From positions 42,350-106,349 of the forward strand of contig OMPR01000007.1 in assembly GCA_900313015.1 (NCBI GenBank): a stretch of 64,000 bases of DNA, in the 5' to 3' direction. The first letter of the stretch is position 1, and the number at the start of each line of letters is the position of its first letter. The DNA is from Rhodobacteraceae bacterium EL53. Lineage in GTDB: Bacteria > Pseudomonadota > Alphaproteobacteria > Rhodobacterales > Rhodobacteraceae. Positions 1 through 64,000 of the stretch are shown one piece after another. The notes beneath the pieces are model-generated. The model made no database searches. It was not told where the DNA came from and was given only the letters and a program-made list of their open reading frames with translations. The position numbers and the translations under genes were made by a program.

Positions 1-474
1 TCAGAAAACACTGAACGTGAGCCTGCCGTATCGTGGAGGGCCACAAGGCCGCTGAACCTCCTCATCGATAGCACAGGTATCAAGGCCGAGGGAGAAGGCG
101 AATGGAATGCCCGCAAGCATGGCGGGGCTAAACGGCGTATTTGGCGTAAGATACACATAGGCATCGACGAGGAAACACTGGAGGTTCGGGCCGTCGAAGT
201 CACCGGCAGCAACATCGGTGATGCTCCCGTGTTGCCAGAGCTTCTGAACCAAATCTCAGTTGATCAGGACATCGGCAGTGTCACCGCAGACGGGGCGTAT
301 GATACGCGTAAATGCCACGAGGCGATTGCCGCCAGAGAAGATGCCCATGCGGTGATCCCGCCACGCAAGAATGCAAAGCCTTGGAAGCCTACGAGCGCCG
401 GAGCCATTACCCGCAACGCTGTCCTCAACCGCTACACGGCTCTTGGCATACCTATCACTGAGCCCGTAGGCTAA
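1..474 (+). pseudogene. Decayed IS5-family (IS903-type) transposase, 5' truncated by the window edge
   Basis: DDE transposase remnant. From about position 55 the frame reads LLIDSTGIKAEGEGEW followed by a basic IHIGIDEETLEVRAVEVT segment, typical of the IS903 group, and the tail TALGIPITEPVG matches the usual C-terminus. It is broken twice. The first 50 bases code for LNVSLPYRGGPQG in another frame, so about one base is missing near position 50. Near position 415 the text jumps from AGAITRN straight to AVLNRYTALG, so the stretch holding the last catalytic residue is deleted. It cannot be active. The outer end of the same element is probably the inverted repeat at 1302-1334, separated from it by the nested insertion at 485-1292. 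Confidence 0.85.
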
Positions 475-493
475 ATCCGTCTAGGGTAAGTAC

Positions 494-857
494 TCATAAC
501 CAGAATATTACGGTTGCGGCGAGAGCGATGGTCGAAAGGAACACCTTTGGGCATCTGTCATAGCTGGTTGCCACGCGCCTCCAATCTTTCAAGCGGCCAA
601 ACATGATCTCGATACGATTGCGGCGTTAATATCGACGTTTGTCATATTTGACGGCCTTGCCGCGTGACTTTCGTCCGGGGATGCAAGGCGTTATTCCCAT
701 ATCTACAAGGGCTTCCCGGAACCAATCCGCATCATAGCCACGATCCCCAAGCAGCCAGTCCGCTGATGGCAGGCTACTCACAAGAGCTCTCGCCCCAGTG
801 TAGTCGCCTTGCTTGAACGGCGGTCATGAAGAACCGAATAGGCCGCCCAACCGTGGC
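494..857 (-). pseudogene. IS5 (IS427-type) transposase C-terminal remnant with stop and frameshift
   Basis: Read on the minus strand this gives GDYTGARALV, LLGDRGYDADWF (second catalytic Asp), PCIPGRKSR and RIEIMFGRLKDW (catalytic Glu), ending in TVIFWL. A TAA codon replaces a Lys or Arg codon between RRY and RRN (around 626-628), and upstream of GDYTGA the GRPIRFF motif lies in another frame, so there is also a frameshift near 812. The region with the first catalytic Asp is absent. Confidence 0.8.
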
Positions 858-885
858 AGGCTGATAGGGGCGCACCAAGGGTGGC

Positions 886-1275
886 ATGAATACGAAACTG
901 CACCCCGTTACTGACAGTCTGGGACGCCCCATCCGCTTCTTCATATCCGCTGGGCAGGTGAGCGATTACACGGGCGCCAGGGCTTTGGTGAACAGTCTGC
1001 CATCGGCTGACTGGCTGCTCGGAGATCGAGGTTATGACGCAGATTGGTTCCGCGAAGCCCTTAATGACAGGGGAATAAAGCCCTGTATCCCAGGTCGAAA
1101 GTCACGCGACAAGCCTGTCCGGTACGACAAGCGCCGCTACAAACGACGCAACCGCATTGAGATCATGTTCGGACGCCTGAAGGATTGGCGGCGCGTCGCC
1201 ACCCGATATGACAGATGCCCAAAGGTGTTCCTTTCGACCATCGCTCTCGCCGCAACCGTAATATTCTGGCTGTAA
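886..1275 (+). pseudogene. IS5 (IS427-type) transposase C-terminal fragment, reading frame intact
   Basis: A 129-residue open frame holds the C-terminal catalytic half of an IS427-group transposase: TKLHPVTDSLGRPIRFF near residue 3, SDYTGARALV near 26, LLGDRGYDADWF near 44 with the second catalytic Asp, and RIEIMFGRLKDWRR near 93 with the catalytic Glu, ending ATVIFWL. The N-terminal DUF4096-like half and the first catalytic Asp are missing. The first 20 bases sit in the junction with the inverted copy. No ribosome binding site is convincing, so expression is unlikely. Confidence 0.8.
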
Positions 1276-1301
1276 ATCAATGAGTCTGGAGCCTAGGGTA
1301 A

Positions 1302-1334
1302 GGCCGCCCTTCACCCGATTTGTGCAATAAAGCC
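1302..1334 (-). repeat. Terminal inverted repeat of the IS903-type element
   Basis: Read from the outer end on the minus strand it begins GGCTTTATTGCACAAATC, close to the terminal repeat of the IS903 subgroup. The element body therefore lies to the left and matches the decayed transposase at 1-474. It is nearly identical to a solitary copy at 5163-5193 (one difference in about 30 bases). Confidence 0.7.
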
Positions 1335-2170
1335 CTTTTTGGGATCAGATTTGGGAGATAAGCGTGAGGCAGGCGATTACTGCTCATTCAAGTTCCGCGT
1401 CCAGTAAAGGAGGTAAATCGGTAAACAATATATTTCCGGTCTGAGCTTATTGTGTCTTTATTGAATCCTTATCTTATTGCGAATTTCCGAAGCCGCACTT
1501 TGCACAGCGAGAAGCAAAGGATAGTTAGGGTGAAATTGCATCGAAAAATTGTTTTGATCTCGCTCTCGCTCTCGCTCCTTGCGCCTGCTGCAATAGACCT
1601 CAGTAGAAAGGCAGGGATCAGCTTTGAACAAGGCAGAAAGAATAGGGAAACTATATTGATTCTTATCGCAAGCGTGCTCCAGGTTGCAAGAGTGGTTCTC
1701 TCTTTACAGATTGCATTTCGCCTGTTCTCAATTTTAATGTTAAACGTTGAAGGTGATAGTTGCGTAAAATCTTAAAACTATGTTGTAGATCCATTTCATG
1801 CGAAGAGCGGGTCTTGGGCCAGTGCCAAAATCGGTCGTTTATGTCACTGATCTCCCTCACACCAGAATCTTGAAAAAACCATACCACAACGCTTTGGCGG
1901 AACTCAGTTTGATTTTGTCACGTCATGATGGACTTATAATAATCTGACATCGGTGCCTCCTACAGCATTCGACAAGCAGGGCTCAATCTGGTTTCCACTG
2001 CACGTAGCGCCAAGGTCTGTTTCGGGGAATTCGATCAGACCTTGCAAAGGTTGTTATCTGCCCAAAGCGGCCATCCCTTACAGATGACTGCTGCCAGCCA
2101 AAGCAGAAATATATTAACACGAACACTATTTTATAGTGACTTCAGTGTTTTCTACTATAGCTTTGAAGTC
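1335..2170. other. Gene-free stretch between the IS remnants and marC
   Basis: No frame here has recognisable protein similarity or a convincing start. A GTG-started frame of 107 codons (1452-1775) has implausible composition and contains three tandem TCTCGC units near 1557. The remainder is A+T-rich and looks like eroded accessory DNA. The promoter of the downstream marC-family gene should lie in the last 150 bases. Confidence 0.5.
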
Positions 2171-2809
2171 ATGAATATTCTTGAGAGCTTCATAACACTT
2201 TGGGTCGTTATTGATCCGATTGGTACGATTCCAGTTTTCATCGCGGTCACAACTGGAATGAACGCCGAGACCCGCCGCTCGACAGCGTTTACTGCAACAT
2301 TTGTTAGCATAGGCGTTTTGTTGTTCTTTCTCATACTGGGGCAACTGCTTATTGACGCGCTTGGCATTAGTTTGCTGTCTTTTCAGGTGGCCGGTGGAAT
2401 TGTATTGTTCCTTTTCGCGCTCACCATGATATTTGGCGAACCGAAGCAAGAAACTGATCTCAATACGAAAGAACTGGATGAGGAGCGCCCAAAGCAGGAT
2501 CGCCCCTCACCTGCGATCTTCCCGTTGGCGGTACCTTCACTGGCATCGCCCGGCGCGATGCTGGCAATTGTTCTTCTAACGGACAACAATGAGTTCTCAA
2601 TCCTAAGTCAGGCTGTAACGGCCATGGTTATGGTCGCGGTTCTACTCGCCGCTTTTGTAGCGATGCTAATGGCTGAACCGATCATTCGACTGATTGGCAA
2701 CTCTGGTGCAGCGATTATCAGCCGTGTGATGGGAATGATTTTGGCATCAGTTGCGGCGGACGCAGTTTTGACCGCCATCTTAGAGATTCTTCGAACAGGG
2801 TCAGTCTAA
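2171..2809 (+). CDS. MarC-family integral membrane protein
   Basis: A 213-residue MarC-family membrane protein. The start is the ATG giving MNILESFITLWVVIDPIG, because DPIG near the end of the first membrane helix is typical of the family start; a frame reaching back to 2042 would add an atypical leader. About six hydrophobic segments are visible: residues 1-22, 38-62, 66-86, 113-135, 142-164 and 182-205. A charged loop (EPKQETDLNTKELDEERPKQD) separates the two halves, and the second half contains FPLAVPSLASPGAM, matching the family's conserved FPL-P--GPG region. The substrate is not established for this family. The gene stands alone between IS debris and an empty region. Confidence 0.85.
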   Translation: MNILESFITLWVVIDPIGTIPVFIAVTTGMNAETRRSTAFTATFVSIGVLLFFLILGQLLIDALGISLLSFQVAGGIVLFLFALTMIFGEPKQETDLNTKELDEERPKQDRPSPAIFPLAVPSLASPGAMLAIVLLTDNNEFSILSQAVTAMVMVAVLLAAFVAMLMAEPIIRLIGNSGAAIISRVMGMILASVAADAVLTAILEILRTGSV

Positions 2810-3917
2810 AAGCCGGCCGCTTTCCGATTGGCAATTTCCGATAGCCGGGAATGCCGACAGACTGTGAGGTTTAGGAGTTCCTGACCCTAAATTTGCAACG
2901 AATTGCGGCAATGCGGGGTGTGATCGTAGAATGACAGGACCACTCAGAGTGTCGGCTATGGACCGGAGTGTCGGCCAACTGAGCAAGAAAACAGCGAATG
3001 CTGCACCTCACCCAATGACGGCTTTGAACCCGGCTTGCCGGGTGCCACGCTACATCCCAATGTCTGTAAACCGCAGAAAGTTGATTTCCAATGTCTGACC
3101 TGAAGATCAAAAATCGTACATCATATTCTTGATCAACTCCAACGGATTACCTTCAGTTATTGTACACGTCGGCGGCCTCAAAGTCCCGCTTTGCGGGCCT
3201 ATTGGAGCTAATTCAAGTGACCTAAGCTTTATTTGAAAAGGTTTTATAGGCTTTGGTCACCGAGACAATCTCGATAAAGCAGACCACATGATTTTGCGCT
3301 CTAGGAAGACACTGATCACTCCCGACGCAAGCCTGTTACTCATCTCTGTTGGTACGGAATACTGGATGGAATTGCTGCGCCCTAGAGCGCGGACAACGCG
3401 GCCTTTCTAGCGTCGAGGGACCACACCGAGATTCAGTTTCTGTCGATCTCGACTTTTACAAGCAAAAGGAAAACCTGATCGGATCTTATGTGTATGACAT
3501 GGGGTGCATTTCAGTGTTACAATTTTGGTATGAGAAGAGAAAACAAGGACACAACCACTAAGAATAAATCCAACAAAGGCCATTTGGACGGTGCGAAGCA
3601 TCTTAACTTAAACACATGAGTTTCCAAAGGAAGGGGCTCGGAGGGTAGGGAGAGCCAATGGATGCAAGAACAATAGAAACGCTAGGTCTCGCTGCAGGTT
3701 ACAGCCTCCAACACAATCTGCCTGCCCAGCGGGTGGCAAGGGGACTAGCTTCGATCCGTGATTAGCTAGACACGATGCGACGCTTTTTTGTAACCGGTTG
3801 TTTGGTCGCCAGTGACAAATCTATGTTTTAACCCTGTAACAAACATGGTTTTCTACTTTAACTTCGGTTGTCGTATAGGTGGCCAGATCTCCTAGATAGC
3901 TTAGAGTTGGATATTAT
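2810..3917. other. 1.1-kb gene-free, probably eroded region
   Basis: No frame over 70 codons has credible content. Around 2960-3060 the text (AAACAGCGAATGCTGCACCTC, then GGCTTTGAACCCGGCTTGCCGGGTGCC) resembles the degenerate hairpin-rich intergenic debris seen elsewhere in the window, and CCCGGCTTGCCGGG near 3030 can fold. A 35-codon frame at 3658 (MDARTIETLGLAAGYSLQHN) is unrecognised. A+T content rises towards the methyltransferase that follows. Confidence 0.5.
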
Positions 3918-4589
3918 ATGAACGACCGTCGTCTCCTAAATCAGATAGGTAGAAGCGCATACAAGTTAAGTGTCTATCAAATTTTGCGCGAGCGCTCGAT
4001 CCTTGAGTCGGCAGATTATATCGAGCAGCACATTGATACAGCAATGATCTTCGACCAGCTGGCAAAGCTTTGGAGCTACTCAGCTAAGTCTGCGAATTTG
4101 AATGATGGTTTAGTCCTCGAGTTCGGTGTCTTTAAGGGCAAGTCTATCAACCACTTCGCTAGGTTATTCTCCAACCAAGAAGTGCACGGATTTGACAGTT
4201 TTGAAGGCTTGGCAGAGGATTGGAAAGGCTATCATTTGCCAAAGGGTGCATTTGATCTTGGTGGAAACCTTCCACAGGTTGAAAGCAACGTAACGCTGCA
4301 CAAAGGGTGGTTTGAGAATACACTACCATCTTTTTTGGAAAAAGAACCTGCCCCTATCCGCTTATGCCATATTGATTGTGATACATACGAAAGTGCGCTG
4401 TACGTCCTCAAAAGTTTGGCAGACCGCTTAGTCAAAGGAAGTATCGTTGTCTTTGATGAATACCACGGATACCCAAACTGGAAAAACGGTGAGTTCAAGG
4501 CCTGGCAGTCGGTTTGCAACAGTGATGTCGGCATTAAATATCGCTATATAGCGTTTTCTGATATGCAGGTCGCAGTCGAAATCCTCTAA
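3918..4589 (+). CDS. TylF/MycF-like class I SAM-dependent methyltransferase
   Basis: A 223-residue protein with a Rossmann methyltransferase core. LVLEFGVFKGKSINHFARLF (residues about 74-93) is the SAM-binding motif I region, VHGFDSFEGL (98-107) is motif II, and HIDCDTYESALYVLKSLADRLVKGSIVVFDEYHGY (about 154-188) matches the metal-dependent O-methyltransferase signature of the TylF/macrocin-type family, whose acidic residues bind Mg2+. The acceptor, often a sugar or polyketide, cannot be told. It has no operon partners: empty sequence flanks it on both sides and IS ends lie at about 1.3 and 5.2 kb. The base composition is A+T-richer than the core genes, suggesting acquisition as an orphan. 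The start ATG has no strong ribosome binding site. Confidence 0.8.
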   Translation: MNDRRLLNQIGRSAYKLSVYQILRERSILESADYIEQHIDTAMIFDQLAKLWSYSAKSANLNDGLVLEFGVFKGKSINHFARLFSNQEVHGFDSFEGLAEDWKGYHLPKGAFDLGGNLPQVESNVTLHKGWFENTLPSFLEKEPAPIRLCHIDCDTYESALYVLKSLADRLVKGSIVVFDEYHGYPNWKNGEFKAWQSVCNSDVGIKYRYIAFSDMQVAVEIL

Positions 4590-5442
4590 AGCGTTTCCGT
4601 GCCATCTCCTCAGAGATCATCAGGTCATGGCTATTCTTGATTGAACATAGATATTCAGCACATATCATTCACATCTACCTTATTTATGCTCAGCGTCGTT
4701 TTGTCTGCTAAGCCGCATTATTAAAGCAGGATTGAGATTATCGAGACAATTCAAGTCTCTGGGCTTTCAGCCGTTAGCTTGTTTGGGATCTCCTGCCTAG
4801 AGCTCGCTCCCAACAGTGGTCCCCCCCTATGTTGAGTAATGAGGAGGAGTTTAGTAGGCGCCTAAGCGACCTAAGCCCGAAGAGACTGTTTAAGCTTTTG
4901 CAGGTTGAAATTTAGTAGAGTCAGGTACGTCGAAGGCAGACACCACCAGACAATCGGTGTGACGGAACAAATCAATTTTCGCGGAAAGTAGAACTAGGTC
5001 GTTGAAAATGCCATTGGTTCAATCCCAAAGGAGAGTGTGGAACGGGTGTGAAACAACTCAAATAACTGAAGCGGTTACCAAAAGGAGTAGGAGCTACTCT
5101 GACGGGTTGTGCAGGGTTTAACACTGGACAAGCTGACCTTGAAGGAGGCCGCAACGGGAAGATCGCCCTTCACCCGATTTGTGCAACAAAGCCGTTACAG
5201 AGGGTAGCTCTGATGTCCGTTGTTTTTCCTGAATTTGGGACTTTCTCTATTATGCTCAAATATCTCTTTCAAAAGAGAGAGTGCACCCTTTGCAATTTTC
5301 ACGGGCGAATTTCCTGATGATGTAGGGAAGCGCTTACGTTTCAAGAAAGCACATGGCATCTGAAACTTGAGCTGAGCTCATGTAGGTCGAATTTTTTCAC
5401 AATTGTCAGCGCGTGGCTCTTTCTTGTTTCTGGCGACATAAC
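4590..5442. other. Gene-free stretch with IS debris
   Basis: No credible gene. A 28-codon frame from 4829 (MLSNEEEFSRRLSDLSPKRLFK) has the look of a linker from a larger enzyme but is too short to assign. An isolated IS terminal repeat lies at 5163-5193. The last 200 bases should contain the promoter for the oxygenase that follows. Confidence 0.5.
5163..5193 (-). repeat. Solitary IS903-type terminal inverted repeat
   Basis: On the minus strand this reads GGCTTTGTTGCACAAATC onwards and matches the repeat at 1302-1334 with one difference over about 30 bases. No transposase and no opposite end are found to its left within the empty region, so it is a relic left after loss of the element. Confidence 0.65.
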
Positions 5443-6456
5443 ATGGAGATCGCCTTGCCTGATTCAGATTTGACCCAACTTGCAGATAGCTTGCGTGCGA
5501 CGCGACAGTCTTTTGATAGCATACCAGTGATCGATATTGCGTCTTTGGTGGATGGTCGCGATCCCTTTGGTGTTGCCAAAGAAATCCGGTGGGCTTTGTC
5601 CAATGCCGGTTTCATGTATGTGAAGAACCATGGTGTTCCCTCCAGCGTCGTTGAGGCTGCGTTTGCGCAGGCAATGGCGTTTTTCGATCTGCCCAACGAC
5701 GTCAAGATGGTGCTGCATGTCGGCAACTCTGGCGTTGCAATGCGGGGGTACATCGAAATATTCGGGGAAAATACTGACCCCGCCAAAACGAAAGACTTGA
5801 AAGAGTGCTTTGATATTGGGCCTGAAACGCCGGGTTATGAGGTGCCGTTTTTTGGGGCCAACCAATGGCCAGATCAGCTACCTGCCTTTCAACCTGCAAT
5901 CTATGCCTACCATGAGGAAATGAAAAAACTTTCCCTGATCCTGCTGCGGGGGATCGCGCTGAGCCTGGAATTGCCCCCCGAATTCTTTACCTCGAAAATG
6001 TTGAACCCGATCAGTATTCAGCGACTGCTGCATTATCCACCACAGGCTGGCAAAATTGATGAAAGCGTGATGGGGATAGGGGCGCACACGGATTACGGCA
6101 ACTTGACCATTCTTGCGCAGGATGATGTCGGCGGGCTGCAGGTCATGAACCGCGATGGGGTATGGGTACACGGACCGCCGATTCCGGGAACCTTTGTGAT
6201 CAATATCGGGGACCTGATTCAACGGCTGACCAATGACGTCTACCTTGCAAATCTTCACCGGGTTGTGAACACCAGCGGGCGCGAACGCTATTCAATCCCG
6301 TTTTTCATTGATGCGGACTATGATGCGGAATTTGCCCCAGTCCCAAGCTGCATCAGCGCTGAGAACCCAGTCCGTTATGATCCGGTAACATGTGGTCGGC
6401 ACAAGTTTGGTCGGTTCCTTGATAGTTTCCCGCATTTGGCCGCAACATTCGGCTAA
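5443..6456 (+). CDS. Isopenicillin N synthase-like 2-oxoglutarate/Fe(II) oxygenase
   Basis: A 337-residue soluble non-haem iron oxygenase. The N-terminal DIOX_N region (IPVIDIASLVDG, residues about 28-39, through GFMYVKNHGVP) is followed by the jelly-roll core: GAHTDYGNLTIL supplies the first His and Asp iron ligands, NLHRVVN the distal His, and RYSIPFF the Arg-x-Ser that holds 2-oxoglutarate. The start at MEIALPDS is preferred to an ATG ten codons upstream because the extra residues are atypical, though the ribosome binding site is weak. Bacterial members act on small molecules and are usually poorly characterised; the substrate is unknown. A second family member is at 37810-38784. Confidence 0.85.
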   Translation: MEIALPDSDLTQLADSLRATRQSFDSIPVIDIASLVDGRDPFGVAKEIRWALSNAGFMYVKNHGVPSSVVEAAFAQAMAFFDLPNDVKMVLHVGNSGVAMRGYIEIFGENTDPAKTKDLKECFDIGPETPGYEVPFFGANQWPDQLPAFQPAIYAYHEEMKKLSLILLRGIALSLELPPEFFTSKMLNPISIQRLLHYPPQAGKIDESVMGIGAHTDYGNLTILAQDDVGGLQVMNRDGVWVHGPPIPGTFVINIGDLIQRLTNDVYLANLHRVVNTSGRERYSIPFFIDADYDAEFAPVPSCISAENPVRYDPVTCGRHKFGRFLDSFPHLAATFG

Positions 6457-6462
6457 TCGGGA

Positions 6463-7305
6463 TTAGGGGGTGATCAGTCCGGCGGTTGTTGCCTCGGCGC
6501 GGGTGGGAGACCACAATTGCGCGCTTGGGGTGTCGAACATCCGGGTCAGAAATTGCGGGCTTACCCCTTGGTCGCGGAAGAAGGCACGGTCCTTGTCCTG
6601 TTCCTCTTGCAAATCCAGATGGGGCAGGGCGGTAGCAAAGTTCAGGGCATATTGATGAAATCCAAGACTGGCCCCAGGGGCGAGACTGCGTTTGGTGCCA
6701 GCGACAAAAACCAGAGTGCATGCCGAATTGCAGGCGTCGACGGCCTGTGTGTTCAGCTTCTGGCTCAAAATCACTCGGGCGACCCCCCGGGCCTCGTAAA
6801 TGTGGCCCCCTGCACTTGTCAGGCTTACAGATTGCAAGTTTGGGTTCGCGGCGATGAGGTCTGTTACGCGCTTGGTTAAGCCAAAGGTGATATCGCCAGA
6901 GAACAGCAGAGTTTCCCCATCTTCAGACACCGTGAGGGTATATGTGGCGGCGTGTTCTCGATCCATCCGATCGGTAAACAGCTCAGCCTCTGGCGGGGCA
7001 TAGGCCGCGAGACCCAACCCCCACCATTGTGCACTCATCAAAGAGGCCGCCAGCAACAACGCAAGATAGCCGCCCCAAACCGGGATCATGCTGCCAAGTC
7101 CAGAGACATAAGCATCTGCCGCGCGTTGAAAACGCATGGCTTGCCAGAAGAAGAGCGCGATGTCGCAAACCATCAAGGTGTATAGCGGGATCAAGGGGAG
7201 AGTTAGAACCGCCCCAACGGCCGTCAAAGCAGCATAAATAGCAGCGCGTGGTACGACCAGCCAAAGCCAGAAAACACGCGCCAAAGAGGCTGGATCACTT
7301 TGCAT
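6463..7305 (-). CDS. ClpP-fold membrane-anchored protein (COG3904-like)
   Basis: A 280-residue protein with two or three N-terminal membrane segments (residues about 9-55 and 73-99) and an extracytoplasmic C-terminal domain from about 110. That domain has a ClpP/crotonase-like pattern: LTSAGGHIYEARGVARVI, then CNSACTLVFVAG, whose Ser-Ala-Cys core sits where the nucleophile of ClpP-like proteases falls, then GASLGFHQY with the likely His. Proteins of this type are annotated as predicted periplasmic proteins and proteolysis has not been shown. The gene converges on the oxygenase with six bases between stops and runs in the same direction as the downstream-facing nitroreductase. Confidence 0.7.
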   Translation of the reverse strand: MQSDPASLARVFWLWLVVPRAAIYAALTAVGAVLTLPLIPLYTLMVCDIALFFWQAMRFQRAADAYVSGLGSMIPVWGGYLALLLAASLMSAQWWGLGLAAYAPPEAELFTDRMDREHAATYTLTVSEDGETLLFSGDITFGLTKRVTDLIAANPNLQSVSLTSAGGHIYEARGVARVILSQKLNTQAVDACNSACTLVFVAGTKRSLAPGASLGFHQYALNFATALPHLDLQEEQDKDRAFFRDQGVSPQFLTRMFDTPSAQLWSPTRAEATTAGLITP

Positions 7306-7354
7306 TCTGCCACAGTGCGCGGCTTCGCCCCGTGGATCAATTACAAAGACAACC

Positions 7355-8047
7355 TCACTCTAGAATGGTGGCAATTTGATCCATGGGTTTCTTCATTTTG
7401 GCGACCTGCGGCACCGTTGCGTCTGGGGCTGGGTGTCCCACGGCGATGATCATGGTGGGTTTTTCGGATGCAGGGCGACCCAACGCTTCGTTTAAGAACC
7501 GCATCGGATTCGGAGTGTGGGTGAGGGTGCTAAGCCCGGCGTGGTGCAGGGCGGCCAACAAAAAGCCGGTCGCGATGTTCACGCTTTCAGGCACGTAATA
7601 GTTCTTGTAACGGGTCCCGTCTTCGAATTGCCCCCAACGCTGGGCAAAAACTATGATCAGCCAAGGGGCAATTGTCAGGTGTTCTTTGACAGCATTGGTG
7701 CCAATGGGTTCCAACGCCTTTATCCATTCATCTCCAGCACCGCCTTCGTAAAAGCGGCGCTCTTCTTCTTCGGCTTCTTCGCGAATGCGCTGTTTCAAAG
7801 CGGGTTTTGCCACGGCCACGAAATGCCAGGGTTGATGGTTTGCACCTGACGGAGCAGTGCCTGCGGTTTCGATGCAACGTTCGATGATATCACGCGGAAC
7901 CGGCTGATCCGTATAGTCGCGCACGGTATGCCGCTTACGCATTACATCGTAAAACTCCGACGCTGCGGTGCGCATTTCTTCGTCCGTCAGGTCGACACGG
8001 TCTGGCAAGGGCAGGGTGGTATAGGTCAAGGCTTCGCGGGCAAACAT
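7355..8047 (-). CDS. Nitroreductase-family FMN oxidoreductase
   Basis: A 230-residue protein of the nitroreductase fold. RKRHTVRDYTDQPVP near residue 36 is the FMN-phosphate binding region, GTAPSGANHQPWHFVAV near 62 is the second cofactor motif, and GLSTLTHTPNPMRFLNEALGRP is typical of the subgroup that includes iodotyrosine deiodinase-like enzymes. ATG at 8047 is preferred to 8074 because GGAG lies about ten bases upstream and MFAREALTYTTLPLPDR matches usual starts. The substrate is unknown. It is transcribed in the same direction as the LysR gene, 39 bases beyond that gene's stop, so it may be cotranscribed with it. Confidence 0.85.
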   Translation of the reverse strand: MFAREALTYTTLPLPDRVDLTDEEMRTAASEFYDVMRKRHTVRDYTDQPVPRDIIERCIETAGTAPSGANHQPWHFVAVAKPALKQRIREEAEEEERRFYEGGAGDEWIKALEPIGTNAVKEHLTIAPWLIIVFAQRWGQFEDGTRYKNYYVPESVNIATGFLLAALHHAGLSTLTHTPNPMRFLNEALGRPASEKPTMIIAVGHPAPDATVPQVAKMKKPMDQIATILE

Positions 8048-8086
8048 GCACAGATCTCCGATGGGGTTCCCCATTATTAGGTCTGC

Positions 8087-8971
8087 TCAGGCTGGGATCA
8101 ACCCTTTGGATGCAGCGGCGCGAACTGCTTGTGTCAGAGGTTGCAAGACGGGGGCCATGATGCGGCTGACTTGCCATGTGAGCGGCACGTCCAAAGGGGT
8201 GTTAGCGATCAAAGGAGTCAACCTGCCATTGCGGATCGGACCGCGTACCAATTGTGCCGGGTTCATGCCCCAGCCGAGCCCCAACCGTGCCGCATCTACA
8301 AACGCCTGTGTGGACGGCAAAAAATGCGTCGGTGGAGAGATGCGGCGCCCAAACTGCGCGTCGATCCAAGCCTTTTGTAAACCATCTTTGGCGTTGAACG
8401 TCAGACACGGGGCCTGCGCTAATTTGGGCGCAGTCACTCCATCGGGAAACCACTGATCCATATAGCCGGGACTGGCCGTCGCGATGTATCGCATTTTGCC
8501 CAATGGTATAACGTCACATCCGGTCACAGGTTTCGTTGTTGCACTGATGGCCGCGCTGACTTCCCCACGTCTGAGCCAGTCTGCGGAATAGTCCTGATCA
8601 TCCATAACCAAATCAAAAAGCACATCAGGGACCGCAGCCATTGCCGCTACAAACCAAGTCGCAAGTGAATCTGCGCTGACTGCAATTTTCAGGCGCGCCG
8701 GGCCGGGCGTCGCATCCAGCGACAGCTCTCGGCTCAATTGTGCTTCGAGCAACCCGACGTCTTCGGCATGTTTAGCAAGGCGAACGCCTGCTGGCGTGCC
8801 GGTACACGGGGTAGCGCGATTGATCAAAGCAACCCCAACCCGGTCTTCTAACGCTTTGATGCGTTGGGAAATCGCTGACGGGGTTACCGACAGATCGGCG
8901 GCGGCGGCCTCGAAACTACCTCGTTGCAGGATGGCTGAAAGGGCAGATAGCTGCTGTGGGTCGAACTGCAT
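8087..8971 (-). CDS. LysR-family regulator, ArgP/LysG type
   Basis: A 294-residue LysR regulator. The winged helix is MQFDPQQLSALSAILQRGSFEAAAADLSVTPSAISQRIKALEDRVGVALI, which has the short form typical of ArgP/LysG. The effector-binding domain runs from about residue 90. The start at 8971 has AGGA seven bases upstream; an in-frame codon at 8977 lacks spacing for a binding site. It is divergent from a LysE/ArgO exporter across 89 bases, the standard arrangement in which the regulator senses lysine or arginine and turns on export. A LysR box is expected between 8972 and 9060. Confidence 0.9.
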   Translation of the reverse strand: MQFDPQQLSALSAILQRGSFEAAAADLSVTPSAISQRIKALEDRVGVALINRATPCTGTPAGVRLAKHAEDVGLLEAQLSRELSLDATPGPARLKIAVSADSLATWFVAAMAAVPDVLFDLVMDDQDYSADWLRRGEVSAAISATTKPVTGCDVIPLGKMRYIATASPGYMDQWFPDGVTAPKLAQAPCLTFNAKDGLQKAWIDAQFGRRISPPTHFLPSTQAFVDAARLGLGWGMNPAQLVRGPIRNGRLTPLIANTPLDVPLTWQVSRIMAPVLQPLTQAVRAAASKGLIPA

Positions 8972-9060
8972 TAGCAATCCTTAATTTAGGTCAGTTTCTT
9001 TAATTGGATTATCGCGCCGATAGTTCGTAGTCAAATGCAGACCTACTGAACGGAGCGCAC

Positions 9061-9666
9061 ATGACTTCTTCTTTCTTTCCAGGATTTGCCTTGGGATTCA
9101 GCCTGATCCTCGCCATTGGGGCGCAAAACGCATTTGTTCTGCGCCAAGGGCTGCGTCATGAGCATGTGCTGCCCGTTGTGCTGACCTGCGCGGTGTCTGA
9201 TGCGATCCTGATTGCTGCGGGTGTCGCGGGCTTTGGCTCTTTGGCGCAGTTGGTCCCTGGTTTTGAACCGGTCATGCGATATGGCGGGGCTGCGTTTTTG
9301 GTCTGGTACGGAACCCGCAGCCTGATCAGTGCTTGGCGCAGCCATGCTGGGTTAGAAGCAGATCCGCGAAACGGGGGCAAGACGGCGCTCAGGACCGTTT
9401 TGTTGACGGTGCTCGCTTTCACTTGGCTGAACCCGCATGTCTATTTGGATACCGTCGTTTTGATCGGCTCGATTTCTGCGCAGTATGATGATCGGCTCAG
9501 CTTTGCACTGGGCGCGATGACAGCCAGTTTCGTTTTCTTCTTTGCGCTTGGGTATGGTGCAAGATTATTGGCCCCCGTTTTTGCGCGTCCACGGGCATGG
9601 CAAGTGTTGGACGCGGTGATTGGGCTAACGATGTGGGGCATTGCCCTGAAATTAGTTACCATGTGA
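9061..9666 (+). CDS. LysE/ArgO-family amino-acid exporter
   Basis: A 201-residue inner-membrane protein with about six hydrophobic helices. The start MTSSFFPGFALGFSLILAIGAQNAFVLRQGL carries the GAQNAFVLRQG signature of LysE/ArgO, and TVLAFTWLNPHVYLDTVVLIG matches the second half-repeat signature. ATG has GGAG about eight bases upstream. It should export basic amino acids (lysine, arginine) by proton-coupled antiport. Regulation by the adjacent divergent ArgP-type gene is expected. Confidence 0.92.
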   Translation: MTSSFFPGFALGFSLILAIGAQNAFVLRQGLRHEHVLPVVLTCAVSDAILIAAGVAGFGSLAQLVPGFEPVMRYGGAAFLVWYGTRSLISAWRSHAGLEADPRNGGKTALRTVLLTVLAFTWLNPHVYLDTVVLIGSISAQYDDRLSFALGAMTASFVFFFALGYGARLLAPVFARPRAWQVLDAVIGLTMWGIALKLVTM

Positions 9667-9706
9667 AGTCTTGCCCCCGGCCTCGATTGGGTGTTCAACC
9701 GTTTGT

Positions 9707-10618
9707 ATGACAACAACCATCACTTCTGAACCTCGGCCCCTTGCGGGAATGACGTGGATGCTCGCAGCTGGGTTTAGCTTTGTTGTGATGACCGCACTGG
9801 TTAAATCCCTCGGGACAAGTCTACATCCGATACAGTCGTCGTTTCTGCGCTATGCGTTGGGGTTGGTATTTGTGCTGCCTGCCATTCGCCCATTGTTGAA
9901 TGCAAAACTTACGCCCAGACATTGGGCGCTGTTCAGTATCCGGGGGGCGCTTCACTCGGTTGGAGTCATGCTGTGGTTCTTTGCCATGACGCAAATTCCG
10001 TTGGCCGAAGTGACTGCTATGAATTACCTGACCCCGGTTTATGTGACATTGGGGGCGGTCATATTTTTGGGAGAGAAACTGGCTTTGCGCCGGATCTCAG
10101 CGGTGATTGTCGCAGTAATAGGCGCCGCGATTATTCTGCGCCCGGGGTTTCGTGAGATTTCATCAGGCCACCTCGCTATGCTTGGGACCGCTTTTCTGCT
10201 TGGGGGGTCTTATTTACTGGCCAAGGTCACAGTTGATGAGGTCAGCCCAGCTGTGGTTCTGACCATGTTGTCGGTGTGGGTAACGATTGCACTGACCCCG
10301 TTTGCCATCGCGGTTTGGACCCCACCCAGTTGGTCGGATATCGGGGTGCTTTTTGTTGTTGCTTGCTTTGCGACCGCTGGGCATTATTTCATGACATTAG
10401 CGTTGCAAGCCGCGCCTGTGGCGGTCACCCAACCGGTCACGTTTTTACAGCTGATCTGGGCTACGCTGCTCGGGGCTTTGGTTTTCGACGAGGGGGTCGA
10501 TATCTGGGTCGTGGCAGGCGGGAGCCTGATCTTGGCTTCGGTAAGTTTCATCACGTGGCGTGAAGCAGTCCTAAAGCGCAGCGCGATCACGCCGCACAGT
10601 ATTGCGCCTAAGCTCTGA
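9707..10618 (+). CDS. DMT-superfamily (EamA) transporter
   Basis: A 303-residue membrane protein with ten predicted helices in two EamA repeats: residues about 15-135 and 150-285. LAEVTAMNYLTPVYVTLGAVIFLGEKL and QPVTFLQLIWATLLGALVFDEG are the conserved ends of the two repeats. ATG 9707 starts MTTTITSEPRPL; an earlier in-frame start at 9671 would overlap the region just after lysE and give an odd leader. The substrate is unknown. The gene ends 15 bases before a hairpin (10633-10650) that separates it from the bet cluster. Confidence 0.85.
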   Translation: MTTTITSEPRPLAGMTWMLAAGFSFVVMTALVKSLGTSLHPIQSSFLRYALGLVFVLPAIRPLLNAKLTPRHWALFSIRGALHSVGVMLWFFAMTQIPLAEVTAMNYLTPVYVTLGAVIFLGEKLALRRISAVIVAVIGAAIILRPGFREISSGHLAMLGTAFLLGGSYLLAKVTVDEVSPAVVLTMLSVWVTIALTPFAIAVWTPPSWSDIGVLFVVACFATAGHYFMTLALQAAPVAVTQPVTFLQLIWATLLGALVFDEGVDIWVVAGGSLILASVSFITWREAVLKRSAITPHSIAPKL

Positions 10619-10632
10619 AATGAACGTTAGGA

Positions 10633-10650
10633 AGACCTGATTAGGTCTTT
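10633..10650 (+). terminator. Short hairpin terminator after the DMT transporter
   Basis: AGACCTGATTAGGTCT is a perfect six-base-pair stem with a four-base loop, followed by TT. The short T run makes this a weak intrinsic terminator. It separates the DMT gene from the betI operator that begins immediately after. Confidence 0.45.
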
Positions 10651-10668
10651 GATTGACGAGTCAATAAA
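10649..10668. promoter_or_regulatory. BetI-type operator in front of betI-betC-betA
   Basis: TTGATTGACGAGTCAATAA contains the perfect palindrome ATTGAC-GA-GTCAAT at 10652-10665. It resembles known BetI sites, which are A+T-rich palindromes with ATTGA and TCAAT arms, and lies 44 bases before the betI start. The same palindrome with another two-base centre occurs at 47737-47750 before the ABC transporter, and both are followed by a similar A-rich stretch and AACCC. I infer repression by BetI, relieved by choline. Confidence 0.75.
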
Positions 10669-10708
10669 AAACCCCTAGCGTTTATGGAATGTAATCGCGG
10701 AGGGCGGA

Positions 10709-11281
10709 ATGCCAAAACTTGGAATGGAGCCAATTCGGCGGGATGCGATCGTACGTGCGACGATTGCTGAGCTGGGTGTAACCAAGTCTCTGGATGTAAC
10801 CGTCAGCCAAATTGCAAAACGCGCCGGGATATCCAGCGCGCTTGCGCATCATTACTTTGGCGGCAAAGATCAGATCTTTCTGGCTGCTATGCGACGGATC
10901 TTGTCTGATTTCGGCGCCGAAACGCGGGAAGAACTGAGCACAGCGCCGAAACACGAGCGGGCGCAGGCCATTATCCGTGCTTGTTTTGCGCCATCCTGTT
11001 TTACCCCCGATGTCGTTGCTGCTTGGATGACCTTTTACGTTCTGGCCCAAACGAATGATGACGCCTTGCGCCTTTGGCAGATCTATCAGGCGCGGATGCG
11101 CTCCAATCTGGTGAACGCCTTGCGCCCGCTGGTCGTGGATCCGGTTGAGAATGCCGAGAACATGATCGCACTGATCGATGGGCTTTATATTCGCGCAGCC
11201 CTTGGCGCGCCCGAAGAGCCCCAACTTGCCGTAAATCACGCGCTGCGTGTGTTGAATACTATGATCGAGGCCGGACAATGA
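10709..11281 (+). CDS. betI: Choline-responsive TetR-family repressor BetI
   Basis: A 190-residue TetR regulator. The N-terminal helix-turn-helix reads PIRRDAIVRATIAELGVTKSLDVTVSQIAKRAGISSALAHHYFGGKDQIF, matching BetI (MPKLGMEPIRR at the start is diagnostic). The C-terminal domain includes FAPSCFTPDVVAAWMTFYVLAQ and IDGLYIRAAL. BetI represses the glycine betaine synthesis genes and its own gene, and choline lifts repression. The stop overlaps the betC start by four bases (ATGA), showing translational coupling. GGAGGGCGGA lies just upstream of the ATG. Confidence 0.95.
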   Translation: MPKLGMEPIRRDAIVRATIAELGVTKSLDVTVSQIAKRAGISSALAHHYFGGKDQIFLAAMRRILSDFGAETREELSTAPKHERAQAIIRACFAPSCFTPDVVAAWMTFYVLAQTNDDALRLWQIYQARMRSNLVNALRPLVVDPVENAENMIALIDGLYIRAALGAPEEPQLAVNHALRVLNTMIEAGQ

Positions 11282-12786
11282 GCCAACCCAATATCCTGAT
11301 CTTGATGGTTGATCAGCTAAATGGAACGTTGTTCCCAGATGGACCAGCGGATTGGCTGCATGCGCCCAATTTGAAAAAGCTCGCGGCCCAATCCGCACGC
11401 TTTTCCAATGCTTATACCGCGTCGCCTTTGTGCGCGCCGGGACGGGCGTCTTTTATGTCAGGACAATTGCCGTCCCGCACAGGGGTGTATGACAATGCGG
11501 CCGAGTTCCGCTCGGATATTCCTACCTATGCGCACCATCTGCGTCGGGCAGGGTATTATACTTGTTTGTCTGGTAAAATGCACTTTGTCGGACCGGATCA
11601 GATGCATGGGTTTGAAGATCGCCTGACAACCGACATCTATCCAGCAGATTTTGGGTGGACGCCAGATTACCGCAAACCGGGTGAGCGGATTGATTGGTGG
11701 TACCACAATATGGGGTCGGTCACTGGGGCAGGGGTTGCTGAAACCTCCAACCAGATGGAGTACGATGACGAAGTTGCGTACAATGCGACCGCGAAACTGT
11801 ACGAACTGTCACGCGGGCTGGATGATCGGCCTTGGGCGTTGACCGTCAGCTTTACCCATCCGCATGATCCCTATGTGGCACGCAAAAAGTACTGGGATTT
11901 ATACGAAGATTGCGAACACCTGCTGCCCAAAGTTCCAGCGATGAACTATGAAGATCACGATCCCCACGCCAAGCGTATCTTTGATGCAAATGACTGGCGC
12001 AATTTCAATATTACCGAAGAAGATATCCGCCGCTCGCGCCGGGCCTATTTTGCCAACATTTCATATCTTGATGACAAGATCGGTGAGATCCTGAATGTGT
12101 TGGAAACCACCCGGCAAGAAGCGATCATCCTGTTTGTGTCCGATCACGGGGACATGCTGGGTGAGCGTGGGTTGTGGTTCAAGATGAGCTTTTATGATGG
12201 TTCTGCGCGCGTGCCTTTGATGATTTCCGCACCTGATCTGCCAGTTGGGCGCATAGATACGCCAGTATCGACGCTGGATGTGACCCCGACATTGGGCGCG
12301 CTTGCAGGTGTTTCGATGGAGGAAATCGCCCCTTGGACGGATGGTCAGGATTTGACCGGACTTGCCAAAGGCGCTGAGCGGACAGAGCCGGTGACCATCG
12401 AATACGCGGCCGAGGCATCTTATGCGCCTTTGGTTTCGTTGCGGTATGGTCCTTGGAAATACAACCGATGCGCGCTTGACCCGGATCAGCTGTTCAATTT
12501 GGAAAACGATCCACACGAGTTGTCGAACCTTGCAGATGATCCAGCACACGCTGGGACACTGGCCACGATCAAAGCCAAATCAGAGGCGCGTTGGGATCTG
12601 GATAAATTCGATACCGACGTGCGCGCAAGTCAGGCCCGTCGCTGGGTCGTTTACGAGGCGCTGCGGCAGGGGGGGTATTATCCATGGGACTATCAACCAC
12701 TGCAAAAAGCCTCGGAACGGTACATGCGCAACCACATGAATCTCGACAATCTTGAGGAAGATAAACGCTTTCCACGCGGTGAGTAA
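11278..12786 (+). CDS. betC: Choline-sulfatase BetC
   Basis: A 502-residue alkaline-phosphatase-fold sulfatase that hydrolyses choline-O-sulfate to choline and sulfate in the cytoplasm. NILILMVDQLNGTLFPD near the start gives the metal-binding Asp, and SPLCAPGRASFMSGQLPSRTG (around residue 50-70) contains the Cys-x-Pro-x-Arg core in which Cys is converted to formylglycine. FVSDHGDMLGERGLW carries further metal ligands, and the C-terminal ARRWVVYEALRQGGYYPWDYQP is characteristic of choline sulfatases. No signal peptide is present. It overlaps betI and precedes betA by about 100 bases. Maturation needs a formylglycine-generating enzyme or equivalent, not seen here. Confidence 0.95.
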   Translation: MSQPNILILMVDQLNGTLFPDGPADWLHAPNLKKLAAQSARFSNAYTASPLCAPGRASFMSGQLPSRTGVYDNAAEFRSDIPTYAHHLRRAGYYTCLSGKMHFVGPDQMHGFEDRLTTDIYPADFGWTPDYRKPGERIDWWYHNMGSVTGAGVAETSNQMEYDDEVAYNATAKLYELSRGLDDRPWALTVSFTHPHDPYVARKKYWDLYEDCEHLLPKVPAMNYEDHDPHAKRIFDANDWRNFNITEEDIRRSRRAYFANISYLDDKIGEILNVLETTRQEAIILFVSDHGDMLGERGLWFKMSFYDGSARVPLMISAPDLPVGRIDTPVSTLDVTPTLGALAGVSMEEIAPWTDGQDLTGLAKGAERTEPVTIEYAAEASYAPLVSLRYGPWKYNRCALDPDQLFNLENDPHELSNLADDPAHAGTLATIKAKSEARWDLDKFDTDVRASQARRWVVYEALRQGGYYPWDYQPLQKASERYMRNHMNLDNLEEDKRFPRGE

Positions 12787-12884
12787 CCTCTCGACGTAAA
12801 CAACCATAATCCCGCCGGGACCAACACGAAATGAACGCCCCTAAGTTGGGGGCGATGCCGGTGGGCTTGCCAGGAGCCAAAGAA

Positions 12885-14543
12885 ATGGAAGCAGATTTTG
12901 TCATCGTGGGAGCCGGATCCGCCGGTTGTGCTATGGCCTATCGGCTGAGCGAGGCGGGGTCCTCGGTGTTGGTGATTGAATTCGGGGGTACCGATGCGGG
13001 CCCGTTTATTCAGATGCCAGCCGCGCTGAGCTACCCTATGAATATGTCGCGCTATGACTGGGGATATCAGTCAGAACCTGAACCACATTTGGGCGGGCGT
13101 CGACTTGTGTGTCCGCGCGGTAAAGTTATCGGTGGATCTTCGTCGATCAACGGCATGGTTTATGTCCGAGGGCACGCCATGGATTTTGACCATTGGGCCG
13201 ACATGGGTGCCGATGGCTGGTCCTATGCCGACGTGCTGCCGTATTACAAACGGATGGAAAGCTGGGATGACGGCGGGCATGGCGGTGATCCAACGTGGCG
13301 CGGCACGGATGGTCCGTTGCATGTCACGCGTGGACCACGGTCCAACCCCTTGTTCAAGGCGTTTGTTGATGCTGGCCAGCAGGCCGGATACGAAATCACC
13401 AACGATTACAACGGCGAAAAGCAAGAAGGCTTTGGCCCGATGGAGCAGACCGTCTATAAGGGGCGGCGCTGGTCTGCGGCAAATGCTTATTTGCGGCCTG
13501 CTTTGAAACGCCCCAATTGCGATCTGGTGAACGGATTGGCGACACGCGTTGTGATGGAAGAGGGGCGTGCGGTTGGCGTCGAAATTACCCGCGGTGGCAA
13601 GACCGAGGTGATCCGGGCCCGTCGTGAAGTGGTTCTGGCGTCCTCGTCGATCAACTCGCCCAAGTTGTTGATGTTGTCGGGGATCGGTGCGGGGGCACAT
13701 CTGGCGGAACACGGTATCGACGTGATCGCAGATCGCCCCGGGGTGGGCGCAAACCTGCAGGATCACCTGGAGCTTTACATCCAGCAGAAAGCCATTCAAC
13801 CCATCACGTTGTACAAGCATTGGAACCTCATTTCCAAAGGTGTGATTGGGGCGCAATGGTTGTTTACCAAGACCGGGTTAGGGGCGTCGAACCAATTCGA
13901 AAGTGCTGCATTCCTGCGCTCAAAACCGGGCATTCCGTATCCGGATGTTCAATATCATTTCCTGCCGATCGCGGTGCGCTATGATGGCAAAGCCGCAGCC
14001 GAAGGGCACGGGTTCCAAGCCCATGTTGGGCCAATGCGATCAGAATCGCGGGGGGCGGTGACGCTGCGCTCGAACAGGGCAGAAGATGCCCCCAAGATCC
14101 AGTTCAACTACATGAGTAAAGAGCAGGACTGGGAGGATTTCCGCACCTGCATTCGCATGACGCGCGAGATTTTTGGTCAAGATGCGTTCAAGCCTTTTGC
14201 CGGGCATGAAATCCAGCCGGGGGATGCGTTGCAAAGCGATGAGGATCTGAATGGGTTTATCAAAGAGCACGCTGAAAGCGCCTATCACCCCTGTGGGACC
14301 TGTCGGATGGGGCGTGCGGATGACAAGACTGCTGTTGTCGATCCCGAAGGTCGCGTGATCGGTGTCGAGGGTCTGCGGGTCGCGGATAGCTCGATCTTTC
14401 CGCGTATCACCAACGGTAATTTGAATGCGCCGTCGATCATGGTGGGCGAAAAAATGTCCGACCATTTGTTGGGCAAGGACCCGTTGGCGCGCGCCAATGA
14501 TCAGCCTTGGATTCACCCTGAGTGGGAAACCGCGCAGCGTTAA
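12885..14543 (+). CDS. betA: Choline dehydrogenase BetA
   Basis: A 552-residue GMC-family flavoprotein that oxidises choline to betaine aldehyde. [21 protein letters not shown] at the N-terminus is the FAD dinucleotide-binding fold. [28 protein letters not shown] and [17 protein letters not shown] are the two GMC signatures. [13 protein letters not shown] near residue 470 holds a catalytic His, and [18 protein letters not shown] near the end the second. ATG 12885 is chosen because GGAG lies ten bases upstream and the FAD fold follows at once; a start at 12831 would add 18 unconserved residues. Betaine aldehyde dehydrogenase (betB), often next to it, is absent here. Confidence 0.95.
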
Positions 14544-14597
14544 CCTATCTTAACAGCTGCGGTTGAATGCACGGCTTTGGCCGCGCATATCTGATCT

Positions 14598-15245
14598 ATG
14601 CTAAGATATTATTTTTGTTTGATTTTAGCATTGGTACCTCTGGGTGCCAATGCTGAATTCTCTGGTCCTGTTCGAATTGTTGACACTGATACCTGGAATG
14701 TGGGGGCGGTGCGTGTGCGTTTGCATGGTATTGATGCCCCAGAGGCCGGCCAACCCTGCCAAAGGAGTGATGGCGCAGAGTGGAATTGTGGTGCTTGGGC
14801 GACCCAGCAGACCCGGGCGCAATATGAAGGCCAGCTGGCGAAATGCGAAGCGGTAACGCAAGATCACTATGGCCGGACCGTCGCTCGATGTTCGGTGAAC
14901 GGAGTTGATGCCGGACGGGAGTTGGTCGCGCAAGGGTTGGCGTTTGCATTTAGAAAATACTCAGCCGCCTATATCGGAACGGAGCAGGCCGCTATCGCGC
15001 AAGAACGCGGAATTCACGAGGCGCGAGTCGACCCGCCGTGGGTCTACCGCGCCAGCCAACGTGCGCCCCAACGTGATCGGAATTGCCAGATCAAAGGCAA
15101 TATTTCCTCAAGCGGGGAACGAATTTCTCACGTTCCTGGACAGCAGTTTTATGCACGCACACGGATTAGCAAACAAAAGGGCGAGCGGTGGTTTTGCACC
15201 GCTGCTGAAGCCCGTCGTAAAGGTTGGAGGGCGGCCCACAGATAG
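14598..15245 (+). CDS. Secreted thermonuclease-family (SNase-like) nuclease
   Basis: A 215-residue protein with a signal peptide (MLRYYFCLILALVPLGANA) and a staphylococcal-nuclease domain at residues about 20-130: GPVRIVDTDTWNVGAVRVRLHGIDAPEAGQPC, then HYGRTVARCSVNGVDAGRELVAQGLAFAF. The Arg-Leu-His-Gly-Ile-Asp-Ala-Pro-Glu segment holds the Ca2+ and phosphate-binding residues. A short C-terminal module (CQIKGNIS, HVPGQQFYARTRIS, GERWFCTAAEARRKGWRAAHR) is common in related proteobacterial nucleases. Its target is presumably extracellular or periplasmic nucleic acid. It stands alone downstream of betA. Confidence 0.85.
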   Translation: MLRYYFCLILALVPLGANAEFSGPVRIVDTDTWNVGAVRVRLHGIDAPEAGQPCQRSDGAEWNCGAWATQQTRAQYEGQLAKCEAVTQDHYGRTVARCSVNGVDAGRELVAQGLAFAFRKYSAAYIGTEQAAIAQERGIHEARVDPPWVYRASQRAPQRDRNCQIKGNISSSGERISHVPGQQFYARTRISKQKGERWFCTAAEARRKGWRAAHR

Positions 15246-15349
15246 ATGCGAAAAAAGTGGGGTTTGGGGTGCGAATTTGATCCGCGTCAAAGTGGGCGGC
15301 GGCTGGCTGTCCTAGCCTGTGTTCGAAACCGGAAATAAGGAGCGAACAG

Positions 15350-15589
15350 ATGTCTCACACCCCCCATGAACTGGCAGAAGAATTCCCAGACAAAGTGGCC
15401 GCCATGAGCGTGTTGAAGCAGTCTGATGCGCATTTTGCCAAACTGGCGGATGAGTATCACGAGGTGAACCGCGCTGTGCACCGCGCCGAAACCAACGTTG
15501 AGCCGATTGAAGAGTTGGCAGAGGTTGATTTGCGCAAAAAACGCTCGGCTCTGAAAGACGAGATCTGGGGCATTCTGGCAAAAGCCTGA
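15350..15589 (+). CDS. YdcH-family (DUF465) small protein
   Basis: A 79-residue acidic helical protein of the YdcH/DUF465 family. FDUF465-type features are visible: KQSDAHFAKLADEYHEVNRAVHRAE in the first half and LRKKRSALKDEIWGILAKA in the second, predicted to form an antiparallel helical hairpin. Function is unknown. The start has AAGGAG eight bases upstream. A strong terminator follows at 15612-15634. Confidence 0.85.
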   Translation: MSHTPHELAEEFPDKVAAMSVLKQSDAHFAKLADEYHEVNRAVHRAETNVEPIEELAEVDLRKKRSALKDEIWGILAKA

Positions 15590-15611
15590 TTTGCTAACAT
15601 ATCAAGAGATC

Positions 15612-15634
15612 GGGGGCCGACGGCCCCCTTTTTG
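15612..15634 (+). terminator. Intrinsic terminator after the YdcH gene
   Basis: GGGGGCC-GAC-GGCCCCC is a perfect seven-base-pair G/C stem followed by TTTTTG. It ends the YdcH transcript before the convergent pccR gene. Confidence 0.85.
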
Positions 15635-15661
15635 TGTCTGCAAGATCATCAGTGTTGGAGG

Positions 15662-17062
15662 TTAGTTTACCTCATAAGGGAGGATGCTGCGTTGATCCGC
15701 ATTGATGGTTAACCGTCGTTCCAGCGGCGGAACCGAGCGCTGATGGCACGTTTTGCGTTCACAGATACGGCATGAAATACCGATGGGTTCGTAGGCGCTG
15801 TCGTTGGATACATCCATATTGTCCGCGTAAACCAGAGCATCGGCATGGCGGACTTCGCACCCTAAAGCGATGGCATAGCGGCGCACCGGCGCACCAAACG
15901 AGCCGCCGGGTTTCGACACATCCCGGGCAAGGGAAATGTAGCGTATGCCATCAGGCGTTTCTGCAAGCTGCCGCAGAAAATGCCCCGGCGTTTCAAACGC
16001 CCGATGCACGTTCCACAAGGGGCAAGCGCCGCCGAACCGGGCAAATTGCAAACGTGTTGCCGAATGCCGCTTGGTGATGGTGCCTGCTTGATCAACGCGG
16101 ACAAAGAAGAACGGAATGCCCTTGGCGCCGGGGCGCTGCAAGGTTGAAAGACGGTGCGCCACCTGCTCCACCGAAGCCCCGAACCGCGTACTTAACACTT
16201 CTAAATCATGGCGGCTTTCTTTGGCAGCGGTTAACAGCTGGGTGTATGGCATGAGGGCCGCGCCCGCAAAGTAGTTGGCCAATCCAATCTTGGCGATGGA
16301 GCGGGCCTCCTCGCTTTGAAAGCGCGCAAAATCAAGAGTGGCCTCAAGCAGTTTATCCTGACTGAGCAAAGCAACCTGCAGCAGCAGTTGAAAGAGTTGG
16401 GTTTGAGGGGCGATGCGGGACGACAGCCGGAGGGTGCGCGTCACGGCGTCATAGCTGCGCAGGGTCGGGGTATCGCTCAATTCGATGCGGATCCCCATTC
16501 CTGTCAGGCGTTCAAAAGCGGCGGCGCGTATGCCGCCATTTGGGGTAGCGCGTTCTGAAAAGCGCTCCGCGGCCCGATCAACCGCATCAATATAGTTGTC
16601 ACAGTAGTGAAAGAAATCTCGGACTTCTTCCCAAGGTGAACTTTGGATTTGTGCATCCTCTCGCCCCAAAGCCTCGTCCAGCGATGCAAGCCTTTCGTGG
16701 GTCTGTCGGTAGCTTTTGTGAAGTTCAATGAACGCACGTGCCAACGCAGGGGCGTTTGAAGCGGTCAGGCGCAGGTCGGCCAGCGGGGGAATGGCATCAG
16801 AAAAAATTGGGTCTGCAAGGGCTTCGCGCATGTCAGAGACAAGCCGCTCACTGTCACCGGTGCTCAGCTCTGTTACATCCATGCCGAATTCTTGAGCGAG
16901 TGCCAGAACAACTGTGGTCGAGACCGGGCGGTTGTTGTTTTCCATCTGATTAAGATAAGGCAACGAAACGCCAAGCTTGCCGGCAAAGTCTTTCTGGGTC
17001 AGCGTTAGCCGTGTACGCATCTCACGCAGCTTTGCGCCTGCATAGAGTTTCTGGGTGGCCAT
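15662..17062 (-). CDS. pccR: Short-chain fatty acyl-CoA regulator PccR (XRE/ScfR family)
   Basis: A 466-residue regulator. The N-terminal XRE helix-turn-helix is at about residues 8-65 (KLREMRTRLTLTQKDFAGKLGVSLPYLNQMENNNRPVS). The central IrrE-like region follows, and the C-terminal DUF2083-type domain has FGGACPLWNVHRAF and the Cys-rich ISCRICERKTCHQR. This architecture is that of RamB/PccR-type regulators, which sense acyl-CoA. In Rhodobacter sphaeroides PccR activates propionyl-CoA carboxylase genes through paired TTTGCAAA motifs. MATQKLYAG is the chosen start, as an ATG five codons earlier overlaps a TTTGCAA box. It sits near pccB, pccA and mcm. Confidence 0.85.
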   Translation of the reverse strand: MATQKLYAGAKLREMRTRLTLTQKDFAGKLGVSLPYLNQMENNNRPVSTTVVLALAQEFGMDVTELSTGDSERLVSDMREALADPIFSDAIPPLADLRLTASNAPALARAFIELHKSYRQTHERLASLDEALGREDAQIQSSPWEEVRDFFHYCDNYIDAVDRAAERFSERATPNGGIRAAAFERLTGMGIRIELSDTPTLRSYDAVTRTLRLSSRIAPQTQLFQLLLQVALLSQDKLLEATLDFARFQSEEARSIAKIGLANYFAGAALMPYTQLLTAAKESRHDLEVLSTRFGASVEQVAHRLSTLQRPGAKGIPFFFVRVDQAGTITKRHSATRLQFARFGGACPLWNVHRAFETPGHFLRQLAETPDGIRYISLARDVSKPGGSFGAPVRRYAIALGCEVRHADALVYADNMDVSNDSAYEPIGISCRICERKTCHQRSVPPLERRLTINADQRSILPYEVN

Positions 17063-17070
17063 AGGGTGCC

Positions 17071-17108
17071 TTTGCAAGTTTACCTATTGGCTAAGCTAAC
17101 TTTGCAAA
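17071..17108. promoter_or_regulatory. Two TTTGCAAA-type boxes upstream of pccR
   Basis: TTTGCAAG (17071-17078) and TTTGCAAA (17101-17108) bracket the probable pccR promoter region. The half-site sequence is that reported for PccR, but the spacing is 22 bases between boxes rather than four. Autoregulation is therefore possible but not shown. Confidence 0.45.
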
Positions 17109-17122
17109 GGGGGCAGTGCAAC

Positions 17123-18346
17123 CTATTGCAGGCCAAGTTGACGTTCTCGGTTGATAACAACAGAAATCGCAACGACACCAAAAAGGCCGGTCACAACCAT
17201 GAGGTACAGTAACGGCATTGCGCCGGTTTCGGGACCTAACAAAGCCCCGGCAAGGGCGCTTAGGCCAGCGCCACCTGCCAACATGATTGCCCCGGACAGA
17301 CCCGAAGCCGTGCCGGCCAGATGGGGCCGTACGGACAGGGCGCCCGCCGTTGCGTTTGGAATCGACATGCCGTTTCCAAGACCCACAAAGGTCATGAAAC
17401 CAAAGAAGCTGAGTGGTGAACCGTACCCCGCCCACATCACGATCACGGAAAGCACAACACCGATCGCGTTCAGCCAGCATCCCCAAAGCACCATGTGGTT
17501 CACGCCGATGCGCGTAGAGAAGCGCCCGCTGATGAAGTTACCGACAAAGTACCCAACAGCCGGGGCTCCGAAGAAAAAGCCTAATTCACTGGGGGACATG
17601 TCGTAGACAACGGTCCCAACAAACGGTGCGCCGCCAAGATAGGCAAAAAAGGAGCCAGACGAGAATCCGCAGGCGAGTGAGTATCCCCAAAAGCGCGGAG
17701 ATTTGAGCAGCTCTGGGTATTCTTTGAACTGGGCGGCGAGTGTCTTGCCGCTTTTGTGCGCGGTTTCGCCAAAGTCGAAATAGGTAAGCGCCAGTGTGAT
17801 TACGCCGAGCCCAAATAAAAGCCAAAAGTTGGCGTGCCAGCTGAACCATTCATCCAATACACCGCCAAGTGCCGGGCCAATCATTGGAACAACAGCCATG
17901 CCCATCGTGACATAGCCAATCATCGAGGCTGCTTGATCCTGTTCGTACATATCGCGCACTGCTGCACGGCTGAGAACAACGCCGACGGCGATCACGGCTT
18001 GGCACATACGGAAGAACAAGAATATCTCAGCTGTGGGTGAGAAAATGCACCCCAGCGTTGCCAAAAGGAACAGAGACAGGCCCCACAAGATAACCGGTCG
18101 CCGACCTGCCTTGTCTCCGAGGGGGCCGATCAGAATCTGCATCACCGCGTTGACGAGCAGATAGAGCGCGACCGAAAGCTGCATCAGACGATAATCGGTC
18201 TGATAGTATTCCGTCATATTGGGTAGGCTGGGAAGAAAGATGTTCATTCCGAGCGCAGACAGCCCAGAAAGCAGGATCAACGTGGCGATCTTTGGTGGGC
18301 TGCGGTGGGGGGCGGTTGTTGCGGGATCGGACTGCATACTTCGCAT
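17123..18346 (-). CDS. Bcr/CflA-family MFS drug exporter
   Basis: A 407-residue major facilitator protein with 12 membrane segments. LSGLSALGMNIFLPSLPNM at residues about 27-45 is the typical first helix of Bcr/CflA transporters, GPLGDKAGRRPVILWGL near 89 is MFS motif A, and RMCQAVIAVGVVLSRAAVRDMYEQDQAASMIGYV matches the helix 4 to 5 region of that family. It should be a proton-coupled exporter. ATG at 18346 or 18337 could start it; neither has a clear binding site. It lies between pccR and pccB, and a functional tie to propionate metabolism is not evident. Confidence 0.85.
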   Translation of the reverse strand: MRSMQSDPATTAPHRSPPKIATLILLSGLSALGMNIFLPSLPNMTEYYQTDYRLMQLSVALYLLVNAVMQILIGPLGDKAGRRPVILWGLSLFLLATLGCIFSPTAEIFLFFRMCQAVIAVGVVLSRAAVRDMYEQDQAASMIGYVTMGMAVVPMIGPALGGVLDEWFSWHANFWLLFGLGVITLALTYFDFGETAHKSGKTLAAQFKEYPELLKSPRFWGYSLACGFSSGSFFAYLGGAPFVGTVVYDMSPSELGFFFGAPAVGYFVGNFISGRFSTRIGVNHMVLWGCWLNAIGVVLSVIVMWAGYGSPLSFFGFMTFVGLGNGMSIPNATAGALSVRPHLAGTASGLSGAIMLAGGAGLSALAGALLGPETGAMPLLYLMVVTGLFGVVAISVVINRERQLGLQ

Positions 18347-18405
18347 CTATGCCCGCGTTTGAAAGATGTCCAACACTACGTGTGGTTAATATGATAATTA
18401 GCAGA

Positions 18406-18457
18406 TTTGCATTTAGCTTTGAGTGCCTTTGTTTGAGTTTGCAAATTTGCCGAAAAA
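18406..18457. promoter_or_regulatory. Cluster of TTTGCAAA-like half-sites upstream of pccB
   Basis: TTTGCATT-TAGC-TTTGAGTG (18406-18425) has the spacing reported for the PccR motif, with a weak second arm. A perfect TTTGCAAA (18438-18445) follows directly and runs into TTTGCC. All lie 60-110 bases before the pccB start, a suitable place for an activator. Assignment to PccR is inferred from motif and neighbourhood. Confidence 0.5.
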
Positions 18458-18518
18458 GACTTTGGCCTCGCGTCAACTGAATATATGGTCCGCTAAAATT
18501 TAATAGGGGACAATCGTC

Positions 18519-20051
18519 ATGAAGGACATCCTTTCCGAGCTCGAAGATCGCCGCGAAGCCGCGCGACTGGGTGGTGGGCAAAAGCGGATCGATGCGCAGC
18601 ACGGGCGCGGTAAACTGACAGCCCGCGAGCGGATCGAGCTGCTCTTGGATGAGGACAGCTTCGAAGAATTCGACATGTTCGTCGCCCATCGGTGCACCGA
18701 TTTTGGCATGGAAAAACAACGCCCTGCGGGTGATGGTGTGGTCACAGGCTGGGGCACGATCAACGGTCGCATGGTCTATGTCTTCTCGCAGGATTTCACC
18801 GTGTTTGGTGGGTCGTTGTCTGAGACGCACGCTCAGAAAATCTGCAAGATCATGGATATGGCGATCCAGAATGGCGCGCCAGTGATTGGCATCAACGACT
18901 CGGGTGGTGCGCGTATTCAGGAAGGTGTCGCATCGCTTGCGGGTTATGCCGAAGTGTTCCAGCGCAATATTATGGCCAGTGGCGTAGTGCCGCAGATCAG
19001 TGTGATCATGGGCCCCTGTGCCGGTGGTGCGGTGTATTCACCAGCGATGACCGACTTTATCTTTATGGTTAAAGACACATCTTACATGTTTGTCACCGGC
19101 CCCGATGTGGTCAAGACTGTGACCAACGAAGTCGTGACCGCCGAGGAACTGGGCGGGGCGTCTACGCACACCAAGAAATCCAGCGTTGCGGATGGCGCTT
19201 TTGAAAACGATGTCGAGGCCCTAGCCGAAGTGCGTCGTTTGGTGGATTTTCTGCCATTGAACAATCGCGAAAAGCCTCCGGTGCGCCCGTTCTTTGACGA
19301 AACATCCCGCATCGAGGCCTCGCTTGACACGCTGGTGCCGGAAAATCCGAACACCCCGTATGATATGAAAGAGCTCATCACCAAATTGGCGGATGAGGGC
19401 GACTTCTACGAGATCCAAGAAGACTTCGCCAAAAACATTATCACCGGATTTGTTCGCCTCGAAGGGCAGACCGTTGGGATCGTGGCCAACCAGCCGATGG
19501 TTCTGGCCGGGTGTCTGGATATCGATTCCAGCCGCAAAGCGGCGCGTTTTGTGCGGTTCTGTGACTGTTTTGAAATTCCGATCCTGACCTTGGTTGACGT
19601 GCCGGGCTTCTTGCCGGGGACAAGCCAAGAATACGGCGGCGTTATCAAGCACGGTGCAAAGCTGTTGTTCGCTTATGGCGAAGCGACCGTACCAAAGGTC
19701 ACTGTGATTACCCGCAAGGCTTATGGCGGCGCGTATGACGTTATGGCGTCCAAGCATCTGCGTGGCGATTTCAACTACGCTTGGCCAACTGCTGAAATCG
19801 CGGTGATGGGTGCCAAGGGTGCAACCGAAATCATCCACCGTGCCGATTTGGCGGATGCGGAAAAGATTGCGCAGCACACACAGGATTACGAAGACCGTTT
19901 TGCCAACCCGTTTGTGGCAGCTGAAAAGGGCTTTATCGACGAGGTGATCCAGCCCAAGTCGACGCGCAAACGCGTGGCACGAGCTTTTGCCTCCTTGCGG
20001 AACAAGTCGCTTAAGAACCCTTGGAAAAAACACGACAACATTCCGTTGTGA
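18519..20051 (+). CDS. pccB: Propionyl-CoA carboxylase beta subunit
   Basis: A 510-residue carboxyltransferase subunit. It transfers CO2 from biotin on PccA to propionyl-CoA, giving methylmalonyl-CoA. The start [39 protein letters not shown] is characteristic. [12 protein letters not shown] near residue 125 and [16 protein letters not shown] near 165 form the N-domain acyl-CoA oxyanion site; [26 protein letters not shown] and [16 protein letters not shown] form the C-domain site. Length is normal for the family. GGGGA lies ten bases upstream of ATG. Regulation by PccR is expected. Confidence 0.97.
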
Positions 20052-20054
20052 TCC

Positions 20055-20402
20055 ATGAGCGCTCGTTGGCATATTTTGCGTACCGAAGGCAGTCTGACGT
20101 TATGTCGTCAACTGCCCCCTCGGTTTGATGTGACGGCTCACACCGAACTGCCTTTGGCGGATTCGGCGAAAGTTGCGCATCAGATCCGACAGGATATGTG
20201 GCGGGCGGTTCAAAAAGTACGAGGCTTTTCCCCGGTTGTGACTGTGACGCAGCAGGGGGACACATTGCACGTCGTTGCTGGCGGGCGCGTGAACGGTGCG
20301 GTGCCCGATACCTTGAGTGCAAAGATCTTGTCGGTGTTGGAAAACCCAGAAAAACGCGCTCGATGGGTGCGACACGCTCAAAGGAGGACGAGAACGCAAT
20401 GA
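20055..20402 (+). CDS. Conserved hypothetical protein coupled to pccB
   Basis: A 115-residue protein of unknown function. It starts three bases after the pccB stop, so cotranscription is nearly certain. MSARWHILRTEGSLTLCRQLPPRFDVTAHTELPLADSAKVAHQIRQDMWRAVQKVRGFSPVV is followed by a region rich in small and hydrophobic residues and a basic tail. No signal peptide, membrane helix or known catalytic motif is visible. Its stop overlaps the next start (ATGA), so it is translationally coupled to the cupin gene. Confidence 0.75.
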   Translation: MSARWHILRTEGSLTLCRQLPPRFDVTAHTELPLADSAKVAHQIRQDMWRAVQKVRGFSPVVTVTQQGDTLHVVAGGRVNGAVPDTLSAKILSVLENPEKRARWVRHAQRRTRTQ

Positions 20403-20797
20403 GACAGTTATGGAAGAATCAAGCGTTCTCAATCTCTCATGCAGATGGTTCGGCATTTGTGGGGCAGGGGTTACGGGCGTTTTTTGAATACCGTGATCTT
20501 GGAGTCAACGATGCCACCAATGGTAAATTTGGCGCGCATGTGATCCGGGCGGTTCCGGGGATGGAAAGCCCGGCGGCTTGGCATAGCCATGATCTGGAGT
20601 TCCAGATGGTCTATGTGACCAAAGGTTGGGTCGTCTTTGAATACGAAGGACAGGGCGAACAGGTACTGCGTGCAGGATCCTGTGTTCTACAGTCCCCCGG
20701 GATCAAGCATCGTGAGGTGCGCCACTCAGATGATATGGAACTTATTGAGGTTGTTTCGCCATCTCAATTTGACACGAAGGATGAAACTGCTCCATGA
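20399..20797 (+). CDS. Small cupin-domain protein in the pcc operon
   Basis: A 132-residue single-domain cupin. The first motif is WHSHDLEFQMVYVTKGWVVFEYEG (residues about 61-84) with two His and a Glu as likely metal ligands; the second is GIKHREVRHSDDMELIEVVSP, with His. The start has AAAGGAGG eleven bases upstream and overlaps the previous stop. The short length fits a sensor or small isomerase-type cupin rather than a two-domain dioxygenase. Substrate is unknown. Its stop overlaps the next start in turn (ATGA). Confidence 0.8.
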   Translation: MRQLWKNQAFSISHADGSAFVGQGLRAFFEYRDLGVNDATNGKFGAHVIRAVPGMESPAAWHSHDLEFQMVYVTKGWVVFEYEGQGEQVLRAGSCVLQSPGIKHREVRHSDDMELIEVVSPSQFDTKDETAP

Positions 20798-21279
20798 TCC
20801 GCGCCAAGCGAAATAGAACAGCGCGCGCCGCAAGCGTAGCGCAAGCAGCCCCGGCAGGAGGAGCTCGCATCGCGCGGGGTCGGGGCTGCGTATATGTTTT
20901 ATCGTGTCTTGTGATCATGAGCACTACTACAGCAGGGGCTGAGGCCTCTTTGCCGGTGCCTTCGGGGCAAACAATCCATCTGAATGACGTTCTTTTAGAT
21001 GAAAATCCCGGCGAGCTTTGGGTTCGGTTTCGGTTTGTTGCGCCGCGGATTGGCAGTTTGGTTGGGCAGATCGGATATGATGTCGCCGCGATCGATATGG
21101 ATCATCTGTGCGCATCGTTGGCGATCCCATATGTGACGCTGCATGATCTCAAGCCCAGCAGGGTGGTGATCTCTTTGGCGGATCGGGTTGTGTCCTTTGG
21201 TGACAGTAATCCCGAAGCAACGCAGTTTTTTGAAGCATATCGGCTGGAAAATGCCCGCTGTATCTGGGAGGAGTTCTGA
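20794..21279 (+). CDS. Exported hypothetical protein (DUF6497-like)
   Basis: A 161-residue protein whose N-terminal 50 residues are basic, then hydrophobic (CVYVLSCLVIMSTTTAGAEA), consistent with an export signal if translation begins at or after residue 1. The mature part has SGQTIHLNDVLLDENPGELWVRFRFVAP, LCASLAIPYV and VISLADRVVSFGDSNPEATQFFEAYRLENARCIWEEF, a pattern I associate loosely with a Roseobacter-group domain of unknown function. Two Cys in the mature part could form a disulfide. The start overlaps the cupin stop. An internal ATG at residue 42 could be the true start. Confidence 0.65.
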   Translation: MIRAKRNRTARAASVAQAAPAGGARIARGRGCVYVLSCLVIMSTTTAGAEASLPVPSGQTIHLNDVLLDENPGELWVRFRFVAPRIGSLVGQIGYDVAAIDMDHLCASLAIPYVTLHDLKPSRVVISLADRVVSFGDSNPEATQFFEAYRLENARCIWEEF

Positions 21280-21493
21280 TGACGCCACAACATGTTGCGG
21301 CTGGAACTTCAACCAACAGAGGTTTTGAGGCTTTGGAGACACAGACAAAGATCCTGCCCCTTGTCGGATATATTTCCGCAGGGTTTTCGGTTATGATCCC
21401 GGGCGGTGGCCGTGGGGCTGCCGTAACTTCGAAATTGAGGCAGACAGGGGGAACGACCCTTGTTCGTTTCGAACAACAAACCAGGAGATACAG

Positions 21494-21637
21494 ATGTCGA
21501 AGAGCATCAAATTCCTTGCAGCCTTCGCCCTCGTTGGTGTCGTTGCTGCGTGCGACAATTCACCGAAAGAAGAATTTGTTATCGTTGACCCCGAGCCCAT
21601 CTCGGTTGAGCCGGCTTTCACCGGTAAATACAAATAA
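21494..21637 (+). CDS. 47-residue lipoprotein
   Basis: A very short gene: MSKSIKFLAAFALVGVVAAC is a textbook lipoprotein signal with lipobox VAAC, leaving only about 28 mature residues (start DNSPKEEF, end PAFTGKYK). AGGAGATACAG upstream of ATG gives a strong ribosome binding site. Similar tiny lipoproteins ending in TGKYK occur, to my knowledge, in other Roseobacter-group genomes. Function is unknown; an envelope anchor or peptide is possible. It lies in the small-gene block between pccB and pccA. Confidence 0.75.
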   Translation: MSKSIKFLAAFALVGVVAACDNSPKEEFVIVDPEPISVEPAFTGKYK

Positions 21638-21724
21638 TCGTGCATCGGGATCCCCCGTTAGGTGGGTCCCGGACACCCTGATGCAGGCACTTTGGCCCGC
21701 GCACCTTAAACGGGAGGCCGCGCC

Positions 21725-22072
21725 ATGCTAAAGCATCGGGGATTCCCCGGCCGTCTTGCCGGAACAGATTTTCAATTCACAATTCGCCGCCCCAATCCCA
21801 AAGGGGTCACGCCGTTGACATCGCGCGAACGTTTTCGCGACCGTCGCCCCCCGGATCGGAGAGCCGACACCGGTTTCTTTGAGGCATTGTGGTTGCAGTT
21901 TGGGGACCAACCCTTTGAGCGCGGCAATCTTGATGCCGGGCGTCTGAGTTGGTTCTTTGGACGCGAAGTGATCGCGGCCGAGGACCCGTTTGATCCTGCA
22001 AGTTACGAAGCACTGCTTGTTATCGATGTAAAAATCGCGCGCCGTTCTTATCCAGAAATTGTTGGGGATTAA
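21725..22072 (+). CDS. Conserved hypothetical protein
   Basis: A 115-residue soluble protein with an Arg-rich N-terminal half (GRLAGTDFQFTIRRPNPKGVTPLTSRERFRDRRPPDRRAD) and an acidic, aromatic C-terminal half (GFFEALWLQFGDQPFERGNLDAGRLSWFFGREVI and VIDVKIARRSYPEIVGD). GGAGG eight bases upstream of ATG supports it. No known domain is recognised. It precedes a structured non-coding region with a strong terminator. Confidence 0.65.
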   Translation: MLKHRGFPGRLAGTDFQFTIRRPNPKGVTPLTSRERFRDRRPPDRRADTGFFEALWLQFGDQPFERGNLDAGRLSWFFGREVIAAEDPFDPASYEALLVIDVKIARRSYPEIVGD

Positions 22073-22149
22073 TCGGCGTGAATTTGCGGATGGCTCATCA
22101 AATTCGGCAGAAAGCAGCCCAACACCAAACCTGCGCCAGCGCGGGCTTG

Positions 22150-22290
22150 GAGGCTGGCTGTGTGTCGGGCAGGGTGCCCCTTGTCGCCGCAATCAATCTG
22201 CCTTTTGTGGCGGCTGACGGAAACGTCCCTTCCCCTTCTTTGAACGGGCAGACCTATGTGCCTCACACTCTTCTGCCCGTTCCTTTTTTT
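22150..22290 (+). ncRNA. Candidate structured RNA ending in an intrinsic terminator
   Basis: This stretch between two small genes holds nested hairpins on the plus strand: GCCGC (22186-22190) pairs with GCGGC (22210-22214), GACG-GAAA-CGTC (22216-22227) is a stem with a GNRA-type loop, and GAACGGGCAGA/TCTGCCCGTTC (22242-22252 and 22272-22282) is an 11-base-pair stem followed by seven T. No credible protein frame covers it. It could be a small RNA with its own terminator, a leader, or only a long 3' end of the preceding gene. I could not match it to a known RNA family. Confidence 0.45.
22242..22290 (+). terminator. Strong intrinsic terminator upstream of the second lipoprotein gene
   Basis: A perfect 11-base-pair stem (GAACGGGCAGA with TCTGCCCGTTC), a 19-base loop and CTTTTTTT. 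It lies about 170 bases after the hypothetical gene ending at 22072, so it either closes a candidate RNA or that gene's transcript. It implies that the pccA side has a separate promoter. Confidence 0.85.
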
Positions 22291-22439
22291 GGACAATGCG
22301 TAAGTTTTCGCCGGTCCGCCTTGATCGGTCGGCGAGGGGCTGCGCACCGGAACGCAATGTCTCGTCCGCGCTTGCGGGCTATGGGTCAACCATTCCATAT
22401 CAATGCACTTAAACCCAATCACTCAGAAGGGTGGGAACA

Positions 22440-22643
22440 GTGCGAGCAAAACAAATCACAGCTGCTTTGGCGGTCTGCATCAGCTTGGCCGCATGTGGCG
22501 ACACGCAAACAGAACAGGCGCTTTATGGTGGCGGGGCGGGGCTCTTGGGGGCCCTTGTCGTTGACGGAAACCCGGTCGCTGGTGCGGCTGTCGGTGCCGC
22601 AGCCAACCTGCTGTATTGCGAAACGCAAAACACCTGCAACTGA
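22440..22643 (+). CDS. Small lipoprotein with glycine-rich core
   Basis: A 67-residue protein started by GTG with AGAAGGG at a good distance. The signal VRAKQITAALAVCISLAACGD has lipobox LAAC. The mature part LYGGGAGLLGALVVDGNPVAGAAVGAAANLLYC is a glycine-zipper-like hydrophobic segment that could insert into or pack on a membrane; two further Cys (YCETQNTC) near the end could be oxidised. Function is unknown. It immediately precedes pccA. Confidence 0.75.
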   Translation: MRAKQITAALAVCISLAACGDTQTEQALYGGGAGLLGALVVDGNPVAGAAVGAAANLLYCETQNTCN

Positions 22644-22699
22644 CGGGCTCTCCGTCACGAACATCCAGACCTCATCGGGTCTGACAATATATGCGCGAT

Positions 22700-22735
22700 T
22701 CACCGTTTTGGGCCCAAGGGCTCGGGGCGGTGTTT
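22700..22735 (+). terminator. Possible terminator or attenuator before pccA
   Basis: CACCG (22700-22704) and CGGTG (22727-22731) can pair, with an inner GGGCCC/GGGCTC match allowing one G-T pair, followed by TTTT. It sits 34 bases before the pccA start and could end the lipoprotein transcript or attenuate read-through into pccA. Confidence 0.45.
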
Positions 22736-22769
22736 TGCGTTCTCAACACCTCAAGACAAAGGACATCGC

Positions 22770-24815
22770 ATGTTCAACAAGATCCTGATCGCCAACCGCG
22801 GCGAGATTGCCTGCCGGGTCATCAAGACCGCGCGCAAAATGGGTATTTCGACCGTCGCCATCTTTTCCGATGCGGATAAGCAGGCGCTGCATGTCCAGAT
22901 GGCAGACGAAGCCGTACACATTGGGCCGCCCCCTGCGAACCAGTCCTATATTGTTATCGACAAAGTGATGGAGGCGATCCGTTCATCCGGCGCACAGGCC
23001 GTGCACCCCGGGTACGGTTTCTTGTCCGAAAACGCGAGCTTCGCCCAAGCGCTGGCCGCTGAGGGCGTTGCGTTTGTAGGCCCCCCAGTTGGCGCCATTG
23101 AAAAGATGGGGGACAAGATCACCTCGAAAAAGATTGCCCAAGAAGCCGGTGTTTCGACGGTTCCCGGGTACATGGGGCTGATCGAAGACGCCGAAGACGC
23201 GGTAAAGATTTCCAACCAAGTTGGCTATCCAGTCATGATCAAAGCTTCGGCCGGTGGCGGTGGTAAGGGCATGCGGATTGCGTGGAACGATCAGGAAGCT
23301 CGCGAAGGGTTCCAATCGTCCAAGAACGAGGCGGCAAATTCGTTCGGTGATGATCGGATCTTTATCGAAAAATTCGTGACTCAGCCGCGGCACATTGAAA
23401 TTCAGGTTCTGTGCGATAGCCACGGCAACGGCATCTATCTGGGTGAGCGCGAATGCTCGATCCAGCGCCGGAATCAAAAAGTTGTGGAAGAAGCACCATC
23501 GCCTTTCTTGGACGAAGCCACGCGCAAAGCGATGGGCGAACAGTCGGTCGCTCTGGCCAAGGCGGTTGGCTATGCCAGCGCCGGTACTGTGGAATTCATC
23601 GTTGATGGCGACAAGAACTTCTACTTCCTAGAAATGAACACCCGTTTGCAGGTGGAACACCCTGTGACCGAGCTGATCACCGGTGTTGATCTGGTGGAAC
23701 AGATGATCCGCGTCGCCAATGGTGAACCATTGAGCATCACGCAGGACGACGTGGCTTTGACAGGCTGGGCGATTGAAAACCGTTTGTATGCCGAAGACCC
23801 GTATCGTGGTTTCTTGCCATCGATTGGCCGTTTGTCACGTTACCGTCCGCCGGCAGAAGTGGCCTCTGGCCCATTGCTGGTCAACGACAAGTGGCAAGGG
23901 GATGCCCCTCAGGGTGAGACTGCGGTTCGTAACGACACTGGCGTCTACGAAGGCGGCGAAATCTCGATGTATTATGACCCGATGATCGCCAAGCTCTGCA
24001 CATGGGCACCCACCCGTGGCGAAGCAATCGAAGCAATGCGCACTGCATTGGACAGCTTTGAGGTCGAAGGCATTGGCCATAACTTGCCGTTCTTGTCCGC
24101 CGTGATGGATCACCCGATCTTTATCGATGGAACCATGACCACGGCCTTTATCGAAGAGCAGTATCCCGAGGGTTTCCAAGGGGTAGAACTGCCAGAAGCG
24201 GATCTGCGCCGGATCGCGGCGTCGGCAGCAGCAATGCACCGCGTTGCCGAAATTCGTCGCACCCGGGTTTCAGGCCGGATGGACAATCATGAACGCAAAG
24301 TTGGCACCGAATGGGTGGTATCCTTGCAAGGTCAGCATTTTGCAATGAGTATTGCGGCGGATCATGAGGGATCGACAGTTCAGTTCGCTGATGGCAGCTC
24401 TCATCGTGTGGCATCGACTTGGACGCCCGGGGATCAACTGGCCACACTTGAGGTCGACGGCAGTCCCTTGGTGCTGAAGGTCGGTAAAGTGTCCGGCGGC
24501 TTCCGGTTGCGGTCGCGTGGGGCGGACCTGGTCGTGCATGTGCGCACGCCTCGGCAGGCTGAACTGGCTGCTTTGATGCCTGAAAAAGTTGCGCCTGATA
24601 CATCTAAGCTGCTGCTGTGCCCGATGCCCGGTCTGATCGTAAAGGTCGACGTCGAAGTGGGTGACGAAGTGCAAGAAGGTCAGGCCCTTTGCACGGTCGA
24701 GGCGATGAAGATGGAAAACATCCTGCGCGCTGAGAAAAAGGGTGTTGTGTCCAAGATCAACGCAAATGCAGGCGAAAGTCTTGCAGTTGATGATGTCATC
24801 ATGGAGTTCGAATGA
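22770..24815 (+). CDS. pccA: Propionyl-CoA carboxylase alpha subunit (biotin carboxylase/biotin carrier)
   Basis: A 681-residue subunit that carboxylates its own biotin using ATP and bicarbonate. The N-terminal biotin carboxylase runs to about residue 450: FNKILIANRGEIACRVIKTA, HPGYGFLSEN, MIKASAGGGGKGMRIA (ATP-binding glycine loop), GERECSIQRRNQKVVEEAPSP and FLEMNTRLQVEHPVTE. A middle domain bridges to the beta subunit. The biotinyl domain at the C-terminus has VEAMKMENILRAEKKG with the biotinylated Lys, about 30 residues from the end. Length matches other PccA proteins. It is separated from pccB by five small genes. Confidence 0.97.
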   Translation: MFNKILIANRGEIACRVIKTARKMGISTVAIFSDADKQALHVQMADEAVHIGPPPANQSYIVIDKVMEAIRSSGAQAVHPGYGFLSENASFAQALAAEGVAFVGPPVGAIEKMGDKITSKKIAQEAGVSTVPGYMGLIEDAEDAVKISNQVGYPVMIKASAGGGGKGMRIAWNDQEAREGFQSSKNEAANSFGDDRIFIEKFVTQPRHIEIQVLCDSHGNGIYLGERECSIQRRNQKVVEEAPSPFLDEATRKAMGEQSVALAKAVGYASAGTVEFIVDGDKNFYFLEMNTRLQVEHPVTELITGVDLVEQMIRVANGEPLSITQDDVALTGWAIENRLYAEDPYRGFLPSIGRLSRYRPPAEVASGPLLVNDKWQGDAPQGETAVRNDTGVYEGGEISMYYDPMIAKLCTWAPTRGEAIEAMRTALDSFEVEGIGHNLPFLSAVMDHPIFIDGTMTTAFIEEQYPEGFQGVELPEADLRRIAASAAAMHRVAEIRRTRVSGRMDNHERKVGTEWVVSLQGQHFAMSIAADHEGSTVQFADGSSHRVASTWTPGDQLATLEVDGSPLVLKVGKVSGGFRLRSRGADLVVHVRTPRQAELAALMPEKVAPDTSKLLLCPMPGLIVKVDVEVGDEVQEGQALCTVEAMKMENILRAEKKGVVSKINANAGESLAVDDVIMEFE

Positions 24816-24913
24816 TCGGGTAGCCCCGGTCATTTGACCTAACCGGAGATTGGATCTGTGCCAGACGGCAAGACATTTTATTGGAAACGCTGCCAAACGG
24901 GCGGGGCGAGGGC

Positions 24914-25360
24914 TTATTTGTTCTCGCGCCGTTCGCGGATTTCGCGTTCTCGCAATGGAAACTTGTCAATTGAGCGGCTCAGTTCGCGGACGTTCCAGGG
25001 GAAGGGCTTGCGTAGTTTGACCCCACCGTCCTTGCCGATCAGAACAAGCTGGAAGCCACGCGGGCGCAGTTTTTGGCGCAAGGGTGATTTTGCGGCGGGG
25101 TCGGTGTCCGTAAGCACAACGACATCGCGATCGCGCATCATGGGTTCGCCTTGGGTTAACAAGTCGATCTGTTGCTGGAAACGCGGGTCTGCTGGCGTAT
25201 CCGCAAACACCACGACGGGCCTGTTAATCCATAAAAATTCGCTCAAATCGCTTTCACCAGCCGATTGGAGAAAGGCTGGTTCTGGCGTTTGGGTGGCATC
25301 AGTTGCCAGACCAGCGACTGGAAATAGCAAAGACAAAACAAAGGCTAGCGTGCGGGTCAT
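24914..25360 (-). CDS. DUF4174-family exported protein
   Basis: A 148-residue protein with a signal peptide (MTRTLAFVLSLLFPVAGLATDA). The mature part matches DUF4174: LSEFLWINRPVVVFADTPADPRFQQQIDLL, MMRDRDVVVLTDTDP and LRPRGFQLVLIGKDGGVKLRKPFPWNVRELSRSIDKFPLREREIRER. The fold looks thioredoxin-like with no CxxC pair. GGAGA precedes the ATG at 25360. It lies on the opposite strand between pccA and the sulfotransferase-like gene. Function is unknown. Confidence 0.8.
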   Translation of the reverse strand: MTRTLAFVLSLLFPVAGLATDATQTPEPAFLQSAGESDLSEFLWINRPVVVFADTPADPRFQQQIDLLTQGEPMMRDRDVVVLTDTDPAAKSPLRQKLRPRGFQLVLIGKDGGVKLRKPFPWNVRELSRSIDKFPLREREIRERRENK

Positions 25361-25468
25361 TGGGTCTCCTGTTGTATTGAATATAGACCCGGTTGCAGGG
25401 ATTGCGACACGGGAAATGCACCGGGTCTGCAAAAACTTTAACGTTAATCGGTTCGTTAGGGGTTTGGC

Positions 25469-26470
25469 GTGACAGTTGTTCCATTCCCAATACACCGGCT
25501 GCAGAACGTAGCCCCGGTCGCACGGACGGGCGAACCCATGGACGTTACTCTGCATATCGGAGCGCATCGATGCGCGACGACAACTTTTCAAACTTATATG
25601 CGTAAGAATGCCGATAAACTGGCCGAGGATGGTACAGGTTTTTGGGGGCCGTGGCGGACCCGCAAAGGCTTGTTTCGTGATATTGTCCCGGGACCGTCAC
25701 AGGCATTGGGGCGCAATTTGCAGCGTCGTGCCTATGGGCGGGTTCAGATTAATCTGGATCGCTCAACTCAGCGCGGTGTAAAGCGTTTGATCGTGAGCGA
25801 CGAGAATATGCTGGGCTCTATCCGGCACAATGTGCGCCACCTTCGCCTGTATGGCGGTGCGGGCGAATGGACATCTCGCTATGGCGAAGCCTTTAAGGGC
25901 TATGTCACAGATGTGGTCCTGAATGTGCGCAGTCTCGATCATTATTGGGCTTCAGCATTAGGATACGCAGCGTCGCGGGGACGTGGCATTCCTGATTCTG
26001 CTACACTTGAACTGGTGGCTAAAACCCGGCGCAGCTGGCGTGATGTGATCGAAGACGTTGCCTGTGCACTGCCAAATGCCCGGCTGAAGGTCCTGCCATT
26101 TGAGAACTTTGTGGGTAGCCCTGATCGCCAACTTCGCGCGATGACCGGGCAATCTGCGCCTCAGACCCATCGTGATCTGTGGAAAAATGCTTCGCCCCGG
26201 TTGCCGGAATTGCGCGAGCTGTTGCCCTCTGACGTGTCTGCCTTGCTTCCGACAGGCGATGCGCGTTGGAACCCATTTACCCCGGCGCAGGCGGCGCATC
26301 TGCGCGAAACCTATACCGATGACCTGATGTGGTTGACTGCTGGGGCTGACGGCCTGGCGCAGCTGATTCAGGATCCTGATAAAAAACCGGTGGGGCGAAC
26401 CCTGCCAAGGACAGAATTGCAAAGAGGAAGACCCAATGACCAAGACCGACGATTGGCGGGCGCTGGCTGA
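25469..26470 (+). CDS. P-loop sulfotransferase-like protein overlapping mcm
   Basis: A 333-residue soluble protein. [24 protein letters not shown] (from residue 24) resembles the 5'-phosphosulfate-binding loop of sulfotransferase-fold proteins (usually HIGxxKTGTTxxQ), and the later [13 protein letters not shown] resembles the 3'-phosphate-binding Arg-Ser segment. Translation may begin at the GTG at 25469 or at the ATG at 25538. The last 35 bases overlap the mcm start, so coupling with mcm is likely. A real sulfotransferase role, acceptor and link to methylmalonyl-CoA are unproven. Confidence 0.65.
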
Positions 26471-28562
26471 AAAAGAACTGCGCGGACGTGCGGTAGATGA
26501 CCTGACATGGACCACGCTGGAAGGGATCGATGTCAAGCCGCTCTATACTGAAGAAGACACCAAAGACTTGCCACACATGGGGACAATCCCGGGCGAGGGG
26601 CCGTTTACACGTGGTGTAAAGGCGACCATGTACGCGGGACGCCCGTGGACCATTCGTCAGTATGCAGGTTTTTCCACGGCCGAGGAATCCAACGCCTTTT
26701 ACCGACGCAATCTGGCGGCGGGTCAGCAAGGGGTCTCTGTCGCCTTCGATCTGGCAACGCACCGGGGGTATGACTCCGATCACCCGCGCGTTGTCGGCGA
26801 TGTTGGCAAGGCGGGCGTCGCCATCGACAGCGTTGAAGACATGAAAATCCTGTTTGACGGCATTCCGTTGGACAAGGTCTCGGTTTCGATGACCATGAAC
26901 GGGGCTGTTGTGCCGATTTTGGCCAGCTTCATCGTCGCGGGCGAAGAGCAAGGTCACGACAAAGCGCTGCTTGCGGGCACCATTCAGAATGACATTCTGA
27001 AAGAGTTCATGGTGCGCAACACCTATATTTATCCGCCTGAGCCCTCGATGCGGATCATTTCGGACATTATCGAATACACTTCGAACGAGATGCCCAAATT
27101 CAACTCGATCTCGATTTCCGGCTATCACATGCAGGAAGCGGGTGCGAACCTAGTACAGGAACTTGCCTATACGCTGGCGGATGGTCGTGAATACGTGCGC
27201 GCCGCGATCGAGGCGGGTATGGACGTGGACAAGTTCGCAGGCCGTTTGTCGTTCTTCTTTGCCATTGGCATGAACTTTTTCATGGAGGCTGCCAAACTGC
27301 GCGCCGCGCGTCTGCTGTGGCACCGCATCATGACTGAATTTGGCGCCAAGTCGGATCGTTCGAAGATGCTGCGCACGCACTGCCAGACATCTGGCGTGTC
27401 GTTGCAGGAACAAGACCCTTACAACAACGTCGTACGCACCGCCTACGAGGCGATGTCGGCGGCACTGGGGGGAACTCAGTCGTTGCACACGAATGCGTTG
27501 GACGAGGCGATTGCCCTACCAACGGATTTCTCGGCCCGGATCGCGCGTAACACGCAGCTGATCCTGCAAGAAGAAACAGGCATTACCAATGTGGTCGATC
27601 CACTTGCTGGGTCTTACTATGTTGAAAGCCTGACGGCTGAGCTGGCCGACAAAGCTTGGGCTTTGATCGAAGAAGTCGAAGAAATGGGCGGCATGACCAA
27701 GGCGGTCGCGTCGGGGATGCCGAAACTGCGGATCGAAGAGTCAGCAGCCCGGCGTCAGGCGATGATCGACCGCGGCGAAGAGGTTGTCGTTGGCGTCAAC
27801 AAATACCGTCTCAGCGAGCAAGATCCGATTGATATCTTGGATGTGGACAACGTGGCCGTACGTGAAAGCCAAGTTGCGCGTTTGGAAAATATCCGCGCTA
27901 CACGGGACGAGGCAGCCTGCACCGCAGCGTTGGCCGAATTGACGCGTCGCGCAAAAGAGGGCGGCAACCTGCTCGAAGGGGCTGTCGAAGCCGCCCGTGC
28001 TCGCGCATCTGTAGGAGAAATCAGCATGGCGATGGAAGACGAATTTGGTCGCCACCGCGCCGAGGTTAAAACGCTGGCCGGTGTGTATGGGGCGGCATAT
28101 GAAGGCGATGAAGGCTTTGCAGCCATTCAGAAAAGCATCGAGGAGTTTGCCGAAACCGAAGGCCGCCGTCCACGTTTGTTGGTGGTGAAGATGGGGCAAG
28201 ACGGTCATGACCGTGGTGCCAAAGTCATCGCAACGGCCTTTGCTGATATCGGCTTTGACGTCGACGTTGGCCCCTTGTTCCAAACCCCAGCCGAAGCTGC
28301 GCAAGACGCGGTCGATAACGACGTGCACGTTGTTGGCATCAGCTCGCAGGCTGCGGGTCACAAAACGCTGGCACCGCAACTGGTACAGGCGTTGAAAGAG
28401 GCCGGCGCCGAGGATGTGATTGTGATCTGTGGTGGGGTTATTCCTCAGCAGGATTATCAGTTCCTCTACGATAATGGCGTTAAGGCGATCTTTGGTCCGG
28501 GCACAAACATACCCGAAGCAGCACAGGATATCCTGAAGCTGATCGGCGAAACGCGGACCTAA
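26436..28562 (+). CDS. mcm: Methylmalonyl-CoA mutase, single-chain
   Basis: A 708-residue adenosylcobalamin enzyme that isomerises (R)-methylmalonyl-CoA to succinyl-CoA. The N-terminal TIM-barrel domain includes [38 protein letters not shown] and [12 protein letters not shown]. The C-terminal B12-binding domain (about residues 575-700) has [18 protein letters not shown], with the Asp-x-His-x-x-Gly cobalt ligand motif, GISSQAAGH, and [19 protein letters not shown] precedes ATG. It completes the route begun by PccAB; the epimerase gene is not in the window. Confidence 0.97.
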
Positions 28563-29048
28563 ATGGGCAAGCGGGGTCAGATCCTATTTGGCATGGCTGG
28601 GGGTGCGCTTTGGGGCATTCTTGTCTGCGCAACACCGATGTGGCTGGATCTTCCCTATTTGCCTGCGGCCCTTGCTTTACCCGGCGCGTTTCTCGCGCCG
28701 GGTCTTTTCTTGGCCGCTGTAATTGGACGTTTGGCCCAGCGTCGGTTCTTTGATGATGGGATCATCGACGGCGATCCGTTTCAACCCGGGTCTGGCGCGG
28801 AGCTGGACCAGCGGGTTTTGACAAATACAGTGGAGCAATTGGTTTTGGCGCTGATGCTCTGGCCCTTTGTTGCAATGACGCTTGGCGGCGCAGTTGTGAT
28901 CGCCCTTGGGCTGTCATTTACAGTGATGCGGGTGTTGTTCTGGATCGGCTATCACCTATCGCCCCCTTTGCGCGGGTTGGGGTTTGCGGGCACATTTTAT
29001 CCCACACTCATAGCGACGCTTTGGGCGTTTGCTGCTTGGGCGGGATAA
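28563..29048 (+). CDS. MAPEG-family membrane protein
   Basis: A 161-residue inner-membrane protein with four hydrophobic segments (about residues 8-24, 34-56, 92-118, 140-159). LDQRVLTNTVEQLVLALMLWPFV matches the conserved MAPEG segment (RxxxNTxEQ), and RVLFWIGYHLSPPLRGLGFAGTFYPTL is the typical final part. MAPEG proteins in animals include glutathione-dependent enzymes; bacterial roles are little known. It starts at the base after the mcm stop, so it is probably cotranscribed with mcm. Confidence 0.85.
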   Translation: MGKRGQILFGMAGGALWGILVCATPMWLDLPYLPAALALPGAFLAPGLFLAAVIGRLAQRRFFDDGIIDGDPFQPGSGAELDQRVLTNTVEQLVLALMLWPFVAMTLGGAVVIALGLSFTVMRVLFWIGYHLSPPLRGLGFAGTFYPTLIATLWAFAAWAG

Positions 29049-29155
29049 AGCACGTGACACTTCACGGCGGTTTCGTGCCCTGGTGATCCTTTCTTCGTTT
29101 TGCCGTTGTGCTTGGGCCACTGCTTTGTACGGTACTCTCCAAAGGAGACTTTGAC

Positions 29156-29764
29156 ATGCAATTGGATCATTTGGCAGTCGCGGGTGAGTCCCTGTCCGAT
29201 GCGGTCGCGCATGTGGAGCAGGCGCTAGGGGTTGCAATGCAACCCGGCGGACAGCACCCGCGTTATGGAACGCATAATCGTTTGATCGGGTTGATGGATG
29301 GGCTGTATCTTGAGGCGATCGCGATTGAACCCGGCGTGGTTCCGGAAAATCAGCCCAGGTGGTTCGATTTGGACAATTTCAAAGGGCCTGCGCGTCTGAC
29401 AAACTGGATCCTCCGGTCGCCTTCTTTGGAACAAGAGGCTGAGACGCTGTCACCGCATGCGCGTCAACTGGTGGCCATGCAACGAGGGGATCTCAGGTGG
29501 CTGATGACGGTGCCGGTGGATGGGCTTTTGCCTTATGAAAATCTGTATCCGGCGGTGCTGGAATGGCAAGGGCGGTTGCCGGTGGAAAGTTTAGCCCCCA
29601 CTGGGTGTCGGTTGCTGCGCCTGACGATCCGCCATCCTGACGGGGATGCATTGGGTGCAGACGTAGCGCCGATCCTAAAGGATCAGAAGGTCGCATTCGA
29701 AGCTGGCCCGCATGGAATGAGTGCTGAATTTGAAACGCCGCACGGGCGTCGCGTGCTGGAATGA
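29156..29764 (+). CDS. VOC-superfamily glyoxalase-like protein
   Basis: A 202-residue protein of the glyoxalase-like (VOC) superfamily. MQLDHLAVAGESLSDAVAHVEQALGVAMQPGGQHPRYGTHNRLIGL shows the beta-alpha-beta start with a His, and YLEAIAIEP follows with a Glu. The second half ends GLSAEFETPHGRRVLE-like, with MSAEFETPHGRRVLE seen here. ATG 29156 has AAAGGAGA upstream; an earlier start at 29108 is unlikely. The stop overlaps the next start by four bases. Substrate is unknown. Confidence 0.82.
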   Translation: MQLDHLAVAGESLSDAVAHVEQALGVAMQPGGQHPRYGTHNRLIGLMDGLYLEAIAIEPGVVPENQPRWFDLDNFKGPARLTNWILRSPSLEQEAETLSPHARQLVAMQRGDLRWLMTVPVDGLLPYENLYPAVLEWQGRLPVESLAPTGCRLLRLTIRHPDGDALGADVAPILKDQKVAFEAGPHGMSAEFETPHGRRVLE

Positions 29765-30285
29765 GGGTCCGTCCGGCAACTCAGAAAGATGCAGATGCGA
29801 TCTGTTTGATCATGAACGCCATGATTCAAGACACCCTAAATACTTTCACGACCAAACTGCGGGATCCTGCGTCTGTTGTGGACGATATTGCGCAACGCGG
29901 CGCTGGTTTTCTAGTCGCCGAAGATCAGGGGCAGGTGGTTGGGTTTGCGACTTACCGTCCATTCCGCAACGGGCCGGGCTATTCCCACACGCAAGAACAT
30001 TCAATCCAGCTGAGCGCAGAGGCGCGTGGGCGCGGTGTGGGGCGGGCCTTGATGATGCAGTTGGAACAAGTGGCACAAGATCGCGGAGTTCATATTTTGG
30101 TTGCAGGCATCAGTGCACCAAATCAGGCAGCCATCCAATTCCATCGCGCGCTTGGGTTTACCGAGGTCGGGCGCATGCCAGAAGTAGGGTTTAAATGGGG
30201 GGAGTGGTTGGATCTTGTATTAATGCAGAAAAATCTTGTTGCGGTAGAAAAAGCCGCACCTGACACTTCTGAAAAGTGCAGTTAG
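29761..30285 (+). CDS. GNAT N-acetyltransferase, phosphinothricin acetyltransferase-like
   Basis: A 174-residue GNAT enzyme. MRVRPATQKDADAICLIMNAMIQDT at the start and FATYRPFRNGPGYSHTQEHSIQLSAEARGRGVGRALM (acetyl-CoA pyrophosphate-binding Q/RxxGxG/A) are typical, with ISAPNQAAIQFHRALGFTEVGRMPEVGFKWGEWLDLVLMQK at the end. The family acetylates amino acids such as methionine sulfone analogues. Its start overlaps the VOC stop (ATGA). Confidence 0.88.
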   Translation: MRVRPATQKDADAICLIMNAMIQDTLNTFTTKLRDPASVVDDIAQRGAGFLVAEDQGQVVGFATYRPFRNGPGYSHTQEHSIQLSAEARGRGVGRALMMQLEQVAQDRGVHILVAGISAPNQAAIQFHRALGFTEVGRMPEVGFKWGEWLDLVLMQKNLVAVEKAAPDTSEKCS

Positions 30286-30294
30286 GATACGTCT

Positions 30295-30975
30295 ATGTCA
30301 CTCTGGACCCGTATAAGCGACGCGCTCAGCGCGCTCTCCCAAGGCGAAAGCCTGACGCAAGTCTTTGATCGCTTGCGCACTCCACCTGAAAAATCCGTTG
30401 CTTTTGCTATCGCAGTGATCGCTTTGGGGGCGAAAATGGCCAAAGCGGACGGGCAGGTCACGCGGGACGAGGTAACGGCGTTTCGCGAGGTGTTTCAGAT
30501 CGCGCGGGATGACGAGGCGGGCGCTGCACGGGTCTTTGATATGGCCCGAACCGATGTGGCGGGATACGAGGAATATGCACGAAGCATCCAGCAGATGTTC
30601 TCGGATGATCCAACAACCCTGTGTGATCTGATGGAGGGGCTGTTTCACATTGCGATGGCCGATGGTTTTTACCATCCCGGAGAAAATGAATTCCTATCAG
30701 AAGTCAGCAGAATCTTTGGACAGAATGAACAACAGTTTATGGCGCTCAGGGCGCGCTTCGTCCCTGATGCGCCAACAGATCCGTACACGGTTTTGGGCGT
30801 TCAGGCTGATATGACTATGCCTGAAATCCGTAAGGTCTGGCGTCAATTGGTCCGCGAAACCCATCCGGATGCAATGATCGCGCGGGGAGTTCCCGAAGAA
30901 GCGATCAGACTGGCTGAAAAGCGTATGATCGACATCAACCGGGCCTGGGATGAGATCAACGGCGCACGGATCTGA
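30295..30975 (+). CDS. TerB-like domain fused to a C-terminal J domain
   Basis: A 226-residue protein. An N-terminal TerB/DjlA-type helical domain (residues about 35-145) has AVIALGAKMAKADGQVTRDEVTAFREVF and GLFHIAMADGFYHPGENEFLSEVSRIFG, each with an acidic metal-type pattern. A C-terminal J domain (about 160-226) has DPYTVLGVQADMTMPEIRKVWRQLVRETHPDAM, where His-Pro-Asp should stimulate the Hsp70 ATPase. Unlike DjlA there is no N-terminal membrane helix, so it is probably cytosolic. It sits 10 bases after the GNAT gene and three bases before the next gene. Confidence 0.88.
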   Translation: MSLWTRISDALSALSQGESLTQVFDRLRTPPEKSVAFAIAVIALGAKMAKADGQVTRDEVTAFREVFQIARDDEAGAARVFDMARTDVAGYEEYARSIQQMFSDDPTTLCDLMEGLFHIAMADGFYHPGENEFLSEVSRIFGQNEQQFMALRARFVPDAPTDPYTVLGVQADMTMPEIRKVWRQLVRETHPDAMIARGVPEEAIRLAEKRMIDINRAWDEINGARI

Positions 30976-30978
30976 GCG

Positions 30979-31992
30979 ATGCGTTTGGCGACCTATAATG
31001 TGGAATGGTTTGCTAATCTTTTCGATAACGAAGACCAACTGATCAGCGATAGCAACTGGTCAGGGCGTTTTGATGTGACAAAGGTCGAACAAATCGAAGC
31101 GATCGCCAAAGTTTTGACGGCGGTCGACGCGGACGCGATCCTGATTGTTGAGGCCCCTAATACGGGGCGCAAGCAAAACACTGTGCACGCATTGGAACGA
31201 TTTGCTGCCACTTTCAATTTGCGGACACGCAGCGCGCTGATTGGGTTTGCCAACGATACGGATCAAGAAATCGCACTGTTGTATGATCCTGATGTGGTGA
31301 CTGCCAGCCATGATCCCAAAGGTGAAGAGACAGGGAAACGCGGCAGCACAACACCGCCGCGTTTTGATGGCGTGTTTCGGATTGACCTGGATATTGATGC
31401 TACTGAGGACTTGATACGCTTTTCCAAACCCCCTTTGGAACTGGCCGTGCAAACAGCCAACGGGACGCAGTTTCGCTTGATCGGGGCGCATTTGAAATCC
31501 AAAGCCCCGCATGGAGCCAAGACCCGGGACGAGGTTATTCGCATTTCGATTGCCAACCGACGCAAGCAGTTGGCGCAGGCGATATGGCTGAGCGCACGTG
31601 TGCAAGAGCATCAAGCCGCTGGAGAAGACGTGATTTTGCTTGGGGATCTGAACGATGGCCCGGGATTGGATGAGTTCGAGCACCTTTTTGGCCGGTCATC
31701 GGTCGAAATCCTGCTGGATGCAGGGCTCTACGACCCACATGCAGATAAAGCCATTCAAAAGCGCGCACGTGCGGTGCCCACCACAGCTCGGTTCAAGATA
31801 CGAGGAGAGGGGCGTTATCTGCAGGCCTTGTTGGATTACATCATGGTGACGCCGCGATTGCAGGCGCGACGCCCCGTTTGGCGGATCTGGCACCCTTTTG
31901 ACGATGCTGAATGTTGGAAAGTTCCTGAATTGCGCGATGCTTTGCTCACGGCTTCGGATCATTTCCCTGTCTCTATGGAAATTGACATATGA
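30979..31992 (+). CDS. Endonuclease/exonuclease/phosphatase-family protein
   Basis: A 337-residue enzyme of the DNase I-like fold. MRLATYNVEWFANLF supplies the Asn and the aromatic start, ADAILIVEAPN the metal-binding Glu, GAHLKSKAP the His segment, VILLGDLNDGPGLDEFEHL the catalytic Asp-x-Asn, and LLTASDHFPVSMEI the final Ser-Asp-His. There is no signal peptide. Substrate (DNA, phospholipid or sugar phosphate) is not determinable. It follows the TerB-J gene with a gap of three bases. Confidence 0.88.
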   Translation: MRLATYNVEWFANLFDNEDQLISDSNWSGRFDVTKVEQIEAIAKVLTAVDADAILIVEAPNTGRKQNTVHALERFAATFNLRTRSALIGFANDTDQEIALLYDPDVVTASHDPKGEETGKRGSTTPPRFDGVFRIDLDIDATEDLIRFSKPPLELAVQTANGTQFRLIGAHLKSKAPHGAKTRDEVIRISIANRRKQLAQAIWLSARVQEHQAAGEDVILLGDLNDGPGLDEFEHLFGRSSVEILLDAGLYDPHADKAIQKRARAVPTTARFKIRGEGRYLQALLDYIMVTPRLQARRPVWRIWHPFDDAECWKVPELRDALLTASDHFPVSMEIDI

Positions 31993-32020
31993 CCTTTGAA
32001 CCGGGGACGGAGATCCATAT

Positions 32021-32416
32021 ATGAGGGGTATGAAACAGATTGCTTCTCTGGCCCTCGTGGCCACGCTAGCCGCCGCGCCGGTTACGGCTCAAGACGCTAC
32101 CGACACGGATAAGTCTTTGATGGAGCAGGGTGCTGAACTGTTCTTTAAGGGGCTGCGTGAAGAAATGGAGCCAACTCTGGATAGCCTGCGAGGGTTGGCA
32201 GAAGAATACGGCCCTTCCATGCGCAGTTTTTTTGAAGAAATGGGACCGGCACTAGCCGATATGGCAAGCCAGGTTCAGGATTGGAGCGCCTATCATGCGC
32301 CTGAAATGCTAGAAAACGGGGATATTATTATCCGCAAGAAAGTTACGCCCGAGGGAGAGGCTCCGATAGATCCAGCACCCGAAGATGAACCACCCTCAGG
32401 TGCAACAGATATCTAA
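32021..32416 (+). CDS. Exported hypothetical protein
   Basis: A 131-residue protein with a signal peptide (MKQIASLALVATLAAAPVTAQDA after three leader residues). The mature region is acidic and helical: SLMEQGAELFFKGLREEMEPTLDSLRGLAEEYGPSMRSFFEEMGPALADMASQVQDW, then YHAPEMLENGDIIIRKK and a Pro-rich acidic tail. Such proteins are common in the Roseobacter group with no known role. GGAG precedes the ATG at 32021. It converges on ppx with overlapping stop codons. Confidence 0.75.
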   Translation: MRGMKQIASLALVATLAAAPVTAQDATDTDKSLMEQGAELFFKGLREEMEPTLDSLRGLAEEYGPSMRSFFEEMGPALADMASQVQDWSAYHAPEMLENGDIIIRKKVTPEGEAPIDPAPEDEPPSGATDI

Positions 32417-33957
32417 CCTTTGATAATGACCTCATGCTCGGCATCAAGCGCATTGGCCAAAGAGTCAAACCGCGCCTGAGCCACTTCGCTGTAAAGTGGT
32501 ACGGTACTTTTGGGGAGGATCATCTCAAGGCGACGCTTTTTTGGATACCAGTGCAGTTTGCCCATCTTGGTGTCTTTTTGCATCCATAACATCGCGCCCA
32601 AACGCATGGCTTTGCCCAGAACTTCGGCCTGTTTCTGCTCTTTGTCGGTGAGCAACTCGTATAGGGGTTCAAAACGGTTCCCGGCGCGTTTGTTGCGATA
32701 CCTGTGTTGCAATGCCAGCCCTAGGAAAACACGTTCAGAGTGTTTTAGTCCGCCCAGATTTGCACGGGTTGCATTGTCAAAGCAAACCTCGGCCCGATAG
32801 TCAGGGTGCGCGCGCCAGCTGACGTCGTGTAACAGACACGCGGCTTTTATCAGACGCACCTGAGCCTTTGGCGCGGATTTGTACAAAGGCATCACAAAAT
32901 CAAACAGCTGCTTGCCAAAGCCGGGCAGACGGGCGTCCTTGTTTTCAGCCCAGTAACAGGATTCGATCAAAGGATCCCGATTGCGCAGCTTTTGTGGCAT
33001 CTGTTCGTACAACAACCCTTCGCGGATTCCGTAGCTGGAAATCGCGATATCCTTGGGTTTGAAGGTACGGACAAGGCGCGTCAAAACATCCATCGCGTAG
33101 GGCACCAACGCCATCCGGGACGACGACACACCAGCCCGATTGCGCAGTTTGTCGAGATCACTTTGTTCGATGAATTTGATCGTTTCGCGCACATCCGTCA
33201 CGGTCATGCGATATTCATGCAGAACCTTAAGGGGGTAGCCGCGTCGTACCATGTCGATACGGGCGATCGCGCGCCAGCTGCCCCCAACGAGGAACAGGCG
33301 ATCCGGTTGTGGCCCCATCTGTTGATAGAGCCCCTCCATCACCTCTTTGATGTGGTTCTTGAGACCGCGTCGTCCGCCTTTGATGTCCCGCAATTTGAGC
33401 GGGCCAAGTGACGAGGTCACCCGCTTTCCCACCGTACCGTCGTGGATTTCAGCCAATTCCATGGATGAGCCGCCGATGTCACAGATCAACCCATAGGCGC
33501 CCGGCCAGCCCAGCAATACGCCTTGGGCGGATAGGCGCGCCTCTTCCTTGCCGTCGATGACCTGAATGTGCAGGCCGGTTTCTTTCAATACCTCGGCGCA
33601 GAAATCAGGGCCATCCTCAGCATCGCGAACCGCAGCTGTCGCGACCACGTGCAGGGGGGGCATGTCCAAACCCTGTGCCAGATGTTGGAACCGATTCAAG
33701 GCGGCGAGTGCGCGTTCCCGACCTTTTGGGTTCAGGCGGCCCGTTTCGGACAATCCAGCCCCGAGCGCGCACATGACTTTCTCGTTGTAGAAATAAGCAG
33801 GTGAGCGGGCCGCGCCGTCGAACACAACCATACGGACAGAGTTCGATCCGACATCGACCACTCCGACGCGGGACAAAGCCCGGGCACTGGGATCATCGAA
33901 CAAAGGCCGTCCAAACGGACCCCAGTCAGGGGCAGTTATCGCAGGTGAATGGTCCAT
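32413..33957 (-). CDS. ppx: Exopolyphosphatase, Ppx/GppA family
   Basis: A 514-residue phosphatase of polyphosphate or guanosine pentaphosphate. The actin-like N-terminal fold shows VGVVDVGSNSVRMVVFDG (phosphate 1 loop), EEARLSAQGVLLGWP, and ICDIGGSSMELAEI (phosphate 2 loop). The C-terminal HD-type region has ACLLHDVSWRAHPDYRAE. Length agrees with the longer, HD-containing Ppx. It runs in the same direction as hdaA, 66 bases upstream; polyphosphate kinase is not between them. Confidence 0.92.
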   Translation of the reverse strand: MDHSPAITAPDWGPFGRPLFDDPSARALSRVGVVDVGSNSVRMVVFDGAARSPAYFYNEKVMCALGAGLSETGRLNPKGRERALAALNRFQHLAQGLDMPPLHVVATAAVRDAEDGPDFCAEVLKETGLHIQVIDGKEEARLSAQGVLLGWPGAYGLICDIGGSSMELAEIHDGTVGKRVTSSLGPLKLRDIKGGRRGLKNHIKEVMEGLYQQMGPQPDRLFLVGGSWRAIARIDMVRRGYPLKVLHEYRMTVTDVRETIKFIEQSDLDKLRNRAGVSSSRMALVPYAMDVLTRLVRTFKPKDIAISSYGIREGLLYEQMPQKLRNRDPLIESCYWAENKDARLPGFGKQLFDFVMPLYKSAPKAQVRLIKAACLLHDVSWRAHPDYRAEVCFDNATRANLGGLKHSERVFLGLALQHRYRNKRAGNRFEPLYELLTDKEQKQAEVLGKAMRLGAMLWMQKDTKMGKLHWYPKKRRLEMILPKSTVPLYSEVAQARFDSLANALDAEHEVIIKG

Positions 33958-34023
33958 ATCATCCCCGGAATTTTTGGAGTTAAGATGCGCAATTGGTCCG
34001 CTTGGGTCAATCGCGCTGTCGTC

Positions 34024-34695
34024 TCATGCGACATCTTCGTTCAACACTCTGATGGCCAGTGCCCGTGTTATCGGGCGACTTTCAGTCAGCGCAATACGAT
34101 CCAGACGATCCACGACCTGAGCAGCCGTCTCAAAGCGCCGGTCCATGTGTTTCACAAGGTACGAAATCACATCCGGTTTGGGAAAAAGCTGGCGATCCAC
34201 AAACAGCTTAGCCAAAACCGCACAGAGCAGCGCATCGTCAGGCGGATCAAGTGCAACATGATGCGCGCCTTGGATGCGGCTTTGTAAATCCGGTAAGGGG
34301 AGTTCCCAGAAACGCGGCGCGAGGCGCCCAGTCATCAACAGCGTATGTCCCTCAGCAAGGGTGAGGTTATGCAGATGAAACAACGATTTCTGTATTTCCA
34401 GATCCGCAGCGACAAAAGGAACGTCTTCTATGGCGATTGGCCCTTGTGCCAATTCTGGTACATCTTCGTATCGCAGATCGGCGGCATTCAGAATGCGCCC
34501 GCCGGTTTCTCCGGCCCACACATGTGCCAGATGCGTTTTACCAGCCCCTGCAGGACCTGTCAGAACCAATTTGTTCCCCGGCCAAGAAGAGGCAGAGATC
34601 ATTGCAACCGCCAACGCATTGGACGGGGACACAAAGAAGTCCTCGCGGCCCAATGCGGTTTTGGCCGGCAAATCAAAGCTTAGCTGTTCGGCCAT
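34024..34695 (-). CDS. hdaA: HdaA-type DnaA-related replication regulator
   Basis: A 223-residue AAA+ protein related to DnaA domain III. MAEQLSFDLPAKTALGREDFFVSPSNALAV at the start contains the clamp-binding QLSFDLP motif, LVLTGPAGAGKTHLAHVWA is Walker A, and IAIEDVPF stands where Walker B lies. It lacks the DnaA DNA-binding domain. In Caulobacter HdaA, with the sliding clamp, converts DnaA-ATP to DnaA-ADP to prevent over-initiation. The PerM-type gene precedes it with adjoining stop and start; ppx follows. Confidence 0.92.
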   Translation of the reverse strand: MAEQLSFDLPAKTALGREDFFVSPSNALAVAMISASSWPGNKLVLTGPAGAGKTHLAHVWAGETGGRILNAADLRYEDVPELAQGPIAIEDVPFVAADLEIQKSLFHLHNLTLAEGHTLLMTGRLAPRFWELPLPDLQSRIQGAHHVALDPPDDALLCAVLAKLFVDRQLFPKPDVISYLVKHMDRRFETAAQVVDRLDRIALTESRPITRALAIRVLNEDVA

Positions 34696-35763
34696 TTATT
34701 CGGCGTCCCGTCCCGTGATCCCTTGGTACAACCGACTGCTCAGGTATTGCGCAGTTCCGAACCGTGCCAGCACTCCCAAAGCCGCGGCAACGGGGACAGC
34801 GATTAGCATGCCAACAAAGCCAAACAATGCGCCAAAGACAGACAGAGCCAACAGCAACCAGACGGGATGCAAACCGACCGAACTGCCAACCAGTTTCGGG
34901 GTGAGATAATTCCCTTCAATCACTTGTCCAAAGGCAAAGATCGCGCCCACAATCCCGATGGATGTCCAGTCGCCCCAGAATTGGAACAGGGCCAGACCGA
35001 TCGCCAAGGCACCGCCGATTAGTGCGCCGAGATAGGGGATAAAGGTGACCAAACCGGCGATAAAGCCGACGATCAAGCCAAATTGCAGCCCGACAAGCAT
35101 CAGGGCCACTGCATAATAGGTGCCCAAGATCAGGCAAACGGTACCCATACCGCGTACAAATGAGGCCAGCACTGCATCCACATCGGTTGCCAATTGGCGA
35201 ATGACGGGCGAGTGGTCACGTGGCACAAGGAAATCGATCCGCTCGATCATATTGTCCCAATCCAGCAGCAGATAGACGGCCACAACCGGGACAATCACCA
35301 GCAAAACTACGATATTGATGGCAGACCCAACAGACCCCACCAAGGTTTGCAGTAACTCACCCGTCTTTGATTTTAGGGTTTCCCCCAGCGTAACCAATAT
35401 CTGGTGTGTGTTTGATTCGCGGTCCAGCAGCGACGGGAATTTCTGATCCACAAAGGTGCGCAGGTCGCGGAACAGTTGCGGCAAAACGTCAATCAGGTCG
35501 ATTAACTGCGTGATCAAGGCTGGGACAACCATCAAAACTAAGATGACAAAGATCAACACAGAGACCACCGTAATGACCGCTGTTGCGGCCATGCGGGATA
35601 GGCCCCATCGCTCTAATCTGTCCGCGACCGGATCTATGAAATAGGCAATCGCCCCGCCAATGACAAAGGGTAACAAGACGTCCCCCAGAAACCAAAGGAC
35701 GAGAACAAACACAGCGGCGACAACGCCCCAGTATCTAACCTGATCTTTTGCCGAGAGGGCCAT
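34696..35763 (-). CDS. AI-2E-family (PerM-type) membrane protein
   Basis: A 355-residue membrane protein with about seven or eight hydrophobic segments. FLGDVLLPFVIGGAIAYFIDPVADRLERWGLSRM near residue 25 and GLIVGFIAGLVTFIPYLGALIGG near 215 are conserved in the family, as is the C-terminal VIEGNYLTPKLVGSSVGLHPVWLLLALSVFGALFGFVGMLIAVPVAA. ATG 35763 is preferred because GGAG precedes it. Family members are permease-like; the substrate here is unknown. It runs directly into hdaA, a common arrangement in alphaproteobacteria. Confidence 0.88.
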   Translation of the reverse strand: MALSAKDQVRYWGVVAAVFVLVLWFLGDVLLPFVIGGAIAYFIDPVADRLERWGLSRMAATAVITVVSVLIFVILVLMVVPALITQLIDLIDVLPQLFRDLRTFVDQKFPSLLDRESNTHQILVTLGETLKSKTGELLQTLVGSVGSAINIVVLLVIVPVVAVYLLLDWDNMIERIDFLVPRDHSPVIRQLATDVDAVLASFVRGMGTVCLILGTYYAVALMLVGLQFGLIVGFIAGLVTFIPYLGALIGGALAIGLALFQFWGDWTSIGIVGAIFAFGQVIEGNYLTPKLVGSSVGLHPVWLLLALSVFGALFGFVGMLIAVPVAAALGVLARFGTAQYLSSRLYQGITGRDAE

Positions 35764-35833
35764 GGGTGCTCCACATGCGAGGACGTTTGCCCCTTCATCG
35801 CTCAAGGGTGGGTTGCATGCAAGTGTCGCTGTT

Positions 35834-37717
35834 TCAGAACACCACGTTAAGCATCGCAAGAGAGACGATGAGGAACAAAATCGTCATAATTCCGCCGGAG
35901 CGTACAAAATCCATGACCTTATACCCAGCGGGGCCCATGATGAGAGCATTCACCTGATGGGTGGGAATAATAAAGCTGTTCGAGGTTGAGATAGCGACCG
36001 TCAGTGCAAAAACGGCAGGGTTTGCCCCGGCTGCACTGGCGATTGAAACTGCTAGTGGCACCAACAAAACCGTCGCGCCAACATTTGACATAACCAACGA
36101 GAACACGGTTGCCAAAAGCGCGATACCTGCCTGTAAGGACCAGATGGGCCAGCCATCAAGAACCACCAGAATTTGTTGCGCAATCCAAGCTGCAGTGCCT
36201 GTGTTTTGCACAGCCTGACCTAGGGGGATAAGGCTGGCGAGCAGGAATACCGTATTCCAGCCAACGGCGCGATAGGCTTCGTCGACCCTCAGAACGCGTG
36301 TCAGCAACATACCGACCGCGCCGACCATCAGACACAAGGACAGACGGATGTCCGAAAACAGGATAAGGCTGAGAGAGAGTGCAAAGAAAAGCAGGGCCCA
36401 GCCCACTTTTTGCGGCCGCAACTCTTCTTGCGGGAAGTCGGATGTCACGACGACAAAATCCGGATCTCTTTTTAATCGAGTCAGGTTGTCCCATTTCGTG
36501 TGAGAGACCAACATGTCCCCGGGTTGGAATTTGACCAACCCGATTGCAGTCGGGATATGCTCCTCTGTTTCGACATGGCTAAGCGTGTCTTCGCCGCGGT
36601 GAATAGCCAAAAGGCTGAGGCCGTATGTTTTTCTGAGAACCAGTTCGCGGGGACACTTTCCGATCAATTGGCTTTCGGGGGGGATGACCAGCTCGGCGAT
36701 ACCCGCATTTGTGGGCGCGAATTCCTCGGCAAAGACATCGAGCTCTGGGCGAATGGTCAACCCATACTCTTCAGCAAACCGGGTCACCACCTTGCTTTTA
36801 CCGATGATTGCCAACCGGCACGGAGCGGCGATTTCAGCGGTTAAAATTTGCACCATCGACACTTTGCCGCGGTAAAACGTTGATATGATATAGAGGTTAT
36901 TCTCAAGGTTGATATCCGCAAGGATCTGGCCAACCAAAGCACTATCCTCTGGAACATCGACTTCAAATACCTCGGCTTTAAGACCGTACACGCGCTTCAG
37001 ATAGGACCGGGTACTTTGCGCGGTCGTTCCCTCGGTCCGGGGCTCGGCTGCGGGTAGGACCCAACGACCCAATACGAGAAAGTACAATACGCCCGTCAGG
37101 ATCAGGACCGCCCCAATCGGGGCGACAGAAAACAACCCAAAGGGCTCCATCTGCTGATCCGCAGGCAGACCTTCGTTCGCAGTTGCCAGCAAATCGTTCA
37201 GCAGGATGAGAGGCGAAGACCCCACCATTGTCAGCGTGCCCCCTAGAATGGCACAGAACCCCATGGGCATCAGCAGTCGTGACAAAGCAATGCCTGACCG
37301 GGATGAAATCCGGCTGACGACTGGCAAAAATAGGGCCGCAGCCCCAACGTTCTGCATAAAGCTGGAGATTATTCCGACAGTGCCTGAAATGATCGGCACG
37401 ATCCGGCTTTCGGTTGTCCCGCCATATTTAAGGATGACCGCCGCCACCTTGTTCATCAGGCCAGTTTTATCTAGCCCGGCCCCAACGATCATGACCGCAA
37501 TGATCGAGATCACGGCATTTGATGCGAAGCCATCGAACAGGTGATTGACGTCAGCGAGCGCGCCCAACCCGGGAAGGTAACTGAGCAAACCAATAAGCAC
37601 GAGAACCAACATGGCGCTGAGATCGATACGGATCAGTTCGGAAACAAACAGGAAAACCGTAAAGCACAACAATCCCGTGACCACGGCCATTTCATAGGTA
37701 AAGGCAATGTGCTCCAT
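35834..37717 (-). CDS. SLC13-family anion permease with two RCK (TrkA-C) domains
   Basis: A 627-residue membrane transporter. Helices fill residues about 1-200 and 400-627, with FMQNVGAAALFLPVVSRIS and AISTSNSFIIPTHQVNALIMGPAGY typical of the divalent anion/Na+ symporter fold. Between them are two TrkA-C domains: VDVPEDSALVGQILADINLENNLYIIS and AELVIPPESQLIGKCPRELVLRKTYGLSLLAIHRGED. This layout is typical of bacterial SLC13-type carriers for sulfate or dicarboxylates; the substrate is not determinable. It is transcribed alone, 70 bases from the PerM-type gene start. Confidence 0.88.
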   Translation of the reverse strand: MEHIAFTYEMAVVTGLLCFTVFLFVSELIRIDLSAMLVLVLIGLLSYLPGLGALADVNHLFDGFASNAVISIIAVMIVGAGLDKTGLMNKVAAVILKYGGTTESRIVPIISGTVGIISSFMQNVGAAALFLPVVSRISSRSGIALSRLLMPMGFCAILGGTLTMVGSSPLILLNDLLATANEGLPADQQMEPFGLFSVAPIGAVLILTGVLYFLVLGRWVLPAAEPRTEGTTAQSTRSYLKRVYGLKAEVFEVDVPEDSALVGQILADINLENNLYIISTFYRGKVSMVQILTAEIAAPCRLAIIGKSKVVTRFAEEYGLTIRPELDVFAEEFAPTNAGIAELVIPPESQLIGKCPRELVLRKTYGLSLLAIHRGEDTLSHVETEEHIPTAIGLVKFQPGDMLVSHTKWDNLTRLKRDPDFVVVTSDFPQEELRPQKVGWALLFFALSLSLILFSDIRLSLCLMVGAVGMLLTRVLRVDEAYRAVGWNTVFLLASLIPLGQAVQNTGTAAWIAQQILVVLDGWPIWSLQAGIALLATVFSLVMSNVGATVLLVPLAVSIASAAGANPAVFALTVAISTSNSFIIPTHQVNALIMGPAGYKVMDFVRSGGIMTILFLIVSLAMLNVVF

Positions 37718-37755
37718 CTCGCTCCAGGGGTGTAAATGTGACTTTCATGTACAAT

Positions 37756-37780
37756 AAAGCCTGAAAAATGGGCTTTTGTC
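37756..37780 (-). terminator. Hairpin terminator downstream of the second oxygenase
   Basis: On the minus strand AAAGCC-CATTTTTCA-GGCTTT forms a six-base-pair stem followed by ATTGT. It lies about 30 bases after the stop of the oxygenase and 40 bases upstream of the SLC13 start, so it separates these two minus-strand genes. On the plus strand the same stem is followed by TTGT. Confidence 0.5.
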
Positions 37781-37809
37781 ATGAAGTTTTCATATTTTAC
37801 GTCTGGTGG

Positions 37810-38784
37810 TTAGCTCAGCAGGGTACCCAATTCCGGTGTATTTTCTGTTGCGCCTTCGTCTGGCCAGTTGGTGCGCCAGACCTCAGCAGACCAATGTCCA
37901 CAATGCACGGACGGGCGTGCAAACCCGGGTTGGGGTGGTAACAGCGGGGTCACCACAGTGTCGTGACGTGGGACGGCGAAATAGGGAAAGGAATATCGTT
38001 CCTTGCCTGATTTGTTCACCACGCGATGCGGGGTCGAAACCAAACGACCGCCCGACCAGAGTTCAAGCATATCTCCGATATTGACGACGAATCCACCGGG
38101 TGGGCAATCAGGTGTTATCCAGCCTCCGTCGCGGGTTTGCACCTCTAGTCCGCCAACCGGATCAGGGGCGATGATTGTCAGGGCGTCGGTGTCTTTGTGG
38201 GGATGAATGCCATAACCGTCATCGTCGTCGCTCTGGGGCGGATAATGCAGCAAAGTCATGTTTGTCAGAGGCTTGTCAAACGGGGCTTGCAACTCGGCTG
38301 GTGGCAGATCCAGCCCTTCGGCCAGTGCACCCAACAAGTCATGCGCGACCAGATCGAGTTGCGCCCAGTAGCCAAGCATAATGTCTCGTGCTTCGGGGTG
38401 TTCAACCGGCCAGAGGTTTGGGCCATATAGAGCACAGTCATTGATCACGGGATCATCAGGGGTGATTTCGTGATGCAGCTTGTAGCCTTCGTATTTGTCC
38501 GCAGTGCCTGAACCATCATTGGGGGTAAAGAACCCAAACGGAATGTATCCCCGGTAATTGTCGCGGGTGATAGCCTGTTCCCATTTTCGGGGTTCGGGAA
38601 TGCCAAAAATCGCGCGCACACAAGCCCGCACGCTATCCACCTGTTCGGTGGGAATTCCGGTGCCCGTGATCGACAAAAAACCGATACCCGTGCAGGCCGC
38701 TAGGATTTTCTGAACCACCTCTGCGCGATCGGGGTGGTTTGTCGCGCGAAGAGGCGAGATGTCGATTGTCGGGATCGTTTGCAT
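37810..38784 (-). CDS. Isopenicillin N synthase-like 2-oxoglutarate/Fe(II) oxygenase, second copy
   Basis: A 324-residue non-haem iron oxygenase. MQTIPTIDISPL starts the DIOX_N region. The core has GIHPHKDTDALTII with the first His and Asp ligands, STPHRVVN with the distal His, and RYSFPYFAVP with the Arg-x-Ser for 2-oxoglutarate. ATG 38784 has AAGGA upstream; starting at 38841 would add unconserved residues. It differs strongly from the other family member (5443-6456), so they are not recent duplicates. Substrate is unknown. It is divergent from proS, 163 bases apart. Confidence 0.85.
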   Translation of the reverse strand: MQTIPTIDISPLRATNHPDRAEVVQKILAACTGIGFLSITGTGIPTEQVDSVRACVRAIFGIPEPRKWEQAITRDNYRGYIPFGFFTPNDGSGTADKYEGYKLHHEITPDDPVINDCALYGPNLWPVEHPEARDIMLGYWAQLDLVAHDLLGALAEGLDLPPAELQAPFDKPLTNMTLLHYPPQSDDDDGYGIHPHKDTDALTIIAPDPVGGLEVQTRDGGWITPDCPPGGFVVNIGDMLELWSGGRLVSTPHRVVNKSGKERYSFPYFAVPRHDTVVTPLLPPQPGFARPSVHCGHWSAEVWRTNWPDEGATENTPELGTLLS

Positions 38785-38947
38785 GTGTCGTGTCCTTTGC
38801 GGCCTATTCTTCACAGTTTCGCGCCAGTTGGGGGCGGTCAATCCAAATTCCGACAGGCTTCAGTCGCGAAAGACCGAATGGCAGATTGCCTGATGCCCCC
38901 GGATGGCATAGACCGCCCAAAACGCTTTATGACGAAAGAGACCGCCC

Positions 38948-40300
38948 ATGCGCCTGTCCCGTTATTTTCTGCCTGTGCTCAAGGAAACCCCTAGTGAGGC
39001 ACAGATTGTCAGCCACCGCCTGATGCTGCGGGCGGGTATGATCAAGCAGTCCGCTGCTGGGATCTATTCCTGGTTGCCCATGGGTTTTAAAGTTCTGCGT
39101 AAGATCGAGAACATCGTTCACGAGGAACAAATCCGCGCGGGCCACATCCCGATGCAGATGCCCACCATGCAGTCTGCTGATCTGTGGCGCGAAAGCGGCC
39201 GTTATGATGACTATGGCGAAGAGATGCTGCGCGTTAAAGACCGTCATGGTCGCGACATGCTGTTTACACCCACAGCCGAAGAGTTGATCACTGATATTTT
39301 CCGCGGTCATGTCAGCAGCTACAAAGACCTGCCTCTGACCATGTATCAGATCCAGTGGAAATTCCGCGACGAGATCCGCCCGCGCTTTGGCGTGATGCGG
39401 GGCCGTGAGTTCTATATGAAAGACGGCTATAACTTTGACCTGACCAAAGAGGACGCGTTGCACGCCTACAACCGCCACTTGGTCAGCTATCTGCGCACGT
39501 ACGAGCGTATGGGTTTGCAAGCCATTCCGATGCGGGCTGACTCTGGCCCGATTGGCGGCGATGACACGCACGAATTCCTGGTGCTGGCCGACACTGGCGA
39601 GTCCGAGGTGTTTTACGACAGCGAAGTGACTGATCTGAAGTTTGGCGACCGTGAAATTGACTACGATAGCGTTGAACAGTGTCAGTCGGTGCTGGAAGAG
39701 TTCACCTCGCGCTATGCCCGCACGGATGAAACCCACGACGAAGCCTTGTTTAATGAGGTCCCAGAAGAGCGCCGTCGCGTGGCGCGCGGGATCGAAGTTG
39801 GTCAGATCTTTTACTTCGGCACCAAGTATTCCGAACCTTTGGGCGCAACTGTTCAAACCGCTGATGGTGGCAAAGTCCCCGTTCATATGGGGTCGCACGG
39901 CATTGGTGTCAGCCGTCTGTTGGGCGCGATCATCGAAGCCAGCCATGACGACAACGGCATCATCTGGCCCGAAGGAGTCACGCCGTTCCATTGTGGTATC
40001 GTGAACCTGAAGCAGGGTGACGAAGCGGCAGACGCGGCATGCGAACAGTTGGAAGCCGCGCTGACAGCCATCGGACTTGAGCCGCTCTATGATGATCGCA
40101 AAGAGCGTGCGGGTGGCAAATTCGCGACCATGGATCTGATCGGTTTGCCATGGCGCATCACGGTTGGTCCGCGCGGCTTGAAAAACGGTGTTGTTGAACT
40201 GACCAGCCGCCGTACCGGCGAAAGTGTTGAGATGACACCCGAAGACGCAGTTAAAAAAGTGGCGGAAATCTATGCGCCACACCGTGTTGTAGGTCTCTGA
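38948..40300 (+). CDS. proS: Prolyl-tRNA synthetase (short form without editing insert)
   Basis: A 450-residue class II aminoacyl-tRNA synthetase. [46 protein letters not shown] is typical, and [36 protein letters not shown] (motif 2) and [14 protein letters not shown] (motif 3) are clear. The 180-residue editing insert found between motifs 2 and 3 in E. coli ProRS is absent, as usual in alphaproteobacteria. The anticodon-binding domain fills the last 110 residues. Essential gene, cytoplasmic. A long hairpin follows at once. Confidence 0.97.
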
Positions 40301-40362
40301 TCTAATTACGATGAATTTGGCTTTGGCTGACCGTTTGGTTGGCCAAAGCGTCCTTAATTAGA
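40301..40362. terminator. Long bidirectional hairpin between proS and the convergent gene
   Basis: Outer arms TCTAATTA (40301-40308) and TAATTAGA (40355-40362) and inner arms GGCTTTGGC (from 40319) and GCCAAAGC (ending 40349) are both perfect or near-perfect inverted repeats, giving one long two-part stem. It overlaps the stop codon of the minus-strand gene. Its place between convergent genes suggests it ends transcripts from both sides, though there is no long T run. Confidence 0.55.
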
Positions 40363-40729
40363 CGATACGGCGTGGGGGATGGCGCAGCACTTCTCCATCT
40401 GCCGATTGTCCCGCATACGCCAGAACATAAGGTCGACCCAATCGGGCGACGAGGTCCTGCATGCGCAGACCTAAGAACCGCAGCCCACATATCCGCGTTC
40501 CACTTGATTGATCCGTGAGACACAACAGGCCGCTGCGAAAGGCAAGGTGGTATCCTTTGCTCTGCAAGGTATCGATCAGACCTGTCCAGCCGGTGGCGCG
40601 TTCAAATATCGGTAGAAAGATGGCCCGCAGCAGGATTGCGGTTTCGCAGTCAAATTCTGCAGGGCCGTGCGATGCGTGCTGTTTGAAGCGGGTCTGATGA
40701 CTTGTTGGTTTGGTATGTGTCAGTTCCAT
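40358..40729 (-). CDS. Conserved hypothetical protein
   Basis: A 123-residue protein of unknown function. MELTHTKPTSHQTRF is preferred as the start because AAAGGGG lies eight bases upstream of ATG 40729; an ATG at 40768 is the alternative. The body has FDCETAILLRAIFLPIFERATGWTGLIDTLQSKGYHLAFRSGLLCLTDQSSGTRICGLRFLGLRMQDLVARLGRPYVLAYAG, a compact soluble pattern that ends with a basic tail. No known motif is visible. It converges on proS. Confidence 0.7.
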   Translation of the reverse strand: MELTHTKPTSHQTRFKQHASHGPAEFDCETAILLRAIFLPIFERATGWTGLIDTLQSKGYHLAFRSGLLCLTDQSSGTRICGLRFLGLRMQDLVARLGRPYVLAYAGQSADGEVLRHPPRRIV

Positions 40730-40795
40730 TTGAACACCCCTTTCACAGATGTCCCCCAGTTGTTTCATGCTGACAGTTTGATCAGCTTGATTCAA

Positions 40796-41064
40796 AATTT
40801 GTCATGAATTTTTGTTAACTTTGGTTAATTATTGCGGCGATTTGCTGCCAATGTGGTGTCGCTGTGCCTTATTGTTTCGAATGCCTCAACAAACAGAGGG
40901 CGCGAACGGATGACCGGATCCCGTATGGGGGGATTATTCCAAACCCAACTGAGGTGAATTTACATGGCGCAGGCTTGCCGATCCGCATGTTCGGTCGGTG
41001 GCATGGGCTTGACCCCAGTGCCCGATAACCCCACTCTCCGCGCCAAATAAGAGCAGGAGCCGAA
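40796..41064. other. Intergenic region upstream of lolC
   Basis: A 270-base stretch without a credible gene. It is A+T-rich near 40800-40830 (TTTTTGTTAACTTTGGTTAATTATTG), which suits divergent promoters, and holds a short ATG frame at 40964 (MAQACRSACSVGGMGLTPVP) of unclear status. GAGCAGGAGCC just before 41065 is the lolC ribosome binding site. Confidence 0.5.
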
Positions 41065-42351
41065 ATGGCCAAATCTCCAGCCCCATTTGCCCCTTTTGAG
41101 TGGAAGATCGCGTGGCGATATCTGCGGGCCCGTCGTGCCGAAGGTGGTGTGAGCATTATGACCTGGATCAGTTTGATCGGGATAACCTTGGCTGTGTTTG
41201 CCTTGATTGCCACATTGGCGGTCCGGTCCGGGTTCCGGTCTGAGTTTGTTGGAACCATTCTGGGCGCAAACGCCCATGTGACCGTCTATAATTCGGGGCA
41301 GGTCAGTGAAACCGGTCGTATTGACAGAACGATTGCTGATTTTGACGCAATGGCCGCGCGCGTGGCAGAAGTTCCCGGCGTGACTCGTGTGGCCCCGCTG
41401 GTCAAAGGGCAAGTCATGGCGGCCCATCGCAATCGCAATGCAGGGGTTCAGGTGTTTGGTATTTCTGCCGATGATTTGAATTCTTTACCTGGGATCGCGG
41501 AAAGCGAAGATTCCTATGGCAATCTGGCCCGGTTCAGTGAGGGTGTCTCGATCGGTTCTGGTGTTGCGCGCGAACTGGGTGTGACCGTCGGCGATCGGAT
41601 CAAGCTGATATCGCCCAATGGGGTGAAGACCGCGTTTGGCACCAGCCCGCGGGTGAATGCTTATGAAGTCGTGCACGTGTTTTCCGTCGGGCGCTATGAT
41701 ATCGACCGCGTGCGCGTTTACATGCCTTTTGCCGAGGCGCAGAGCTATTTCAACCGCGAAGGGGTCGCGGATGAGTTGGAAGTCATGGTGACGGACCCCG
41801 AGGCGCTGAGCGCGGTCACCTTGAAGATTTTGCAGGCGGCTGGCGAGCGCGCCCAGATTTGGACGTGGATGGATGCGTCCGGTGGGTTTTTGCGCGCGCT
41901 CGAAGTCGAAGACAACGTGATGTTAATCATCCTGTCTATCCTCGTTTTGATTGCCGCGATGAATATCGTTTCCGGGCTGATCATGTTGGTTAAAAACAAA
42001 GGGCGCGATATCGGTATCCTGCGCACAATTGGCCTAAGCGAAGGGTCCATTCTGCGAGTGTTCTTTATCTGCGGTGCGTTCACAGGGATAATCGGAACGG
42101 CGATGGGTGTCGTGCTGGGATGTTTGTTCGCGATCTACATCGATCCGATTTTCTCGTTTGTGAACTATGTCATGGGCGGCGGGGTCTGGGACCCGTCCAT
42201 CCGTGGGATTTACGCTTTGCCAGCCGAGTTGCACCTAGAGGATGTGATGTCAGCGGTTGGTCTTTCGCTTGGCCTGTCGTTCTTTGTGACCTATTTCCCT
42301 GCGCGTCGTGCGGCGCGCCTGAACCCGGTAGAGGCGTTGCGGTATGAGTGA
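41065..42351 (+). CDS. lolC: Lipoprotein-releasing ABC transporter permease LolC/LolE
   Basis: A 428-residue inner-membrane subunit that extracts lipoproteins from the inner membrane for transfer to the outer membrane. [36 protein letters not shown] is the first membrane region, residues about 60-265 form the periplasmic MacB-type domain, and the FtsX domain with three helices fills the rest ([54 protein letters not shown]). A single permease gene beside lolD is usual in alphaproteobacteria, where it likely works as a homodimer (LolF type). The stop overlaps lolD by eight bases. Confidence 0.93.
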
Positions 42352-43051
42352 GCCAACATTGACCCTGAGCGGGATTACCAAGACCTATAATCAGGGCACA
42401 CCGGGTGAAGTGCGCGTGTTGCAGGGCGTCGATCTGACTGTAAACGCGGGGGAGGTTGTGGCGTTGGTCGCGCCGTCGGGCGCCGGGAAATCCACCCTTT
42501 TGCATATCGCGGGCCTGCTTGATACGCCGGATGCGGGGGCGGTTCAGATGCTCGGTCAGGATATGACTGGCAAAGGGGATCGGACCCGAACAAATGTGCG
42601 CCGCAATGATGTGGGGTTCATCTATCAGTTCCATCATCTGTTGCCCGAATTCTCGGCTTTGGAAAACATTACACTGCCTCAGTTGGCCAACGGCGTTCCC
42701 GAAGCGGCGGCTGTGAAGCGGGCGATGGACCTGCTTGGCAAGGTCGGCGTGGCGGATCGCGCCCATCATCGCCCTGCTGCTTTGTCCGGAGGAGAGCAGC
42801 AACGTGTCGCATTCTGTCGCGCCATGGCAAATGAACCTCGGCTATTGTTGGCCGATGAACCGACAGGCAATCTGGATCCTGGAACCTCGGACCAAGTGTT
42901 CGGGGCGCTGATGGATTTGGTGTCAGGCACAGGGCTGTCGGCCCTGATCGCAACACATAACATGGAGCTGGCAGCACGGATGGACCGTGTTGTAAGGCTG
43001 GAAGCGGGCGCACTTGCTGCAGCGTCTGAAGAGGAGACAACAGATGGTTGA
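42344..43051 (+). CDS. lolD: Lipoprotein-releasing ABC transporter ATPase LolD
   Basis: A 235-residue ABC ATPase. [25 protein letters not shown] holds Walker A (with Ala-Pro-Ser rather than the usual Gly-Pro-Ser), [33 protein letters not shown] holds the signature and Walker B, and [15 protein letters not shown] ends with the H-loop. It powers LolC. The start overlaps lolC, and its stop overlaps the next start, so three genes are coupled. Confidence 0.95.
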
Positions 43052-44018
43052 GGTAACACTGGCTGAAATCGGCGCGCTGACGCAGCGGGCTCTGACAGCA
43101 CATGGTGCGGATGAATGGATTGCGACCGAAGTGACCCGAGCGGTGGTCGAAGCGGAAGCAACGGGGAACAAGATCTGCGGTCTCTACTATCTTGAAAGCT
43201 ATTGCCAGCAACTGCGGACGGGGCGCGTAAACGGAACGGTTGAGCCTGTCGTCGCGCGTGAGCGTCCTGGCTTTGTTCGGGTGGATGGTAAGCTCGGCTT
43301 TGCGCAGGCTGCATTTGCCAAAGCGCTGCCCGAAGCCTTAGCCGCAGCGCGGGAAAACGGCACGGCGGTGCTGGCCGTTGGGCACACACATACCTGCACC
43401 TCGCTTGGGTTTTTTACTGGCCAGATTGCGCGCGCGGGTTTGATCGCGCTTGGCATGACCAACGCCTCGCCCATCGTTGCGCCACCGGGTGGCAAAACCC
43501 GCGTGATCGGCACCAACCCGATCGCGTTTTCGGTGCCGGACGGGCAGGGCGGTGTTGCGATGCAGTTTGACCAGTCCACGACGACGGTGGCCCTGGGCAA
43601 GATCACGATGGCCAAAGCCGCAGGGCAAAGCATCCCCGAAGGGTGGGCCTTGGACGTGGATGGAAACCCAACCACCGATCCAACCGCGGCCCTCGGTGGA
43701 TCGCTGGTATCTATGGGCGGCTACAAGGGCTGGGGATTTGGTTTGATGGCTGAAATTCTTGCTGCAGCCATGACGGGGTCTGTTTTCTCCCGGGATGTTA
43801 AGCCACTGAAAGCCCCCGAAGGTCCGCCCCATAATCTGGGCCAGTTCTATATCCTGATTGACCCTAGTGCCTCTGACGATTTTGGGGCACGCATGGTGAC
43901 ATTGGCGGAAAGCGTCACACAAGACGAAGGTGCACGGATGCCGGGTCAAGGGCGCACGTTGGCCGAAACCGTGATGGTTCCGGACGCGCTTTGGGATCAA
44001 TTGTCCGCCATGCGCTGA
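43044..44018 (+). CDS. Ldh-family (malate/L-lactate-type) NAD(P) dehydrogenase
   Basis: A 324-residue oxidoreductase of the malate/L-sulfolactate/ureidoglycolate dehydrogenase family. [19 protein letters not shown] near residue 40, [55 protein letters not shown] (about 113-170) with the catalytic His, and [20 protein letters not shown] near 225 are typical. The real start is ATG 43044, with GAGGAG upstream and an eight-base overlap with the lolD stop. The exact substrate (for example malate, sulfolactate or a proline-derived ketimine) cannot be read. Coupling to lolCD is probably incidental. Confidence 0.85.
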
Positions 44019-44024
44019 AGTTGC

Positions 44025-44462
44025 TTAGGCCAGTTGAGTTACAAAAACGCCAAAGGCCATGATCGTGATACCCCCCGCCCGCTTCAGGGTGAGCGGGCTT
44101 ATCTGCGCGCCAAATAGCCCAAAGTGGTCAATGGCCGCCGCCGAGATAAGCTGACCGATAAGAACAAAGAATACCGCGTTTCCGATGCCAAAATGGGGCG
44201 CAACATAGGTGATGGACAAGACGTAGAACGCGACCAAAGCCCCGGCAAGAAACAGATGCTTGGGTGCGTCAGCTACTTTAGTCAACGCTTGCGCGTCAGA
44301 CATCACCAGCATGACACCGATCGCTGTGGTCAAGGCCACTGAAAAAAGTACCACACCGGCGGCAAACGGGGACCCGATCAGCTTGCCCAATGCGGCGTTC
44401 AATGCCGCAAGAACGGGAATGCCGATCCCGGCAACCAGCATGATCACTGCGTATTCGGTCAT
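44025..44462 (-). CDS. DUF606/YdcZ-family DMT membrane protein
   Basis: A 145-residue protein with five hydrophobic helices. MTEYAVIMLVAGIGIPVLAALNAALGKLIGSPFAAGVVLFSVALTTAIGVML and GALVAFYVLSITYVAPHFGIGNAVFFVLIGQLISAAAIDHFGLFG are the two halves of the YdcZ (DUF606) domain, which belongs to the drug/metabolite transporter clan. ATG 44462 has AAGGG nine bases upstream; starts at 44471 and 44537 are less suitable. It converges on the Ldh gene with six bases between. Confidence 0.85.
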   Translation of the reverse strand: MTEYAVIMLVAGIGIPVLAALNAALGKLIGSPFAAGVVLFSVALTTAIGVMLVMSDAQALTKVADAPKHLFLAGALVAFYVLSITYVAPHFGIGNAVFFVLIGQLISAAAIDHFGLFGAQISPLTLKRAGGITIMAFGVFVTQLA

Positions 44463-44624
44463 CTTATTCATCCCTTGCCTTTGCTCTGCTGTCTGGCCAA
44501 TGATCTTGATCATTGCGTTCTCAACCAAGATGTACAAGCCTGAGTGTTCATATGCGACGCGGTGTCATTACGATTGTTGGCGACGCTGCTGGACGGCGCA
44601 CGTACTTGAAAATAGGAATTTGTT

Positions 44625-45026
44625 ATGACCCGGATTTTTCTTGTCTTTTCTGCTCTTGCAACCGTCGCGGCCTGTGCTTCGCAGCAGAGTATGCCGGACG
44701 CCAAAGAAGGCGAGGCTCTGTTTGTTGAAAACTGTGCGGCATGTCACAGCTATCGCGGCGAAGGCGGTGCTCTAAGTGGGGGGCAGCACGCGCCAAACCT
44801 GTCAGAAATTTCCCTGAGGAATGACGGTGTATTTCCGCGCGCCTCGGTGCTGAGCAAGATTGACGGCTACCAACATGGCAGCGAAGGGGGGCAGGTAATG
44901 CCCGAATTTGGTGCGCTTCTGAGCGGTGAGCAGGTTCCTGTTGAGGTGGATGGCGTGATGACACCGACACCCCGAACGCTGGCAGCTTTGTTGGCCTATT
45001 TGGAGAGCATTCAGGTCAAGGCCTAA
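44625..45026 (+). CDS. c-type cytochrome lipoprotein
   Basis: A 133-residue monohaem cytochrome. MTRIFLVFSALATVAACASQ is a lipoprotein signal with lipobox VAAC, so the protein is anchored in the periplasm. GEALFVENCAACHSYRGEGG carries the Cys-x-x-Cys-His haem site, and GQVMPEFGALLSG supplies the axial Met. The C-terminal helix ALLAYLESIQVKA is usual for class I cytochromes. A solo electron-carrier role is likely; the partner is not nearby. It converges with the next gene, overlapping by four bases. Confidence 0.88.
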   Translation: MTRIFLVFSALATVAACASQQSMPDAKEGEALFVENCAACHSYRGEGGALSGGQHAPNLSEISLRNDGVFPRASVLSKIDGYQHGSEGGQVMPEFGALLSGEQVPVEVDGVMTPTPRTLAALLAYLESIQVKA

Positions 45027-45703
45027 GCGCAAATCCCGCTCAGTTCGGCGTCTTTCCAGGGTAGGAGGACGTCGCTCTCGCGCGATTGGGGCAGATCCCG
45101 TACCGGCAGGTCTTGTTTCAACATCGCGTGCAGGCGCTGAGTGCGGGGGGCCGTGGGCGCAAGGGCGCGGCAGCAGACATATTCTTCGACGATGGCGCCT
45201 TGTTGTTCAAAACCATAGTCCAGAAATTTGGGCGCTTCGGACAAATCAAACAAATAGGGGTCGTCGTCTTTGCCGTGCTCGGCCGCAGCGCGGAGTGGAT
45301 GATACCCGGTGCGATCTCGGTTTTGCCATTGCCAAACATGGGTCAACTCGTGTGCCAGCAACATGGCAGCAATCAAATGCAGGCGATCGGGGTATTCTGG
45401 CAGGTAGTTATCTGTGTACCAGTCTTTGGTGAAGAAGACCCGATTGAACAGGGCAACCGCGGCGGGTGAGGCGGTGACGATCTCTTCTTTTGCGGGGGGT
45501 AAAATCCGTTCACGGCAGGTCACACGAGGACGTGCTTTGCGTTTGAACGTGACGCTTCCAACAGGGGCACCTTCGACCAGACGGGCGCGATTCAAATCCA
45601 ATTGATCCCCATGGATGATCTGAGCAAAATCAACTTCGGTGTCCGTCAACGGACGCCCACAAGCAGCCAAAGACACTAACAGCAGAAGGATGCGCAATTT
45701 CAT
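45023..45703 (-). CDS. Lipoprotein with His-Glu-Leu-Thr-His zinc-peptidase-like motif
   Basis: A 226-residue lipoprotein: MKLRILLLLVSLAACGR has lipobox LAAC. Residues about 110-122 read MLLAHELTHVWQWQNRD, matching the HExxH zinc-binding helix; the downstream EEYVCCRAL segment has an acidic pair that could be the third ligand. Six mature Cys, including RVTCRER and CC, suggest disulfides. It resembles the DUF4157-type proteins that carry HExxH and often act on secreted factors, but I cannot name the family. It converges with the cytochrome gene. Confidence 0.65.
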   Translation of the reverse strand: MKLRILLLLVSLAACGRPLTDTEVDFAQIIHGDQLDLNRARLVEGAPVGSVTFKRKARPRVTCRERILPPAKEEIVTASPAAVALFNRVFFTKDWYTDNYLPEYPDRLHLIAAMLLAHELTHVWQWQNRDRTGYHPLRAAAEHGKDDDPYLFDLSEAPKFLDYGFEQQGAIVEEYVCCRALAPTAPRTQRLHAMLKQDLPVRDLPQSRESDVLLPWKDAELSGICA

Positions 45704-45818
45704 ACGAGAGAGCCTAGACCGAAGCGTTGTGGGCGGGTAGGGGCGAAGTGTCGGAAATGGCAGATTTTCTGAGGGTTAAGGGAAATTGCTGCGATGGATT
45801 GAACAGAATTGCAGTGGG

Positions 45819-46481
45819 TTAGACTGACATTGCCAGTACACGGCTGATTTCCGTTAGGGACCGGTTTGACTGATCCATCCAAGTGTTAAAGGCGGTTTGC
45901 ACCAGCACCATGGATTTTTTTGCCCCTGGTTGCTTGTCTATAACGTTCTCTGCAACTAGGCGGGCGACAACATCACGCGATAGAATAAAACTGTCCCGAC
46001 CACTGAACCGCATCGCATATTGTGCGGTTGTGCCGCCAAGACGGGAACCGCGCTTTTTCAACATCTCGAGAAGGCCAATATAGTCGTCCGACGGCCATCC
46101 CCCGAGAGTTTGTGCAACGCCCTCTGCTTGGCGCAGTTCCAACAACAGTGCTGCATTTTCCCGGATCGTGGCGATTTTGTTGCCATTCCTGACAATGCGC
46201 GTGTCTTGCAAAAACGCGTCAAATTTTTCGTCACCCATAAAGGCGCATCGCCCCACATCAAACTGGTCAAAGGCCATTTCAAACCCGTCCCATTTTGCCT
46301 CAATGACTTTCCAATTGAACCCAGCCTGAAAGATGCATTTGGTCAAAGTGGACAGCCAGCGATCATCCGGGATGGCGAACAACTTCTCCATTGGCAGAGG
46401 CCCCGATAGTTTTGCATCAAGCGCTGCGTGCCCGCCCTGGCGTTCGGCAGCAATGGCGAAAATATCGTCAAAATGGCGCAT
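45819..46481 (-). CDS. DNA-3-methyladenine glycosylase I-family protein
   Basis: A 220-residue protein of the Tag-like HhH-GPD superfamily. WLSTLTKCIFQAGFNWKVIEAKWDGFEMAFDQFDV matches the Tag helical core, with RNGNKIATIRENA and GGTTAQYAMRFSGRDSFILSRDVVARLV further on. It lacks some Cys/His zinc ligands seen at the E. coli Tag ends, so it is a relative, not a plain Tag. It would remove 3-methyladenine from DNA if active. GGAGG precedes ATG. Confidence 0.8.
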   Translation of the reverse strand: MRHFDDIFAIAAERQGGHAALDAKLSGPLPMEKLFAIPDDRWLSTLTKCIFQAGFNWKVIEAKWDGFEMAFDQFDVGRCAFMGDEKFDAFLQDTRIVRNGNKIATIRENAALLLELRQAEGVAQTLGGWPSDDYIGLLEMLKKRGSRLGGTTAQYAMRFSGRDSFILSRDVVARLVAENVIDKQPGAKKSMVLVQTAFNTWMDQSNRSLTEISRVLAMSV

Positions 46482-46538
46482 AGGGTGTTCCTCCTGAAAG
46501 GAATTCGGCGCAAGGGATCCAGCACTGCCAGTGTTGGA

Positions 46539-46943
46539 TCAAGGTGCAAAGAAAGTCGCTGTTGCCGTAGCTACGATTTTTTCGCTGTCTTCCTCTGTCA
46601 TGTCTGCGCGTGCAAAGACTAACGATCGGCCCGCGCGCACAACTTCGGCACGGCAGAGAATTGCGGTTCCGACACCGGGTCGCATGAATTGGGTATGCAG
46701 GTCTGTTGTGGCGTAGGGTTTGAATTCACCGCTATGGGCCACCGCCGATAAAACCATGGTGGTGTCCGCCAAGGCAGCCAAGGCTTGCCCCGAAACAATT
46801 CCCCCCATGCGTTTGAGGTGATCCCCTAGTGGCATACGGATCAACACATGGTCGGTCTGGGTTTTCAGGACCGTCAAATCCAAGGCCTGCACCCACTCCG
46901 CGAAATGAGCCTTTAGGATATTTTGAGCCGCGTCCGGTGTCAT
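46539..46943 (-). CDS. PaaI-family hotdog thioesterase
   Basis: A 134-residue hotdog-fold thioesterase. VLIRMPLGDHLKRMGGIVSGQALAALADTTMVLSAVAH carries the GGxxSGxxxxxxAD motif with the Asp that acts in hydrolysis, followed by TTDLHTQFMRPGVGTAILCRAEVVRAGRSLVFARADM. It should hydrolyse acyl-CoA thioesters. It runs on the same strand as the glycosylase, 57 bases upstream. Confidence 0.88.
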   Translation of the reverse strand: MTPDAAQNILKAHFAEWVQALDLTVLKTQTDHVLIRMPLGDHLKRMGGIVSGQALAALADTTMVLSAVAHSGEFKPYATTDLHTQFMRPGVGTAILCRAEVVRAGRSLVFARADMTEEDSEKIVATATATFFAP

Positions 46944-47012
46944 GATGAGGTTCCATAAAGCATGGCAAGGGGTCCTTTGAAGCTGAAGGCTTGGAAGTGG
47001 GGTTTCACAGGC

Positions 47013-47597
47013 TTAGTCTGCGAATGGGTCTGCCTTTTTGTTTGAGTTGGCAAAAGGATCGCTCTGAGATTTTCGAGCTGCCAAATAGGACCGCTGGCAA
47101 TTCACAACTTCATCAAAGGCAGCCCTTGACCCTTTGAGGGTATACCGGCCCAGCGTGGTATCGGCATAAGACCATGTCATCGAGCTTTCGCCCTGAAATT
47201 CGCGAATGAACAGCGTTGCTTCGTCAGATTGGGCGTTGATCATGATGTTGAGACCGGGAAAGTCATCCGTTCGCAACCCGTCCATTTCAAGCGACCAAGG
47301 GCTTTCGTTGCCAAACTTTACAGCAATGTCATATTCCGTGCCTTTTTCGATCGAGGCCCATTTCTTGTCCAAAAGGGTGACGTCGAGCAGCAATTCTTCA
47401 TCGGTGTTGTCAAAACCAATGAAGAACGCTGTGTCTTCTTCGAACAGGGCAAAGGCTTGGCAACCATCGGATCCAGGGTAAAACGAAATGTCCCATCCGC
47501 GCACAGTTTTCCAATCAATTGGGGATGCAAGCGTCGCCGTTCCAAAGAAACCAGCGGCAATGGCCAACAAGCTGAAACGTAATGTTCTTAGCGTCAT
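47013..47597 (-). CDS. Exported hypothetical protein
   Basis: A 194-residue protein with a signal peptide (MTLRTLRFSLLAIAAGFFGTATLASP). The mature part has VRGWDISFYPGSDGCQAFALFEEDTAFFIGFDNTDEELLLDVTLLDKKWASIEKGTEYDIAVKFG and a later LFIREFQGESSMTWSYADTTLGRYTLKGSRAAFDEVVNCQRS. It is predicted beta-rich, with two Cys that may form a disulfide. The charged tail NSNKKADPFAD repeats DPFAxS. Function is unknown. GGAGA precedes ATG. Confidence 0.72.
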   Translation of the reverse strand: MTLRTLRFSLLAIAAGFFGTATLASPIDWKTVRGWDISFYPGSDGCQAFALFEEDTAFFIGFDNTDEELLLDVTLLDKKWASIEKGTEYDIAVKFGNESPWSLEMDGLRTDDFPGLNIMINAQSDEATLFIREFQGESSMTWSYADTTLGRYTLKGSRAAFDEVVNCQRSYLAARKSQSDPFANSNKKADPFAD

Positions 47598-47735
47598 GAT
47601 CAGGGTTCTCCGCGTCTCTAGGTTGATCCTATTAGGGTTTTTTTACGCTGCCAAGTCGTTGCAGGCTTTGCAAAGTTTAGAAAATCCGAATGCGAGGCGT
47701 GAAAATACTCGACAAATGTGGGGTTTTTGGAGTGT

Positions 47736-47751
47736 AATTGACTGGTCAATT
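47736..47751. promoter_or_regulatory. BetI-like operator in front of the quaternary-amine ABC transporter
   Basis: AATTGACTGGTCAATT is a perfect 16-base palindrome whose core ATTGAC-TG-GTCAAT has the same arms as the betI operator at 10652-10665. It is followed by TAATAACCCGAGCG, similar to the AATAAAAAACCCCTAGCG after the betI site, and lies 88 bases before the substrate-binding-protein gene. I infer repression by BetI. Confidence 0.7.
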
Positions 47752-47838
47752 AATAACCCGAGCGCGGGTATGCGCGTGACACTCCCTTTGTAAGGGGGAT
47801 AAGTTGGCGCAAGGACACAAAACAGGGAGTACCTAAGA

Positions 47839-48789
47839 ATGCAAAAACTCAGCCTTGGAATCGCATTGACTGCACTGGCGGGATCCGTTCATGCGGCAGA
47901 TATGGGCGCCGTAGACGAACCTATCAAACTGGCGATCAATGAATGGACGGGCCAGCACATCACAACGCATGTTGCCGGTGAGATGCTCAAGGCCGCTGGC
48001 TATAAGGTGGAATATGCGACGGCGGGCATGATGAACCAGTTTCAGGCGATCGCGGATGGCGACATCCATGCGACACTGGAAATCTGGTCGTCAAACGTCT
48101 CGGATGAATACGCAAAGAAAATTGCCGAAGGCAACGTGGTTGAGCTCGGGGATCTGGGTCTGGATGCCAAAGAAGGCATCGCATACCCTGCGCACGTGGC
48201 CGAGCTGTGCCCGGGCCTGCCTGCTTGGGAAGCGTTGAAAGAATGCGCCCAGAACTTTGCCACTGCAGAAACCATTCCGAATGGTCGTTTGGTGGACTAC
48301 CCTGCGGATTGGGGCACACCCGGTGCCGATCGTATGACCGGTCTTGAACTGCCCTTCAAAGCGGTTCCAGCGGGATCCGAAGGGGCGTTGATTGCTGAAT
48401 TGCGTGCCTCAACCGATCGCAAATCGCCGCTGTTGATCACATTCTGGCAGCCCCACTGGGCGATGTCGGCGTATGACGTAAAATTCGTGGACCTGCCTGC
48501 TGGCGAAGAAGCTTGTTTTAACGACCCAGCATGGGGTCCAAACCCGAATGCGATCAATGACTGTGATTTCTCACCAACACGGATTTTCAAAGCCGGTTGG
48601 GTTGGTATGCAGGATAAATGGCCAGCGGCCTATGAAATCCTGTCCAACTACGCACTGAGTGTCGAAGCACAGCAGCCTATGATGGGCGAAATTGACGTGG
48701 ACGGTGGTTCAGTTGAAGACGTTGTGGCCAAATGGATGGCAGACAACGAAGGCAGCTGGCGTCCGGTTGTCGACGCAGCGACCAAGTGA
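47839..48789 (+). CDS. Quaternary-amine ABC transporter substrate-binding protein (ProX/OpuAC-like)
   Basis: A 316-residue periplasmic protein with a signal peptide (MQKLSLGIALTALAGSVHAAD). INEWTGQHITTHVAGEMLKAAGYKVEYATAGMMNQFQAIADGDIHATLEIW is the OpuAC domain start. The several Trp residues (including LITFWQPHWAMSAYDV) suit cation-pi binding of glycine betaine, choline or dimethylsulfoniopropionate. GGGAG precedes ATG. It is the first gene of a three-gene operon and has the BetI-like site upstream. The ligand is inferred. Confidence 0.88.
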   Translation: MQKLSLGIALTALAGSVHAADMGAVDEPIKLAINEWTGQHITTHVAGEMLKAAGYKVEYATAGMMNQFQAIADGDIHATLEIWSSNVSDEYAKKIAEGNVVELGDLGLDAKEGIAYPAHVAELCPGLPAWEALKECAQNFATAETIPNGRLVDYPADWGTPGADRMTGLELPFKAVPAGSEGALIAELRASTDRKSPLLITFWQPHWAMSAYDVKFVDLPAGEEACFNDPAWGPNPNAINDCDFSPTRIFKAGWVGMQDKWPAAYEILSNYALSVEAQQPMMGEIDVDGGSVEDVVAKWMADNEGSWRPVVDAATK

Positions 48790-48799
48790 GCCGCGACAC

Positions 48800-49852
48800 G
48801 TGACTGACGTAACACCGCCAGCCATCGCCTGCCAGAATCTCTGGCAGGTGTTTGGCAACGGCGCAGACAAAGCCCTGACCGACGCGCTTGCTCGGTCAGG
48901 GGGGGATGCTGACGCTGCCGCCAAGGATCTACGCGAAAAGGGGTTCATTCCTGCCGTGCAAAATGCCAATTTCGAAGTCAAAGAAGGCGAGCTTTTTGTC
49001 ATCATGGGCCTGTCAGGCTCGGGCAAGTCGACCCTGATCCGTTGTATCTCACAGTTGTTGGATGGCACTGGGGGCGGGATCGATATTCATGGCGAAAACA
49101 TCATGGAGGCCAGCAAGCAGCGCCTGATCGAATTGCGCCGCAAAAAACTGGGCATGGTGTTCCAGCATTTTGGTCTGTTCCCGCATATGACGGTTCTGGA
49201 CAACGTGGCCTATCCGCTGCGTGTACAGGGCGTTTCTCGCAAGGCGCGGTTGAAAAAAGCCACAGAAGTGATTGAACTTGTTGGGCTTAAAGGGCGTGAG
49301 AAACATTATCCGCGTGAATTGTCTGGTGGCCAACGCCAAAGGGTGGGCATTGCCCGATCCTTGGTTGCGGACTGTCAGGTTTGGTTCTTGGATGAACCGT
49401 TTTCGGCGCTTGATCCATTGATCCGGCGACAGTTGCAGGACGAGTTCCTGCAAATTCAAGAAAAGCTGAAGACCACGATTGTTTTCATCACACATGACAT
49501 CAACGAGGCGCTGAAGCTGGCGGATCGCATTGCGATCATGCGGGATGGCAAAATTGTACAGATTGGTACGCCGACTGACATCGTGTTGAACCCGGTCGAT
49601 GACTATGTCCGCGAGTTTTCCAAAGATGTCGCCAAAGGTCAGCACGCGCATGTGTCATCCGTGATGCAAGCGGGTACCGAGGGCGTTGGCCCCGATGATC
49701 CCGGGTTACGCACAGATATGACGTTGGATGCGGCCCTGGCGCGGTGCATGGAACTGTATGAGCCGGTTCCGGTTCATGACAAAGCAGGCAAATTGGTGGG
49801 GATGGTGAATCCAGCCGATCTGGCGGCCGCCTTGCAGGTGGAAGAGGCATGA
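48800..49852 (+). CDS. Quaternary-amine ABC transporter ATPase (ProV-like)
   Basis: A 350-residue ATPase. It starts at a GTG (VTDVTPPAIACQNLWQVFG) 11 bases after the previous gene. VIMGLSGSGKSTLIRCISQLLDGTGGGI is Walker A, LSGGQRQRVGIARSLVADCQVWFLDEPFSALDPLIRRQLQDE holds the signature and Walker B, and THDINEALKLADRIAIM is the H-loop. A 30-residue insert before Walker A (SGGDADAAAKDLREKGFIPAVQNANFEVKE) and a C-terminal CBS-like portion resemble ProV/OpuAA proteins. The stop overlaps the permease start (ATGA). Confidence 0.9.
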   Translation: MTDVTPPAIACQNLWQVFGNGADKALTDALARSGGDADAAAKDLREKGFIPAVQNANFEVKEGELFVIMGLSGSGKSTLIRCISQLLDGTGGGIDIHGENIMEASKQRLIELRRKKLGMVFQHFGLFPHMTVLDNVAYPLRVQGVSRKARLKKATEVIELVGLKGREKHYPRELSGGQRQRVGIARSLVADCQVWFLDEPFSALDPLIRRQLQDEFLQIQEKLKTTIVFITHDINEALKLADRIAIMRDGKIVQIGTPTDIVLNPVDDYVREFSKDVAKGQHAHVSSVMQAGTEGVGPDDPGLRTDMTLDAALARCMELYEPVPVHDKAGKLVGMVNPADLAAALQVEEA

Positions 49853-51912
49853 GCGCACCTGCGGATGTTTCCTCTGGCTTTGTCTCTCTGACGGTTGGTG
49901 CCAAAGCGGCCTTGATCACGTTGGTGGTTGGGGCGATCTGCTTGATACTGGAACCCTATGCGCCGTGGCTGGTGGCATGGCCCAAAGGCTGGGTTCTGCC
50001 CACGACAGATTGGGTTGGGAGCAGCCTGACTTGGTTCTTGGAAGGCATAAAACCGGTTGCGCGGATGTTTTCGGACGTGATGCGGTATCCGATGGATTGG
50101 GCAAATTTCGTCTTGAACGGCACGCCTTGGCCGTTGGTCATTGGATTGGTGACGGCGTTGGGGTGGTACCTTGGAGGCCTGTCGATGGCCGCGCTCGGAT
50201 TTCTGGGCCTCAGCTTTGTGCTGGCTTCGGGGTATTGGGCCGAAAGCATGAATACGCTGGCGCTTGTGGCGGTATCTGTGCCGCTGGCGCTGGTGATGGG
50301 CGGTGCGATTGGCATTCTTGCGAACGAAGTGCCTCGCGTTAAGAACGCGCTACAGGCGTTGCTGGATATCATGCAGACAGTTCCGACGTTTGCCTACCTG
50401 ACACCGCTCTTGTTGTTGTTCGGGTTTGGTCCGGTGGTTGGTCTGATTGCGTCGGCGATTTATGCCGCACCACCTATGGCTCGCAATGTGATGTTGGGCC
50501 TCGAACGCGTTGAACCCGAAGTGAAAGAGGCCGCGATCATGGCCGGTGGCACCCGGATGCAGCAGCTGTTTCAGGTCGAGATCCCTTCTGCGACGACTCA
50601 AATCATGGTCGGGGTGAACCAGTGCCTGATGGCAGCGCTGTCGATGGTGATCATCGCGGCTGTGATCGGTGGTTTTAACGACATCGGTTGGGAAGTGCTT
50701 CTTACCATGCGCAAGGCGCAATTCGGAGAGGCGCTGTTGGCAGGGATGGTCATTGTCGTCTTCGCCGTGATCATTGATCGGATGAGCGGAGCCTTGGCGA
50801 CCGAACGCAAACGCTATGACCGGCGAGTGTTTTGGGCATTGGTCGGGTTTGCGGTTCTGTTCACCGTGGCGTTTTGGTCTTCGATGCCCAACGCATCTGA
50901 TTTGACACTGTTGGATCCGGTCGCGGATGCGGTGGATCAAAGCCTGACAGATTTCACACGTACAAACGGGGTGTGGCTGGACGCGCTCAAGAACAACTCG
51001 ATGTTCTATGTATTGCTGCCGCTTCGCATTGGGCTGGATCAGGCTGTACTGCCCTTTACGTGGGGCTTTTCGTGGACCTCAGACATGAGCCAGGGACTGT
51101 TCCTATTTGGGGCCGTGGTCGGCGCGCTGATTGCTTGGCGTGGCAATCTGACCGGGGGCTTGGCATTCTTGATTGCGATCGGGATGCTTGAAACCGGAAT
51201 TGCCAATTTGCCTTGGCCGTTTGTTCTGACGGGGGCAGCCGCCTTGGGTTGGGTCGCCGGAGGGCCTCGTTTGGCGATGCTGTCCGTCGGGCTGTTGTCG
51301 ACAATCCTTGTGTCGGGGCTGTGGGACCGGGCGTTGCTGTCGCTGTACCTCAGCGGTGCGGCGGTATTTTCCTGTGCCATCGTCGGTGGGGGCATTGGTT
51401 TGCTGAGCGCTGTCAGCCCGCTAGCTTGGAAGATCGTGCGGCCAATCTGCGATATGTTGCAGACGATTCCGCTGTTTGTTTTCCTGATCCCGGTGTTGAT
51501 GGTGTTCCAAATCGGCGAGTTCTCGGCGTTCTTGGCGATCTGCGCCTATGCTGTGGTTCCGATGATCCGGTACACGCGTCACGGATTGGTTAACACACCG
51601 GACGAGATGATGGAGGCGGCAATCGCGAGCGGTGCAACCGAATGGCAAATCATGCGGGATATTCGGGGTCCGTATGCGGCGCCAACCATCTTGTTGGGGC
51701 TGAACCAAACCATCCTCTATGCCTTTGCTATGCTGGTGATTGCTGCATTGATTGGAACCACTGGGTTGGGTCAATCGATCTATCTGGCGCTTGGTCAGGC
51801 TGACATCGGATTGGGTATCTCTGCTGGGGCCGCGATGGCTATCCTGGCTTTGATTGCCGACCGAATGGTGCAGGGCTTTGCCGAAGAGAGACGCAAAGCT
51901 TTGGGTTTGTAG
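49849..51912 (+). CDS. Double-length quaternary-amine ABC permease (two fused permease domains)
   Basis: A 687-residue inner-membrane protein formed by two ProW-like permease units. The first has its EAA loop at EAAIMAGGTRMQQLFQVEIPSATTQIMVGVNQ (around residue 228), the second at EAAIASGATEWQIMRDIRGPYAAPTILLGLNQ (about 586). Each unit has its own set of helices, and a linker near 330 (ERKRYDRRVFW) joins them. A single chain thus can supply both membrane halves of the transporter. Such fusions occur in related bacteria. A terminator follows at 51937-51969. Confidence 0.88.
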   Translation: MSAPADVSSGFVSLTVGAKAALITLVVGAICLILEPYAPWLVAWPKGWVLPTTDWVGSSLTWFLEGIKPVARMFSDVMRYPMDWANFVLNGTPWPLVIGLVTALGWYLGGLSMAALGFLGLSFVLASGYWAESMNTLALVAVSVPLALVMGGAIGILANEVPRVKNALQALLDIMQTVPTFAYLTPLLLLFGFGPVVGLIASAIYAAPPMARNVMLGLERVEPEVKEAAIMAGGTRMQQLFQVEIPSATTQIMVGVNQCLMAALSMVIIAAVIGGFNDIGWEVLLTMRKAQFGEALLAGMVIVVFAVIIDRMSGALATERKRYDRRVFWALVGFAVLFTVAFWSSMPNASDLTLLDPVADAVDQSLTDFTRTNGVWLDALKNNSMFYVLLPLRIGLDQAVLPFTWGFSWTSDMSQGLFLFGAVVGALIAWRGNLTGGLAFLIAIGMLETGIANLPWPFVLTGAAALGWVAGGPRLAMLSVGLLSTILVSGLWDRALLSLYLSGAAVFSCAIVGGGIGLLSAVSPLAWKIVRPICDMLQTIPLFVFLIPVLMVFQIGEFSAFLAICAYAVVPMIRYTRHGLVNTPDEMMEAAIASGATEWQIMRDIRGPYAAPTILLGLNQTILYAFAMLVIAALIGTTGLGQSIYLALGQADIGLGISAGAAMAILALIADRMVQGFAEERRKALGL

Positions 51913-51936
51913 ACCGGGGCGCATTTAACATGAACG

Positions 51937-51969
51937 GGGCGTGGCCATTGGTTGCGCCCTTTTCTTTTG
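51937..51969 (+). terminator. Intrinsic terminator after the ABC transporter operon
   Basis: GGGCG (51937-51941) pairs with CGCCC (51955-51959), followed by TTTTCTTTT. It ends the three-gene transporter transcript. Confidence 0.7.
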
Positions 51970-52060
51970 GAGCATGGCAAAAGTATCCTGACTTTTTTGA
52001 TCTGGAACATGTTCAACCCTGATAGCCTGTGTCATGTGAGGCCAAACAAAAGGGTCCTTT

Positions 52061-52726
52061 ATGACCGGTTGGACTGAATTTCTATTTGCGTTGTTGGTGT
52101 TCCTGCTCAGCCACGTGATCCCTGTGCGACCACCTGTGCGCCCGTGGTTGATCGCGCGACTTGGGCGAGGGGGCTACTTTGCTGCGTATTGTGTGGTTTC
52201 GACGGGGATCTTGGTCTGGTTGATTGTTGCGGCGGCGCGTGCGCCATATGTTGAAGTGATCCCCCCGTTAGACGTTTTGCGCTGGATTCCTTTGGTGATG
52301 ATGCCGCTGGTGTGCGTGCTGATAGTCGGTGGCATGACGGTCAAGAATCCGTTTTCTTTCGGTGGGTTAGGGCGAGGAGCTTATAACCCTGTTCGACCGG
52401 GTATCTTTGCGCTCAGCCGCCATCCGCTTCTGTTGGCGCTGATGGGGTGGTCTGTAGTGCATATGTTGGCGAATGGGGATCTGGCGCATGTCATCCTGTT
52501 TGGCTTGTTTGCGCTGTTTGCAGGGTTGGGAATGGTGATGATCGACAGGCGCAAGGCGCGCGACATGGGGCCGGACTGGTCAGAAATGATCCGAAACACT
52601 GCGCGGTTTTCGATGGTGGGGGCCGGGCAGGTGTCGTGGCAGGCATGGGCCGGTGGGTTCGGGCTTTATGCCCTATTTATATGGGGCCACGCGTGGGTTA
52701 TCGGGGTTTCCCCGTTGCCGTTTTGA
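52061..52726 (+). CDS. NnrU-family membrane protein
   Basis: A 221-residue membrane protein with about six hydrophobic segments. LFALLVFLLSHVIPVRPPVRPWLIARLGRGGYFAAYCVVST and NPVRPGIFALSRHPLLLALMGWSVVHMLANGDL match the NnrU domain, named for a gene linked to denitrification in Rhodobacter; it also resembles isoprenylcysteine methyltransferase-like membrane proteins. No denitrification genes are nearby, so its role is open. It is followed by DUF2478 after 70 bases. Confidence 0.85.
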   Translation: MTGWTEFLFALLVFLLSHVIPVRPPVRPWLIARLGRGGYFAAYCVVSTGILVWLIVAAARAPYVEVIPPLDVLRWIPLVMMPLVCVLIVGGMTVKNPFSFGGLGRGAYNPVRPGIFALSRHPLLLALMGWSVVHMLANGDLAHVILFGLFALFAGLGMVMIDRRKARDMGPDWSEMIRNTARFSMVGAGQVSWQAWAGGFGLYALFIWGHAWVIGVSPLPF

Positions 52727-52796
52727 CCATGGAGTGGTCGCAGAGAGAGTGACGTGCTATGTGCATGTCTAACGATGGATGAAAGGATGCGTTGAG

Positions 52797-53318
52797 ATGC
52801 ATTTGGCTTATGTAACGACAGAAGCGCGCGGGGGCACGGATCGGTTGCTCAGCGCGATTGCGGAGCGGCTTGAATCCAAGGGCGTGACCCTTGCGGGTGT
52901 GGTGCAGACCAACACGGAATGCGCCGATGATGCCAAGTGTGATATGGACCTGCGCGTCTTGGAAAATGGCGAAAAAATCCGTATTTCTCAATCACTTGGG
53001 GCGGGATCTCGGGGGTGCCGGTTGGATCCGGCGGCGCTGGAAACCTCGGTCGCTTTGGTGATGGAATCGCTGGAAAAGGCGCCGCGGTTGTTGATCATCA
53101 ACAAGTTCGGCAAACACGAGGCGGATGGGCGCGGGTTTCGGCCTGTGATCGGCGATGCCTTGATGCGGGGGATTCCTGTGCTGGTGGGTGTTAACGGCTT
53201 GAATGAACAGAAGTTTTTGGATTTTACCGAAGGTGCGGCAGAGAAGATGGAGCCGGATCTGGACGCGATAGAGGCGTGGCTGGATCGGGTGGCCCCCGAG
53301 GGATCAGAAGCCGCCTGA
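52797..53318 (+). CDS. DUF2478-family protein
   Basis: A 173-residue protein of the DUF2478 family. MHLAYVTTEARGGTDRLLSAIAERLESKGVTLAGVVQTNTE begins with a pattern like a P-loop fold, then SLGAGSRGCRLDPAALETSVALVMESLEKAPRLLIINKFGKHEADGRGFRPVIGDALMRGIPVLVGVNGLN, where INKFGKHE suits a nucleotide-binding NKxx segment. The family often lies near molybdenum or nitrogen-oxide genes; its reaction is unknown. ATG 52797 is preferred to 52779 because MHLAYVT is the usual beginning. Confidence 0.85.
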   Translation: MHLAYVTTEARGGTDRLLSAIAERLESKGVTLAGVVQTNTECADDAKCDMDLRVLENGEKIRISQSLGAGSRGCRLDPAALETSVALVMESLEKAPRLLIINKFGKHEADGRGFRPVIGDALMRGIPVLVGVNGLNEQKFLDFTEGAAEKMEPDLDAIEAWLDRVAPEGSEAA

Positions 53319-53340
53319 ACCGGTCTGAAACTGTGATCTG

Positions 53341-53374
53341 ACACCCGTCCGTTTGTGGCGGGTGTTTTGCTTTT
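53341..53374 (+). terminator. Intrinsic terminator after DUF2478 gene
   Basis: ACACCCG (53341-53347) pairs perfectly with CGGGTGT (53359-53365), followed by TTTGCTTTT. It lies 22 bases after the stop. Confidence 0.85.
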
Positions 53375-54216
53375 GGGGGCTGCGTTCGCTGTGTTAACCG
53401 GCGGTTTGGGGGCCGATGTGCACCCTGCGCGGGGTAGGGACCCGGGTGTTTTGGGGACTCTGGGCGTGATTTCGTACGAAACGAGTGGCTGAAATCGGGG
53501 TCTGTGGGGATGGTTTTCGACGGTTTGGGGAATTCCTACGCGATTTCGTACGAGATGGGGTGCTGGACCGTCAGGGCAGCCCCGACTCAGGTTAATTTGA
53601 GGGAATATGCCGCAGTTTGAGGGGCTGGCGGGGGGGCTTGGGCTGCACGGTGGTTTCGCGTGCGCAGAGGTGGACCCGTTGGGTTTGGGAGGGCAGGGGA
53701 TGGCAAGACCCGCATCTGTGTTTCGCCCCCGGAGCGCACGCCGGTGGGCGAAGGGACAAACGGTTCGGGGGACTGTCTGAGGTGGGGACGGGCGGAGCCC
53801 TGCGCATCGGAGGGTGCACATCAAAGCGTGGCGTGTGCTGGATTACGTCTTGGAGTGTGGCGCGTCGCGGCAGGCCCGCGCCTGAGCTTCGGCTTGGGGG
53901 GGCGAACCGGTCCGCGCGGTGGCAAAGGCTGTGGCAGAGCGTTTGAGGTTTGGAAGGGCAGAGGCCTGTGCGGTGTGGTCTGCGGGGTGAAGAGGGGCGT
54001 TGGTTGGGGTGTGGTTTGGGTGCGTTTAATTGGGGGGTGTCACGGAGTGGCACGACCCGCGCCTGACCTTTCCCTCCGGGAAGGCGCTTTACGCCTCCCC
54101 AAGGTCAGGCGCGGGTCTTTTGTTGGGGGACGGCTGCATGATTTACAAGGAAATTTTTTGTTGAACCTTAGGGCTAAGGAGGTAGGTTATTCTTGGTTGT
54201 TATTAGGAATTCTGTC
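53375..54216. other. GC-rich gene-free region with palindromes and a long hairpin
   Basis: About 840 bases without a credible gene. Long open frames exist on both strands (for example 53660-54235 and a minus frame to 53824), but they have unnatural composition (Gly/Trp/Arg-rich or Pro/Ser-rich) and no motifs. The palindrome TTTCGTACGAAA (53470-53481) and a near copy TTTCGTACGAGA (53544-53555) occur 74 bases apart in a shared GATTTCGTACGA context. Near the end is a long perfect hairpin (54054-54117). Confidence 0.5.
54054..54121 (+). repeat. Long perfect hairpin with branched loop, terminator-like
   Basis: GACCCGCGCCTGACCTT (54054-54070) pairs perfectly over 17 bases with 54101-54117. The 30-base loop holds two smaller inverted repeats, CCC-TCC-GGG and AGGCG-CTTTA-CGCCT, so the whole can form a three-branched structure. 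Four T follow. It lies 100 bases before an A+T-rich secreted-protein gene. The form resembles a dispersed REP-like element doubling as a terminator. Confidence 0.75.
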
Positions 54217-54954
54217 ATGCGAAATTATTTTTTAATTACCACTTTGTTTGCAATCTCGATCGGTAGTGCCTCTGTGGCAGCTGGGCTGAATGCTGAGAAA
54301 GTTCAAGAAATTAATGACTTGGTGGCGAGTACTGCAGAAACGATTTGTAGTGAGTTTTTGAGTGAAGGAAGCAGTACTTCGGGAAGTGCAACGCTAGATG
54401 CCACAGGTGAATTGAACATGCTGTTGCGCCGTTTAGGTCAGGTTAGTGGCGGGGGTTCAGGTGAACTGAGCTTTGAAAAATACAAGGGGATCTTGCAAGA
54501 AGAGCTTTCCGGGGAGATTGTAAATAATCGCGAATGTCGCCTTAAAATTTGGAATGACCTTCGTCCAATCATTATTGCGGAATTGACGCAGGGCGGGGCT
54601 CCTGAACAGGTTAATTCTGGCAGCAAAAATGCAAGTTCAGCGAACAGATCATTTTCGACGGCGCATTACGCCGGAATTGCGAACCCAGATCTTTCAGAAC
54701 GGTCTTTTCTAGAGACATCTGAAATCGGCTATTTTTATTCATTTGATGTGTCAGATTTTGTTTCCTGCACTTTGAGTGCCAAACAGAGTAACGCACACAT
54801 GTACTATCACTTATTCGCGCCAAGCAGACAGCATATGGCACGAGGAAGAACGGGGTTCACTGAAAAGCTCGCCCCGGGTACCTACTATATCAAAGTTGAA
54901 GGCGACAGGCCGGTATTTTATGAGTTCGATGTGTATTGTGACAAGCTCAGTTAA
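54217..54954 (+). CDS. Exported hypothetical protein, A+T-rich gene
   Basis: A 245-residue protein with a signal peptide (MRNYFLITTLFAISIGSASVAAG). The middle is Ser/Gly-rich and helical (VQEINDLVASTAETICSEFLSEGSSTSGSATL). The C-terminal 100 residues (GYFYSFDVSDFVSCTLSAKQSNAHMYYHLFAPSRQHMARG to KLAPGTYYIKVEGDRPVFYEFDVYC) have the beta-sandwich look of pre-peptidase C-terminal domains. The gene is visibly A+T-richer than the surrounding core genes, with codon use to match, hinting at transfer. AGGAATT precedes ATG. Its stop overlaps parE on the other strand. Confidence 0.75.
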   Translation: MRNYFLITTLFAISIGSASVAAGLNAEKVQEINDLVASTAETICSEFLSEGSSTSGSATLDATGELNMLLRRLGQVSGGGSGELSFEKYKGILQEELSGEIVNNRECRLKIWNDLRPIIIAELTQGGAPEQVNSGSKNASSANRSFSTAHYAGIANPDLSERSFLETSEIGYFYSFDVSDFVSCTLSAKQSNAHMYYHLFAPSRQHMARGRTGFTEKLAPGTYYIKVEGDRPVFYEFDVYCDKLS

Positions 54955-56909
54955 ACATCCAACTCTTCAACAAACCGCGCATTCTCTTGAATGTACTGGA
55001 ACCGCAGCTCGGGTTTTTTGCCCATGAGCTGATCGACCAGAATGTCGGTCTCGCCGGGTTCGTCCTCGTCAATGGTGACGCGGATCAGAACGCGGGAGGC
55101 CGGGTCCATTGTGGTCTCTTTCAGGTCCTTGGCATCCATTTCACCCAGACCCTTAAAGCGGGACACGTCGATTTTGCCTTTGCCGCCAATGCCTTTTTCC
55201 AGCCACTCGTTCTTTTCGCCCTCATCAATGCAATAGACGCGTTTGGGGCCTTGGGTCAGGCGGAACAGGGGCGGGCAGGCCAGATAGAGGTGTCCGGCGT
55301 CGATCATCGGGCGCATCTGGGTAAAGAAGAAGGTCATCAACAGCGCGGCGATGTGGGCGCCGTCGACATCCGCATCGGTCATGATGATGACCTTGTCATA
55401 GCGCAGATCATCGACGTTGAATTTGGTGCCCAGATTGACGCCAAGCGCCTGTGTCAGGTCGCTGATTTCGGCGTTGGAGCCGAGTTTCGAGCTGGCGGCG
55501 CCGAGAACGTTCAGGATCTTACCGCGCAGGGGCAGCAGGGCCTGCGTCTTGCGGTTGCGGGCCATTTTGGCCGATCCGCCCGCTGAGTCGCCCTCGACAA
55601 TAAACAGCTCGGTGCCGTCGCGGGTGTTGGACGAGCAATCGACCAGCTTGCCGGGCAGGCGCAGTTTCTTGGTTGCGGATTTGCGTTGGGTCTCTTTTTC
55701 CTGACGGCGGCGGAGGCGTTCCTCGGCGCGTAGGATCAGGAAGTCGAGGATGGCCCCGGCGGATTTGGTGTCGGCGGCGAGCCAGTTGTCAAAGTGATCG
55801 CGGACCGAGTTTTCCACCAGACGCTGGGCGTCAACGGTGGCGAGGCGGTCTTTGGTTTGGCCGACAAATTCGGGTTCGCGGATAAAGCACGAAATCAGGG
55901 CGCAGCCGCCGGTGAGCAGGTCGTCACGGGTGATTTGCGCGGCTTTTTTGTTGTTCACCAGTTCGCCGTAGGCTTTGATTCCTTTGACGATGGCGGACCA
56001 GAAGCCTGCGACGTGGGTGCCGCCTTCGGGGGTGGGGACGGTGTTACAGTAGGATTGGATGAAGCCATCGCGCGCGGGGGTCCAGTTGATGGCCCATTCG
56101 ACCTTGCCCGGCGTGCCGAATTTCTCCTTGAAATCGACGGTGCCGGCAAAGGGGGCATCGGCATAGGTCGAGGCCTTGCCCAGTGTCTCGGTGAGGTAGT
56201 CGGACAGGCCGCCGGGAAAGTGGAAGGTGGCGGTGGTTGGGGTTTCGCCGTCGTCGATTTCAGATTTCCAGCGGATTTCAACGCCGGAGAACAGGTAGGC
56301 CTTGGAGCGGATGGATTTAAACAGGCGCGCGGGTTTGAAGCGGTGGTGGCCAAAGATCTGTTCATCGGCGTGAAAGGTGACGGTGGTGCCGCGCCGGTTG
56401 GGGGCTGCGCCGACTTTCTCCACGCCGCCCAGCGGGATGCCGCGAGAAAAGCGTTGTTCAAACAGTTCCTTGTTGCGGGCGACCTGGACAACCATGGAGT
56501 CGCTGAGCGCGTTGACGACCGAGGCGCCAACCCCGTGCAGACCGCCGGAGGTTTCATAGGCGTCGCCCGAGAATTTGCCACCTGCGTGCAGGGTACAGAG
56601 GATGACCTCGAGCGCGGATTTGCCGGGAAATTTGGGGTGCGGGTCGATGGGGATGCCGCGGCCGTTGTCGCGGATGGTGACGGCGTAATCGGCGTGGAGT
56701 TCGACCTCGATCCTTGAGGCGTGGCCAGCGACGGCTTCGTCCATGGAGTTGTCGAGCACTTCGGCGACCAGGTGGTGCAGGGCGCGCTCATCCGTGCCCC
56801 CGATATACATGCCGGGACGTTTGCGTACGGGTTCCAGCCCTTCGAGCACCTCGATCGAGGAAGCGTCGTAGGTGGCGGGGGCGTTACCGCTGAGAAGATC
56901 GTCGGGCAT
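54951..56909 (-). CDS. parE: DNA topoisomerase IV subunit B
   Basis: A 652-residue type IIA topoisomerase ATPase subunit. YDASSIEVLEGLEPVRKRPGMYIGGTDERALHHLVAEVLDNSMDEAVAG (GHKL ATP-binding start with the catalytic Glu-Asn-Ser region), DNGRGIPIDPHPKFPGKSALEVILCTLHAGGKF, and the TOPRIM part LFIVEGDSAGGSAKMARNRKTQALLPLRGKILNV with MTDADVDGAHIAALLMTFFFTQM are clear. The shorter length separates ParE from GyrB. It acts with ParC to decatenate chromosomes. Long unrelated open frames overlap it on the other strand and are shadows. Confidence 0.97.
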   Translation of the reverse strand: MPDDLLSGNAPATYDASSIEVLEGLEPVRKRPGMYIGGTDERALHHLVAEVLDNSMDEAVAGHASRIEVELHADYAVTIRDNGRGIPIDPHPKFPGKSALEVILCTLHAGGKFSGDAYETSGGLHGVGASVVNALSDSMVVQVARNKELFEQRFSRGIPLGGVEKVGAAPNRRGTTVTFHADEQIFGHHRFKPARLFKSIRSKAYLFSGVEIRWKSEIDDGETPTTATFHFPGGLSDYLTETLGKASTYADAPFAGTVDFKEKFGTPGKVEWAINWTPARDGFIQSYCNTVPTPEGGTHVAGFWSAIVKGIKAYGELVNNKKAAQITRDDLLTGGCALISCFIREPEFVGQTKDRLATVDAQRLVENSVRDHFDNWLAADTKSAGAILDFLILRAEERLRRRQEKETQRKSATKKLRLPGKLVDCSSNTRDGTELFIVEGDSAGGSAKMARNRKTQALLPLRGKILNVLGAASSKLGSNAEISDLTQALGVNLGTKFNVDDLRYDKVIIMTDADVDGAHIAALLMTFFFTQMRPMIDAGHLYLACPPLFRLTQGPKRVYCIDEGEKNEWLEKGIGGKGKIDVSRFKGLGEMDAKDLKETTMDPASRVLIRVTIDEDEPGETDILVDQLMGKKPELRFQYIQENARFVEELDV

Positions 56910-56999
56910 GGCAGCTGCTCTTGTTTTTGGATTTTGGGTATTATGGCAGGTGATGTGGTTGGGGGGAAGGGGGACGCATGGTGTTGTGGATAAGGTTGC

Positions 57000-57377
57000 T
57001 CAGGTGCCAAATCCCGCGTCCGAGCGCAGGGCACAACAATTGCCGTCCGGGTCGTGGAATTCAGCCGTGGTGCCCCATGTGTGGGTGAAAAGCGTGGTTG
57101 CGATGCCCTTGCGGTGCAGATGATCACAGGTGGCTTGCACGTCGGGCACGTTGAAGCGGAACTTGATAGGGGCGGCGTCGATGGATTTGGGGCCGTCATG
57201 GGCGCGGCCACCGGGTTCGATCATCAGATAGGTATCGCCAAGCGCAAAGGTGGTGAGTCGTTCGCCGGGGCGGTCGATGTGATGCAGAAGTTTCAGCCCG
57301 AGGCCGTCGCGATAGAAGCGAATGCAATCGGCGTAGTGTTGGGTGAAGAGAATAATGCCGGCGTGGGTGAAGGTCAT
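57000..57377 (-). CDS. VOC-family protein (glyoxalase-type)
   Basis: A 125-residue single VOC module repeat pair. MTFTHAGIILFTQHYADCIRFYRDGLGLKLLHHIDRPGERLTTFALGDTYLMIEPGG and IKFRFNVPDVQATCDHLHRKGIATTLFTHTWGTTAEFHDPDGNCCAL follow the usual pattern, with His and Glu in metal positions. It lies 90 bases upstream (in its own direction, downstream) of parE and may share its promoter region. Substrate is unknown. Confidence 0.82.
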   Translation of the reverse strand: MTFTHAGIILFTQHYADCIRFYRDGLGLKLLHHIDRPGERLTTFALGDTYLMIEPGGRAHDGPKSIDAAPIKFRFNVPDVQATCDHLHRKGIATTLFTHTWGTTAEFHDPDGNCCALRSDAGFGT

Positions 57378-57846
57378 GGTGTGCCTTTCCTCGGTTGCGC
57401 AGATTGGAGAGGCTGCGTTGGGGTGAGGGAAAGCTTACCCCCTCAAGCGAGGTTGAGCTCAAGCGGAAAGATTTTGGAGAGAGCGTAACGCTCATCGGGG
57501 GTGGATGGGTTGGATGTGAGTGCAGGTTTGCGCAGAAAGCGGAGTTCGCAAAGTTCAGCGAACGGCTCATTGCAGTCATTGCCTAACTCGTCGGATGCTG
57601 CAGCGCGGCTTCACCAAAACAGACGGTTGAGCATCGTGCAGCATTCTTTATCGTTGGATAACTGCAACGCGGGCCAAACCCGCATTATGCTCAATCAGAT
57701 TTAACTGGTGGTTTTGGTGCATAATGCTTTTAAACAAGTCATTTAAAAGCTCCGGTGTTCGCTGCTGGCGCTTGACGCCAGGTTCTGGTTGCTGAAAACC
57801 AGTGTCACACGAGGTCGGGGCGACTGAGTGCCGCCCCAAAGTCTGG
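57378..57846. other. Hairpin-rich intergenic region
   Basis: No credible gene. Between 57610 and 57840 a run of perfect inverted repeats occurs: GCGGG-CCAAA-CCCGC (57669-57683), GCATTATGC with GCATAATGC (57682-57690 and 57719-57727), GCTTTTAAA-7-TTTAAAAGC (57726-57750), CTGGCG-CTTGA-CGCCAG (57765-57781), CTGGTT-6-AACCAG (57785-57802) and GGGGCG-9-CGCCCC (57817-57837). The last one lies just after the sulfatase stop and may act as its terminator. Confidence 0.7.
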
Positions 57847-59496
57847 TTAGTTTCCGGTTGGCAGGCTCAGCTTGAAGCCGTCTTTTTCCAACTGATCACG
57901 AACCGTAGTGAAACGATGATACTGGCTGAGAGTTATCGGGCCCGAATAGGATTCGCTCTGTACCGGACGCGGTGGGTACTCGATATAGGTCTTCACGACC
58001 CGCTCAACTTCCCCCATCAATGTCGGCATGGTCCAGGTATTTTCACGACCTGTGGTCATAAAGATGTCGTACCGCTCCATAGGATCTTCCCAAAGGTTGA
58101 ACACCTGCGGCACCGTCGCAACGTATGCCTCTGCGCCGCGCCATCCCAGCTCAGCAGCAGGCGCTTCGGAACCGGCACGTGCGCCATTGTCACCACGTAT
58201 GTTGAAAACGGCCTTCCATTCGTTGACCCGCACCGCGCCGGGGGAAAGCTCGTTCTCGGTAAAGTACGCCCATGCGTTGCGTTGGGGATCGGCCTCGCCG
58301 AACAGGACTGGCGCCATGTCGATGCTGTCAAAGATCGTCGGGTGACCTTCGCGGTCTTCGGTGGGCAGTGGCACACCCGCGAGATTTGCAAAAGGGGCCA
58401 TCAGGTCTGTGCCACCTGTGATGTCGCTCGATTTGGAGTTGGGTGCGATCTTTCCTGTCCATTTGGCGAAGAAGGGCACGCGATATGCGCCTTCGCGGTC
58501 GGTACCCTTGGTACCACGAAAGGGGGTCATGCCAGCGTCAGGATGCACATCCTGCCACGCGCCATTGTCGACAGTGTAGACGATCAATGTGTTTTCCCCG
58601 ATGCCGAGTTCTTCAACCTTGTCGAGGATTTGACCGGTGTGAAAATCAAGTTCGACGACCTTGTCACCGTACTTGTTCTTTACTGCCGACTTACCCACGA
58701 AGTCGGGCGACGGGAGGTTCGGCTGGTGGTTCGCAGCCCAGTTGACAGACATGAAGAACGGTTGGTCCAATCCAGCGAGACGCTCAAGCTCGGCAACGGC
58801 TTTTTCAGCACCAACCTTGTCCAGAGCCGCCAGATCAGCGGTCTTCATGTCCTCGATTTTCAGCACTTCGTTAGCAGCTTTTCCAGCGACCCCTTCGAAG
58901 ACACCCGTTGTGTTCGCCTTGTAGAATGCCCTTTGATCATCTGACATCTGTACGTTCCAATCGTCCAGCGCATATGTGTAGGCGTTCAAGTGATAAAGAA
59001 ACGTGTTCTCCATTTTGTCATATCCATGTGCGGTTGGCATCGCATAGTCGGCTTCGCCGAGGTGCCATTTTCCCATGAAGTAGGTGTTATAGTCAGCCTG
59101 TTTTAAAACAGACGCGAGCGTCCATTCTGCGGCTGGGAGGCCACCGCCCTGCCGCTGAAAGGCCACGGTCGTCATACCAGATCGATTTGGGAACCTTCCG
59201 GTTTGCATCGCCGCACGACCAGGAGTGCAGGAGGACTGAGCGTAGAAATCCGTAAACATCATTCCCGCCTTGGCCAACTGGTCAAGGTTGGGCGTGTCCA
59301 TGCCGCGTGCTGCGCCACCATGGTAGGCGCCAAGGTCCCAATAACCAGTGTCATCAGACACAATCCGGATGATGTTGGGCTTACTTCCGTAAGTGGAAAG
59401 CGTTGTGGCATCAAAGTTCTCAGCCAAAGCCGAAGTAGCCAATGGGAAAGACAAGGCTATCATAGCGGCGGCCACCGCTTTTGTAGTTCGGATCAT
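57847..59496 (-). CDS. Secreted arylsulfatase (formylglycine type)
   Basis: A 549-residue sulfatase with a signal peptide (MIRTTKAVAAAMIALSFPLATSALAE). NIIRIVSDDTGYWDLGAYHGGAARGMDTPNLDQLAKAGMMFTDFYAQSSCTPGRAAMQTGRFPNRSG holds the Asp-Asp metal site and Cys-Thr-Pro-Gly-Arg core; the Cys must become formylglycine. YFMGKWHLGEADYA and VYTVDNGAWQDVHPDAGMTPFRGTKGTDREGAYRVPFFAKWTGKI are typical of arylsulfatases. It would release sulfate from external sulfate esters, such as algal polysaccharide pieces or phenols. AGGAGG precedes ATG. It stands alone and its modifier enzyme is not in the window. Confidence 0.92.
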   Translation of the reverse strand: MIRTTKAVAAAMIALSFPLATSALAENFDATTLSTYGSKPNIIRIVSDDTGYWDLGAYHGGAARGMDTPNLDQLAKAGMMFTDFYAQSSCTPGRAAMQTGRFPNRSGMTTVAFQRQGGGLPAAEWTLASVLKQADYNTYFMGKWHLGEADYAMPTAHGYDKMENTFLYHLNAYTYALDDWNVQMSDDQRAFYKANTTGVFEGVAGKAANEVLKIEDMKTADLAALDKVGAEKAVAELERLAGLDQPFFMSVNWAANHQPNLPSPDFVGKSAVKNKYGDKVVELDFHTGQILDKVEELGIGENTLIVYTVDNGAWQDVHPDAGMTPFRGTKGTDREGAYRVPFFAKWTGKIAPNSKSSDITGGTDLMAPFANLAGVPLPTEDREGHPTIFDSIDMAPVLFGEADPQRNAWAYFTENELSPGAVRVNEWKAVFNIRGDNGARAGSEAPAAELGWRGAEAYVATVPQVFNLWEDPMERYDIFMTTGRENTWTMPTLMGEVERVVKTYIEYPPRPVQSESYSGPITLSQYHRFTTVRDQLEKDGFKLSLPTGN

Positions 59497-60085
59497 TCTA
59501 TCCTCCTAAAATCAATTTAGGTACAGGATTTCACGTTTCACGTGGCCCTGAGGGCCGTTGCAGTTGGAAGCACGAATCCTCAATTTTGCCGCCTCATCTG
59601 AGATAATCGTGCAGGTGGAAAGCGACTAAGAACCCGCTCAAATAGGGTGGCGTATATTCGAGACTTTCAAAATATTTTTGTTTTTGAATGCGTATTCCAT
59701 CCGTGTCGGCGGTCTGTTTCGGGCCATGCGCGAAAGTTCATTTTAACACTCCGTAGAGCAGCTAATCGGGACAGAATGGACATTGGCACATCCCGCAGTG
59801 AACAACCGCTATCCGCCGTTCCTGACGTGTGCTCATGTCCGCTTTGGGCTGGCTGCAGCCTTCGTGGCAGGATCCAACGAAGGTCGGCTGAGTGGATTAA
59901 AACCGCCGTTAGGAAGTCGAAAACAAAAACTTGATTTTCTGCTTGATTGGATGGTGCGCAAAAGTTTCCAGTTGGCCAGTGTTCTAGTGGGACTCATCTC
60001 TCGAGACCAGTTCATCCTACCCCAAAACATTTGCTTTGCAGGTACAAGTTACGCATGCTTTTCTTTTCATTCGAGGACTCGGCGC
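59497..60085. other. Intergenic region upstream of the decarboxylase, with a dispersed repeat
   Basis: About 590 bases without a credible gene, holding a copy of the CCTTCG-13-CGAAGG hairpin repeat at 59834-59890. Promoters for the divergent sulfatase and the decarboxylase should lie here. An open frame reaching from 59783 into the decarboxylase reads the repeat as protein and is therefore not the true start. Confidence 0.55.
59834..59890 (+). repeat. Dispersed hairpin repeat, copy 1
   Basis: A 57-base unit with GCTTTGGGCTG, then the hairpin CCTTCG-13-CGAAGG around GGATCC, then TCGGCTG. It is repeated at 61622-61678 in the same orientation with about 49 of 57 positions identical. The two copies bracket the decarboxylase gene. 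Confidence 0.7.
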
Positions 60086-61543
60086 GTGGACAATTCCAAG
60101 GAAGAAACTCTTGATCCAGATAATTGGGAAGATAGCCGCGCACTCGCGCACAGAATGGTGGATGAGGCCGTAGACCATTTAGACCAAGTACGAGAGCGCC
60201 CCGTTTGGAGACCTATGCCAGACAGTGTGCGCGCCAAGTTCCAGTCTGCTTTACCGGAAGACCCCACTCCATTGGAACAAGTCTACAATGAATATCGAGA
60301 AACCGTGGGCGCATACCCCATGGGCAATATTCATCCCCGCTTTTGGGGGTGGTACATGGGGTCCAGCAATTTCACTGGGGCGTTGAGCGATTTTCTCGCC
60401 GCAGTCGAAGGCAGCAATCTAGGAGGTGGTAATACAGGCGCGGCGCAGGTTGAGCAGCAAGTCGTTGATTGGTTAAAGGAAATTGCAGGTTTTCCAAAAA
60501 ACGCCAGTGGCACGCTGACCAGCGGCGGATCAATGGCAAATCTCGTGGCGCATACCGTAATCCGAAATCTTGCTGCGGGGTATGACGTGCGTAAAGAGGG
60601 TATCGCTGCGCTGAAAGCGCCGCTTCGATTTTATGCCTCGGATCAAGTGCACAGTTGCCATCAGAAGGCGTTAGAGACGCTGGGACTGGGTTCAAAAGCT
60701 CTGGTAGAAGTCGCAAGTGACAACCGTCAGCGGATGCGACTGGATGCGTTAGAGGCAGCGATAAAAGAAGATCGTGCAAGTGGGCTGCAGCCAGCATGCG
60801 TGATTGGAACGGCGGGCACAACGAATACGGGCGCAATTGATGACCTGACAGGCATCGCTGATCTCTGTGAGCGTGAGGGCATTTGGTTCCACGTGGACGG
60901 CTGCATCGGTGGTGTTCTACGTCTCGCCCGAGATCACGCCCATTTGGTCGCAGGAATCGAGCGGGCGGGCTCGGTGGCTATAGACCCCCACAAGTGGCTT
61001 CACACACCCTTCGAGGCAGGAGCCGTTCTCATCAAAGACCCTGATGCGCATTTTGCAACATTTGAGATGCACGGGCCCTATCTGCAACTCCAAGAACGTG
61101 GGATGATCGCGGGCAAATTCCTCGCAGACTACGGCTTGGAACTGAGCCGAGGCTTCCGAGCGTTGAAGATCTGGATGGCCTTCAAGGAACAAGGCGCTGC
61201 GAAGTTCGGGCGACTCATAGCCCAAGACATTGCTCTTGCACGCTATATGGCCGAGCAGATAGAAGCTTGCCCACTTCTGGAGTTGGTCGCCCCCGTCTAC
61301 CTCAACATCGTGTGCTTCCGCCATTTGGCTTCAGATGAGGACGCGGCCAAAGCTCTCAATACCGAGATCATGCTCCGAATTCAGGAGCGCGGGCTAGCTG
61401 TACCCTCCGACACAACTGTACAAGGCAAGCATGGACTTCGTTGTGCATTCAACAACCATCGCACCAAACTCGAGGATATTGACGATTTTTTGCGCGACGT
61501 GATGCAGATCGCTGAAGAAATCCTGCTGGAGCAATCCGAATAA
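60086..61543 (+). CDS. Group II PLP-dependent decarboxylase (aromatic amino-acid type)
   Basis: A 485-residue pyridoxal-phosphate enzyme. The start is GTG 60086 (VDNSKEETLDPDNWEDSRALAHRMVDEAVDHL), with GAGG about eight bases upstream; longer frames would include the upstream repeat. Motifs: PHRFWGWYMG-like IHPRFWGWYMGSSN, GTLTSGGSMANLVAH, GTAGTTNTGAIDDL, WFHVDGCIGG with the PLP-nitrogen Asp, and SVAIDPHKWLHTPFEAGAVLIKD with the Schiff-base Lys. It removes CO2 from an aromatic or acidic amino acid; specificity is not readable. It sits in accessory DNA between two copies of a hairpin repeat. Confidence 0.9.
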   Translation: MDNSKEETLDPDNWEDSRALAHRMVDEAVDHLDQVRERPVWRPMPDSVRAKFQSALPEDPTPLEQVYNEYRETVGAYPMGNIHPRFWGWYMGSSNFTGALSDFLAAVEGSNLGGGNTGAAQVEQQVVDWLKEIAGFPKNASGTLTSGGSMANLVAHTVIRNLAAGYDVRKEGIAALKAPLRFYASDQVHSCHQKALETLGLGSKALVEVASDNRQRMRLDALEAAIKEDRASGLQPACVIGTAGTTNTGAIDDLTGIADLCEREGIWFHVDGCIGGVLRLARDHAHLVAGIERAGSVAIDPHKWLHTPFEAGAVLIKDPDAHFATFEMHGPYLQLQERGMIAGKFLADYGLELSRGFRALKIWMAFKEQGAAKFGRLIAQDIALARYMAEQIEACPLLELVAPVYLNIVCFRHLASDEDAAKALNTEIMLRIQERGLAVPSDTTVQGKHGLRCAFNNHRTKLEDIDDFLRDVMQIAEEILLEQSE

Positions 61544-61621
61544 CGCCTCGGCTTGACGATGTTTCGGCGTTTTCCAATGTTTAACTTGGGCTCGTAGCTG
61601 CCCTCCGCTGCTCGACTAACG

Positions 61622-61678
61622 AATGTCTTCTTTGGGCTGCCAGTAGCCTTCGCGGCAGGATCCAACGAAGGTCGGATG
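61622..61678 (+). repeat. Dispersed hairpin repeat, copy 2
   Basis: Second copy of the 57-base unit at 59834-59890, same orientation, with the same CCTTCG-13-CGAAGG hairpin around GGATCC. It lies 80 bases after the decarboxylase stop. Confidence 0.7.
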
Positions 61679-61786
61679 TGCGGGACATTGCCGTCGCTCG
61701 AAAACCATATACCCGAATGCGGTGAGGCAATTCTAGAAACCTCAGCTTTTCTGGACTCCTGACGCTTTGTCATACTTGCTGACATC

Positions 61787-62271
61787 ATGTCAAAAGGTGC
61801 CAAGCCCGTTTCTGTAACGCATCCATCTTCGCGTCACATGCTGCCTAGCAAGGCCGCATTGATCGGGTCGGCGATACTTGACGCCGGAAGCGAGTTTTTA
61901 GAGACCCGTCAGGATCCTTTCTTAACAGGATTTCAAAGCCTACTGATGCAGAATATCGGATTTTGCGGATTAACCGTGAATCAGGCCGTAAATCTGGCAC
62001 TTTTTAACACATGCAAACTGTCCCGACAGCAAAAATATTAGGTACAAGCCTGTCCAGGGAACTGACGCGGGCAAAAATAAATTATGCCAAAAAGACTTTG
62101 CAGTATAGTGAGTGGTGGATAGAGGAAATCACCGGTGCGCATGGGTATTCAGACCTATACAACTTCGCCCGCGCCTTCTCCAAAGAGGTAGGGATATCTC
62201 CCTCGCAGTTTAGTAAAAATGAAAAGAGCACGGACCTACATCTCCCTTCGAAACGCGTGCCCTTGGAGTAA
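61787..62271 (+). pseudogene. AraC-family regulator remnant, truncated and frameshifted
   Basis: The first 84 codons end with LTVNQAVNLALFNTCKLSRQQKY and stop at 62041. In the next frame from about 62011 the text continues LGTSLSRELTRAKINYAKKTLQ, EWWIEEITGAHGYSDLYNFARAFSKEVGISPSQFSK, the second helix-turn-helix and C-terminal end of AraC proteins. The two pieces fit together as one protein with a single-base shift around 62035. Even joined they give about 160 residues, so most of the N-terminal effector domain is also missing. Confidence 0.6.
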
Positions 62272-62799
62272 AGCCCCCCAACAGAAACGCAATCCAAGCT
62301 GCGGGACGGGCACAAACGTCATCTGAAAGCATTAAATGTGGCGATGTTGAAGGTGTTTTTCCTTTGTGGTTCTGCAAGCCAGTGTGCTCTCAAACTATCA
62401 CCCACTCACTTTCTCAAGGAGCCATACGAACCATACGCGAAAGTTTGGCATGCGCTGCCATGTGCAAGCCCCAAAGATGGCAAAGCGAAACACCGGCTCA
62501 TCAATCACCGGTCGCAGACAACATCGCCAAAGCATACTGCTCTTCTTCACACCCGAAGTGTTCTGGCCATCCTCAAAGCAGGGCAACGAGTTGTTCTAGA
62601 TAACTAAGATCAGACATAACCCCTTAAAAGAGGTGCGCGCAACAAACTGATTCCTACCGCCGGCAGGGTTGTATCCCACCATAGAAATCACAATCAGCAG
62701 CTGATGCACCTTATAGACAACATGTAAATGAAATTTCGGGTCATGATATGCGTAAAGAGTCATCCTAACTTCAAAACAATAAGTCTGCAAATTGAACGC
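62272..62799. other. Gene-free stretch between the AraC remnant and the methyltransferase
   Basis: Several overlapping frames of 60-90 codons exist on both strands around 62340-62610 but none has a recognisable motif or binding site. The palindrome AGCCTAGCTAGGCT at the 3' end of the methyltransferase gene runs into six T on the plus strand. Confidence 0.45.
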
Positions 62800-63534
62800 C
62801 TAGCTAGGCTTTTTTCCAGCATAGTTGACACGGACGTTTTCACGCCACCCGCCTATGACATCTTGCTTGACCTCGCTGCTACCCGTGCCAATCATGTTCC
62901 GGCGGCGCTCGGTATAGTCAAAACTCTTGTGAATAAGATCCAGATCAGGGAACAGGCCCGCTAGGCCTTCTGGGGTGTAACGGAAATAGTCCCCTGGGCA
63001 CGGATGGTAGCGCCAAGCGAACAACGTGCTGTGGACTGTGAGGCCGCCTGGTTTCAAGATGCGTGTAATCTCCTTGCCGGCCAACCAAGGTTTATTTATG
63101 TGCTCGAAGACATCAACGCTAAATACAAAATCATAGGTGTTGTCCGGAATATGCGGACAGTCCGTGATATCTCCAATTTCGACTTGAACCCCGTTATTGG
63201 TGCTCTCCTTAAGATCAAGAGCGAAATATTTAAAGTTCGAGAAATGTTGGTTTCTTGGATTCCGTCGCCCACCAATTTCAAGCATTACACCGCTGGCTAC
63301 GCCACCTTGTGCAAGAGCTTGATCAGCAATTTTGCTAATGCGTTCCCATCTATTCGGTTTTTTCTTGAAGCCGGTATCCATCTCATCAAGCGCGCTCGCT
63401 AAACTTCCATCAATTCGACTAAGGGATTCCAATGCTGAAATTCTGTTTTGCAAGGATCTAAAATTTTTCTTTGTCGTTTTGACCAAAGATGGATTTGAAA
63501 ACGCAGCGACGGCAGCTTTAAAACGATGGATCAC
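62800..63534 (-). CDS. Class I SAM-dependent methyltransferase
   Basis: A 244-residue methyltransferase. The N-terminal 75 residues form a basic helical coiled-coil-like part (TTKKNFRSLQNRISALESLSRIDGSL). The core has VASGVMLEIGGRRNPRNQHFSNFKYFALDLKES (motif I variant with Ile-Gly-Gly-Arg), VQVEIGDITDCPHIPDNTYDFVFSVDVFEHINKPWLAGKEITRILKPGGLTVHSTLFAWRYHPCPGDYFRYTPEGL (motifs for methyltransferase type 11). It starts with GTG. Such genes often lie in surface-polysaccharide clusters, but no such cluster is present. Composition is A+T-rich, like other accessory genes here. Confidence 0.82.
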   Translation of the reverse strand: MIHRFKAAVAAFSNPSLVKTTKKNFRSLQNRISALESLSRIDGSLASALDEMDTGFKKKPNRWERISKIADQALAQGGVASGVMLEIGGRRNPRNQHFSNFKYFALDLKESTNNGVQVEIGDITDCPHIPDNTYDFVFSVDVFEHINKPWLAGKEITRILKPGGLTVHSTLFAWRYHPCPGDYFRYTPEGLAGLFPDLDLIHKSFDYTERRRNMIGTGSSEVKQDVIGGWRENVRVNYAGKKPS

Positions 63535-63696
63535 ACTATTCTCCCATAGTAATGCTTATGCTCACATCATGTATATGTGTACAATTGCGTCAACACTTAC
63601 ACTTATAGCGTATGCGCACTCGTTTTACTCCTTTGTTCTTTGGAAACTGATCCGTTCCTGCACGTTTTAGGTCTTAGCGAAACCGGCTGCAGGATG

Positions 63697-63939
63697 TTAT
63701 GGCGCGTTTGCAGGACCGTTCCCTGTTGGGCAACATGGCATCCACCCAATCCAGCGCGCTCGCTTTTCTTTGTGTTGCGTCTTGCTGTCGTGACAGAACT
63801 TGCGGAGCGATCGCAGTTCACCGAACCAGAACAGCCCGTGATCATCCCGATGTGAAATGACATAGCCGGCAACGGTTGCGAGTTGCGGCAAATGCTCCCC
63901 AAGACTTGCGCTAAAAAACGATCCATGTTCGAAGCCCAA
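63697..63939 (-). pseudogene. HNH endonuclease C-terminal remnant
   Basis: The 80-codon minus frame reads LATVAGYVISHRDDHGLFWFGELRSLRKFCHDSKTQHKEKRARWIGW. Phage-type HNH nucleases have DHIxPHRxDxxLFWxxxNLQSLCKxCHDxKT here. The first DH pair is replaced by GY and the first zinc Cys by Arg, and the N-terminal part with CxxC is not in frame upstream. It ends GWMPCCPTGNGPANAP where the family has a short GWPVDP-type tail. It is therefore a decayed copy, probably of phage origin, near the window edge. Confidence 0.55.
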
Positions 63940-64000
63940 TCACTACAATGCTGTCCTTTGACGAGCTCAAGTGTGGGTTGGAGATGAATTGCACAGATGG

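Follow-up and report, generated by a model that had tools for sequence, protein, structure and literature searches.

Integrons are the textbook platform for the site-specific exchange of gene cassettes, and their cassettes are joined at attC sites through the core GTTRRRY. Gene modules are also carried from plasmid to plasmid by the pdif/Xer modules of Acinetobacter, which have short sites with a 6-bp centre, and Xer/dif sites have conserved arms on both sides of their core. The repeats known as ERIC, RIME and BIME/REP are dispersed, mostly intergenic, about 100–150 bp long and mosaic.

The window studied here (the whole stretch of DNA that was analysed, 64,000 nucleotides at G000:C17:42350-106349 within the 4.86-Mb genome of Rhodobacteraceae bacterium EL53) contains an element of about 113 bp that can be set beside each of these. 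Like ERIC, RIME and BIME/REP it is dispersed, mostly intergenic, similar in size and mosaic, but it has no family-wide fold and it bounds exchanged gene blocks exactly. Like the pdif/Xer modules it is associated with gene modules that moved between plasmids at 6-bp-centred sites, but it is far longer and has no conserved second arm past its hexamer. With integrons it shares an arrangement of one or more genes plus one terminal site per cassette, sites that point the same way, exact joining at a short core, and a block order that varies between replicons. In our reading, the element in the window is a worn attachment site from a Rhodobacteraceae gene-cassette system that resembles integrons without being one, and the adjoining stretch 57682-57846 is the 3' region of a sulfatase gene, comprising the 3' hairpin of that gene and stems specific to the locus; to this joint reading we assign a probability of about 0.8.

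The locus and its palindromes

The palindrome cluster lies between two minus-strand genes, a sulfatase gene (PF00884; 57847-59496), which precedes the element, and a gene for a VOC/glyoxalase protein (PF00903; 57000-57377), which follows it, with a gyrase-B-type (ParE-like) gene beyond the latter. The nearest relatives of the sulfatase were Ruegeria proteins (91–92% identity), and two Ruegeria loci, L021 and L024, have a gene for a HAD-family protein (PF12710) directly after that for the sulfatase. This gene is missing in the window, where the hairpin stretch and the element occupy its place (57378-57846); in L023 the gene after the sulfatase is unrelated to the HAD-family gene of the other two loci. 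A synteny search with the VOC protein returned no homologues at 1e-20 in 20 relatives, and neither tRNA or tmRNA genes nor, in a promoter scan, promoters were found. The proposal that the palindromes are remnants of an IS end gained no support, as no transposase was present among the four neighbouring proteins scanned.

The preliminary description reported a tandem array of perfect inverted repeats at 57610-57840. Perfect arms are present there in greater number than expected by chance: four pairs had arms of at least 6 and spacers of at most 10 nucleotides (shuffle mean 0.45), and four had arms of at least 8 and spacers of at most 100 (shuffle mean 0.30), with none of 300 shuffles reaching either count. 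The excess was weaker for arms of at least 6 with spacers of at most 30 (5/300 shuffles had as many) and for arms of at least 7 with spacers of at most 60 (11/300). The repeats are thus real, but no single unit is repeated in tandem, and the relevant unit extends beyond the described interval, to 57563; the cluster is a composite of unrelated halves.

One arm pair, 57595-57602/57637-57644 (ATGCTGCA / TGCAGCAT, spanning 57595..57644), lies inside the element and falls just outside the interval as first described; its arms are kept across the element family, mostly without compensatory change. A second pair, 57612-57620/57711-57719 (CACCAAAAC / GTTTTGGTG), has one arm in the element and one out of it, and a third, imperfect pair (57627-57639/57682-57694) matches at 85%. 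Outside the element are the arms 57682-57690/57719-57727 (GCATTATGC / GCATAATGC); GCATTATGC takes part in two alternative pairings, as had been noted earlier. These are followed by three hairpins, at 57726-57734/57742-57750 (GCTTTTAAA / TTTAAAAGC), at 57765-57781 (CTGGCG / CGCCAG) and at 57785-57802 (6-bp arms), the middle one of which is the sole plus-strand terminator-like site returned by the scan (shuffle mean 0.7). The element part was found in 85 of 149 family genomes; the hairpins of 57726-57802 had no further copy in their own genome. Short matches to 57745-57794 in three other genomes (21–44 bp, E 0.002–0.007) were taken as chance, and the window stretch had no match when searched against plasmids. 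Most of the striking palindromes around the element are those of the sulfatase 3' region and the locus-specific stems, and they are not part of the mechanism proposed below.

A family of elements ending in GGGCCG

Used as queries, the window stretch and then its copies returned 24 and 28 matches in the same genome (E <= 1), and a sequence-only model (R1) built from 11 copies, that of the window included, returned 40 matches in this genome at E <= 0.01. With stricter filters, R1 matched elements at 1e-3 in the 85 genomes already mentioned; the remaining 64 of 149 had no match at this threshold, a point against a family-wide cassette system. Cutting 52 elements at their conserved end, with an exact GGGCCG as the selection criterion, gave a consensus of about 113 bp and a second model (R2). 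Although absent from the 52 rows that built R2, the window copy matched it over model positions 2-113 of 113 (56.9 bits, E 1.4e-16) at 57563-57674 on the minus strand, and was the only element that R2 found in the 64-kb window; the R1 match, to a model that includes this copy, extends over 57524-57677.

An exact GGGCCG was found in 52 of 56 elements inspected, against a background of about 0.0006 per base and strand in loci L183-L258. Among R2 matches at or above L251:20022 (E 6e-8) there were 90 in 48 loci, or 86 distinct ones after removal of four duplicates, and 71 of the 86 end in an exact GGGCCG. The match reaches the hexamer in 75 (71 exact, 4 variant) and stops short, without an exact GGGCCG, in the other 11, five of which read GGGCTG. 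The hexamer is therefore not universal, which counts against the proposed cassette system; our odds for it are unchanged by this shortfall, because the junction evidence given below does not rest on the hexamer count, and the co-occurrence of elements and recombinase homologues points in the opposite direction. Past the hexamer, conservation falls to at most 0.9 bits per position over 25 nt (46 elements, rows aligned on the hexamer).

In the window the end hexamer (57563-57568, minus strand) reads GAGCCG, one change from GGGCCG. Beyond it is a head module (57524-57562, minus strand) that is 94% identical over 48 bp to the best copy in the same genome. Many copies of this genome, including those on C2, C3, C5, C7 and C8, have this module (TTCGC...ACTTTGC...TTTCTGCGC) after the hexamer, and it also matches sites where the remainder of the element is absent; in Tritonibacter, the recombinase block is followed by a similar head (L269:7126). 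Copies within the genome show mosaic flanks. Element matches were also seen on plasmid unnamed4 of Qingshengfaniella alkalisoli (NZ_CP042265.1), with the same coordinates on G133:C5.

Read by eye from the consensus, the interior of the element contains the motif AAnGKCnGS three times, with the leftmost copy in inverted orientation. The variable positions of the motif do not covary, which suggests that these motifs may serve as protein-binding sites and not in base pairing. A coding origin of the element was rejected, as 41–46 of 70 copies, depending on frame, contain a stop codon.

Folding and the sulfatase 3' region

Folding of the palindromic interval surpassed that of shuffled sequence on one strand, the minus (z -5.0, 0/200 shuffles as good), but hardly on the plus strand (z -1.6, 13/200). 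Taken separately, 57722-57846 gave z -3.9 on the minus strand and -1.1 on the plus strand, and the element of the window gave -3.6 and -2.9. Such values are what would be expected if the whole cluster were a structured non-coding RNA or 3'-UTR on the minus strand downstream of the sulfatase, and the preliminary description had considered an RNA with many stem-loops. We consider this unlikely. No excess folding was found in ten other copies of the element (z -1.7 to +1.5). RNAalifold proposed 20 pairs for 11 copies, 4 of them changed on both sides, with an unfavourable covariation term of +0.53, and no pairs at all for 70 copies. A named structure that pairs the inverted motifs had covariation at the level of chance (156/500 shuffles as high) and more pairs than slid versions of itself, as is expected of inverted motifs. 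Mutual information between columns pointed for the most part to couplings over short range, and inspection by eye revealed no helix. With other copies folding no better than shuffled sequence and covariation at chance, a structured RNA was rejected for the conserved element. Rfam had no match in the window at the gathering threshold, and a permissive scan of 57400-58000 returned matches at chance level only.

What does agree with an RNA is confined to the hairpin 57817-57837, and the strand-specific stems adjoin the sulfatase gene and include this hairpin. It is a GC hairpin on the minus strand a few nucleotides past the sulfatase stop codon (z -2.5, mononucleotide shuffles). When the 50 nt past the stop were folded in the same way in 16 of 80 sulfatase loci, mostly alphaproteobacterial, 14 of the 16 had a post-stop hairpin (z -2.6 to -5.5) with a sequence different from that of the window, and two, L074 and L095, had none. 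In being a GC hairpin after the stop codon that recurs in relatives it resembles gene-end hairpins and intrinsic terminators, but unlike the latter it has no detected U tract, and a test for intrinsic terminators gave no minus-strand match. Given the missing U tract, the hairpin is just as likely to stabilise the 3' end of the mRNA, or to belong to a factor-dependent end, as to act as a terminator.

Gene blocks joined exactly at the hexamer

Two gene blocks recur in different plasmid contexts with GGGCCG at their edges. The first, of about 6,650 bp, encodes a LysR regulator, a sugar ABC transporter and a metallophosphoesterase, and was found in seven contexts in Phaeobacter inhibens, on plasmids typed rep_cluster_377, 636 and 558. 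Its copies are 98–99.9% alike between two GGGCCG hexamers and differ outside them, save for the resemblance between elements; by our own reading there are six different neighbours on either side. At the right edge, 20 of 21 pairwise alignments stop within 3 nt of the hexamer, and the remaining pair also shares the next block and stops at the hexamer of that block. At the left edge 15 of 21 begin within 5 nt of the hexamer, five begin (BLAST) 9–47 nt upstream of it, in a stretch of similarity between the two elements, and in one pair the preceding block is shared in part.

The second block, of about 1,780 bp, consists of genes for a tyrosine recombinase and an alpha/beta hydrolase. Both of its edges lie at GGGCCG in pP92_b, pP92_a, pP54_a, strain M623 and Tritonibacter scottomollicae, and across these five contexts each edge has four different neighbours. 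In pP92_b it stands to the left of the first block, in pP92_a and pP54_a to the right. The Tritonibacter copy has an IS110 transposase gene inside it, and the recombinase is absent from the gene table there. Starting from the same left hexamer, recombinase blocks in Sulfitobacter THAF37 and in pP30_b show an 81–82% match to the second block. In the genome of the window, where the before-and-after comparison took in 8 of 40 copies, three copies (C15a, C15b and C1a) have 100% identity as far as GGGCCG and 55–59% past it; C15b and C11a, on the other hand, are 82% alike before the hexamer and 88% past it.

Recombination sites were among the early suggestions for the palindromes, and this one fits 57563-57674, as the end hexamer of the element is the joint between blocks in related plasmids. 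The same observations could be put down to passive, dispersed intergenic repeats of the ERIC, RIME or BIME kind, with RecA moving blocks between copies. The many copies and their mosaic flanks agree with this, and some segments common to Phaeobacter plasmids do end away from GGGCCG (for example at L251 9147, L255 10433 and L250 18431). Breakpoints left by RecA should, however, scatter over the roughly 113 bp, yet all distinct junctions of the two blocks are at the hexamer, and the elements at the junctions differ upstream of it, with the caveat that BLAST extends 5 of the 20 first-block pairs not sharing the preceding gene upstream by the distances given above. The drop in conservation past the hexamer, on which the rows were aligned, and the lack of folding in the family also argue against passive repeats, which we regard as improbable. 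Against joining by a dedicated cassette system, in turn, stand the segments that end off the hexamer, the second block of strain P30, which is truncated, and two Paracoccus blocks for which no second context was found.

Arrays of co-oriented elements

The elements cluster, one or a few genes apart, and close neighbours mostly point the same way. Among 20 genomes all 16 pairs spaced 0.7–3 kb apart were co-oriented (13/13 without G038, which had been seen previously), as were 23 of 25 pairs in ten other genomes, some of which were picked because clusters had already been seen there, and 4 of 4 in the genome of the window. The tendency fades with distance: co-oriented pairs at 3–10 kb numbered 12/18, 10/14 and 6/8, and pairs farther apart had no steady orientation tendency. 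Pairs less than 700 nt apart in the genome of the window are in opposite orientation (0/3 the same), which does not favour a cassette system. Exchange between direct repeats by RecA, as in the passive-repeat explanation, would also leave co-oriented copies.

Gene direction was rejected as the cause of co-orientation, as flanking genes point either way; the arrangements around 79 elements fell into four classes of 24, 20, 16 and 13, with genes called by a crude rule under which 11 of the 79 elements overlapped a called ORF. Tandem duplication was likewise set aside: in the six loci examined, 808 bp in L216 and short repeats were the only duplicated parts of the intervals. The L216 segment, which includes an element, is present at 5057-5864 and 10000-10807 with 95.5% identity.

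Several other genes were seen within or beside these arrays. Proteins with a TniQ domain are encoded within two of them (L213:9378-11252 and L250:16725-18284). A retron St85-type reverse transcriptase with its effector is found on a plasmid of P. inhibens M631 (L252:7973-9927), and an abortive-infection gene on pP54_a (L256:7661-8491). The retron and abortive-infection genes occupy variable stretches to the left of an element, and genes for phage defence may be among the cassette payload.

A small tyrosine recombinase beside the hexamer

The cassette-borne recombinase is a protein of 210 aa that matches PF00589 at 61.6 bits and falls far below the cut-offs for XerC, XerD and integron integrases; it had no match among PDB sequences. 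The residues R, K, HxxR, H and Y, which are catalytic in tyrosine recombinases, are kept in nine of ten aligned recombinases, L264 lacking H and Y. The protein thus resembles small Xer/FimB-like tyrosine recombinases in its PF00589 domain and residues of the R..K..HxxR..H..Y type, but differs from them in its distance from the XerC/XerD cut-offs and in being encoded near a GGGCCG within a cassette.

Homologues at 1e-15 were found in 52 of 149 family genomes, namely in 45 of the 85 that had element matches and in 7 of the other 64 (Fisher 5e-8, uncorrected for relatedness and pooling both recombinase clades); the seven genomes with a homologue but no element match are a point against the cassette system. 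The spacing between gene and hexamer, determined for a subset of these homologues, is nearly fixed. Of 20 homologues with an identity of 77% or more, 18 have GGGCCG at a distance of 31–35 nt from the end of the gene, the two exceptions reading GGGCCT and, for the closest recombinase in the genome of the window, AAGCCG, a change that likewise weighs against the cassette system. In most of this close clade an inverted repeat of the type GGGCCGnC...GnCGGCCC was seen by eye between hexamer and gene. Among homologues with at most 74% identity, 0 of 25 had GGGCCG at 31–35 nt (one has it 22 nt away), and GGCGAACGGC was found at that place in 11 of 25, or 18 of 25 when close variants are included. Many of the homologues L279-L303 (57–69% identity) are preceded by an inverted repeat that starts with GGCGAACGGC or a variant instead of GGGCCG. 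The recombinases of the GGCGAACGGC type possibly represent a second, parallel cassette system.

From these sequence relationships, the 210-aa recombinase is likely to catalyse the joining at GGGCCG, although the near-fixed spacing could instead be the mark of one successful cassette lineage and not of catalysis. The spacing also bears on whether the element is the end of a one-ended transposon (rolling-circle, ISCR/IS91-like) or of one like Tn7/TniQ, with GGGCCG as a preferred target. Conservation on one side of the hexamer only is what such an end would give, and TniQ proteins do occur in two arrays that were scanned in part. As both edges of the blocks are exact, and the gene tied to the hexamer is that of a tyrosine recombinase, we hold a transposon end to be decidedly improbable.

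A proposed cassette system outside the integrons

The family of elements, the exact junctions of two blocks, the co-orientation of neighbouring elements, and the spacing and co-occurrence of the recombinase are direct observations. In the system that we propose from them, a cassette would begin at a GGGCCG, contain one or a few genes and close with an element whose end is the following GGGCCG. Recombination at the hexamer would insert, remove and reorder cassettes, presumably by way of a circular intermediate, and would leave co-oriented elements between unrelated genes. The catalyst would be the 210-aa tyrosine recombinase, whose own gene is part of a cassette and adjoins a GGGCCG. The copy in the window may once have bounded the sulfatase block. 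With its changed hexamer, and as the sole copy in 64 kb, it is probably inactive and a relic at a cassette edge between the sulfatase and VOC genes; its changed hexamer and its isolation also count against the system.

Such an array of sites might instead be a true integron attC array without an integrase. The geometry is the same, with a terminal site per cassette, co-oriented sites and exact junctions, but no integron integrase (TIGR02249) was above the cut-off in any of 12 genomes, the hexamer at the junctions of the two blocks is GGGCCG and not GTTRRRY, and the genes in element arrays run in both directions. An attC-like fold made by pairing the inverted motifs was rejected, their covariation being at chance, and unlike attC the element has no conserved single-strand fold. 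With no integron integrase found, another core and no conserved hairpin, the system falls outside the integrons, and we regard an attC array as extremely improbable. On balance we lean towards a hitherto unrecognised Rhodobacteraceae cassette system independent of integrons, with sites of about 113 bp that are read as duplex DNA, GGGCCG as the joint, a small cassette-borne tyrosine recombinase and a sister clade of recombinases that uses a different, GGCGAACGGC-like motif. With the same inclination, and as part of the same reading, we suggest that it assembles and reshuffles accessory genes, possibly including the retron and abortive-infection genes, both within chromosomes and plasmids and from one genus to another.

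Titles and the openings of abstracts, in a literature from which subscription journals and preprints were mostly absent, contained no description of such a system or element, and the portions of PMC3607928 and PMC9426580 that were retrieved concern topics unrelated to either. In the PLSDB gene tables examined, which cover coding genes only, nothing is recorded at most of these sites, and the element would give annotators a marker for the edges of blocks. The named plasmids and exact junctions make cassette exchange testable. A second cassette platform in a large marine family, distinct in its site and probably also in its enzyme, would, if true, help to explain how genes are swapped among plasmids, and the genes swapped in this way would be those for transport and regulation and perhaps for defence against phage.
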